36,292 bases of DNA from Clostridia bacterium (GTDB lineage: Bacteria > Bacillota > Clostridia > Oscillospirales > Acutalibacteraceae), in contig JAFYVE010000034.1 in the NCBI GenBank assembly GCA_017549285.1, positions 1 through 36,292 on the forward strand. The letters run 5' to 3'. The notes beneath the pieces were generated by a model. The model was not told the DNA's origin. It did not search any database and was given only the letters and a program-made list of their open reading frames with translations. Positions 1 through 36,292 of this stretch are shown one piece after another (the first letter of the stretch is position 1; each line of letters starts with the position of its first letter). The position numbers and the translations under genes are program-made.

Positions 1-6
1 AATGTC

Positions 7-57
7 CTCCATTCTGTTTTTTCGGTTGGTAGCCGTTTTTACTATATCAGAATGGAG
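7..57 (+). repeat. Nested inverted repeat of unknown role
   Basis: Two perfect 10-base arms, CTCCATTCTG (7-16) and CAGAATGGAG (48-57), enclose a second small stem, CGGTT/AGCCG at 23-27 and 31-35 (one G-U pair), followed by five T. On the plus strand this could be a weak terminator inside a larger fold, or the end of a structured RNA whose 5' part lies outside the window. No open reading frame is convincing here. Confidence 0.45.
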
Positions 58-104
58 TTTTCTTGTCACCTATACTTGCTTGCTGACACTAAAGTCCGTA
101 CATT

Positions 105-131
105 CCACCTGCATAGCAGGTGGTTTTTTTA
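105..131 (+). terminator. Rho-independent terminator, plus strand
   Basis: CCACCTGC and GCAGGTGG form a perfect 8-bp stem with a 3-base ATA loop, followed by eight T. There is no T run on the minus strand. It should end a plus-strand transcript that begins before the window and converges on the rpsF-ssb-rpsR operon. Confidence 0.85.
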
Positions 132-142
132 TTCGGCATAAT

Positions 143-170
143 AAAAAACAGCAGTTCCTGAGAACTGCTG
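143..170 (-). terminator. Terminator of the rpsF-ssb-rpsR operon
   Basis: Read on the minus strand, CAGCAGTTC and GAACTGCTG form a 9-bp stem with a 4-base loop followed by six T. It begins about 10 bases after the rpsR stop codon. Confidence 0.9.
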
Positions 171-179
171 AATATTTTA

Positions 180-431
180 TCAGTCGCTTGTATAGGGAAG
201 AAGAGCAATCTGACGAGCACGCTTGATAGCTGTTGTAAGCTCTCTCTGGTGCTTTGCACATGTGCCTGTGATTCTTCTGGGGAGAATCTTTGCTCTTTCA
301 GATGTGAAGCGGCGAAGCTTAGCCACATCTTTGTAATCGATAAATTCTGCCTTTTCTACGCAGAATGTGCAGACTTTTCTACGGCCTTTTCTGTTGCCGG
401 GACGTCCGCCCTTTTCTTTATCGTAAGCCAT
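180..431 (-). CDS. rpsR: 30S ribosomal protein S18
   Basis: This is the small-subunit protein S18, which forms a heterodimer with S6 on the 30S platform. The 83-residue length is normal for the family. The core [20 protein letters not shown] region and the basic C-terminus are typical. An N-terminal CxxC pair (CTFC, near residues 21-24) and a later CAKH motif resemble the zinc-binding form of S18. A strong GGAGG site precedes the ATG. It is the last gene of the minus-strand rpsF-ssb-rpsR operon, 23 bases after ssb and directly before a terminator. Confidence 0.97.
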
Positions 432-454
432 TACGGTAACCTCCTGTTAATATT

Positions 455-895
455 TTAGAATGGAAGATCGTATTCCACTGCATCAACACCTGCAAAATCA
501 TCTGCAGTGCTGTTCTGGAAGGATGCGGGCTGAGCTGCGGGTGTAGGATATCTGTCAGCCGGAGCAGCACCTGACTCATTCTTTGAGCCACAGAAGCTTA
601 CGTTATCAGCAACAACTTCAAAAGTCTGTCTTCTGACACCGTCTTTTTCATAAGAACCTGTCTGAATTGACCCCTGAACTGCAATCATCTGACCCTTACG
701 GAAATATCTTGAAACAAAATCAGCTGTCTGACGCCAAGCAACAACATTGATAAAATCAGTTTGTCTTTCTGTTCCCTGTTTCTGATAAGCTCTGTCAACA
801 GCAACTGAGAATCTGACAAATGAAATATTTGAAGAAGTTGTTCTGAGCTCGGGATCAGCTGTGAGTCTGCCCATGATAATAGCACTATTCAGCAT
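455..895 (-). CDS. ssb: Single-stranded DNA-binding protein
   Basis: SSB coats single-stranded DNA during replication, recombination and repair. The 146-residue protein has the N-terminal OB fold (MLNSAIIMGRLTADPELR, then INVVAWRQTADF and KGQMIAVQGSIQ), a flexible Ala/Gln/Pro-rich linker, and the acidic tip ending DLPF that recruits partner proteins. I place the start at the ATG at 895, because the ribosome-binding site AAAGGA lies 8 bases upstream. The earlier in-frame ATG at 904 overlaps that site. The gene lies between rpsF and rpsR, the usual arrangement. Confidence 0.97.
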   Translation of the reverse strand: MLNSAIIMGRLTADPELRTTSSNISFVRFSVAVDRAYQKQGTERQTDFINVVAWRQTADFVSRYFRKGQMIAVQGSIQTGSYEKDGVRRQTFEVVADNVSFCGSKNESGAAPADRYPTPAAQPASFQNSTADDFAGVDAVEYDLPF

Positions 896-919
896 TTGAA
901 ACATCCTTTCATAAGGAAA

Positions 920-1255
920 TTATTCTGCAGCTTCTGCTGCGGGAGCTGTTTCTTCAACAGCTGCTGTCTTCTCGACCTTAACGATCATTGTACGTACAGC
1001 GTCATCAGTAATATTGATAACACGTTCGAACTCTGCGGGGAATTCGGGCTCTGACTCAAATGTGTAGAGTACATAGTAGCCTTCGTTCTCGTAGTTGATG
1101 GGATAAGCAAGTCTTCTTTTGCCCCATTCATCAACTGAGTCAAGAGTACCGTTAGCTTCGATAAGAGCCTTGAACTTCTCTACAAGACCTGCGACTTTAT
1201 CATCACCGTTCTTAAGTGAGAAGATTACGACTGCTTCGTAGTTAGCTTTTGACAT
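920..1255 (-). CDS. rpsF: 30S ribosomal protein S6
   Basis: S6 partners S18 on the 30S platform. The 111-residue protein shows the family pattern YEAVVIFSLK at the N-terminus, the central DEWGKRRLAYPINYENEGYY segment, and an Ala/Glu-rich acidic tail. The start is the ATG at 1255, directly after AGGAGGTG; an upstream in-frame extension to 1288 lies in the leader and has no ribosome-binding site. It is the first gene of the operon, driven by the promoter at 1330-1358 with about 68 bases of structured leader. Autoregulation by S6:S18 on this leader is known in other bacteria and plausible here. Confidence 0.97.
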   Translation of the reverse strand: MSKANYEAVVIFSLKNGDDKVAGLVEKFKALIEANGTLDSVDEWGKRRLAYPINYENEGYYVLYTFESEPEFPAEFERVINITDDAVRTMIVKVEKTAAVEETAPAAEAAE

Positions 1256-1277
1256 TAGTTGCACCTCCTTCTGGACA

Positions 1278-1321
1278 TTGGCCCCCATATGGGAGCAAGG
1301 GTATCTGTTACTATATAACAG
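1278..1321 (-). promoter_or_regulatory. Structured 5' leader of rpsF (candidate S6:S18 control site)
   Basis: The leader between the predicted transcription start (about 1323) and rpsF holds two hairpins. The first, CTGTTA/TAACAG (1305-1310 and 1316-1321), lies at the very 5' end. The second, TTGCTCCC/GGGGGCCAA on the transcript (1278-1298), has a 4-base loop and one bulged C. S6:S18 complexes bind rpsF leaders in many bacteria. I see a suitable structured element but did not find a clear match to the published motif core. Confidence 0.45.
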
Positions 1322-1329
1322 ACTTAGTA

Positions 1330-1358
1330 AGTATATCAGAATATAATCGGTTTGTCAA
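1330..1358 (-). promoter_or_regulatory. Sigma-A promoter of rpsF-ssb-rpsR
   Basis: On the minus strand, TTGACA (1358-1353) and TATACT (1335-1330) are separated by exactly 17 bases, a near-consensus housekeeping promoter. It sits in the gap just after the carboxypeptidase stop codon, which has no terminator of its own. Confidence 0.88.
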
Positions 1359-1373
1359 GCAATTTTTTCAAAT

Positions 1374-2258
1374 TTATGCAAGACCGAGATATTCTTCAAG
1401 ACAAAGACCGCTGTTCTTGATTGAAGCGGCATTTTCAACACCGACATAACGCCAGTGCCAGGGTTCATACTTTACTCCTGTTACAGAAACTTTATCTTCA
1501 GGATAACGCAGAATAAAGCCATATTCGTGTGCGTGAGAATCAAGCCACGCATAAGCCTTTGTATTCTGGAAATTTGCAGAACTTGAAGCACAGATTATAT
1601 CCATACAGATACCGATATTATGCTCTGAACTGCCGGGAGGATTTCTTCTTTTAGAAGTAAGATTATGTGCTTCTTCGGATGAATAACCCTGATTTATATA
1701 CTGATAATAGAATTCATAATAAAGTCTTTTCTGTGTTGAATAACTTCTGTAACCTGAACAGGGAGTAAGATAAATTCCTTCCTGTGCAGCAGCAGAATAC
1801 ATTTTTTCATAAGCTCTTGCAGCTCTTGAATCCATAAGTTCACCAGAACCTGCAACATATGAAAGTTTTATACTTTTTTCAACAAAAGAGCCGACATATC
1901 TGTTTCTGTTAAGACAGATAAGCTTCCACGAGGCATCATCTGACGGATAAGCAGTATTACCCGGAATATCTTCTTCAACAGGAGTTGTCTGTTTTTTTGT
2001 GGTAGTTTCAGGCTGAGTTGTTTCAGGCAAAACGGTAACTGAAACTTTTTCAGTAGTTTCTTCAACTTCCTGCTTTGAAGTTGTAATGACTTCTTCAGCA
2101 ATATCGGTATCAGGTTCTATTTCACAACTCTGATTATAAATAAATGTTGTAAGAGAAAAAACTGCAAAAAACAATCCTACAAGCAGAACAACAGCTGCAA
2201 TTGCAATTGTTATTTTATTATTAAAAATTTTTTTGAACGAAAACTTTTTCTTTTTCAT
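1374..2258 (-). CDS. VanY-like D-alanyl-D-alanine carboxypeptidase, membrane-anchored
   Basis: This is a zinc peptidase of the VanY/DacB (M15B) family, which trims D-Ala-D-Ala from peptidoglycan stems outside the cell. The 294-residue protein has a basic N-terminus, one membrane segment (about residues 17-43), a Thr/Glu-rich spacer of about 60 residues, and the catalytic domain. The domain carries SGYRSYSTQ, SSEHNIGICMD (zinc ligands His213 and Asp220) and EPWHW (catalytic Glu265, ligand His268). The start is the ATG at 2258, after a GGAG site about 8 bases upstream; the in-frame extension to 2285 covers that site. It has its own promoter and no terminator before the rpsF promoter, so some read-through is likely. 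The exact substrate is inferred. Confidence 0.9.
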   Translation of the reverse strand: MKKKKFSFKKIFNNKITIAIAAVVLLVGLFFAVFSLTTFIYNQSCEIEPDTDIAEEVITTSKQEVEETTEKVSVTVLPETTQPETTTKKQTTPVEEDIPGNTAYPSDDASWKLICLNRNRYVGSFVEKSIKLSYVAGSGELMDSRAARAYEKMYSAAAQEGIYLTPCSGYRSYSTQKRLYYEFYYQYINQGYSSEEAHNLTSKRRNPPGSSEHNIGICMDIICASSSANFQNTKAYAWLDSHAHEYGFILRYPEDKVSVTGVKYEPWHWRYVGVENAASIKNSGLCLEEYLGLA

Positions 2259-2289
2259 TTCATACACTCCGAATAAAATTTCCAAAACA

Positions 2290-2318
2290 ATTATATATTA
2301 TATACTTAATAAAGTCAA
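2290..2318 (-). promoter_or_regulatory. Promoter of the carboxypeptidase gene
   Basis: On the minus strand, TTGACT (2318-2313) and a perfect TATAAT (2295-2290) are 17 bases apart. The predicted start leaves about 25 bases of leader containing the GGAG site. Confidence 0.85.
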
Positions 2319-2369
2319 TTCAATTGTATAGTAAAGTTGCACAATATAATATTAAATAATTTAGATTTA

Positions 2370-2397
2370 TTTACAATCGACTTTATAATTATAATAT
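2370..2397 (+). promoter_or_regulatory. Candidate promoter of the M28 peptidase gene
   Basis: TTTACA (2370-2375) and TAATAT (2392-2397) are separated by 16 bases in an AT-rich gap. Several overlapping TATAAT-like hexamers make the exact -10 uncertain. Confidence 0.45.
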
Positions 2398-2435
2398 GTT
2401 AATATATTATATATATTTTTATGGAGGAAGAAACA

Positions 2436-3677
2436 ATGAAACCACAAGATTGCGGTTCTCAGTACCAGTCAAAACTGAGAGAATGTGCAAACTTTGCCGC
2501 ATGGACAATCAAAAAAGTTTGCAAAGATATTGGCCCCAGACCTTCAGGCAGCGAAGCTGAACTTAAAGCCGAAGAGTTTATGGCAAAACAGATAGGAAAA
2601 GCCGGTGACGAAGTTACAACTGAATCTTTCCAGATAGCAAACAGAGGCTTTTTTGCATGGACAAAAATAGATGGTGTTCTTCTTTTTGCAGCAGCATTGT
2701 TTATGCTCTTCAATATGCCTCTTGTTTCACTTATATTTGCACTTCTTGCAACAGTATGTCTGATGGGTGAATTCCTTTTCTATAAAGAGTTTCTCGACGG
2801 ATTCTTTAAAAAGCAGACATCACACAACACCTATGTCACAAGAAAACCCATGGGTGAAGTAAAAAGAAGAATTATTTTTGCAGGTCACGCAGACTCATCA
2901 TTTGAATGGCGTTATACTCATCTTGTAGGTCCAGGTATGATGTATTTCGTATTCATCTATGCAGCAATCGGTCTCGGCTGGAATCTTGTATTCAGCATTG
3001 TAAGCCTTGCACAGGGTAACATCATAGTTCCGTCTCTTGATATAGCATGGTATTCCTGGGTCGGACTTGCTTTCCTTCCCGCATTTGTGCTCCTCTTCTT
3101 CTTCATCGATTACAACACCTGTGTTGACGGTGCAAACGACAACCTCTCTGGCTGTATGGTCGGTGCTGCAGTTCTTAAGTTTATGGATGACAACAATGTA
3201 AGATTTGATAATACAGAAGTTGTTGCATTCTTCTCAGGAAGTGAAGAAGCAGGTCTCAGAGGAACAAAAGACTATGCAAAAAGACACGGTCAGGAATGTA
3301 AAGACATTGAAACTGTTTTCGTTGCTCTTGACACTTTCAAAGATTATGACGATATGTTTATTTATAACAGAGATATGTCAGGTCTTACCAAGCACGATGA
3401 AAAAGCTTGTAAACTTCTTAAAAAGGCTGCAGAAAATGCAGGTATTGATATGAAGTATTCAGTTATTTTCGCAGGTGCATCGGATGCGGCTGCTATGACT
3501 CAGGCTGGCATCCCGAGCATTTCTCTTGCAGCTATGAATCCCGGACCTCCCAGATATTATCACACAAGAAGAGATACTGCTGACATCATCGATCTCAAGA
3601 CAATTGAAAAAGGTATTGAAATTGCTCTTGAAGCAGCATATATCTTTGATGAAAAAGGTCTTTGTGATAATTATTGA
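2436..3677 (+). CDS. M28-family metallopeptidase with membrane segments
   Basis: This 413-residue protein carries the di-zinc M28 aminopeptidase ligands: His151 in AGHADS, Asp235 in DGANDNLSG, Glu270-Glu271 in GSEEAGLRG, Asp299 in ALDTF and His376 in YHTRRDT. Unusually, four hydrophobic segments are present: a pair at about residues 80-115 before the first ligand, and a pair at about 168-193 and 205-227 between the first and second ligand motifs. M28 enzymes normally have only about a dozen residues there. The start is the ATG at 2436, 6 bases after GGAGGAA; the in-frame ATG at 2421 overlaps that site. The next gene has its own promoter 9 bases after the stop. Substrate and membrane side of the active site are unknown. 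Confidence 0.88.
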   Translation: MKPQDCGSQYQSKLRECANFAAWTIKKVCKDIGPRPSGSEAELKAEEFMAKQIGKAGDEVTTESFQIANRGFFAWTKIDGVLLFAAALFMLFNMPLVSLIFALLATVCLMGEFLFYKEFLDGFFKKQTSHNTYVTRKPMGEVKRRIIFAGHADSSFEWRYTHLVGPGMMYFVFIYAAIGLGWNLVFSIVSLAQGNIIVPSLDIAWYSWVGLAFLPAFVLLFFFIDYNTCVDGANDNLSGCMVGAAVLKFMDDNNVRFDNTEVVAFFSGSEEAGLRGTKDYAKRHGQECKDIETVFVALDTFKDYDDMFIYNRDMSGLTKHDEKACKLLKKAAENAGIDMKYSVIFAGASDAAAMTQAGIPSISLAAMNPGPPRYYHTRRDTADIIDLKTIEKGIEIALEAAYIFDEKGLCDNY

Positions 3678-3685
3678 TTTACCTA

Positions 3686-3714
3686 TTGTAAAATAAGACA
3701 TTCTGTGATATAAT
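3686..3714 (+). promoter_or_regulatory. Extended -10 promoter of the lipoprotein gene
   Basis: TTGTAA (3686-3691), 17 bases, then TATAAT (3709-3714) preceded by TGA, which makes an extended -10 element. It lies directly after the peptidase stop codon. Confidence 0.8.
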
Positions 3715-3763
3715 CTTATTGTTAATTTTTCTTAATACTCATTTTCGAAAGGGGTCATCCTTA

Positions 3764-4696
3764 ATGAAAAAAAGATTTACTGTACTTATGGCAATTATTC
3801 TCTGTTTCACAATGATGTTTACATTCGCATCTTGTTCATCATCAGGTGACGAAGACACAACAGAAGAATTCAAGGGTGCAACAGTTGAAGTTGCTGACAG
3901 CATTCCTGTTTCAGAAAAAGAAATCATTGAATTCTACAATGATCTTATCACCAAGATTCAGCTTGAAGATACCTTTACTGCTACAACAAAACCCGGTCTC
4001 AAGACAGATGAATCACTCGGTGTTGACAACATCAGCATCCTTTCATACAATGCTGCTACAGGTGAAGCTACAGAAGATGCTGCACTTACAGCATTCAACA
4101 AATCATCAAATGTAATCAAGAGCAGAATCCTCAGCGGTATTGATACATCAATCCCCGTTCTCGGTTTCGGCGATATGAATGCTCCCATAGATTCAGTTAT
4201 CTTCCCCTACGACAATCCTGAAGTAAAACTTACAGGTGATGACGTTATCAAGGCTGAAAGCTATGCAGACGGTAACAATCTCAACATCACAATTGTTCTT
4301 GCAAACGATGTTTCAACTATTGAAAACGTATTCGGAACAAGAGATAAAACTGCTGTTCTTGAAAAGTTTAATGAAAAATGTGCAGATTATGCAAATATCA
4401 CCGATTACACAGTAAACTATGTTGCAGATGAAGAAAACAATGTTTACAGCACAATCAATCTCAGTGTTGAACTTGAAAAGCAGGACGACGGCAAATTCGC
4501 CTGCACAGGCAGAATCACATCATTCAGAATCAAAGTTTTTGCTGATATTTCTGCAACAGCTACAACAGTAGGTTCATTTGCTGACTACGGTGACATTCAG
4601 ATAAACTTCCGTCTTACAGACGAAAAGAATTATGAATTTGACTGGCTTGGCAACTCAACATGGGAACCCAAAGCTGAAGAAGCTACTGAAGAATAA
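3764..4696 (+). CDS. Putative lipoprotein of unknown function
   Basis: The 310-residue protein begins with a lipoprotein signal peptide (MKKRFTVLMAI, hydrophobic stretch, FASC) with the acylated cysteine at position 24, followed by a Ser/Asp/Glu linker. The rest is soluble, acidic and without cysteines, with internal segments such as DDGKFACTGRITSF and VGSFADYGDIQINFRL. I recognise no named domain. It is most likely an extracellular membrane-tethered protein. The start is the ATG at 3764, after GAAAGGGG; the in-frame extension to 3719 lies between promoter and ribosome-binding site. It has its own promoter and a strong terminator, so it is a single-gene transcript, with possible read-through from the M28 peptidase. 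Confidence 0.85.
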   Translation: MKKRFTVLMAIILCFTMMFTFASCSSSGDEDTTEEFKGATVEVADSIPVSEKEIIEFYNDLITKIQLEDTFTATTKPGLKTDESLGVDNISILSYNAATGEATEDAALTAFNKSSNVIKSRILSGIDTSIPVLGFGDMNAPIDSVIFPYDNPEVKLTGDDVIKAESYADGNNLNITIVLANDVSTIENVFGTRDKTAVLEKFNEKCADYANITDYTVNYVADEENNVYSTINLSVELEKQDDGKFACTGRITSFRIKVFADISATATTVGSFADYGDIQINFRLTDEKNYEFDWLGNSTWEPKAEEATEE

Positions 4697-4708
4697 CAAA
4701 TAAATTAA

Positions 4709-4733
4709 GGAGTCCTGACGGACTCCTTTTTTA
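4709..4733 (+). terminator. Terminator after the lipoprotein gene
   Basis: GGAGTCC (4709-4715) and GGACTCC (4720-4726) form a 7-bp stem with a 4-base loop, then seven T. On the minus strand the sequence after the stem is only moderately T-rich, so it may also weakly end the converging XRE gene. Confidence 0.9.
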
Positions 4734-4737
4734 TTGC

Positions 4738-5343
4738 TTAAATGCCGAGCATTTTTTCGTATCGATCTCTTATAAGTGTTTCCGAAGCTGAAATTACTGT
4801 TTTAAGAAATTCGGGTTCAATGTCATATGATGATGCTGATTTTTCACGCTGTCTTGTTCCTGCAAACATTCTATCAAGAATCCTTGCAGAAAGCACATCG
4901 CCGTCTTTATAATCAATACCGAACCAATCTTTATCTGTAATTCCGTAACGGGCGCTCAGAAGGGCAAATCTGTATACAGAAAGCAACAATTCTTCAGTAA
5001 GACGATTATCGGTAATATCACCTGTAGCGCTCAGTTTATCAGTAAGACTAACAAGTGCACGGAAGATTGTTTTTACCTTCACTTCGTTATCTGTAGGCAG
5101 AACGCTGTCTTCATAAATATCATTAAGTCCCTGTCTGCTGTCCGTAAGACCGAGTAGATAATCGGTTGAAACATCATAATAAGCACTTGCTCTTTTCAGA
5201 AAATCGAGTCCGCATTCTCTTATACCCTTTTCATAATGAGAGAGCAGAGCCTGTGAAACACCGAGACACGATGCGGCTTCTTTTTGGCTTAAATTTTTTT
5301 CTTTGCGAAGATCTGAAAGTCGTAATGCAAAATCACCACTCAT
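4738..5343 (-). CDS. XRE-family transcriptional regulator
   Basis: Residues 1-65 form a Cro/CI-type helix-turn-helix domain (LRLSDLRKEKNLSQKEAASC, then GVSQALLSHYEKG and FLKRASAYYDVSTDYLLG). The remaining 135 residues are a mainly helical C-terminal region that I do not recognise and that may mediate dimerisation or ligand sensing. The start is the ATG at 5343, after GGGGTG; a longer in-frame version to 5490 would run through the shared promoter and into the divergent gene. The gene is transcribed divergently from the phosphoglycerate-mutase-like gene. The intergenic dyads at 5364-5395 are its likely operator, implying autoregulation and control of the neighbour; this is inference. Confidence 0.88.
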   Translation of the reverse strand: MSGDFALRLSDLRKEKNLSQKEAASCLGVSQALLSHYEKGIRECGLDFLKRASAYYDVSTDYLLGLTDSRQGLNDIYEDSVLPTDNEVKVKTIFRALVSLTDKLSATGDITDNRLTEELLLSVYRFALLSARYGITDKDWFGIDYKDGDVLSARILDRMFAGTRQREKSASSYDIEPEFLKTVISASETLIRDRYEKMLGI

Positions 5344-5363
5344 ACTTGACACCCCGTAATAAT

Positions 5364-5395
5364 TGTTGTATATTATTTTACAACAGAATATACAA
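5364..5395. promoter_or_regulatory. Overlapping divergent promoters within nested operator-like dyads
   Basis: A perfect 9-bp inverted repeat, TTGTATATT (5366-5374) and AATATACAA (5387-5395), encodes both promoters. On the plus strand TTGTAT (5366-5371) is 17 bases from TATACA (5389-5394). On the minus strand TTGTAT (5395-5390) is 17 bases from TATACA (5372-5367). Each -35 therefore overlaps the opposing -10. A second dyad, TGTTGTA (5364-5370) and TACAACA (5379-5385), is nested inside. The leaders would be only about 15 bases long. Confidence 0.7.
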
Positions 5396-5415
5396 TTTGT
5401 AAAGGATAATTTAAA

Positions 5416-6108
5416 ATGAGAAATTATAAAATATATCTTATCAGAAACGGGCTTACTGACGGCGCAATAGAAGGCAGATATATAGGACATACTGATGAAG
5501 ACCTTAATGATGAAGGAAGAAAACAGATTGTTGAACTTTCAACCACAGGTTATTATCCGGATGTTGATGCTGTTTTTTCCAGTCCTCTAAAAAGATGTTT
5601 GCAGACTTCACAGATAATTTATCCCGACAAAGATCCGATAATCCTTCCTGAGCTTGCCGAATATGATTTCGGTGATTTTGAAGGAATGTCTGCTGATGAA
5701 CTTTCAAAAGAGAAATCATTTCTTGAATGGCTCAAGGGCGGAAACGATGCAAGACCGCCTTTCGGTGAATCAAATGGTGAATTCAGCACAAGAATATGTA
5801 ACGGATTCATAAAAATCATTGAAGGTGTGCTCAAATCAGGAACAAGAGAAGTTGCAATCATCACTCACGGCGGAATCATAATGTCACTTCTTTCGGCATT
5901 CGGTCTTCCCGAAGCTCCACTTACTGATTGGAGAACTCCTTCAGGATGCGGTTATGCACTCAGTCTGAATGCTTCAATATGGTCAAGACTGAGAAAAATT
6001 GAAGTTACCGATGAAATCCCCTTCACAATCCGTGAAGAATCTGAAGACTGGTTCACAGACGGAGTTGATTATATCTGGCAGGATTACGATACAACTGAAG
6101 CTGAATAA
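5416..6108 (+). CDS. Histidine phosphatase (phosphoglycerate mutase-like) protein, probable catalytic His missing
   Basis: The 230-residue protein has the phosphoglycerate-mutase/histidine-phosphatase fold: LIRNGLT at residues 8-14, SSPLKR with Arg60, EYDFGDFEG with Glu82, and ITHGG with His151. In active members the first motif reads RHG, and its His accepts the phosphate. Here codon 11 is AAC (Asn), so the phosphohistidine cannot form. The other pocket residues are kept. The protein may be a phosphate-ligand binder or regulator rather than an enzyme. A sequencing change (C to A) is the trivial alternative. The start is the ATG at 5416, 9 bases after AAAGGA. It diverges from the XRE regulator and ends in a terminator. 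Confidence 0.88.
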   Translation: MRNYKIYLIRNGLTDGAIEGRYIGHTDEDLNDEGRKQIVELSTTGYYPDVDAVFSSPLKRCLQTSQIIYPDKDPIILPELAEYDFGDFEGMSADELSKEKSFLEWLKGGNDARPPFGESNGEFSTRICNGFIKIIEGVLKSGTREVAIITHGGIIMSLLSAFGLPEAPLTDWRTPSGCGYALSLNASIWSRLRKIEVTDEIPFTIREESEDWFTDGVDYIWQDYDTTEAE

Positions 6109-6113
6109 AATAT

Positions 6114-6148
6114 AAAGTCATATTCTGAAAATGAATATGACTTTTTTT
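6114..6148 (+). terminator. Terminator after the histidine phosphatase gene
   Basis: GTCATATTC (6117-6125) and GAATATGAC (6133-6141) form a perfect 9-bp stem extended by A-T pairs, with a 7-base loop and a run of seven T. Confidence 0.9.
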
Positions 6149-6157
6149 ATTTTCATA

Positions 6158-6186
6158 TTGACAATTTCACTTTACATTGATAAACT
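6158..6186 (+). promoter_or_regulatory. Promoter of the rhamnosidase gene
   Basis: Consensus TTGACA (6158-6163), 17 bases, then TAAACT (6181-6186). It begins 10 bases after the T run of the preceding terminator, so the rhamnosidase is an independent unit. Confidence 0.8.
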
Positions 6187-6215
6187 CAAATAAAGACCTT
6201 TAAAGGAGTGTTTTT

Positions 6216-8345
6216 ATGTTAATCAAAGCCGATTTAAAAGATGCAAAATGGGTCGGAACAGGTAAAAAAGATTATCCGGTTGTAATCAGTTCTCAATTTA
6301 ATGCAGAAAATATAAAATCAGCAGTAATAACAGTAGGTTGTTTCGGAACATTCAGACTTTTTGTAAACGGACAAAAAGTTACAGATGAACTTTTCTTGCC
6401 TCTTAACACCGATTTTGAAGAACGATTCAACATAGAATACAGCGATGAGCCGTATACAGATGAACTTTCACACAGACTGTATTGTCCTGAATTTAATATA
6501 ACAGAATTTATTAAAAACGGAAACAACAAGCTTGAATTTTATCTTGCTCCCGGTTTTTATGAATTCTATGATTACGGCACATCAAAAATATGCTGGAAAA
6601 TCAATATAATTAAAAATGACAACACCGAAGCCTTTGCTGTATCGGATACTGATGCTGTATATTCAGAGTTTTATGTTACAGAAGCAAATATGATAACAGG
6701 TGAAACACACGATTTTACAAAGAAAAATTGTGTATCACACCCAGTAAATGTGTTTGAAGCTCCCGACACACCGATGTATATTCAGGACTGTCCTTCAGAC
6801 AGATTGATAAGAACAATAAAGCCCGTATATCTCGTAAACAACATTTATGATGCAGGTGAAGTTTTCACAGGCTACCCTGTTATAAAGAGCAAAAAAGCTC
6901 AAACTATAAAAATAAGATATTCCGAACTTCTCAATGCAGACGGAACTCTTGATGAAATGCATATTTATGACCAACATACAGATTACATAACAGACGATAA
7001 AGAGAGAATTCTTCATCCCGAATTCACCTGGCTTTGCTTCAGATATTTTGAAGTTATTGGTGACTGCGATGTTATTGAATGTGCAGTTACTCACGCTGAT
7101 GTAAATGTTTCATCTTCTTTTGAATGCAGTGATGAAATTCTTAATTATGTTTACAAAGCATATATCAGAACACAACTTGCAAATATGCATTGCGGTATTC
7201 CCTCAGATTGTCCTCATACTGAAAGAAGAGGTTACACAGGTGACGGCCAGCTGACCTGTGCTGCATCAATGATGCAGCTTGATGCACAAAAATTCTATAA
7301 AAAATGGATTGCAGACATTGTTGACTGTCAGGACAAAAAGACAGGTCATATTCAATACACAGCACCTTTTGTACCTTCAGGCGGCGGCCCCGGCGGATGG
7401 GGTTGCGCAATCGTTATGGTGCCTTATGAATATTACAAAGCTTACGGTGACAAATCAATTTTTGAAAACACATTTGACTGTATGCTGAAGTGGTTTGATT
7501 ATATGGATGCGCACAGCGAGAATGACCTTGTTACGAGTGATCTTCCCGGTGTATGGTGTCTCGGAGACTGGTGTGCTCCCACTCAGAATCAGCTTAACAA
7601 AATGAACGGTATGACAATACCCCAGCCTTTTGTAAACACATATTTCTTCATTAAGGCTATGGAGAATTTCCTTGATATATGTGACATAACAGGAAAAACC
7701 GGATACAAGGAAGAAATTGAAACGAAAATTGCAGTTAAGAAGAATGCAATAATAAAAGAATACTTCAATGAAACAAACGGTGATTTTGCAGATAATGAAC
7801 AAGGTGCAGATGCATTCGCTGTTGATATAGGTCTCGGTGATGACAGAACATTTGACAATATCATAAAGCATTACACCAAAACCAAGCAGTACGACACAGG
7901 CATTTTTGGAACTGATATACTTACAAGAATTCTGTTTGAGAAAGATAATGCTGATCTGGCTTTCTCTCTTCTTACTTCAAAAGAAGAAACATCATATTAT
8001 ACACAGATAATGAGCGGTGCCACTACCCTGCTTGAATACTGGAACGGAGTTCGTTCACAATGCCATCCTATGTTCGGTGCTGTTACAAAATATCTGTTTG
8101 AATATATTCTCGGAATCCGTCAGGTAGAAAAATCTGCTGGATATGAAAAAATAGTTGTCGCACCTGCCTGCTTTGATAAACTTAAATTTGCAAAGGGAAA
8201 AATCAATACAATCAAAGGTGAGATTGCTGTTGATTACACAGAAAATAAAGCAATAATTGAAATCCCCGAAAATGTAAAAGCCGTATTTATTCTCAGAAAT
8301 ATTACAAAAGAACTGAACTCAGGCAAAAATATAATTGAACTTTAA
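6216..8345 (+). CDS. Alpha-L-rhamnosidase, glycoside hydrolase family 78
   Basis: The 709-residue protein is predicted to release terminal L-rhamnose from plant or microbial glycans. The N-terminal third (residues 1-300) is the beta-sandwich region seen in GH78 enzymes. The catalytic (alpha/alpha)6 barrel carries the family motif DCPHTERRGYTGDGQ (residues 331-345, with Glu336 and Asp343), the GGWG and VWCLGDWCAPT segments, and TTLLEYWNG with Glu607 in the position of the general base. A small C-terminal beta domain follows. There is no signal peptide, so it is cytoplasmic and would act on imported oligosaccharides. The start is the ATG at 6216, after AAAGGAG. It has its own promoter and terminator; no transporter or rhamnose-pathway gene is adjacent. 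Confidence 0.9.
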   Translation: MLIKADLKDAKWVGTGKKDYPVVISSQFNAENIKSAVITVGCFGTFRLFVNGQKVTDELFLPLNTDFEERFNIEYSDEPYTDELSHRLYCPEFNITEFIKNGNNKLEFYLAPGFYEFYDYGTSKICWKINIIKNDNTEAFAVSDTDAVYSEFYVTEANMITGETHDFTKKNCVSHPVNVFEAPDTPMYIQDCPSDRLIRTIKPVYLVNNIYDAGEVFTGYPVIKSKKAQTIKIRYSELLNADGTLDEMHIYDQHTDYITDDKERILHPEFTWLCFRYFEVIGDCDVIECAVTHADVNVSSSFECSDEILNYVYKAYIRTQLANMHCGIPSDCPHTERRGYTGDGQLTCAASMMQLDAQKFYKKWIADIVDCQDKKTGHIQYTAPFVPSGGGPGGWGCAIVMVPYEYYKAYGDKSIFENTFDCMLKWFDYMDAHSENDLVTSDLPGVWCLGDWCAPTQNQLNKMNGMTIPQPFVNTYFFIKAMENFLDICDITGKTGYKEEIETKIAVKKNAIIKEYFNETNGDFADNEQGADAFAVDIGLGDDRTFDNIIKHYTKTKQYDTGIFGTDILTRILFEKDNADLAFSLLTSKEETSYYTQIMSGATTLLEYWNGVRSQCHPMFGAVTKYLFEYILGIRQVEKSAGYEKIVVAPACFDKLKFAKGKINTIKGEIAVDYTENKAIIEIPENVKAVFILRNITKELNSGKNIIEL

Positions 8346-8375
8346 AAAAAGCACCCGTCGGGGTGCTTTTTTTTT
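8344..8375. terminator. Bidirectional terminator
   Basis: GCACCC (8351-8356) and GGGTGC (8361-8366) form a stem with a GTCG loop, flanked by seven A (8344-8350) and nine T (8367-8375). It can end the plus-strand rhamnosidase transcript and the minus-strand amidase-radA transcript. The stop codon of the 41-residue ORF touches its edge. Confidence 0.92.
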
Positions 8376-8500
8376 CAATAAAATATTTCCTGCTTTTTAT
8401 GATATTTTTTTATAACGTGTTTTACAGCTCTCCACACAAATGCAAGTGTTGTAAAAGCCATAAATGTAGCAAGCGGATTTTTTACATTATTCTTTTTCAT
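8375..8500 (-). CDS. Small 41-residue basic, possibly membrane-associated protein
   Basis: This is a 41-codon frame with an ATG at 8500. A full GGAGG site (8512-8508) lies 7 bases upstream, overlapping the end of the preceding gene. The product starts MKKNNVKNPLATFMAF and has one short hydrophobic stretch (about residues 9-26) followed by a very basic tail containing VKHVIKKYHKK. The stop codon abuts the bidirectional terminator, so the frame uses the space between gene and terminator almost exactly. I recognise no family. The ribosome-binding site and position make translation likely, but conservation is untested. Confidence 0.65.
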   Translation of the reverse strand: MKKNNVKNPLATFMAFTTLAFVWRAVKHVIKKYHKKQEIFY

Positions 8501-8503
8501 ATT

Positions 8504-9217
8504 TTAACCTCCGAATAAAGGAATGATACTTCCGATATCATACAATTGATTATCATCGAGTGATAAAGCTTTCACAGAATACTTTTCAAGGAATTCCATT
8601 ATTTTATCTGCATCGGAATGAGTGTTTATATCGCCGCAGAAAGCAATTGTATCACGGGATATTCTGCCCGAAGCACCGCCTATGAATCCGTAATCAAAAC
8701 CATTGAGTTTTATACTGCCCTTTGAAAGAAGAAGAACATCAAGACCTTCATTTTCACAGGCAGTTGCAATTGACGGATCATCGGTTATAATTGCGTTATC
8801 GGTAACGGGCAAAACAGAACATTTTGTATATCCTTGTTTTACATTAATAAATATATATTCCTTATCTTTGAAATATTTTAACACAGTCGGTGATACGGTG
8901 TCAATATTACAGATAAGCTTTCTGCCAAGCGGTACACAATTCAGAAGGACATCGTGGGGATATTCTTTTCCGATCTTTTCGGGAATAATTATCACACATG
9001 GAACGATATCTTTCATCAGATTCTCATATTCACTCATTTCTGATGCAATAAAAAGTGTATCCTCTCCGTCAAACAGAAATGATATGTCTGAATGAAAAGC
9101 TATATTTTCATTGACTGAAGTATTTCTGTATGTTGTTATCACATCAAAACCGTATTTTCTCAGATTTGCCGTTGCGTTTTCACTCAGACCGTTTGCAATA
9201 ACAAATTTTTTCATCAC
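8504..9217 (-). CDS. DUF6873-like (GME-fold) protein of unknown function
   Basis: The 237-residue protein resembles the uncharacterised DUF6873 family, thought to share the fold of guanidino-modifying enzymes. Matching segments are HDVLLNCVPLG, QGYTKCSVLPV, AIITDDPSIA, DYGFIGGASG and FCGDINTHSD. I assign this from memory of the family pattern, not from a search. A Cys in GYTKCS and Asp/His residues could form a catalytic site, but no reaction is known to me. I chose the GTG at 9217, which overlaps the radA stop by 4 bases and has GGAG 8 bases upstream; the ATG at 9214 is the alternative. It is co-transcribed with the amidase gene and radA. Confidence 0.78.
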   Translation of the reverse strand: MMKKFVIANGLSENATANLRKYGFDVITTYRNTSVNENIAFHSDISFLFDGEDTLFIASEMSEYENLMKDIVPCVIIIPEKIGKEYPHDVLLNCVPLGRKLICNIDTVSPTVLKYFKDKEYIFINVKQGYTKCSVLPVTDNAIITDDPSIATACENEGLDVLLLSKGSIKLNGFDYGFIGGASGRISRDTIAFCGDINTHSDADKIMEFLEKYSVKALSLDDNQLYDIGSIIPLFGG

Positions 9218-10581
9218 AGAACAATCTCCGTGAAAGCATCACGTATTGTTTTTACACCGCAGATCTGTGCCTGATTTTTAACTTCATCGGGAAGAGATTT
9301 ATAGTTATGATACGGAATGATAATCTTTCTGAAACCGAGTCTGACAGCTTCATTCACACGCTGTGCCGCATTTGAAACGCCTCTGATTTCACCTGCAAGT
9401 CCGATTTCACCGAATGCAATAACATCATCTTTGAGAATCATATCTTTTAATGAAGAAACAAGTGCAAGCACAACAGAAAGGTCAGAAGCAGGTTCATTTA
9501 TACGAAGACCACCGATAATATTGAGATAAACATCGGTATTTGCAAAATAATACCCTGCCCTTTTTTCAAGAACAGCAATAAGCATTGACATACGATTGAA
9601 ATCATAGCCGTTTGTCATACGTCGTGGAGTGCCGAATCCCGTTGGAGTAACAAGAGCCTGAACTTCGGCAAGAATCGGTCTTGAACCCTCCATAACACAC
9701 ATTACGCACGTACCTGAAGTATTTTTCGGTCTGCCTTCAAGAAGCATTTCAGAGGGATTAGGAACTTCTTCAAGACCAGAATCACTCATTGTGAAGACAC
9801 CTATTTCATTTGTTGAACCGAAACGGTTTTTAACAGCTCTTAAAATACGGTAAGACATATTCTTGTCACCCTCAAAGTAAAGAACTGTATCAACAATATG
9901 CTCAAGCACCTTGGGACCTGCAATATTACCGTCTTTATTGACATGACCGACAATAAAGACGGGAATTGAAAGACTTTTGGCAGTTCTCATAAAGAGATTT
10001 GTGCATTCACGTACCTGAGTAACACTGCCCGTAGCGGACTGCACATCAGTTATATTCATTGTCTGAATAGAGTCAATGATAACCACATCGGGTTTATCCT
10101 TCATAATGATTTCAGTTATATATTCTGCATCTGTTTCACAAAGAACAAACAGATTTTTACCCGTTGCGTCAAGTCTTGAGGCTCTGAGTTTTATCTGACT
10201 TGCAGATTCTTCTCCTGAAACATATAGAACTTTTTTTGTTTGTGCAAGATTCTTACAAGCCTGAAGAAGAATTGTTGATTTGCCAATACCGGGGTCACCG
10301 CCGATAAGAACAAGCGAACCTTTTACAAGTCCGCCTCCGAGTACACGGTTAAATTCCGAAATCCCCGTATCATAACGGATTTCGGAAGTTTCACTTATTT
10401 CGTCAATAATAACTGCCCTGCTTCTGTCTGCATTAAAGCTTCTTTTTTTCTCTGCTGAAGCTGAAACAGAAAACTCCTCCATAGTGTTCCATTCACCGCA
10501 TGAAGGACATTGACCAAACCATTTTGCACTGTCGTAACCGCATTGACTGCAGACATAAGCTGTTTTATTTTTCGGAGCCAT
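9214..10581 (-). CDS. radA: DNA repair protein RadA (Sms)
   Basis: RadA is a RecA-like ATPase that promotes branch migration during recombination and repair. The 455-residue length is normal. In order: a four-cysteine zinc finger (CSQCGYDS to CPSCGEWNT, residues 11-32), Walker A GGDPGIGKST (94-103), Walker B VVIIDSIQT, the RadA-specific KNRFG motif in AVKNRFGSTNEIG, and a C-terminal Lon-protease-like domain. The start is the ATG at 10581, after AAAGGCGGG. The gene follows the amidase by 17 bases and overlaps the next gene by 4 bases, so all are in one operon. Confidence 0.96.
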   Translation of the reverse strand: MAPKNKTAYVCSQCGYDSAKWFGQCPSCGEWNTMEEFSVSASAEKKRSFNADRSRAVIIDEISETSEIRYDTGISEFNRVLGGGLVKGSLVLIGGDPGIGKSTILLQACKNLAQTKKVLYVSGEESASQIKLRASRLDATGKNLFVLCETDAEYITEIIMKDKPDVVIIDSIQTMNITDVQSATGSVTQVRECTNLFMRTAKSLSIPVFIVGHVNKDGNIAGPKVLEHIVDTVLYFEGDKNMSYRILRAVKNRFGSTNEIGVFTMSDSGLEEVPNPSEMLLEGRPKNTSGTCVMCVMEGSRPILAEVQALVTPTGFGTPRRMTNGYDFNRMSMLIAVLEKRAGYYFANTDVYLNIIGGLRINEPASDLSVVLALVSSLKDMILKDDVIAFGEIGLAGEIRGVSNAAQRVNEAVRLGFRKIIIPYHNYKSLPDEVKNQAQICGVKTIRDAFTEIVL

Positions 10582-10598
10582 AATTAGCCCGCCTTTCG

Positions 10599-11330
10599 TC
10601 AGTACGCACCGGTACTGTATTCCTGAGTTTTATTATTTATATAATCAATTATTCCGTCACAGATTGCTTCAGCTATTCTTTTCTGATAATCTTCATTTTT
10701 TAGCTTTTCAAGTTCTTCACTATTTGAGAGAAAACCACATTCGGCAAGGATTGCAACGGCTTTTGTTTTATACATGAGATAAACTGATTTATCACATTTC
10801 TTGATTTGTCTTGTGTTATCGGGCTGAAGTTTTTTAACAACAGTTTTTTGTACATATGAAGCAAGAGCTTCACTTTCAGGATTATTGGGAGAATAAAAAA
10901 CCTGAGTGCCGTTATATTTGCTTTCGGTAAAATAATTCTGATGAACGGAAACATAAATGCTGTTTTTGTATTTTTCTGATATTTTCAGCCTGTTTCTTAT
11001 ATCGGAAACTTTCTGTTCTTTGATTGTATTTGCATTTGCATCGTGAATTGAATTATTATCATCACGTATAAGAAGGGTTTTATACCCTTTTTTTACAAGA
11101 TAATCATTCATTTTCAAAGCAATTGCAAGATTGAGATGCTGTTCTTCAGTCCCGTCAGGAGCTACTGCACCGCCGTCTTTTCCTCCGTGTCCTGCGTCAA
11201 TTATGATAAGCGGAACATCGTCAGATACGGAACTGACAACAGATTTTTCAAAAGAAGCATTGATAAAAACAAGAAAAATCAATACTACTGCTATTATAGA
11301 ATAATATCCGTAATTTATCAAGTGTTTCAT
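10599..11330 (-). CDS. N-acetylmuramoyl-L-alanine amidase, CwlD-like
   Basis: This Amidase_3 family zinc enzyme cleaves the bond between N-acetylmuramic acid and L-alanine in peptidoglycan. The 243-residue protein has an N-terminal membrane/signal segment (about residues 8-24), then IIIDAGHGGKDGG (first zinc His), the acidic EEQHLNLAIALKMNDYL helix, SVHQNYF (second zinc His) and LAECGFLSN (catalytic Glu). Size and the AECGFLSN/YQKRIAEAI ending resemble CwlD, the amidase needed for spore-cortex muramic lactam, but no other sporulation gene is visible. The start is the ATG at 11330, after GGGTGA; the upstream in-frame extension runs back over the promoter region to 11408. Confidence 0.9.
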   Translation of the reverse strand: MKHLINYGYYSIIAVVLIFLVFINASFEKSVVSSVSDDVPLIIIDAGHGGKDGGAVAPDGTEEQHLNLAIALKMNDYLVKKGYKTLLIRDDNNSIHDANANTIKEQKVSDIRNRLKISEKYKNSIYVSVHQNYFTESKYNGTQVFYSPNNPESEALASYVQKTVVKKLQPDNTRQIKKCDKSVYLMYKTKAVAILAECGFLSNSEELEKLKNEDYQKRIAEAICDGIIDYINNKTQEYSTGAY

Positions 11331-11351
11331 ATATATCACCCGATAAATATT

Positions 11352-11381
11352 ATTATAAAATAGTAAAAAATATTCCGTAAA
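11352..11381 (-). promoter_or_regulatory. Candidate promoter of the amidase-radA operon
   Basis: On the minus strand, TTTACG (11381-11376) is 18 bases from a perfect TATAAT (11357-11352). The -35 touches the end of the small-peptide terminator, so the two units are packed tightly. Confidence 0.55.
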
Positions 11382-11416
11382 AAGAAAAATCTCCATGGCT
11401 TCTGCCATGGAGATTT
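11381..11416 (-). terminator. Strong terminator after the 38-residue peptide gene
   Basis: A perfect 13-bp stem (11387-11399 with 11404-11416) centred on CCATGG and closed by a 4-base loop is followed on the minus strand by TTTTTCTTT. It begins 9 bases after the peptide stop codon and is the longest perfect terminator stem I noticed in the window. Confidence 0.93.
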
Positions 11417-11425
11417 ATTACTGAA

Positions 11426-11542
11426 TTAGAATAAGTCGATTGAATACTGTTCAGCAAGTGCAAAAACGTCGTCCCAACCGATGATACCGAGCTTCCACAT
11501 CATCTTGAGAACAACCTTGAGGAGCTTAAGGATAACCTTCAT
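11426..11542 (-). CDS. 38-residue amphipathic peptide, autonomous gene
   Basis: This frame has an ATG at 11542 and a TAA at 11428-11426. The product starts MKVILKLLKVVLKMMWKLG and ends AEQYSIDLF. Lysines at 2, 6, 9, 13 and 17 fall on one face of a helix and hydrophobic residues on the other. The second half is acidic (DD, E, D). A purine-rich AAAGGTAGG site lies 8 bases upstream. The unit has its own promoter (11581-11609) and strong terminator (11381-11416). All five Lys codons are AAG, all four Ile codons ATC, all three Asp codons GAC, and half of the Leu codons CTC, as in the highly expressed gap gene here and unlike neighbouring genes. I recognise no family. Membrane-active peptide, leaderless bacteriocin, signal or small regulator are possible. 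Confidence 0.78.
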   Translation of the reverse strand: MKVILKLLKVVLKMMWKLGIIGWDDVFALAEQYSIDLF

Positions 11543-11580
11543 TTTTTTCGCCTACCTTTCACATATAACAATGTAACTTA

Positions 11581-11609
11581 ATTATACATTAACAAATAGA
11601 CAAAATCAA
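11581..11609 (-). promoter_or_regulatory. Promoter of the 38-residue peptide gene
   Basis: On the minus strand, TTGATT (11609-11604), 17 bases, then a perfect TATAAT (11586-11581). The predicted start near 11574 gives a leader of about 32 bases to the ATG. Confidence 0.8.
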
Positions 11610-11626
11610 GCAATTATGGAAATGTT

Positions 11627-11656
11627 AAAAAACAGTTAATATTTATAAAACATTAA
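11627..11656 (-). terminator. AT-rich terminator after the cyclophilin gene
   Basis: A 9-bp AT-rich stem (11636-11644 with 11648-11656, one G-U pair, 3-base loop) overlaps the stop codon of the preceding gene. On the minus strand it is followed by CTG and six T. It would separate the cyclophilin operon from the small-peptide gene. Confidence 0.6.
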
Positions 11657-12321
11657 TTTAAAGTTTCAGGTTCTGCGTAATTCACACCGAAAGTATCAAC
11701 AGAAATTGATTCGATTATTATCTTATTTACAGGTGTTGACATCTCACCGCTTGACATATTGAGAGTAACTTCCGCATCTGCAATTTTATCAAGAACATCG
11801 AGACCTTCAATTACCTTACCGAAAGCGGCATACTGACCGTCAAGATGAGGAGCATCTTCATGCATAATAAAAAACTGTGAACCTGCTGAATCAGGCATTT
11901 TGCTTCTTGCCATTGAAATAACGCCTCTTGTGTGAGCAAGGTCATTTTCAACACCGTTACCTGAAAATTCACCTTTGATGCTGTAACCCGGGTCACCGCC
12001 CCCTGTACCATCAGGACAGCCGCCCTGAATCATAAAGCCTTTATATACTCTGTGGAATGTAAGACCGTCATAAAAAGCTTTATTTGCAAGAGAGATGAAG
12101 TTTTTGACTGTATTGGGAGCTTTGTCAGGATAAAGTTCAACTTTCATTACACCATAATCTTTGACGGTGATTGTTGCAACAGGGTTGCCTGTTGCAGAAT
12201 CAACAGATGAATTGTTTTCCGTATCTTTATCTGAATCATTGTTGTTTTTTGTGCAACCTGAAAATGCAAGAACAGAAAACATAAGAACAAATGCTAAAAC
12301 CAATGATACGTATTTTTTCAT
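11653..12321 (-). CDS. Cyclophilin-type peptidyl-prolyl isomerase, lipoprotein
   Basis: The 222-residue protein is an extracellular, membrane-tethered folding catalyst. It has a lipoprotein signal peptide ending AFSGC (Cys23), a Asn/Asp/Ser-rich linker, and a full cyclophilin domain from about residue 50. The catalytic Arg is present in FHRVYKGFMIQGG, and the GSQFFIMH and FGKVIEGLDVLDKI segments are intact. AAAGGA lies upstream of the ATG at 12321. It follows a diverged second cyclophilin by 18 bases and is the last gene of a three-gene unit with a sugar-phosphate transferase. Confidence 0.94.
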   Translation of the reverse strand: MKKYVSLVLAFVLMFSVLAFSGCTKNNNDSDKDTENNSSVDSATGNPVATITVKDYGVMKVELYPDKAPNTVKNFISLANKAFYDGLTFHRVYKGFMIQGGCPDGTGGGDPGYSIKGEFSGNGVENDLAHTRGVISMARSKMPDSAGSQFFIMHEDAPHLDGQYAAFGKVIEGLDVLDKIADAEVTLNMSSGEMSTPVNKIIIESISVDTFGVNYAEPETLN

Positions 12322-12339
12322 AGTTTCAAAATCCTTTCA

Positions 12340-12981
12340 TTATTTACGGATAATTGTGGGATTCGGAAAATCAACACCGAAATCGTTTATTTTAACAGAT
12401 TTTATACCGACAGGAGAAGTAAACTTACCGTCTGTATTCTCTGCAGACGCCAGAGCATCAACAACATCCATACCTTCAATCACTTTACCGAAAGCTGTGA
12501 ATGTATTATCAAAGTGTTTCTGGTCTTTTGTAAGGATGAAGAACTGACCTGTAAGCGTATCAGAATCTGATGTTCTTATCATTGAAACAATGCCTCTTTC
12601 ATGAGTAAGAACAGCATTATCTTTATCCTGAAGTTCATCCTTTACGTAATATGGTGCTGATGCTTCAGATGACTGATAACCTGTCATAAGAATACATTTA
12701 TTACGCACTTCAGAGAAACACATTGTATTGTAAACTTTCTCATTTGCAAAAGCAATAAAATTTGCAACAGCATTAGGAGCTGCATTATAGTAAAGTTCGA
12801 TCTTTATAACGGCATTATTTGTAAGAGTTATAACTGCTTCAGGATTCTTTTCAACTTCAACAGTTATAATTTCATCACCTGTGGGATATTCTTCATAGAA
12901 ATTCCCGTCAGGTTCATTCTTGCACGAACAAAAAGAAACACCAATTATAAAAATGAGCATAAGACAGATAACTTTTTTCAT
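12340..12981 (-). CDS. Diverged cyclophilin-like lipoprotein, catalytic Arg lost
   Basis: The 213-residue protein is a paralogue of the next gene. It has a short lipoprotein signal ending FCSC (Cys20, or Cys18) and a cyclophilin-like domain. QFFILTKDQKHF and AFGKVIEGMDVVDAL are well kept, but the active-site block FHRVxxGFMIQGG is replaced by FSEVRNKCILMTG. The catalytic Arg is therefore Glu, and the glycine-rich loop is degraded. Proline-isomerase activity is unlikely; a binding or chaperone role is possible. The ATG at 12981 overlaps the stop of the upstream transferase gene by 4 bases, with GGAG inside that gene, so the two are translationally coupled. Confidence 0.88.
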   Translation of the reverse strand: MKKVICLMLIFIIGVSFCSCKNEPDGNFYEEYPTGDEIITVEVEKNPEAVITLTNNAVIKIELYYNAAPNAVANFIAFANEKVYNTMCFSEVRNKCILMTGYQSSEASAPYYVKDELQDKDNAVLTHERGIVSMIRTSDSDTLTGQFFILTKDQKHFDNTFTAFGKVIEGMDVVDALASAENTDGKFTSPVGIKSVKINDFGVDFPNPTIIRK

Positions 12982-14351
12982 TTATTATCGTCTCCTTTCG
13001 TCTTTTTGAAACCTTCGGTGCTTTCTTTCATAAAAAGGATTTTTACAGTAAGTAAAATAAGTCGAAAATCAAGAAAGAAAGAGAACTTCTGTATGTATTC
13101 GAGGTCAAGCAACAGTTTATCATAGGGAGTTGTGTTGTATTTACCCATAATCTGTGCATATCCCGTAAGCCCTGCCTTAACTTTTGTACGGAACGGGAAT
13201 TCCGGAATCTGCTGAGAATATGAATTGTGATGCTCTACTCTTTCAGGTCGGGGCCCGACAAGTGACATATCGCCTTTAAGGATATTGAAAAGCTGAGGAA
13301 GCTCATCAAGACGGAGTTTTCTGATAATTGCACCAACAGGCGTAATTCTCGGATCATTATCTGTTGCCGGAACAGATTTATTATCCTTTTCAGCATCAAC
13401 AATCATACTTCTGAATTTGTAGATTTCAAAAACTTTTTCGTTTCTTGTAACACGTTTCTGTTTAAAGAGTACAGGACCTCCGTCATAAGCTTTTATTGCA
13501 ATTGCAATAGCTGCCATAACAGGCGCAAGAATAACAAGTCCGAAGAATGAAGCAAAAACATCAAATATACGTTTAAATAAACGCTGAGTATCTGTCAGAG
13601 AACAATTTCTGCACACAATCAGAGGAGAATCAAACTGATCAAGTGATTTTGCACCTCTTATAATAACATCGGAAATTCTCGGGGGAAGAAAAACTTCAAT
13701 ATCATTATCATAACAGAATTTAAGCAGATCGTTTCTTACGCTACTTTCAAGTCTGTAAATTATAACTGCGTGATATCTTTTTATACAGTCTTTTACATAT
13801 ACCAGATTATCATCAGACATAAGTGACTGTCCTTCATAATGAACAGTTTCACAGATTCTGTACTGATCTTCACGTTCAAGGATTTTGTAGACAATATCTT
13901 CTGCTTTTTTATCACCGTAAACAAGAAGAAGCTCGGTTATTGAGAAATACTTCTTATTGACAATAAAAGCTATATATGTCCATCCTACCGAGAAAGCAAT
14001 TTCAACAACTGTGAGCATAAGAATATAAAGCACAGGAAGAAAAGCTCTGTTGATAAGGCTCAGCTGTAAATATGAAAGTACGTTCACAAAACCGATTCCG
14101 ATAATATGTGAAAGAATTATATTCAGCTTTTTGTTATACCCGATTCTGAATGCTCCCATCATTCTGAGAATGAATGTCATAATGAAGCAATACAGAACAA
14201 CCATAAGGTATCCGCCCGAATCGAGAGGTGCTTCAAATATTTTATTGTAGCCGAAAAACAGAATAAGATAGAAAAGAACTGTGTAAATACTCACAATAAA
14301 GAATGAAGACACAAATCTGAAAATATTCTGTTTATTTTGTTTCTTGTTCAT
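12978..14351 (-). CDS. Polyprenyl glycosylphosphotransferase (exopolysaccharide initiating sugar transferase)
   Basis: This 457-residue membrane enzyme moves a sugar-1-phosphate from a nucleotide sugar to undecaprenyl phosphate, the first step of a surface polysaccharide or protein glycan. Four to five N-terminal membrane segments (about residues 12-140) precede a diverged nucleotide-binding-like region (about 145-250). The C-terminal Bac_transf domain has KRIFDVFASFFGLVILAPV (membrane re-entrant helix), FKQKRVTRNEKVFEIYKFRS, LRKLRLDELPQLFNILKGDM-type motif and SLVGPRPE. No Shine-Dalgarno sequence is evident before the ATG at 14351, the only such case in this stretch. It heads a unit with two cyclophilin lipoproteins; no other glycan genes are adjacent. 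Confidence 0.93.
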   Translation of the reverse strand: MNKKQNKQNIFRFVSSFFIVSIYTVLFYLILFFGYNKIFEAPLDSGGYLMVVLYCFIMTFILRMMGAFRIGYNKKLNIILSHIIGIGFVNVLSYLQLSLINRAFLPVLYILMLTVVEIAFSVGWTYIAFIVNKKYFSITELLLVYGDKKAEDIVYKILEREDQYRICETVHYEGQSLMSDDNLVYVKDCIKRYHAVIIYRLESSVRNDLLKFCYDNDIEVFLPPRISDVIIRGAKSLDQFDSPLIVCRNCSLTDTQRLFKRIFDVFASFFGLVILAPVMAAIAIAIKAYDGGPVLFKQKRVTRNEKVFEIYKFRSMIVDAEKDNKSVPATDNDPRITPVGAIIRKLRLDELPQLFNILKGDMSLVGPRPERVEHHNSYSQQIPEFPFRTKVKAGLTGYAQIMGKYNTTPYDKLLLDLEYIQKFSFFLDFRLILLTVKILFMKESTEGFKKTKGDDNK

Positions 14352-14393
14352 AACTTAGATTAACAAGGAAATTTTCCCTGTCCCCTTCATTCC

Positions 14394-14416
14394 GAAAAAT
14401 GCAGCACGAATGCCGC
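14394..14416 (-). terminator. Terminator after ftsH
   Basis: On the minus strand, GCGGCA and TGCTGC pair (one G-U) around a TTCG tetraloop, followed by A and five T. It lies 13 bases after the ftsH stop and ends the long rnj-to-ftsH unit. Confidence 0.82.
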
Positions 14417-14429
14417 CTTGATTGAGTAA

Positions 14430-16319
14430 TTAATCTTCAGGCTGAGTTTCTTCGTAAACAGGATGTTCTTCACTTGCTGTTTCTGCAGAAACACCTGCCA
14501 TAAGGTCTGCGAAATCTTTTTCACCGATCTTTTCATTCTTTATAAGATATTCTGCAACTTCTTTAAGTTTATCTGAATGTTCAGTAAGAATATCTGTACA
14601 CTTCTTGTAAGAACCTGTGATTATTTCACCTACAACGGAATCGATTTTAGCAGCAACACTTTCAGAATAGTTTCTGACATTTGAATAATCTCTGCCGAGA
14701 AAAACTTCATCATGCCCCGTACCGAATGCGATAGGGCCGAGTTCCTCACTCATACCGTATTTTGTAACCATCTTTCTGGCAATTTCTGATGCACGTTCAA
14801 TATCGTTTGATGCACCTGTTGAAATATCACCGAAAGTGAGTGCTTCTGCAACTCTGCCGCCGAGAAGGACAACAATATCTTCAAGCATACCCTTCTTTGA
14901 CTTGTAAAGTTTGTCTTCGGTAGGAACAGACATTGTAAATCCGCCTGCCATACCTCTGGGAATAATTGAAACCTGACGTACGGGATCCTGAGTTTCAAGG
15001 TAATAAGTTGCAACTGCGTGACCTGCTTCGTGATAAGCTGTAAGTTTCTTATCGTTCTCATTCACTTTATGTGAACGCTTTTCAGTGCCGACCATAACTT
15101 TGAGTGAAGCCTCTTCGATTTCAGCCATTGTGATGGCACGGAGTTTTTTTCTTGCAGCAAGAAGAGCTGCTTCATTGAGGAGGTTTTCAAGGTCTGCACC
15201 TGTGAAACCTACTGTCTGATGAGCAATCTTTTCAAGTTCAACATCGGGAGCCAACGGCTTACCTTTTGCGTGAACTTTAAGAATATCTACTCTGCCCTTG
15301 ATATCGGGATAGCCTACTGTAACCTGTCTGTCAAAACGACCGGGACGGAGAAGTGCGGGGTCAAGTATATCCGGACGGTTAGTTGCTGCAATAACGATAA
15401 CACCGTCATTCACACCGAACCCGTCCATTTCAACGAGCATCTGATTAAGAGTCTGCTCTCTTTCATCGTGGCCGCCGCCCATACCTGCGCCTCTGTGTCT
15501 GCCTACAGCATCAATTTCATCAATGAAAATGATTGATGGAGATTCTTTTTTTGCCTGCTGGAAAAGGTCTCGCACTCGGGATGCACCTACACCGACATAC
15601 ATTTCTACAAAATCAGAACCTGAAATTGAGAAGAAGGGAACATCGGCTTCACCCGCAACAGCTTTTGCAAGAAGAGTTTTACCTGTACCCGGAGGGCCTA
15701 CAAGAAGCACACCCTTGGGAATTCTTGCACCGAGTTCTGAGAATCTTTTGGGCTCTCTGAGAAAATCAACAAGTTCTGAAAGTTCTTCTTTTTCCTCATC
15801 ACAACCTGCAACATCATCAAAAGTCTTTTTATTATTTTCGTCTTTACCTTTTATGCGTGCTTTTCCGAAGCTGAGTGTTTTATTATTTTCGTTTGTTATA
15901 GAATTGTTCATCTTACGGAACATCATATACATAAGAACGCCGAGAAGAAGCATCATAACAACAGTGGGAAGCATACTCGTAATCCAGGAGTTGGGTTTTC
16001 CCGCATTGTAATTATATTCAACATCGTTTTCTTTTGCAATTTTGTGTACGTCATCAATAAACAATGAAACATTAGGTACTGTATACTGATAAACTGTATC
16101 TTTGCCGTCACTCTTGAGCTTATACTTAAGAATACCGTTGCTCAGGTTAAGTGTGTATTCCTCAATATCGTTGCTTTCAAACATCTCTACAATTTCAAAA
16201 TACACCTTTTTTGTATTCTGTTTTGCAGGTGAAGAAAACATAAACATAGATGCAATAAGCACTAAAGGAATAAGCACATACGGCAAATATGACAGGAATT
16301 TTCTTTTATTATTTTCCAA
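14430..16319 (-). CDS. ftsH: ATP-dependent zinc metalloprotease FtsH
   Basis: FtsH is a membrane-anchored hexameric AAA+ protease that degrades misfolded membrane proteins and regulators. The 629-residue protein has two membrane segments (about 11-28 and 117-134) enclosing a small extracytoplasmic domain. Then come Walker A GPPGTGKT (208-215), Walker [16 protein letters not shown], the second region of homology around [18 protein letters not shown], and the zinc site HEAGH (430-434). The start appears to be TTG at 16319, with AAGGAG 11 bases before it; no ATG fits. It follows hpt by 20 bases in the common Firmicute order tilS-hpt-ftsH. Confidence 0.97.
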
Positions 16320-16339
16320 AATTACTTTCTCTCCTTAAT

Positions 16340-16894
16340 TTAAGAATATACGCTCTCTTTTAATATACCCACAAACGGAAGGTTTCTATACTTCTGAGCA
16401 TAATCAAGGCCATAACCGACAATAAACTCATCGGGAACAAGGCCTCCTGCATAGTCAGCTTTGATTGATTCAACTTCTCTGCGATGAGGTTTATCAAACA
16501 TTGTGCAGATTTTTATGCTTTTAGGATTTCTTGCCTGAAGGATATTCATAAGATATGAAAGAGTTTTTCCGCTGTCAAGAATATCTTCAACAAGAAGAAT
16601 ATCATAACCTGAAATATCCTTATCAAGGTCTTTGATAATTCTTACTCTGCCGCTTGTTTTTGTATCGTCACCGTAACTCGAAACAGACATAAAATCAATT
16701 TCTGCAGGAATGGTAATTGCACGCATAAGGTCTGCCATAATAATTACAGAGCCTTTGAGAATACTGACGAGAAGAAGGTTTTTATCCTTATAATCCTCAG
16801 AAATTTCCCTTCCCATACGCTTAACCATTTCGCTGAGCTGTTCTTCTGAATATAAAACGTCTTTTATATCATCAAGCATATTTTTTGTATTCAT
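16340..16894 (-). CDS. hpt: Hypoxanthine phosphoribosyltransferase
   Basis: This purine-salvage enzyme makes IMP (and usually GMP) from hypoxanthine or guanine and PRPP. The 184-residue protein has LLLVSILKGSVIIMADL near the N-terminus, the PRPP-binding motif LLVEDILDSGKTL, and FVGYGLDYAQKYRNLPFVG-type C-terminal residues that contact the base. The start is the ATG at 16894, 9 bases after AAAGG; a TTG at 16903 would place the ribosome-binding site inside the gene. It begins 5 bases after the tilS stop codon. Confidence 0.95.
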   Translation of the reverse strand: MNTKNMLDDIKDVLYSEEQLSEMVKRMGREISEDYKDKNLLLVSILKGSVIIMADLMRAITIPAEIDFMSVSSYGDDTKTSGRVRIIKDLDKDISGYDILLVEDILDSGKTLSYLMNILQARNPKSIKICTMFDKPHRREVESIKADYAGGLVPDEFIVGYGLDYAQKYRNLPFVGILKESVYS

Positions 16895-16899
16895 ATGTA

Positions 16900-18249
16900 T
16901 CAACCTTTCACTAAGGTAATTTTAACGTAGTTTTTTGTATTTTCATCAGGAACGGCATAATGTGACACACCGATGTCGTTTATCCACAGAATATGTTCAT
17001 TATCGGCAAGAAAAGGAACACCGTATCTGTCTTCGGGAGTGATATTGTTTTCCCTGAAAAGATTTTTGAGAGATTTTGAATGTTCCCTGCCGAAATATCT
17101 GAATCTGTCGCCCTCACGTCTTGAACGGAAAACTGTATCTTTTATTTTATCTGCATCCGCAATCGAATTTTCGAAAAACTGTCTGCTATTATACTCTTTC
17201 ACGTCATCTTTGTCAACTTCGGTGACATATATCGTACATCCGGAAAAATGATATAGGTTAACATGTTCAGAATACGGAACATTTATCTCTTTATCAACAC
17301 AGACAGGTTGCACTTTATAAAGATATATGCCGTCAGAAGCAATTGATACACCACCGCAAAGCATAACTGCACCGCCGTAATTCATTATATCATCAAGCAG
17401 AGAAATATGCTTTGCACTGATATCATAAGCTCCGTAATATGATGCAATTTCGATAAGAAGTCTGTTTTTTACGGCAGAATGAAGTGAAGTGATTTGTGAA
17501 ATAATAAATTTCTCTTCACATTTTGTATCATTGAATGCTTTATTTACTTCTTCTGAAATAAAATCTTCAGTTTCTGACAATGCAGAAATACAATTTTTAA
17601 AAGAATTGCCGAAAGACGGATTCAATTCTTCAAGAACAGGAATAATGTTATGTCTTATTCTGTTTCTTGAATAATCGTCATTTAAGTTTGTGCTGTCTGT
17701 GACATATGTAATATTGTAAAAAGACAGATATTCTTCAATTTCTTCCCTTGTGCATTCTATCAGGGGTCTTATAATGTTGTCTCTTACAGCAGGGATACCC
17801 GTAAGACCTTTAAGTCCCGTACCTCTTGCAAGGTTGAAGATGAAAGTTTCCTCGCAGTCATTGAGATTATGCGCAGTAGCAGTTTTTGCATTATCGGCAA
17901 GAGAAGAAAAAAATTCATACCTGAGTCTTCTGCCGCACAGTTCTTCACTCTCTCCGGACTGTGAAGCAAGTATGGGAACATTATAGTGTGCACATTCGAA
18001 TCTTATTGAATGTTTATGACAGAAAGACTTTACAAAATTCTCATCACGGAGTGCTTCTTCACCACGAATTCCGTGATTGACGTGAGCACATATGATATTT
18101 AAATTCTTTTCGATTGAAATACTGTTGAAAAAATGAAGAAGGCACATTGAATCTGCACCGCCTGATACGGCAACAATAACAGTATCGCCGTCTGAAATCA
18201 TCCGGTGTTTTTGAATTACGGATAAAATTTTTTCATCAGCCTTCGTCAT
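16900..18249 (-). CDS. tilS: tRNA(Ile)-lysidine synthase
   Basis: TilS modifies C34 of the tRNA-Ile that reads AUA, using ATP and lysine. The 449-residue protein has the PP-loop SGGADS (residues 29-34), HNLNDCEETFIFNLARGTGLKG (the HxxxDxxET motif), a substrate-binding domain with RNRIRHNIIPVL, and a C-terminal domain ending in the RREGDRF and KSLKNLF segments. The ATG at 18249 overlaps the end of dnaB by 14 bases. The Shine-Dalgarno sequence is weak, consistent with translational coupling. Confidence 0.95.
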   Translation of the reverse strand: MTKADEKILSVIQKHRMISDGDTVIVAVSGGADSMCLLHFFNSISIEKNLNIICAHVNHGIRGEEALRDENFVKSFCHKHSIRFECAHYNVPILASQSGESEELCGRRLRYEFFSSLADNAKTATAHNLNDCEETFIFNLARGTGLKGLTGIPAVRDNIIRPLIECTREEIEEYLSFYNITYVTDSTNLNDDYSRNRIRHNIIPVLEELNPSFGNSFKNCISALSETEDFISEEVNKAFNDTKCEEKFIISQITSLHSAVKNRLLIEIASYYGAYDISAKHISLLDDIMNYGGAVMLCGGVSIASDGIYLYKVQPVCVDKEINVPYSEHVNLYHFSGCTIYVTEVDKDDVKEYNSRQFFENSIADADKIKDTVFRSRREGDRFRYFGREHSKSLKNLFRENNITPEDRYGVPFLADNEHILWINDIGVSHYAVPDENTKNYVKITLVKG

Positions 18250-19618
18250 CTCTTACAAACTCTCTTGTAGTATAAAGTGTATAATCAGGATTCCACGCAA
18301 GCGGAACTGAGCCTGTGGGACCATGTCTGTTTTTTGCAATAATAAGCTCTGCTTCGTCAACTCTGATATCTTCAATCGGCTTTTCGGAAGAGTCTTTATA
18401 ATAATCTTCTCTGTAAAGCATAAGAATGATATCTGCGTCCTGTTCGATTGAACCTGATTCACGAAGGTCAGACATCTGAGGCTTTTTGGAACGGCCCTTA
18501 TCTGTTTCTGTACGTCTTGCCAGCTGAGCACAGGTAACAACAGGGATGTTAAGATCCTTTGCCATCATTTTGAGATCTCGTGTGATATCAGAAACTTCCT
18601 GAACACGGTTATCAGTCTTCTTGCTTGATTTCATAAGCTGAAGGTAGTCGATAACAACGCAGTCAACATTTTTGAGCTGTCTTACTCTCGCCTTCATTTC
18701 GGGAACGGTGATATTTGCCGTATCATCAAAATAAAGATCAACATCATTCAAGAATACGCTTGCTTCTGCGATATGCTGCCATTCATCAGGTGAAAGATTA
18801 CCTGTTCTGAACTTTGTACTCTGAACCCGGGCTTCTGTAGAAAGAACTCTTTGTGCGAGCTGTTCTTTTGACATTTCGAGAGAAAAGAAAAGAACTTTTC
18901 TTCTGCCTGCAACAGCAACATTACGAGCAATATTAAGCGCAAAACTTGTTTTACCCATCGCAGGACGTGCACCGATAATAACAAGGTCTGAACGGTTAAG
19001 ACCTGTAATGCGTTTATCAAGTTCAGAGAAACCTGTATTGAAACCTGCAAACTGATCTTTTTCAAGTAATGACAGGTTATAAAGGTTCTGATAAACAGTT
19101 GAGATAACATCACTGATTCTTGAAGGACCGACAATCGTTTTTCCCTGACGGATATCATAGATACGTTGTTCAGCCATATCAAGAAGCTCGTCTGCAGTCT
19201 GCCCCGAATTAGTGGCATTATCTTTTATTTCACCTGCAACAAGAATAAGAGAACGCACATAGAACTTCTCTTTTACTATTTTTGCATATGATTCAACATT
19301 TGCAGTTGAAGGAACATTCTTTGACAACTGGAGAAGATATGTTTTTCCTGATTCATCGTTGTAAATATTCTCTTTACGGAGTGAATCAAGAACAAGCAAC
19401 GGATCAATCTTTCCGCCTGATGATGCATCGAGTGCTATTATAGTCTGGAAAATAGCCTTATGTTCGGGCAGATAAAAGTAATCCGGCTTCAAAATCATCG
19501 TAACGGCAGATATACATGACGGATCAAGCAATATTGAGCCAAGCACAGCCTGTTCAGCCTCAAGACTGAAAGGTAATGTGCCGTCATCTATAGTTGCACC
19601 GAACGGTTCTTTAGCCAT
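18236..19618 (-). CDS. dnaB: Replicative DNA helicase DnaB
   Basis: The hexameric helicase unwinds DNA at the replication fork. The 460-residue protein has the N-terminal domain (PFSLEAEQAVLGSILLD), the RecA-like motor with Walker A ARPAMGKTS (about 217-225), VVIDYLQLM as Walker B, and DLRESGSIEQDADIILMLYR near the C-terminus. There is no intein. The start is the ATG at 19618, with AGGTG just upstream overlapping the rplI stop; a GTG at 19627 is in frame but is part of that site. The gdpP-rplI-dnaB order is conserved in Firmicutes. Confidence 0.97.
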   Translation of the reverse strand: MAKEPFGATIDDGTLPFSLEAEQAVLGSILLDPSCISAVTMILKPDYFYLPEHKAIFQTIIALDASSGGKIDPLLVLDSLRKENIYNDESGKTYLLQLSKNVPSTANVESYAKIVKEKFYVRSLILVAGEIKDNATNSGQTADELLDMAEQRIYDIRQGKTIVGPSRISDVISTVYQNLYNLSLLEKDQFAGFNTGFSELDKRITGLNRSDLVIIGARPAMGKTSFALNIARNVAVAGRRKVLFFSLEMSKEQLAQRVLSTEARVQSTKFRTGNLSPDEWQHIAEASVFLNDVDLYFDDTANITVPEMKARVRQLKNVDCVVIDYLQLMKSSKKTDNRVQEVSDITRDLKMMAKDLNIPVVTCAQLARRTETDKGRSKKPQMSDLRESGSIEQDADIILMLYREDYYKDSSEKPIEDIRVDEAELIIAKNRHGPTGSVPLAWNPDYTLYTTREFVRDDEG

Positions 19619-19619
19619 T

Positions 19620-20060
19620 TTATTCACCTACAACAACAAAAAGTTTTGCTATAATTCCCTGATAAAGTTTAACTTCACATTCAGCTGTAGCGAATGATTT
19701 GATATCATTCATAACAACTTTTCTCTTGTCAATATCAAGACCGAGCTGTTTTTTTATTTCAGCTGCAACTTCCTTTGAAGTAACACTTCCGAAAAGCTTA
19801 CCGTTTGCACCGGCTTTAGCAGTAATTCTGAGGTGTTTACCGTTGAGCTTTTCAGCTGCAGCCTTAGCATTTGCTATATCGGTATCAATCTTATGCTGAT
19901 TTGATGCTTCCCTGTTTTTAAGTTCTGTCATAGCCTGAGCAGAAACTTCAACAGCAAGTTTTCTGGGGAAAAGGAAGTTTCTTGCATAACCTTCAGCTAC
20001 ACTTACCTTCTCACCTTTTTTACCGAGTGCTTTAACATCCTGATTTAAAATAACCTCCAC
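19620..20060 (-). CDS. rplI: 50S ribosomal protein L9
   Basis: L9 is a two-domain protein of the large subunit near the L1 stalk. The 146-residue protein shows the N-terminal motif VILNQDVKALGKKGEKVSVA followed by EGYARNFLFPRKLAV, a long connecting helix, and the C-terminal domain with GKLFGSVTSKEVA. It starts with GTG at 20060, 8 bases after AAGGAGG, which itself overlaps the last codons of gdpP. Confidence 0.97.
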   Translation of the reverse strand: MEVILNQDVKALGKKGEKVSVAEGYARNFLFPRKLAVEVSAQAMTELKNREASNQHKIDTDIANAKAAAEKLNGKHLRITAKAGANGKLFGSVTSKEVAAEIKKQLGLDIDKRKVVMNDIKSFATAECEVKLYQGIIAKLFVVVGE

Positions 20061-20063
20061 AGG

Positions 20064-22055
20064 TCATTCCTCCTTTTTAATTCTGTTATTCCGTTTGTTT
20101 GATTCGGCAATTGCTTCATTAAGTCGCTCCATAGCCTCATCAAAAGATATATCTTTCAGTTGTGCCGCAGCCATTGTATGATGACCGCCGCCACCGAGTT
20201 TTTCCATTATAATCTGAACATTTACTCTGCCGTAAGACCTTGCAGAAACAGAAACATCTGTATCGTTTGTACTGAAGAGTACAAATGATGCGTCAACATC
20301 TTCGATATTGAGAAGATCGTCAGCAGCTTTAGCAGCCGCAAGTCTTGCAGACGGGTCTTTGATGTCTGTTTTTGCAAAAGCATATTTACCGTCTATAACG
20401 GCGCTGTTTACAATTTTGCTGATAATTGCATTTTCATCTGCCGTTGCGGCAAAAAGTTTACGGACTGTAATTGTATCTGCACCCTGATCTTTAAGATAAG
20501 CCGCTGCTTCAAATGTTCTGACACCCGTTTTAAGAGTAAAGTTCTTTGTATCGAGATAAATACCCGAAAGAAGTGCTTCTGCAGCAAGTTTTGAAAGCAA
20601 GGGCTTAGATGGCATATATCTGATAAGCTCAGTTACCATTTCACTTGCAGAAGAAGAATTCGGTTCGTGATAAAAAATAAGCGAATCTTCGATATGATCA
20701 ACCGACATTCTGTGATGGTCAACAACAACTATACGGTTTGCAATTTCGCAAAGTTCTGTTGATTCGGCAAAATCGGGTCGCATAACGTCCGTAATAACAA
20801 CAAGAGAATTTTCACTCACATCTGAAACTGCTTTTGCAGAAGAAATAAATGAATAACTGTTGTATTTATTACGGTAATGCTGAATAAGGGGTTTTGCCAT
20901 TGATGTTTTTTCATCAATAACAATTTTTGCTTCAATACCGAGATGTTCACATACTTCATAGATACCGATTGCAGAACCGATAGCATCGAGGTCTGAGTGC
21001 TTATGACCCATAATAAATACATCACTTGAATGTTTTATAAGTTCTTCAATTGATCCCGCAACGATTCTTGACTGCACCTGATTACGGCTTTCAACACCTG
21101 TTGCTACACCACCGAAGAATTCATAACGGTCATTATCGTTGATAACAACCTGATCTCCGCCTCTGCCCTTTGCCATATCATGTGATTTGCGGACAGAAAC
21201 CTCACACTGTGAAAGATCGAAACCGGTTGCAATACCTACAGACAATGTAAGAGCTGTGGGTACACCTTCAAGATGATGTTCTCTGACTTTTTCAAGAATA
21301 TCAAAACCGTCTTTTTTCATCTGCTCGAATATGCTGTATTCGGCAATAACGAAAAATCTGCCGTCACCTGTTTTCCTGAGAATACACATATAATGTGTAA
21401 ACCACGAAATAATCATTCTTTCGGCATCGCTCAGAAGTGTTGAGAATGCATTCTGGGAAATCATTGCTGATACATCATCCATCGCATCAACTGATACAAT
21501 CATAAGAACAGGTCTTGTTGCGTCATACTTATCTGCAAGATCTTTATAATATGTATCATCTATAAAGTAAAGAAGATACCCATCATCAGCATTATCTGAA
21601 AGCTGTGAGAGAAAAACAGTATATCTTTTTTCGTTATATGAAGCATCAAAAGAAGTGCTTCTGCCCTCACAATGAAGTGAAGGCGTGGGCAGAAATGTTC
21701 TTATCTGTTTATTTGTAAGCTCTTTTTCACCTATGATTTCAGATTCAAAAAGATCGTTATACCAGACAATACTGCCGTCTGAATTACAGATAACAAACGG
21801 CAACGGTACAGTTGCAACATTCTGATTATCGTGTTCAACAATATGAGAATTAACAATTGAAACAGTTTTTTTCAGGTCACTGAAATTCTTTTTTTCGGCA
21901 AAATAAACTATAACTGCAAGAAGAATACCAAGCCCTGCTTCAACATATGCAATTATTCTCTGATCAAGATAAAAAGATGTAACGGAAACTGCAACAGAAA
22001 AGAATATAACAACGGGAAACATAGGATGCAGTTTCAAAAAATCTTTGAATTTCAT
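20064..22055 (-). CDS. gdpP: Cyclic-di-AMP phosphodiesterase GdpP (DHH family)
   Basis: GdpP hydrolyses the second messenger c-di-AMP to pApA and so controls potassium, osmolyte and cell-wall balance. The 663-residue protein has two membrane segments (about 12-30 and 33-52), a degenerate PAS domain (about 85-175), a degenerate GGDEF domain (about 180-305), the DHH domain with GHKHSDLDAIG (350-360) and VVVDHHRM (443-450), and a DHHA1 domain with GGGGHHTMAA. The domain layout is that of the Firmicute enzyme. AGAGGA precedes the ATG at 22055. It lies 27 bases after rnj and is coupled to rplI. Confidence 0.96.
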   Translation of the reverse strand: MKFKDFLKLHPMFPVVIFFSVAVSVTSFYLDQRIIAYVEAGLGILLAVIVYFAEKKNFSDLKKTVSIVNSHIVEHDNQNVATVPLPFVICNSDGSIVWYNDLFESEIIGEKELTNKQIRTFLPTPSLHCEGRSTSFDASYNEKRYTVFLSQLSDNADDGYLLYFIDDTYYKDLADKYDATRPVLMIVSVDAMDDVSAMISQNAFSTLLSDAERMIISWFTHYMCILRKTGDGRFFVIAEYSIFEQMKKDGFDILEKVREHHLEGVPTALTLSVGIATGFDLSQCEVSVRKSHDMAKGRGGDQVVINDNDRYEFFGGVATGVESRNQVQSRIVAGSIEELIKHSSDVFIMGHKHSDLDAIGSAIGIYEVCEHLGIEAKIVIDEKTSMAKPLIQHYRNKYNSYSFISSAKAVSDVSENSLVVITDVMRPDFAESTELCEIANRIVVVDHHRMSVDHIEDSLIFYHEPNSSSASEMVTELIRYMPSKPLLSKLAAEALLSGIYLDTKNFTLKTGVRTFEAAAYLKDQGADTITVRKLFAATADENAIISKIVNSAVIDGKYAFAKTDIKDPSARLAAAKAADDLLNIEDVDASFVLFSTNDTDVSVSARSYGRVNVQIIMEKLGGGGHHTMAAAQLKDISFDEAMERLNEAIAESNKRNNRIKKEE

Positions 22056-22082
22056 TTGAGTTTATCCTCTCATCCGTTAGAA

Positions 22083-23933
22083 TTAAATCTCCTGAATAAC
22101 GGGAATAATCACCGGACTGCGTTTTGTCTTTTCATACATAAATCTTAACATATCTTCTTTGATTCTGTTTTTGAGTGCATTAATATCACGTCTTTTTGAC
22201 TGTGAATATTTATCAAGGTCCTGAAGAACGATATTGACAGCTTCATCAAACAGAGCTGTTGAATCCTTTACAAAAACAAAACCTCTTGAATGAATTTCAG
22301 GCATTGAAAGATTATAGCCTGAAACTGCATCAACTACAGCAGAAACGACAATAACGCCGTCCTCGGAAAGAAGCTTTCTTTCACGAAGAACAAGACTGCC
22401 TACATCACCGACTCCGTATCCGTCAACAAACACATTACCTGCCGGAACATCACCCAGAGCAAATTTATTTTCGGACAAGAATGAAACCTCTGTTCCGTTT
22501 GCGGCAACAATAATGTTGTCTGACGGAATACCCATGGCTTCACCCATATGAGAGTGTTTCTGAAGGTGCTTCTGTTCACCGTGAACGGGGATGAAGAATT
22601 TAGGTTTGACAAGACCTAAAATAAGTTTGAGTTCTTCCTGACAGGCATGACCCGATACGTGAACATCGTACATTCTTTCATATACGACGTTTGCACCGAG
22701 CTTCATAAGTTCATTAACAACTTTGCCTACAGTTTTTTCATTACCCGGAATAGGTGTTGCAGAAATAATTACACAGTCATTGGGGCCGATTTTGACCTTT
22801 CTGTGGTCTGACATCGCCATTCGGGTAAGCGCAGACATAGGTTCACCCTGACTGCCGGTTGTGATGATGACAAGTTCTTCATCGGTATACTGTCTGACAG
22901 CATCAATTCCAATGATAACACCGTCAGGAACATTAAGATAACCGAGCTCCTGACTGATAGCAACAACATTTTCAAGGCTTCTGCCCGAAAGAGCAACTTT
23001 TCTGCCCAGAGATGCGGCAACATTAATAATCTGCTGTACTCTGTGGATATTTGAAGCAAAGGTTGCAACGATAAGTCTTCTCTGCCCTGCTTTTCTGAAC
23101 AGGTTTTCAAATGACTCTCCTACTTTGCGTTCACTTTCCGTATAACCGGGCCTTTCAGCATTTGTGGAGTCTGCCATAAGACAGAGAACTCCCTCATTAC
23201 CAAGCTGACCAAGACGGGCAAGATTCATCATTCCTCCGTCAATAGGAGTACTGTCAATCTTGAAGTCACCGGTATGGATTATTACGCCTTCCTTACATTT
23301 TATTGCAAATGCAAGTGCATCGGGAATTGAATGATTTACGTGAATAGCTTCAACGGAGAAGCCGCCGACTTTTATAACATCATCGGGCTTGATTACAGTA
23401 AGCTTAACTTTTGATGTCATTTTTGCTTCACTGAGTTTATATTCAACAAGCCCCAATGTGAGTCTGGTTGAATATACAGGTGCATTCACAACCTTAAGAA
23501 GGTATGAAAGACCGCCTATATGGTCTTCATGACCGTGTGTTATAAAAATTGCTTTTACTTTATGAGCATTCTTTTCAAGATAAGTAAAATCGGGGATAAC
23601 AAGGTCAATACCAGGCATTGAAGCATCGGGGAATGCAAGACCGCAATCAATAACAATTATCTCATTATTATATTCAATAACGGTAAGGTTTTTACCGACT
23701 TCATTAAGTCCGCCGAGGAATGCAATTTTAATAGGTGACGAAAATGATTTATCGGCATTTTTTTCAGTAATAGATGTCTTCTTTTTACGGTAATGATATG
23801 CTGTCTGTTTTTTTGTTTTTACAGATGCAGACTGTTTCTGGGAACTCTGTTTCACAGCTTTTGAATATTTACCGTAACGTTTGATTTTATCGGTATTATT
23901 TGAAGAATCTGTGTTCTGTTTCTGATTACTCAT
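22083..23933 (-). CDS. rnj: Ribonuclease J
   Basis: RNase J is a metallo-beta-lactamase nuclease with 5' exonuclease and endonuclease activity, central to mRNA decay and rRNA maturation. The 616-residue protein carries the metal site THGHEDHIGG (132-141), then HVNHSIPDA, HTGDFKID, the beta-CASP segments ADSTNAERPGYT and NIHRVQQIIN, and HVSGHACQEE. Residues 1-65 are a Lys/Gln/Ser/Thr-rich, low-complexity extension absent from the shorter classical enzymes and likely disordered or RNA-binding. AAGGAG precedes the ATG. Only one RNase J gene is in the window, so J1 or J2 cannot be assigned. Confidence 0.95.
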   Translation of the reverse strand: MSNQKQNTDSSNNTDKIKRYGKYSKAVKQSSQKQSASVKTKKQTAYHYRKKKTSITEKNADKSFSSPIKIAFLGGLNEVGKNLTVIEYNNEIIVIDCGLAFPDASMPGIDLVIPDFTYLEKNAHKVKAIFITHGHEDHIGGLSYLLKVVNAPVYSTRLTLGLVEYKLSEAKMTSKVKLTVIKPDDVIKVGGFSVEAIHVNHSIPDALAFAIKCKEGVIIHTGDFKIDSTPIDGGMMNLARLGQLGNEGVLCLMADSTNAERPGYTESERKVGESFENLFRKAGQRRLIVATFASNIHRVQQIINVAASLGRKVALSGRSLENVVAISQELGYLNVPDGVIIGIDAVRQYTDEELVIITTGSQGEPMSALTRMAMSDHRKVKIGPNDCVIISATPIPGNEKTVGKVVNELMKLGANVVYERMYDVHVSGHACQEELKLILGLVKPKFFIPVHGEQKHLQKHSHMGEAMGIPSDNIIVAANGTEVSFLSENKFALGDVPAGNVFVDGYGVGDVGSLVLRERKLLSEDGVIVVSAVVDAVSGYNLSMPEIHSRGFVFVKDSTALFDEAVNIVLQDLDKYSQSKRRDINALKNRIKEDMLRFMYEKTKRSPVIIPVIQEI

Positions 23934-23969
23934 TTATTACTCCTTTTCTTTATATTTATTGTTATGTAA

Positions 23970-23986
23970 AGCCTCCTGCTGAGGCT
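23970..23986 (-). promoter_or_regulatory. Hairpin in the rnj leader
   Basis: A perfect 6-bp stem, AGCCTC and GAGGCT, with a 5-base loop lies in the 100-base gap before rnj. On the minus strand it is followed by TTTAC, too few T for a confident terminator. It may be a weak attenuator or a control site for RNase J. Nothing else is visible in this gap besides AT-rich -10-like hexamers. Confidence 0.35.
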
Positions 23987-24033
23987 ATAATTTCAAAGAA
24001 TTCATAATAACCCATATTATAGTTATTTTACAC

Positions 24034-26346
24034 TTATTGATGATATATGTCAATAGTATCATCGGTAATTTTATGCTGTGTGAAGTCACACAATTCAGTT
24101 GCGGCTTCTATATTTGCTGCTTCTGCAACAATTCTCAGTAGTCTTCCCGCTCCGGTACGTGTAATTGTAACAGTACCGTTTTCGGTAAACTTTCTTATTC
24201 CTTCTGAGTCATTGTCAACAGTAAGACCGAGTACGGATGCAATCCTGTAATGAGGCACAGAACTTGCCACAACACGGCTGACAATACACGGCTCTTTTAT
24301 TTCATCAGCAAGCTGACAGAGAGGCTTTTTCTTTTTATTTATTATCCCCATAATTCTGAATGCAAGGGCAAGACCGTCAAAAGCCCACATACAACGTCCT
24401 GCGCTTGAAATCATATTATCAGGATAATTATGCATTGAAGATTTACCTGCACGATAAACAGTAACTTTATTTTCTTTATTATAGTTGTCAATCATAACGG
24501 GAGCATCAAAGGGAATGCAGATATCATTACCCGATTCAATTTCATTGATTGCAGCAATAAGAAATAATTTATCTTTTGTTATAAAAGATCCGTTTTCATC
24601 TTTTGCAGTAACATTTTTACCGCTGTAATCAACTGAAAATGAAGGAAATTGTGCAGTTCTGCATCCTGAGAGGAAAAAGCATTTTTCAGCAGACTGCCTT
24701 ATCATAGGATTGGGACTTGTAATGTTACCTGATGCCCCCGAAAGACAATCACCCGCAAGAGAAAGAAGCTGCCCCTCATAAACTTCTCCGAGAGAACTCA
24801 TATCAATAATTTCGTTACATTCGACTCCCGAACAACGTCTGAAATCACTTCGTTTATATCTTGATTCAATTTCTCTTTCATATTTTCTTGAAAGAGGAAG
24901 TCCGAAAGCTCCGAAAAGTCTTATTTGACTCTTTTTTGGTGTGGCAGTTATATAAATTCCGCAATCAAGCGCACAATGTGAAACAAAAAAGGCGGTCTGA
25001 CTTTCAAAACATTCACCGAAATCATAAATAACACTTCCTCCCGAAATAAGCCCCGAAAGAAGTGCCATTCCGAGTGCTTTTGAAGCTTTTGAACGGTCAT
25101 AACCTATTGCAATTCTGCCTCCGCACGATGAACTTGCAATAGCTTCACCGAGTCGGCAGCATCTTTCACACGATAATTCTGAAAAAGTAACACCGCAGAT
25201 TGAATCATCCTCCAGAAGATCATATTCATTGAATCCGTCACGCAGATTTTTTGTAAGAACCGAACGGTAAGGGATGATTTTTGAAGGCCAGATAAGAACA
25301 TTATTTGAAATGGTTGAACCGCTGTTTATTATTGTTTCGTCACCTATACACGAACCTTCAAGGCATACTGTATTTGCCTTGATTACACATTTTTCACCTA
25401 TAACAGAGCCTATAAAATCACAGTTATTGCCGACGGTTGCATTTCTTCCTACAACAGATTTTTTGATTCTTGTATTATCTGATACCGTAACATTATCTTC
25501 AAGCACAGTATATGGGCCGATAACGCAATTCATTCCCACACGCACATTCTTACCGATATAAACAGGAGGAACAATATCAAAATCACCGTTGGGGAGTTTA
25601 TCAGCAACAAAAACACCGTTTTTTGATTCGGGAACAGAAATATTCACTTTATGATTCATTATATCTTTAATGCAGTTTCTGTAATCTTTTATATCGGTGA
25701 TATCATTCCAGTAATCGGTTGTCTGATAACCGAAAAGTCTTTTACCCTCATTCATCATATCGGGAAAAAGATGAACGGAAAAATCATACTGTACATTTTC
25801 GGGAATCATATCAAGAAGTGCAGGATTTACAATATAAATACCCGTATTTGCAAGATCAGAGGAGGTATGACTCCAGTCAGGTTTTTCACAAAGGCTTTCA
25901 ACGCTGCCGTTACGGTTAAGATTGACATTTCCGTAATCACAAGGATTCTCTACGGTACTGCAGACAATTGTAACATCTGCCATTATACTTTTATGATAAA
26001 GCATTACTTTCTGAATATTAATATCGGTTATACAGTCACCGTCAATAACAAGAAACGGTTCATTCCATTTTTTTGCCGCATTTTTAACACTTCCTGCTGT
26101 CCCGAGTACAGATTCTTCCTTTAAACAATAAATTTCATTGTCCTCAAGCGACTCAATGTAAGATTCAATATCTTCTGATCTGTATCTTGTTGTAACAACA
26201 ATCTCATCGAATCCGTTCTTTTTCAGATGTTCAATAATATATCCCAGAATCGGTTTCCCTAAGAGACTGAGCATCGGTTTTGCAACGGTACAGGTTACGG
26301 GTCTGAGACGACTCCCCTCACCGCCTGCAAGAATAACTGCTTTCAT
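24034..26346 (-). CDS. Sugar-1-phosphate nucleotidyltransferase fused to a degenerate phosphomannomutase-like domain
   Basis: Residues 1-235 are a nucleotidyltransferase: LAGGEGSRLRPVTCTVAKPM, VIDGDCITD (metal Asp), CEKPDW and TGIYIVNP. Residues about 250-370 are left-handed beta-helix hexapeptide repeats. Residues about 385-770 match the phosphohexomutase fold, but its motifs are eroded. The active-serine loop TASHNP is TATPKKSQ, the DGDxDR metal loop is DYSGKN, and the GExSGH sugar loop is absent (ISSAGRCMW). The nucleotidyltransferase is probably active, making a GDP- or other NDP-sugar for glycans; the mutase domain probably is not. AGGTGA precedes the ATG. TATAAT repeats lie upstream without a good -35. 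The gene heads the minus-strand run to ftsH. Confidence 0.88.
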   Translation of the reverse strand: MKAVILAGGEGSRLRPVTCTVAKPMLSLLGKPILGYIIEHLKKNGFDEIVVTTRYRSEDIESYIESLEDNEIYCLKEESVLGTAGSVKNAAKKWNEPFLVIDGDCITDINIQKVMLYHKSIMADVTIVCSTVENPCDYGNVNLNRNGSVESLCEKPDWSHTSSDLANTGIYIVNPALLDMIPENVQYDFSVHLFPDMMNEGKRLFGYQTTDYWNDITDIKDYRNCIKDIMNHKVNISVPESKNGVFVADKLPNGDFDIVPPVYIGKNVRVGMNCVIGPYTVLEDNVTVSDNTRIKKSVVGRNATVGNNCDFIGSVIGEKCVIKANTVCLEGSCIGDETIINSGSTISNNVLIWPSKIIPYRSVLTKNLRDGFNEYDLLEDDSICGVTFSELSCERCCRLGEAIASSSCGGRIAIGYDRSKASKALGMALLSGLISGGSVIYDFGECFESQTAFFVSHCALDCGIYITATPKKSQIRLFGAFGLPLSRKYEREIESRYKRSDFRRCSGVECNEIIDMSSLGEVYEGQLLSLAGDCLSGASGNITSPNPMIRQSAEKCFFLSGCRTAQFPSFSVDYSGKNVTAKDENGSFITKDKLFLIAAINEIESGNDICIPFDAPVMIDNYNKENKVTVYRAGKSSMHNYPDNMISSAGRCMWAFDGLALAFRIMGIINKKKKPLCQLADEIKEPCIVSRVVASSVPHYRIASVLGLTVDNDSEGIRKFTENGTVTITRTGAGRLLRIVAEAANIEAATELCDFTQHKITDDTIDIYHQ

Positions 26347-26416
26347 AAAATTTCACCTACTGATAAATTATAGTAATTATAGTATTTACGGTGAGAAGAA
26401 AAATAATCATAACCAC

Positions 26417-26445
26417 TTTACACAAAAAGTTTTTTTTGATATACT
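26417..26445 (+). promoter_or_regulatory. Promoter of rnhA
   Basis: TTTACA (26417-26422), 17 bases, then TATACT (26440-26445). It leaves a leader of about 17 bases containing GAGG. Confidence 0.8.
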
Positions 26446-26468
26446 GAAACCAGAAATGAGGTTAATTT

Positions 26469-26909
26469 ATGGCAGAAAAAATAATGCTTTACACCGACGG
26501 TGCGTGTTCGGGTAATCCCGGTCCGGGCGGATGGTGTGCAATTCTCCGTATGGGTGAACACGAGAAAGAAATCTCAGGAGGAAATAAAGACACGACAAAC
26601 AACAGAATGGAACTTACTGCCGTTATTGAGGGGCTGAAGGCACTGAAAAGACCGTGTGATGTGACCGTTATTTCCGATTCAAAATATGTCTGCGATGCCG
26701 TACTCAAAGGCTGGGTTTACGGCTGGAAGAAAAAAGGATGGAAAAAAAGCGACGGAAAGCCTGCCCTTAATGTCGATTTATGGGAAGAACTGCTGACACT
26801 TCTTGCAACACATAATGTTGAATTCAACTGGATAAAAGGACACGCAGGACACCCCGAAAATGAAAGATGCGATAAAAAGGCTGTTGAAGAATATCAGAAG
26901 TATCTTTAA
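26469..26909 (+). CDS. rnhA: Ribonuclease HI
   Basis: RNase HI removes RNA from RNA-DNA hybrids such as R-loops and primers. The 146-residue protein has the complete active site: Asp10 in [15 protein letters not shown], Glu48 in NNRMELTAV, Asp70 in VISDSKYV, and Asp135 in NERCDKKA, with the GHAGHPEN loop. The basic handle region [14 protein letters not shown] is present, as in the E. coli type. The ATG at 26469 follows GAGG. It is co-transcribed with the membrane protein gene 11 bases downstream. Confidence 0.97.
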
Positions 26910-26920
26910 GGAGGACAAAT

Positions 26921-27436
26921 ATGGAACCGTTATTCAAATGCACAAATTCAATCACAGAAAAAAGGGCACGGGAAATATACAGAAATATTTCACTCAGATA
27001 TCATATATTCTATCTGATTATGTTTCTGATTGCCGTTTCCTACAATATATACTGGACATATTATACCTATGAAATCAGTTTGATTTATGTCGGCTTGCTT
27101 ATATTTGTTGTAATAGGCTATATTATCAGACCTTATACATACGCAAGAGCAAGAATACGCGAATACAACAGATTATTCTGTTCACATGAAATATGGGAAA
27201 CATATTTTTATGAAGACTGTTTTATTGACAAAAATATTCAGTCAAAAGAAGAACTAAAAATTGAATATGAAAGAATCGCATCTGTAAAAAAGACAAAAAA
27301 TTATTATGTATTCTCAATCAGAAACAGTAAAACAAAATTCTTTGTAAGTAACAGTATTGAAAGCTTACAGGAACAAACTGAATTTATAAATTTTATTAAT
27401 AATAAAATGGTCAATTCAAAAAACAAAATTAATTAA
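26921..27436 (+). CDS. YcxB-like membrane protein
   Basis: The 171-residue protein has two adjacent membrane helices (about residues 27-45 and 52-70, LIMFLIAVSY and LIYVGLLIFVVIGYII) followed by a cytoplasmic C-terminal domain. The pattern FYEDCFI, ELKIEYERIASVKKTKNYY and FVSNSIESLQEQTEF resembles the YcxB-like C-terminal domain, a small PH-like fold of unknown function. AAGGAGG lies just before the ATG. It follows rnhA by 11 bases and ends at a bidirectional terminator. Confidence 0.82.
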   Translation: MEPLFKCTNSITEKRAREIYRNISLRYHIFYLIMFLIAVSYNIYWTYYTYEISLIYVGLLIFVVIGYIIRPYTYARARIREYNRLFCSHEIWETYFYEDCFIDKNIQSKEELKIEYERIASVKKTKNYYVFSIRNSKTKFFVSNSIESLQEQTEFINFINNKMVNSKNKIN

Positions 27437-27441
27437 ACAGC

Positions 27442-27480
27442 AAAAAAACGGGCACTCGTGAGAGTACCCGTTAATTTTTT
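27442..27480. terminator. Bidirectional terminator between convergent operons
   Basis: ACGGGCACTC (27448-27457) and GAGTACCCGT (27462-27471) form a 10-bp stem with a 4-base loop. The one mismatch on the plus strand (C-A) becomes a G-U pair on the minus strand, so it is stronger for khpA, where seven T follow. On the plus strand AATTTTTT follows and ends the YcxB-like gene. Confidence 0.9.
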
Positions 27481-27489
27481 AGTTCGGAA

Positions 27490-27723
27490 TCAGTCGATTT
27501 CAACCTGAATCTTCATTTCCTTACGGTTAGCAGTAGCACGCATAATAGCTCTGATAGCCTTAGCGATTTTGCCCTGCTTGCCGATAACACGACCCATGTC
27601 ATCAGCTGCAACATGAAGATGATAAACAACGATTCCTTCGTCGTTTACAGGGTCAACAGTAACATTTACTGCTGAAGGATCATCAACGAGACCCTGTGCA
27701 ATAGCAACGAGTAATTCTTCCAT
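27490..27723 (-). CDS. khpA: KH-domain RNA-binding protein KhpA
   Basis: The 77-residue protein is a single KH domain with the signature GRVIGKQGKIAKAIR (GxxG loop GKQG). KhpA binds RNA, usually with KhpB, and affects cell division and elongation in Firmicutes. It follows rpsP by 45 bases, with AGGGAGG before the ATG, and is the last gene of the ylxM-ffh-rpsP-khpA unit. The rimM-trmD-rplS genes that usually follow are absent; a terminator comes instead. Confidence 0.94.
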   Translation of the reverse strand: MEELLVAIAQGLVDDPSAVNVTVDPVNDEGIVVYHLHVAADDMGRVIGKQGKIAKAIRAIMRATANRKEMKIQVEID

Positions 27724-27768
27724 TTTATTTTTCCTCCCTAAAATAAAGTGCGAACTGTAATCAGGAAA

Positions 27769-28017
27769 TTACTTTTCAATAATGCCCTGGTTCTTGAGAA
27801 TTGATCTTACAGTATCAGTGGGCTGAGCGCCGTTGCCGATCCACTTCTTAGCTGCTTCAGCATCAATTTTAACTGTAGCGGGTTCAGTTGTGGGGTTGTA
27901 ATAACCAATTTCTTCGATGAATCTGCCGTCACGGGGATATCTTGAGTCTGCTACAACTACACGATAGAAGGGAGCCTTCTTTGCACCCATACGACGAAGA
28001 CGAATTTTAACTGCCAT
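27769..28017 (-). CDS. rpsP: 30S ribosomal protein S16
   Basis: S16 is a small-subunit assembly protein. The 82-residue sequence has the canonical start [20 protein letters not shown] and the motifs [18 protein letters not shown] and [21 protein letters not shown]. The start is the ATG at 28017, 7 bases after GGAGG; the upstream in-frame GTG/ATG extension to 28032 contains that site. Confidence 0.97.
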
Positions 28018-28081
28018 TTTATTTACCTCCAAATAAATTATACAAATTAATATTTAAACACTTATCGTGTGTTTTACTGTT

Positions 28082-29440
28082 TTACATCGGCATTCCGGGG
28101 AAGCCACCGCCGCCCATCATACCCTGCATTCTTTTCATTTTCTTCTTACTGCCTTTACCTGTCATTGCTTTGAACATTTTCTGCATCTGACGGTACTGAG
28201 CAAGAAGTTTGTTGACATCTTCAACCTGCATACCGCAACCTGCTGCGATTCTGCGTTTTCTTGAGGGGTTGATGATATCGGGATTTGCTCTCTCTTTGGG
28301 AGTCATTGAATAGATGATTGCGGCTGTTTTATCAAGCTGACGGTCATCAATATCCGTATCCTTGATTTTCTTACCTACACCGGGAATCATTGAAAGGATA
28401 TCTTTCATTGAACCCATTTTTTTGACTTCCTGAAGCTGATCAAGCAAATCGTTAAGGTCAAATTTGTTCTTTCTGAGTTTTTCTTCAAGTTCAAGAGCTT
28501 TTTTCTCATCAAGAGTCTGCTCTGCTTTTTCAATAAGTGAAAGAACGTCACCCATACCGAGGATTCTTGAAGCCATTCTCTCGGGATGGAAAACATCAAG
28601 ATCATCGAGCTTTTCGCCGACACCGACGAATTTGATGGGCTTACCTGTTATTGCTCTTGCAGAAAGTGCCGCACCGCCTCGTGTGTCACCGTCGAGCTTT
28701 GTAAGAACAAGACCGTCAATACCGAGTGCATCATTGAAAGTTGAAGCAACATTGACTGCATCCTGACCTGTCATTGAGTCAACAACAAGGAGAATTTCGT
28801 GAGGCTTGACTTCTGCCTTGATATTTTTAAGTTCCTGCATAAGCTGTTCGTCAATATGAAGACGACCTGCAGTATCAAGGAAAACATAGTCATAACCTTT
28901 GTCTTTAGCAAGTTTGAGAGCTTCCTTGGCAATTGTAACAGGATTTGTGTTACCCATTTCAAAAACGGGAACGTCTGCCTGCTCACCCACAATCTGAAGC
29001 TGTTTAATAGCGGCAGGTCTGTAAACGTCACAAGCTACAAGAAGAGGTCTGTGGCCTTGTTTCTTGAGCATCTTTGTGATTTTTGCACTGTGGGTTGTTT
29101 TACCTGAACCCTGCAGACCGCACATCATAACAACTGTGGGAGGATGTGCTGCATTTGCAAGCTTTGCGTGTGTGCCGCCCATAAGAGCTGTGAGCTCTTC
29201 ATTAACTATTTTAATAACCATCTGGGCAGGAGTAAGACTCTCCATAACCTTTGCGCCGATAGCTTTGTTTGTGACGGATGTTGTGAAATCCTTTGCAACC
29301 TTGTAGCTTACGTCAGCTTCAAGCAAAGCAAGACGGACTTCTCGCATCGCCTCTTTAACATCACTTTCGGAGAGGCTGCCCTTACTTCTCAGCTTTTTAA
29401 ACGCTGATTCAAGTCTGTCTGAAAGACCTTCAAATGCCAT
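28082..29440 (-). CDS. ffh: Signal recognition particle protein Ffh
   Basis: Ffh binds SRP RNA and signal peptides and delivers ribosomes to the membrane. The 452-residue protein has the N-terminal helical domain, the GTPase G domain with GLQGSGKTT (108-116), DTAGRLHID and TKLDGDTRGG, and the methionine-rich M domain (about 330-452) ending in GMMGGGGFPGMPM. The ATG at 29440 is preceded by AAGGGG. It lies 20 bases after ylxM. Confidence 0.97.
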   Translation of the reverse strand: MAFEGLSDRLESAFKKLRSKGSLSESDVKEAMREVRLALLEADVSYKVAKDFTTSVTNKAIGAKVMESLTPAQMVIKIVNEELTALMGGTHAKLANAAHPPTVVMMCGLQGSGKTTHSAKITKMLKKQGHRPLLVACDVYRPAAIKQLQIVGEQADVPVFEMGNTNPVTIAKEALKLAKDKGYDYVFLDTAGRLHIDEQLMQELKNIKAEVKPHEILLVVDSMTGQDAVNVASTFNDALGIDGLVLTKLDGDTRGGAALSARAITGKPIKFVGVGEKLDDLDVFHPERMASRILGMGDVLSLIEKAEQTLDEKKALELEEKLRKNKFDLNDLLDQLQEVKKMGSMKDILSMIPGVGKKIKDTDIDDRQLDKTAAIIYSMTPKERANPDIINPSRKRRIAAGCGMQVEDVNKLLAQYRQMQKMFKAMTGKGSKKKMKRMQGMMGGGGFPGMPM

Positions 29441-29460
29441 TTTTTATACCCCTTAATTAT

Positions 29461-29832
29461 TCATATCTCGGGGTCTGCGAGGTCAGCACAAAGTGACTGA
29501 ATTTCAACGGTAAGGTCGTTTATTTCCCTCGAAAGACCGCATTTAAGATTTTCTTCATTGATTCTGCCGGCTTTTGCACTGATTTTTGAAAGACCTGCTT
29601 TTACCTGTTCAAACCTTGAAACAAAGCCTACTCTTTCTTCCATTTCAATAAGCTGACTTTCGGCTCTCTTGATGGCATCTCTAACACCTTGTCTTGTGAT
29701 GCCTGCGTTTTCGGCAATCTCAGCAAGTGAAAGGTCATCATTATAATAAAAGCTGATAAATTCACGCTGTTTCTGTGTGAGCATATCACCGTAGAAATCA
29801 AGAAGCATTATCATATCGAGATTTTTTGCCAT
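29461..29832 (-). CDS. ylxM: YlxM-family SRP-associated DNA-binding protein
   Basis: The 123-residue protein has a sigma-70 region-4-like helix-turn-helix (LTQKQREFISFYYNDDLSLA, then EIAENAGITRQGVRDAIKRA) and an acidic helical C-terminus. YlxM homologues precede ffh in many Firmicutes and stimulate SRP activity in at least one streptococcus. The start is the ATG at 29832, after AGAGGTG; the GTG at 29841 lies inside that site. It is the first gene of the SRP operon, under the consensus promoter at 29879-29907. Confidence 0.93.
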   Translation of the reverse strand: MAKNLDMIMLLDFYGDMLTQKQREFISFYYNDDLSLAEIAENAGITRQGVRDAIKRAESQLIEMEERVGFVSRFEQVKAGLSKISAKAGRINEENLKCGLSREINDLTVEIQSLCADLADPEI

Positions 29833-29848
29833 CAGATTCACCTCTTAA

Positions 29849-29872
29849 CTGTAAAGATTTTTTCCTTTACAG
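29849..29872 (-). promoter_or_regulatory. 5'-terminal stem-loop in the ylxM-ffh leader
   Basis: CTGTAAAG (29849-29856) and CTTTACAG (29865-29872) form a perfect 8-bp stem with an 8-base loop. The predicted transcription start is at about 29872, so the transcript would begin with this hairpin, a layout that can protect mRNA from 5'-end attack. Confidence 0.6.
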
Positions 29873-29878
29873 CTGAGT

Positions 29879-29907
29879 ATTATACAAGAATAAACTGTGA
29901 ATGTCAA
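29879..29907 (-). promoter_or_regulatory. Consensus promoter of the ylxM-ffh-rpsP-khpA operon
   Basis: On the minus strand, TTGACA (29907-29902), 17 bases, then TATAAT (29884-29879): a perfect sigma-A consensus. It sits 24 bases after the mutS2 stop codon; I see no terminator between them. Confidence 0.93.
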
Positions 29908-29931
29908 TAGCAAATTTCAAAAAATTTAAAA

Positions 29932-32313
29932 TTATTTTATTGTTGCAATTGTAACACCGTTTTCACCCTCACCGAAGGTACCAAGACGGTAAGTTTTAAT
30001 CTGTGAATGTTTCTTTAAATGCTGTTGTACGGCGGCCCTGAGCGCCCCTGTACCCTTGCCGTGAATAATTGTGAACTCCGAAAGTCCTGCCATAACCATA
30101 CTGTCAATGAACAAATCGAGCGTCATTATGGCTTCTTCAACGGTAAGACCTCTTAAATCACATCTTGTATCTGATGCAGCATTCAGGCGGCTTTCCGTTT
30201 CACGACGGACAAAAGTTTCTTTCTTGGGCTCTTTTTTCTTTTCAACAAGACGCAAGTCAGAAACCTTTACACGCATTTTCATACTACCCGTCTGAATTTC
30301 AACGTAACCTTTATTATCGGGAGTGACAAGTACTTTACCTTCACTGCCCATACCTGCAAGTTTTACTGTGTCACCTACCTGTAAAGGTCTTGACAATTCA
30401 TATCCGTCATCGGCATTACCCATAACAGGGTCTGCGGCGGCATCAACACCTGAAAGACCTTTCCTGAGCACCCCACGTTTTTCATTGAGTTTATCAATAT
30501 TATTCTGCTGATTTTTAAGCTCTTTCTTTGTCTTTTCAATTTCAATAAGGAGTGCGTTTGCTTCCCTTCTTGAATTTTCCACAAGACGCATTGCTTCACT
30601 CTTTGCTCTCTGAAATTCTTTTTCACGAAGCTTTTCGATTTCTGCAAGACGTTCTTCCGTTTTGCGTTTGAGAGCCTCATTTTCCATTCGGAGCTGTTCG
30701 GCAGTCTGTCTTTCCTTTTCCATTTCAAGACGACGTTCTTCGAGTGTATCAACAACATCTTCAAAACGGACATTTTCAGCAGAAACGAGTTCTTTTGCTC
30801 TTTCAATAACCTCGGACTCAATACCGAGCTTTTCGGAAATCGCAAAAGCATTTGAACGCCCCGGCACACCGATAAGAAGTCGGTATGTGGGTCTTAATGT
30901 ATTAACATCAAACTCACAACTGCCGTTTTCAACTCCCGGTGTATCAAGTGCATAAGCTTTTAGTTCTGCATAATGTGTTGTTGCCGCAATTTTTGCACCC
31001 TGAAATTTGAGTCTTTCAAGAATCGCCATTGCAAGTGCGGCACCTTCAACGGGGTCTGTACCTGCACCGAGTTCGTCTATAAGAACAAGACTTTCGTCAT
31101 CAGCATCTTTCATTATATTAACGATATTGACCATATGTGATGAGAAAGTTGACAATGATTGCTCAATGCTCTGCTCGTCACCAATATCGGCAAATACCTT
31201 TTTATAAACACAGACCTTACTACCGTCTGCTGTGGGAATCATAAGTCCGCACATCGCCATAAGAGTCAGAAGTCCCAATGTTTTGATTGAAACTGTCTTA
31301 CCGCCTGTATTAGGACCCGTAATAACAAGTGTATCGAATGTTTCACCAAGCATTATGTCAACGGGAACAACCTTTTTTGTGTCAAGCAACGGATGTCTTG
31401 CTTTTTTAAGCACTGTTACACCGTCATCATTAAGTTCGGGCATTGACGCTTTCATTTTATAAGCAAGTTGTGCTTTGGCGAAAATGAGATTGATTTCGAG
31501 AGCCGCTTCATAGCTGTAACGGATTTCGTCAGAGTAATTGCCAACTTCTGCAGAAAGCTCCGTAAGAATACGCTCAATTTCATCCTGCTCTTTACCCTGT
31601 AGAACACGGATTTCGTTATTAGCTTCAACTACAGCCATAGGTTCAACGAAAACTGTTGCACCGCTTGAAGAAGTATCGTGAACAAGACCTGCAATCTGTC
31701 CTCTGAATTCGGATTTTACGGGCACGACAAATCTGCCGTTACGCTGTGTGACAATAGCATCCTGAAGACACTTCTGATAGGTCTGTGAACGGATGATACC
31801 GTCAAGCTTTTCCCTGATTCGTGAAGCTTGTTGTTTCATTTTACGTCTGATATCAGCAAGTGTGGGAGAAGCATTATCTGACATCTCTTCTTCGGAAGTG
31901 ATTGAGGATGTAATTTTTGATTCCAGAAACTGATTGGGTCTGAGTGAGCCGAAATAGACATCGATTGAGTAAGATGTTTCGTCGGACTGACGGCTTCTCC
32001 ATTCATGAAGAGAACGAAAAACACGCAGATTTTCGGCAATATCAAGAAGTTCACGCATTGTCAGCACACCGCCTGCGTTTGCCCTTGCAACAGAGTTGTT
32101 GACATTCTTTATAGAGCCAAAAGAAGGTCCGCCGAATTTAGCCAGAAGAACATATGCATCCTCTGTCTTTTTCAGTTCACCTTTTGCTATTGTGATGTTT
32201 GTTTCGGGCTTGAGATTGAGTGCCATTTCCTTGCTGTCTGCTGCTGAGGCATATGTTGAAAGCAATAAAAGAACTTTATCAAGCTCGAGTGCCCTGTAAT
32301 GTCTGTTTTTCAT
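29932..32313 (-). CDS. mutS2: Endonuclease MutS2
   Basis: MutS2 is a MutS-related ATPase with a C-terminal nuclease domain, known as an anti-recombination factor and in some Firmicutes as a ribosome rescue factor. The 793-residue length is typical. It has the MutS core helices, Walker A TGPNTGGKT (about 335), Walker B LVLIDELGAGTDP, a long coiled coil (about 520-630), a KOW-like beta segment, and the Smr domain at about 715-793 with CDLRGLTVEEA and IIHGKGTGALR. The mismatch-recognition domain of MutS1 is absent, as expected. The ATG at 32313 follows GGTGG. It is separated from galK upstream by a terminator. Confidence 0.96.
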   Translation of the reverse strand: MKNRHYRALELDKVLLLLSTYASAADSKEMALNLKPETNITIAKGELKKTEDAYVLLAKFGGPSFGSIKNVNNSVARANAGGVLTMRELLDIAENLRVFRSLHEWRSRQSDETSYSIDVYFGSLRPNQFLESKITSSITSEEEMSDNASPTLADIRRKMKQQASRIREKLDGIIRSQTYQKCLQDAIVTQRNGRFVVPVKSEFRGQIAGLVHDTSSSGATVFVEPMAVVEANNEIRVLQGKEQDEIERILTELSAEVGNYSDEIRYSYEAALEINLIFAKAQLAYKMKASMPELNDDGVTVLKKARHPLLDTKKVVPVDIMLGETFDTLVITGPNTGGKTVSIKTLGLLTLMAMCGLMIPTADGSKVCVYKKVFADIGDEQSIEQSLSTFSSHMVNIVNIMKDADDESLVLIDELGAGTDPVEGAALAMAILERLKFQGAKIAATTHYAELKAYALDTPGVENGSCEFDVNTLRPTYRLLIGVPGRSNAFAISEKLGIESEVIERAKELVSAENVRFEDVVDTLEERRLEMEKERQTAEQLRMENEALKRKTEERLAEIEKLREKEFQRAKSEAMRLVENSRREANALLIEIEKTKKELKNQQNNIDKLNEKRGVLRKGLSGVDAAADPVMGNADDGYELSRPLQVGDTVKLAGMGSEGKVLVTPDNKGYVEIQTGSMKMRVKVSDLRLVEKKKEPKKETFVRRETESRLNAASDTRCDLRGLTVEEAIMTLDLFIDSMVMAGLSEFTIIHGKGTGALRAAVQQHLKKHSQIKTYRLGTFGEGENGVTIATIK

Positions 32314-32332
32314 TTAAAACCACCAAAGATTC

Positions 32333-32362
32333 AAAAGGGTGTATCACATTACGGATACACCC
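32333..32362 (-). terminator. Terminator between galK and mutS2
   Basis: On the minus strand, GGGTGTATC and GATACACCC form a perfect 9-bp stem with an 8-base loop, followed by only four T and GAATC. It lies 7 bases after the galK stop and 19 bases before mutS2. The short T run suggests partial termination. I see no separate mutS2 promoter in this 56-base gap, so mutS2 may depend on read-through. Confidence 0.75.
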
Positions 32363-32369
32363 GAAAAAA

Positions 32370-33653
32370 TTATCTGATTTCAGTACCGCCGATGGGTCTG
32401 ATGTTAAGCACATAACAAGCGCCTTCACCGAAAATGCTTTCGAGTGTTGTCTTGTATGTATCAAGGATGTCATTGGGGACGAACGCCTGAATTGTACCTG
32501 CGAAACCGCCGCCGTGCACTCTCCATGCGCCCTTACCTCTGAGAATGTAATCACTTGCAGCAAGTGCTACAGAAACAGGCTGTGAAAGGGGCTGTTTTGC
32601 TGAGAAAACATTCTGATTGTACATATATGATGAGAAGCCGCTTTCTGTAATGATTGACTTGAACTGTTCAAAGTCACCGTTTTCAAGTGCAGTAACAGCC
32701 TTTTCGACTCTGTTGTTTTCACCGTAGAAATGAAGACCTCTGAGAACGCTTCTGTCGCCTGCCTTTTCTCTTACAAGAGCAAGATTGTTGCAGAATTCAT
32801 CCTCTTCAACATCTCTGAGAGCTTTGCCGCCGAAAACAGAAGCACCCTTTTCCATTTCTGTTCTGATAAAACCATATTCATCAGTAAGGTCAGCGTGGTT
32901 TGCTCTTGTATCTGTAATAACAAGTGAGTGACCGCAGGAAGCAAAATCAAAGGCAACGGGTTCAATAACAGGATTTTCATTGTCCTTAAAATCAATTTTA
33001 ACAAATGAGCCTACTGAACAAGCCATCTGGTCCATAAGTCCGCAGGGTTTGTCAAAGAACACATTTTCAGCATACTGAGCAATCTGAGCAACTTCAACAG
33101 CTGAAACTTTACCGTCGTTGTACATATAATTGATAATTGTACCGACAAGGACCTCGAATGCTGCTGATGATGAAAGACCTGAGCCTGAAAGAACCTGAGT
33201 CATTGTAGCGGCATCAAAACCGCCGATTTCATAACCTCTGTTCTTAAAACCAGCACATACTCCTCTGATAAGACCTGCAGAATGACCGTATTCTTCTTCA
33301 TGAGGATTAAGGTCTGTAATATCAATGACATCAATCTTTTCATATTCAGCTGACTTGACACGGACAATCATTTCGTCGTTCTTTGCAGCAGCAGCAACAG
33401 CATCGAGATTGATAGCCGCAGCCATAACCTTACCTCTGTTGTGATCAGTATGGTTACCGCAGACTTCTGTTCTGCCGGGTGCTGAGAAAAATCTGATTTC
33501 TCTGTCTTCGTTATAGTATTCGCAGAAAAGGTCAACTATCTTCTTATATCTTTCCTTCTGAGAAGCAACTGCTTCATCAGTAAAGTAGATTTTCTTCATC
33601 AGTTCATCATACTGATTTGATTCAATTTTGTTGTAAGCGTTTAATCGGGACAT
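32370..33653 (-). CDS. galK: Galactokinase (GHMP family)
   Basis: Galactokinase phosphorylates galactose to galactose-1-phosphate, the entry to the Leloir pathway. The 427-residue protein carries the galactokinase signature variant GRTEVCGNHTDHN (60-72), the ATP loop SGSGLSSSAA (156-165), the catalytic Asp in KPCGLMDQMACSVG, and GGGFAGTIQAF near the C-terminus. The first 50 residues are longer than in E. coli GalK, a feature common in Clostridia homologues. A related GHMP kinase is possible but less likely. AAGGAG precedes the ATG at 33653. It starts 4 bases after the VTT-domain gene; no other Leloir gene is adjacent. Confidence 0.88.
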   Translation of the reverse strand: MSRLNAYNKIESNQYDELMKKIYFTDEAVASQKERYKKIVDLFCEYYNEDREIRFFSAPGRTEVCGNHTDHNRGKVMAAAINLDAVAAAAKNDEMIVRVKSAEYEKIDVIDITDLNPHEEEYGHSAGLIRGVCAGFKNRGYEIGGFDAATMTQVLSGSGLSSSAAFEVLVGTIINYMYNDGKVSAVEVAQIAQYAENVFFDKPCGLMDQMACSVGSFVKIDFKDNENPVIEPVAFDFASCGHSLVITDTRANHADLTDEYGFIRTEMEKGASVFGGKALRDVEEDEFCNNLALVREKAGDRSVLRGLHFYGENNRVEKAVTALENGDFEQFKSIITESGFSSYMYNQNVFSAKQPLSQPVSVALAASDYILRGKGAWRVHGGGFAGTIQAFVPNDILDTYKTTLESIFGEGACYVLNIRPIGGTEIR

Positions 33654-33656
33654 AGG

Positions 33657-34379
33657 TTATCTCTCCTTGACTTTATTAATGACATCCCATACTCCTCTGA
33701 GGAGCAGGAAGAAAATTCCCATAGCAAGTGTTAAAATTATAAGAGGTAATGTAAAAGAAGGTGAAAAAATATTTGCGAAGTTATCACCTATTATAATATA
33801 TGATATCAGTTTCGGAATGAATCCCGCAACCGATATGAACAAAAATTTAAAAAACGGAAAATCCATAGCACCGTAAAGATGGCTTACAGGATTTATGGGC
33901 ATAAACGGCAACAATCTGATTACTGCAAGTACCCACGGATTCCCCGTGCCTTCATCCTCTATAAGATGACTGAGCTTACTGCTTTTTCTTACAAGCCATT
34001 GGGCACTGCCTCCTCCTGCACTCATTCCCGTTGAATATCTGACAGAAAACAGAATTGCAATACCGCAGATATTTATAAAAAGTGACTGTGTAAAGCCGAA
34101 TACCATACCTGATGCAACACACAGAATTGAAACCGGAAAAACAGGAAACGCAGTAAGAATAAAATACAACAGCTCAACAACAAGAACTATCAGCCATTTG
34201 TTTTCGATTGAGGCAACCTGACTTTCTATATTTTGTAGCCAGTCAATATACTGCCAGTATTTATTTTCAAGATAATTGATTTCGGAAACGAAAAACCACA
34301 CTACAAGGACAATACAGAGTATAAAACACAGCATTGATGCATTAAGAAGTAATTTCCGTATAAGTTTTTTCTTACTCAA
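33657..34379 (-). CDS. TVP38/TMEM64 family (VTT-domain) membrane protein
   Basis: The roughly 240-residue protein has about five membrane segments and the SNARE-associated/VTT core: FPVFPVSILCVASGMVFG, then IRLLPFMPINPVSHLYGAMD. Eukaryotic and bacterial relatives act as lipid scramblases or transporters; the role here is not known. The start is uncertain. TTG at 34379 has GGTGA 5 bases upstream, and I use it. The longer alternative, GTG at 34388, overlaps that site and has none of its own; the ATG at 34383 is out of frame. A poor promoter-like pair (TTGGTA, 18 bases, TAATAC) lies upstream. It is followed at 3 bases by galK. Confidence 0.85.
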   Translation of the reverse strand: MSKKKLIRKLLLNASMLCFILCIVLVVWFFVSEINYLENKYWQYIDWLQNIESQVASIENKWLIVLVVELLYFILTAFPVFPVSILCVASGMVFGFTQSLFINICGIAILFSVRYSTGMSAGGGSAQWLVRKSSKLSHLIEDEGTGNPWVLAVIRLLPFMPINPVSHLYGAMDFPFFKFLFISVAGFIPKLISYIIIGDNFANIFSPSFTLPLIILTLAMGIFFLLLRGVWDVINKVKER

Positions 34380-34433
34380 ACATATCACCGATAAAGTGTA
34401 TTAATCATTCATAAAATATTTTACCAAAAAAAA

Positions 34434-34475
34434 TGGAAAACTTCAATACTTTGTGCTATAATATTTTAAAATATT
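34434..34475 (+). promoter_or_regulatory. Extended -10 promoter with a palindrome at the start site
   Basis: TGGAAA (34434-34439), 17 bases, then TATAAT (34457-34462) preceded by TGC, giving an extended -10. A perfect 16-base palindrome, AATATTTTAAAATATT (34460-34475), covers the end of the -10 and the expected start point, where a repressor could act. AT-only palindromes can arise by chance in such DNA. Confidence 0.6.
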
Positions 34476-34494
34476 ATTCAAAGGCGGTTATTTT

Positions 34495-35451
34495 ATGAAA
34501 ATAGTTATGCTTGATGCATACACAACCAATCCCGGTGACCTTTCGTGGGATAATTTCAGAACATTAGGTGACCTTACTATCTATGACAGAACGCCCTGCG
34601 AAAAAGTAATTGAAAGAGCAAAGGATGCAGATATTGTAATAACAAACAAAACACCGATTACAAAAGAAATAATCGATTGTCTTCCGAATCTTAAATTCAT
34701 TGCACTTATGTCGACGGGATACAACGTTGTTGATTATGTTTATCTCAAAGAAAAAGGTATTCCCGTTTCAAATATCCCCTCATATTCAACTGATGCCGTT
34801 GCACAGCTTGTTATATCATTCATTCTTGAGCTCGCAATGAATGTTGGACTTCATTCAGAATCCGTAAAGAACGGTGAATGGTCCGATTGTGCGGATTTCT
34901 GCTACTGGAAGACTCCTCTGATGGAGCTTTCGGGCAAAACTCTCGGCATTTTCGGGCTCGGTAAAATCGGCAGAGCAGTAGCCGAAAGAGCAAAAGCTTT
35001 CGGAATGAATATTGTGGCATATATCCCCAGAATTCACGGTGATGAGCCTGATTATATAAAACTGCTTTCTCTTGATGAAATGCTGAGCGTTTCGGATGTT
35101 GTTTCAATGCATTGTCCTTTAACACCTGAAACTGAAGGAATTGTAAATGAAGAATTTATTGCAAAAATGAAAGACGGTGCTTATTTCATCAACACTTCAA
35201 GAGGTACTGTAGTAAATGAAAATGCTCTGGCAGATGCTCTGAATTCCGGAAAACTCGGAGGTGCAGGTCTTGATGTACTTTCGACAGAGCCTCCTAAGAA
35301 AGATAATCCTCTGCTTTCTGCAAAGAATTGTTTTATCACTCCTCATATTGCGTGGGCATCTTTTGAAACAAGAAAACGTCTTGCAGGTATTCTTTATGAT
35401 AATATAGAGGCTTTTCTTGACGGCAAACCGCAAAATGTTATAAACAAGTAA
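34495..35451 (+). CDS. D-2-hydroxyacid dehydrogenase (glycerate/hydroxypyruvate reductase-like)
   Basis: The 318-residue protein reduces a 2-keto acid, or the reverse, with NAD(P)H in the cytoplasm. It has the split substrate domain (residues 1-100 and 290-318), the Rossmann motif GLGKIGRAVAERA (154-166), HCPLTPET, INTSRGTVVNE with the substrate Arg, and the catalytic Glu and His in LDVLSTEPP and TPHIAWAS. The family match is closest to glycerate dehydrogenases, but the substrate is not decided by sequence. AAGGCGG lies before the ATG at 34495. No T-rich terminator follows; an 11-bp inverted repeat does. Confidence 0.92.
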   Translation: MKIVMLDAYTTNPGDLSWDNFRTLGDLTIYDRTPCEKVIERAKDADIVITNKTPITKEIIDCLPNLKFIALMSTGYNVVDYVYLKEKGIPVSNIPSYSTDAVAQLVISFILELAMNVGLHSESVKNGEWSDCADFCYWKTPLMELSGKTLGIFGLGKIGRAVAERAKAFGMNIVAYIPRIHGDEPDYIKLLSLDEMLSVSDVVSMHCPLTPETEGIVNEEFIAKMKDGAYFINTSRGTVVNENALADALNSGKLGGAGLDVLSTEPPKKDNPLLSAKNCFITPHIAWASFETRKRLAGILYDNIEAFLDGKPQNVINK

Positions 35452-35465
35452 TTGTAAATAAAATG

Positions 35466-35497
35466 TTTTTGTAAGAGTTAAACAAATCTTACAAAAA
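35466..35497 (+). repeat. Perfect 11-bp inverted repeat between dehydrogenase and gap
   Basis: TTTTTGTAAGA (35466-35476) and TCTTACAAAAA (35487-35497) are separated by 10 bases. The plus strand has no T run after it, so it is at best a poor terminator of the dehydrogenase gene. It may be a processing or protein-binding site. Confidence 0.6.
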
Positions 35498-35498
35498 C

Positions 35499-35516
35499 AA
35501 GTTAAAATTTTAACAA
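35499..35516 (+). promoter_or_regulatory. Candidate Rex operator upstream of gap
   Basis: AAGTTAAAATTTTAACAA contains a perfect 14-base palindrome (35501-35514) and closely fits the clostridial Rex site TTGTTAAnnnnTTAACAA; only the first two bases differ. Rex is the NADH/NAD+ sensing repressor, and gap is a reported target in Clostridia. The site ends 5 bases before the gap -35 element. Confidence 0.55.
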
Positions 35517-35521
35517 AAGAC

Positions 35522-35550
35522 TTGAATATTTATTCGTTTTAAGTTAAAAT
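35522..35550 (+). promoter_or_regulatory. Promoter of gap
   Basis: TTGAAT (35522-35527), 17 bases, then TAAAAT (35545-35550). The predicted start near 35557 leaves a leader of about 47 bases before the ATG. Confidence 0.75.
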
Positions 35551-35567
35551 AATAAAGCAAAAATAAG

Positions 35568-35583
35568 AATGGCTTAAGCCATT
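35568..35583 (+). promoter_or_regulatory. Palindromic stem-loop in the gap leader
   Basis: AATGGCTTAAGCCATT is a perfect 16-base palindrome that folds as a 6-bp stem with a TTAA loop, about 11 bases after the predicted start and 8 bases before the GGAGG site. It may stabilise the mRNA or bind a regulator. Confidence 0.55.
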
Positions 35584-35603
35584 ACAAATTGGAGGAAAAT
35601 TAA

Positions 35604-36292
35604 ATGTCAGTTAAAGTTGCTATTAACGGTTTCGGCAGAATCGGCCGTCTTGCATTCCGTCAGATGTTCGGTGCAGAAGGTTACGATGTTGTTGCTATCA
35701 ACGATCTTACAAAACCCTCAATGCTTGCTCAGCTTCTCAAGTATGATACAGCTCAGGGTGGCTACTGCGGCAGAATCGGTGAAGGTCTTCACACAGTTGA
35801 AGCTGACGATGAAGCAGGTACAATCACAGTTGACGGCAAGACACTCAAGATCTATGCTATGGCTAACGCTGCTGAACTTCCCTGGGGCGAAATCGGTGTT
35901 GACGTAGTTCTTGAATGTACAGGTTTCTACTGCTCAAAGGCTAAGTCACAGGCTCACATCGATGCAGGTGCTAAGAAAGTTGTTATTTCAGCTCCCGCAG
36001 GTAACGACCTCAAGACAATCGTTTTCAGCGTAAATGAAGACACTCTTACAGCAGATGACACAATCATCTCAGCTGCTTCATGTACAACAAACTGCCTTGC
36101 TCCCATGGCAAAGGCTCTCAACGATTACGCTGCAATCCAGAGCGGTATCATGGCTACAATCCATGCATACACAGGCGATCAGATGATCCTCGACGGTCCC
36201 CACAGAAAGGGTGACATGAGAAGAGCAAGAGCTGGTGCTGCTAACATCGTTCCCAACTCAACAGGTGCTGCTAAGGCTATCGGTCTTGTTAT
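35604..36292 (+). CDS. gap: Glyceraldehyde-3-phosphate dehydrogenase, 5' part (runs off the window)
   Basis: This is the glycolytic, NAD-linked phosphorylating enzyme. About 229 codons are present, roughly two thirds of the usual 335. Visible are the Rossmann motif [15 protein letters not shown] (5-19), INDL (32-35, favouring NAD), ECTGFY, the active-site SCTTNCLAP with Cys150, and TIHAYTGDQ with His177. The frame is open to the last base. GGAGG lies before the ATG. Codons are strongly biased (AAG, ATC, GAC, CTC), as expected of a highly expressed gene. A Rex-like site and a leader hairpin lie upstream. Confidence 0.97.

What the first reader, a model, noticed from the sequence alone, without database searches (positions are those of the whole stretch)
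11381..11609. Autonomous gene for a 38-residue amphipathic peptide
A complete small transcription unit sits between two operons: promoter (TATAAT, 17-base spacing), ribosome-binding site, 38-codon frame, and a 13-bp perfect terminator 9 bases after the stop. The peptide has Lys at 2, 6, 9, 13 and 17 on one face of a hydrophobic helix, two Trp, and an acidic second half. Its codons are those of highly expressed genes (Lys AAG 5/5, Ile ATC 4/4, Asp GAC 3/3), unlike its neighbours and like gap, implying abundant product. There is no signal peptide or known leader motif. It could be a membrane-active peptide, a leaderless bacteriocin-like or phenol-soluble-modulin-like product, a signal, or a small protein regulator.
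Basis: partly seen in the sequence, partly recalled or inferred. Interest (0 to 1): 0.75.

Follow-up and report, generated by a model that had tools for sequence, protein, structure and literature searches.

The report
Abundant amphipathic microprotein gene family
A tiny gene for a 38-residue helix-forming protein is real, stands on its own with its own on and off signals, has relatives in related bacteria, and carries the codon signature of heavily made proteins, yet it matched no protein family in the libraries searched and its function is not shown.

Summary
A 38-codon gene (11426-11542, minus strand) has a TTGATT-17-TATAAT promoter, an RBS and a 13-bp terminator stem. Nine syntenic loci, this one included (eight genomes of the genus, one of another genus), keep an intact frame, a 17-spaced promoter and a hairpin after the stop; dN/dS is 0.11-0.41 in three computable pairs. 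The gene sits just downstream of a cyclophilin in 9 of 9, and a distant relative does so in a third genus. Its codon adaptation (CAI 0.80) exceeds each of the 11 S10-operon ribosomal genes used as yardstick. The same genome holds a diverged paralogue, type B (CAI 0.84), found in 9 of 11 genus genomes; every one of the 11 has A, B or both. A third type occurs in other genera of the family. Pfam, NCBIfam and PHROGs give no match. Architecture: cationic amphipathic helix, glycine turn, acidic remainder, no Cys. Best reading: an abundant, constitutively made, membrane-surface-binding microprotein acting inside the cell; an exported PSM-like peptide is the main rival. Leaderless bacteriocin, AgrD, RiPP precursor, type I toxin, attenuator and non-coding RNA are disfavoured. 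Translation, location and function are not shown.

The parts
11581..11609 (-). Promoter of the peptide gene: -35 TTGATT (11609-11604), 17-nt spacer, -10 TATAAT (11586-11581)
   Evidence: TTGATT with a 17-nt spacer in 8 of 9 syntenic loci, TTGCAA with 17 in G001
11551..11559 (-). Ribosome-binding site AAAGGTAGG
   Evidence: GAAAGG upstream of the ATG in 8 of 9 loci, AAAAAGGAG in G253
11426..11542 (-). 38-codon gene of the amphipathic microprotein (type A), with stop
11387..11416 (-). Intrinsic terminator, 13-bp stem and 4-nt loop, followed by a T-rich tail
   Evidence: a hairpin starting 9-17 nt after the stop in 9 of 9 loci, with a poor T tail in some (G006, G007, G008)
11653..12321 (-). Cyclophilin-type peptidyl-prolyl isomerase (ppi1), the constant upstream neighbour; N-terminus looks like a lipoprotein signal (by eye)
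   Evidence: PF00160
12340..12981 (-). Second cyclophilin (ppi2)
12978..14351 (-). Exopolysaccharide sugar transferase
   Evidence: TIGR03025
14430..16319 (-). FtsH membrane protease, upstream in the same gene order
   Evidence: TIGR01241
11352..11381 (-). Promoter-like site ahead of the downstream amidase (TTTACG-18-TATAAT)
10599..11330 (-). CwlD-like N-acetylmuramoyl-L-alanine amidase (start taken at 11330 by comparison with L002); downstream neighbour in 8 of 9 type A loci
   Evidence: (TIGR02883 203 bits, cut-off 221.55)
9214..10581 (-). radA
   Evidence: TIGR00416

Best explanation
The gene encodes an abundant, constitutively made microprotein of a family that I found in no library searched and that seems restricted to one taxonomic family. 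Shown by sequence: coding, under purifying selection, with its own consensus housekeeping-type promoter and terminator, codon-optimised, and at least one member (A or B) in each of the 11 genus genomes. Inferred: the first helix (residues 2-17) lies flat in the inner leaflet of the cytoplasmic membrane with the Lys side facing the headgroups; the Gly turn and the acidic second segment stay in the cytosol and mediate self-association or contact with a partner. The product would coat or tune the membrane surface, or a membrane protein. FtsH, encoded in the same gene order, is one candidate partner, because SpoVM and phage lambda CIII are amphipathic peptides that inhibit FtsH.
For: Intact syntenic frames with a conserved start and N-terminal pattern in 9 loci; dN/dS 0.11, 0.20, 0.41 for three of four A pairs (the fourth has saturated dS) and 0.10-0.29 for five B pairs; CAI above the ribosomal yardstick for A and B; the same codon shift pooled over 25 members against flanking frames: Lys AAG 76/116 vs 430/1226, Ile ATC 70/122 vs 436/1459, Leu CTY 170/213 vs 838/1530; promoters whose -10 box ends 31-38 nt before the ATG in 9 of 9 A and 9 of 11 B members, and hairpins after the stop in all of them. 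First 20 residues net +4 to +6 in A, the rest -2 to -9. AF2 models: A helices 2-17 and 23-33, pLDDT 75; B helices 2-20, 23-33, 37-43, pLDDT 71. Lys at every third or fourth residue through helix 1 does not fit a transmembrane span (inference). Core-like presence in the genus: A read in 8 of 11, B in 9 of 11, at least one in 11 of 11. ftsH in the same neighbourhood in 9 of 10 loci counting the window. FtsH inhibition by amphipathic SpoVM and CIII: PMC1838920, passages read.
Against: No localisation, binding or expression data. The AF2 models have low pTM (A 0.35, B 0.37); the A model has no PDB fold match (B was not searched). The gene does not track ftsH strictly: none found on the 14,958-base G253 contig, and paralogue B lies elsewhere. 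Helix 1 of G007 and G009 is only weakly amphipathic by the moment test (shuffle P 0.11), and B members are weaker than most of A (P 0.002-0.096). The codon signal is weak in single members (G001 type A, G006 type B). Nothing in the sequence fixes the protein inside the cell.
Confidence: 0.5

Rival explanations
1. An exported, leaderless, surface-active peptide like staphylococcal phenol-soluble modulins: made in bulk, exported by an ABC transporter, acting on surfaces, aggregation or competitors.
For: Leaderless amphipathic helix without Cys, 38-49 aa in type A, near the 43-45 aa of beta-type PSMs (PMC12607899 passages); high expected expression; two members per genome where both were read, e.g. 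A and B in G000, B and C in G209.
Against: No sequence match in Pfam or NCBIfam at E<=10; no exporter recognised among the 8 neighbours scanned, though exporters elsewhere in the genome were not searched for; one conserved chromosomal place in most of the genus.
Confidence: 0.25
2. An intracellular modulator of the FtsH protease encoded in the same gene order, working like SpoVM or phage lambda CIII (a special case of the best explanation).
For: Amphipathic helix; ftsH in the neighbourhood in 9 of 10 loci counting the window; both known peptides are amphipathic, membrane-associated FtsH inhibitors (PMC1838920 passages).
Against: Adjacency may be neutral synteny; no ftsH on the G253 contig; paralogue B sits elsewhere; an inhibitor made at ribosomal-protein levels would be odd.
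Confidence: 0.12
3. A partner or client of the cyclophilin next door (ppi1).
For: The gene is directly downstream of a cyclophilin in 9 of 9 type A loci and in G108 of a third genus, also where the amidase is not beside it (G001, G108) or the second cyclophilin lies 5 kb away (G008) (window).
Against: The cyclophilin starts with a lipoprotein-like signal (by eye) while the peptide has none; the helix-1 Pro of 6 of 9 type A members is missing in G000, G004 and G253; types B and C, G108 apart, were not seen beside a cyclophilin (not read for L058).
Confidence: 0.05
4. Leaderless (class IId) bacteriocin.
For: No leader, Lys- and Trp-containing amphipathic helix.
Against: Net charge -4 to +2 (A), -7 to 0 (B), -6 to +1 (C), against +3 to +8 in the table entries I saw in PMC6131525 (passages); no immunity or export gene recognised beside it.
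Confidence: 0.04
5. Attenuator leader peptide or a non-coding RNA.
For: Short frame with a terminator before the amidase gene.
Against: dN/dS below 1 in every computable pair; the amidase has its own promoter-like site; in G001, and for the relative in G108, peptide and hairpin persist without the amidase behind them. No Rfam match in the window at gathering scores.
Confidence: 0.02
6. Hydrophobic type I toxin.
For: Small amphipathic peptide; two 9-of-12 promoter-like sites on the opposite strand over or beside the gene (11558-11585, 11589-11617).
Against: Consensus promoter, good RBS and codon optimisation predict constitutive high expression; core-like distribution. The antisense sites were not tested for conservation.
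Confidence: 0.02

Closest known systems
Phenol-soluble modulins of staphylococci
   Same: Leaderless, short, amphipathic helix, more than one gene per genome, high expression expected
   Different: No sequence relationship detected; acidic second half; export not shown; codon-optimised core-like gene in Oscillospiraceae relatives
SpoVM (Bacilli and Clostridia)
   Same: Tiny amphipathic, membrane-binding type of peptide; SpoIVA, the SpoVM partner, is present in 9 of 12 genomes searched
   Different: Pro9, the only invariant SpoVM residue (PMC5607322), is Lys (7) or Leu (2) in the nine type A members; housekeeping-type promoter; rpmB not among the 8 neighbours scanned
Phage lambda CIII
   Same: Amphipathic helix peptide; works on FtsH, whose gene is close by here
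   Different: No PHROG match; constitutive-looking chromosomal gene
Class IId leaderless bacteriocins (aureocin A53, lacticin Q, enterocin L50)
   Same: No leader, Lys and Trp in an amphipathic helix
   Different: Near-neutral to acidic overall; no immunity or transport gene recognised beside it
The 29-aa Clostridiales families 386917 and 386898 of MetaRibo-Seq (PMC7324362)
   Same: Tiny Clostridiales proteins, reported as the most highly translated in that paper's data from human fecal samples (passages)
   Different: 29 aa instead of 38; their sequences are in a figure and supplement that I could not read, so kinship is untested

Membership tests
Phenol-soluble modulins | Amphipathic alpha-helical peptide without signal peptide | tested here: met
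   Moment-shuffle P <=0.0015 in 7 of 9 type A members, 0.11 in G007 and G009; helix predicted; no signal by reading the sequence
Phenol-soluble modulins | Length of 20-25 aa (alpha) or 43-45 aa (beta) | tested here: inconclusive
   Type A 38-49 aa, two of nine within 43-45; classes from PMC12607899 passages
Phenol-soluble modulins | Sequence relationship to known PSM families | tested here: not met
   0 Pfam and NCBIfam families at E<=10 for the window peptide; for 6 other members none at E<=1 except a porin hit at 0.13, below its cut-off
Phenol-soluble modulins | Export by Pmt or AbcA type transporters | not testable with these tools
   Needs a culture or heterologous export test; no whole-genome transporter search was made
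Leaderless bacteriocins | Synthesis without leader peptide | tested here: met
   By reading the sequence: Met is followed directly by the helix
Leaderless bacteriocins | Cationic net charge | tested here: not met
   A -4 to +2, B -7 to 0, C -6 to +1
Leaderless bacteriocins | Export and immunity genes alongside | tested here: not met
   None by family name among the 8 neighbours of A (Pfam and NCBIfam) or 7 near B in the own genome (NCBIfam only)
SpoVM | Invariant Pro9 | tested here: not met
   Residue 9 is Lys in 7 and Leu in 2 of 9 type A members (sequences); Pro9 rule from PMC5607322, figure legend passage
SpoVM | Partner SpoIVA present | tested here: met
   PF09547 in 9 of 12 genomes; the misses (G002, G010, G253) are 68-86% complete
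FtsH-inhibitor peptides (lambda CIII, SpoVM) | Binds and inhibits FtsH | not testable with these tools
   Only gene neighbourhood seen
AgrD cyclic signal precursors | Cys (or Ser) core with AgrB next to it (recalled) | tested here: not met
   0 Cys in 25 of 25 members; no AgrB named among the 8 neighbours scanned. A Ser-based core was not examined.
RiPP precursor for B12 radical SAM enzymes | Occurs together with the modifying enzyme | tested here: not met
   B present in G001, G002, G005, G008, G010 with no match to the rSAM protein at E<=1e-20 and in G003 with one weak match (1.6e-25); G007 and G009 have strong matches but no B. Other modifying enzymes were not tested.
Type I toxins | Antisense RNA controlling a hydrophobic toxin | tested here: inconclusive
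   Only two 9-of-12 promoter-like sites on the other strand

The most novel reading that the evidence does not exclude
These cells devote top-rank expression to an undescribed, clade-specific set of two or more charge-segregated helix-turn-helix microproteins (A and B in this genus, C in sister genera). They would be among the most abundant proteins of the cell and would form an intracellular membrane-surface layer or regulator with no counterpart in model bacteria.
Probability: 0.3. Interest if true: 0.75.

Novelty: new variant of a known kind. Interest (0 to 1): 0.55.

Why it matters
If the codon signal reflects abundance, annotation may be missing some of the most abundant proteins of a group of bacteria known here largely from MAGs. 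[quoted passage not shown] A family of paralogous, single-locus, amphipathic microproteins outside the toxin, bacteriocin and signal classes would be a concrete handle on what such peptides do.

Tried and rejected
Readings disfavoured: leaderless bacteriocin (charge, no immunity or export gene recognised), AgrD (no Cys), RiPP precursor (no co-occurrence with the B12 radical SAM enzymes), attenuator leader (peptide and hairpin persist without the amidase), non-coding RNA (dN/dS), SpoVM (no Pro9). Phage or plasmid origin: no tblastn match of A in phages at E<=1, nor of B in plasmids; no confirmed B match in viral contigs. A was not run on plasmids or viral contigs, nor B on the phage records.

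Led nowhere: PDB fold search of the A model, 0 matches at E<=10; PDB sequence searches with profiles B and A, best E 1.7 and 0.58, unrelated names. Wider than the family: only the own genome of 394 order-level genomes with profile A3 at E<=0.01 and, of 391 class-level genomes with profile B, only the own genome and one unresolved frame without an ATG (G989, L157). These were samples drawn from larger groups. The named-genome scan with the amidase kept the best 80 of 583 confirmed loci; my profile found the peptide in 3 of the 80 (L059, L060, L066).

Rows dropped: of 19 genomes matching profile A2 at E<=0.05 I accepted 9 and dropped 10 (G043, G139, G144, G203, G221, G224, G244, G259, G294, G337), for no credible start, stops inside the match, a much longer frame, a contig end, or simply not worked out. 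Of 12 matching A3 I set aside G013, G018 and G221. Of the 9 first single-protein hits L004, L005, L006 lie in frames of 388-600 aa and were not pursued as members. Type A was not found in G002, G005 and G010 (70-86% complete; by single-protein search, and the amidase was not found either), which I leave as inconclusive.

Limits of the statistics: the codon null also has 23 of 1711 overlapping windows reaching 0.803; dS of G000-G004 (1.98) is near saturation and G000-G003 type A could not be computed; the flanking frames are stop-to-stop and may include non-genes; the moment test takes the best of a few windows but shuffles only that one; most type C members and the first type B members were picked by their score to A, which inflates A-C and to a lesser degree A-B; B-C is weak (19.3 against 17.9 reversed). 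The promoter finder favours 17-nt spacers by its scoring. No tree was built.

Full report
What is there. On the minus strand at 11426-11542 a 38-codon frame encodes MKVILKLLKVVLKMMWKLGIIGWDDVFALAEQYSIDLF. It has a TTGATT-17-TATAAT promoter (11609-11581), an RBS (about 11559-11551) and a 13-pair terminator stem (11416-11387) starting 9 nt after the stop. The promoter scan found 7 sites in the 451-base region against 2.6 expected, the terminator scan 1 against 0.2; conservation, below, carries more weight than these counts.

Is it a gene? A single-protein search of 98 related genomes gave 9 at E<=1, the own genome included. Reading frames and synteny showed that G004, G001, G008 and G003 hold homologues in the same place, behind a cyclophilin and, except in G001, ahead of a CwlD-like amidase. 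Walking from the amidase in 10 genus genomes found G006, G007 and G009 too, and a profile search found G253 of another genus with cyclophilin, peptide, amidase, radA in the same order. All nine frames, the window's included, are intact; M1, K2, I4, L8, K9, K13 and L18 (window numbering) are invariant in the eight genus members as aligned. dN/dS for type A is 0.11 (G000-G004, dS 1.98), 0.20 (G003-G001) and 0.41 (G007-G009, few changes), and not computable for G000-G003; type B gives 0.10-0.29 in five pairs. This is a protein-coding gene.

Transcription unit. TTGATT with a 17-nt spacer and a TATAAT or TATACT box ending 32-38 nt before the ATG is found in 8 of 9 type A loci (G001: TTGCAA, also 17), and a hairpin starts 9-17 nt after the stop in 9 of 9; its T tail is poor in some (G006, G007, G008). 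No terminator was found between the cyclophilin and the peptide in the window, so some read-through transcript is likely (inference).

Expression signal. With 11 S10-operon ribosomal genes of the same genome as yardstick, CAI is 0.803 for the peptide; 23 other window frames lie at 0.33-0.70 and the ribosomal genes at 0.58-0.78; resampling codons for the same amino acids reaches the value in 4 of 20,000 trials, and 23 of 1711 overlapping 38-codon windows of the neighbours do. Over 25 family members against their flanking frames, Lys AAG is 76/116 versus 430/1226, Ile ATC 70/122 versus 436/1459, Leu CTY 170/213 versus 838/1530. Single members vary: G001 type A and G006 type B show little of it in Lys and Ile.

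Family. The genome itself holds a diverged paralogue, type B: MVFLIKLLVKIIKIVIALNKFGLLDEVVSALAGYLPEEYSDLLA at G000:C32:19411 (L042), CAI 0.845, with 0 of 20,000 resamplings reaching it. A type B profile finds it in 9 of 11 genus genomes (not G007, G009), and G288 and G209 of another genus have it too. With A read in 8 of 11, each of the 11 has at least one of the two and six have both. TTGAC with a 17-nt spacer is visible upstream of 10 of 11 type B genes: nine were taken by the finder, and in G002 I read TTGACT-17-TATTCT by eye; none was found in G209. All 11 have a hairpin after the stop, in G001 without a T tail. Type C, with KLG-[LIF]-[LIV]-[NP], occurs in G053, G104, G108, G209 and G288. 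Profile-profile scores: A-B 32.8 against at most 15.8 in 100 column permutations and 16.5 reversed; A-C 47.7 against 17.1 and 22.8; B-C 19.3 against 16.4 and 17.9 (A-B). A-B kinship is well supported, A-C supported but selected for, B-C weak. No credible Pfam, NCBIfam or PHROG match for the members scanned.

Anatomy of the product. The first 20 residues carry net +4 to +6 in A, the rest -2 to -9; none of 25 members has Cys. AF2 gives helix 2-17 and helix 23-33 (pLDDT 75, pTM 0.35) for A and helices 2-20, 23-33, 37-43 (pLDDT 71, pTM 0.37) for B. Such confidence supports the helices but not their packing.

Context. The gene order is HPRT, ftsH, sugar transferase, two cyclophilins, peptide, CwlD-like amidase, radA. 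Across nine relatives' loci (eight of type A, and G108), the peptide is directly behind a cyclophilin in all, though the amidase is not beside it in G001 and G108 and the second cyclophilin lies about 5 kb off in G008. ftsH is near in 8 of these 9, not on the G253 contig. Type B sits in varied places: between napH-like and radical SAM genes in G000, G004 and G006, behind a phosphoesterase-like gene (by eye) in G001 and G003, elsewhere in others. So these genes are free-standing; only type A has a constant neighbour.

How it most likely works. I take it as an abundant intracellular peripheral membrane microprotein: helix 1 in the membrane surface, acidic part outward. FtsH modulation is a special case suggested by neighbourhood and by SpoVM and CIII (PMC1838920, passages read). 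An exported PSM-like role is the chief rival (PMC12607899, passages read). Steps shown: gene, conservation, transcription signals, codon bias. Steps inferred: translation level, membrane binding, location, partner.

Known or not. Seven literature searches listed no paper that I could recognise as describing this family; they covered an open-access library by words only, and catalogues of small proteins such as PMC11364881 (search listing only) may contain it unnamed. PMC7324362 (passages read) reports two 29-aa Clostridiales families as the most highly translated in its data; I could not see their sequences.

Noticed in passing
L156:9649-17993 (G000:C32), downstream of paralogue B: Three consecutive B12-binding radical SAM proteins (KedN5-like, 230-252 bits against a cut-off of 700), a glycosyltransferase-like protein and a fourth radical SAM protein nearest RiPP C-methyltransferases. 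Four or more matches each in G000, G004, G006, G007, G009; one weak in G003 and none at E<=1e-20 in the other five genus genomes.
   Followed up: partly
L028, L040, L043, L044, L045 (G043): A small 1-Mb genome gives five weak profile hits, four of them nearly identical frames (MN-LRILSIF-KILKKLL), which looks like a dispersed repeated element.
   Followed up: no
L039 (G007:C39:31599): A 21-residue frame MKALLHFLKLIIKPLLKIFIF with an RBS, a possible truncated family member in a genome where type B was not found.
   Followed up: no
L157 (G989:C49:11804-11893, another family of the class): Frame with IKLLIFAYKYGIMDTQQSLLQALLKTL resembling type B but without an ATG ahead of it.
   Followed up: no
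window:11610-11657 and the same place in L002: The 48 bases just upstream of the -35 box are identical between G000 and G004, a possible regulator site; not seen in the other loci.
   Followed up: no
window:10599-11330: The amidase scores just under the CwlD cut-off (203 against 221.55 bits) and lies beside radA, an unusual place for a spore cortex enzyme ('unusual' is from recall).
   Followed up: no
L176:1833-6883 (G008): About 5 kb lie between the two cyclophilin genes that are adjacent in the other genus members examined; the peptide stays with the first.
   Followed up: no
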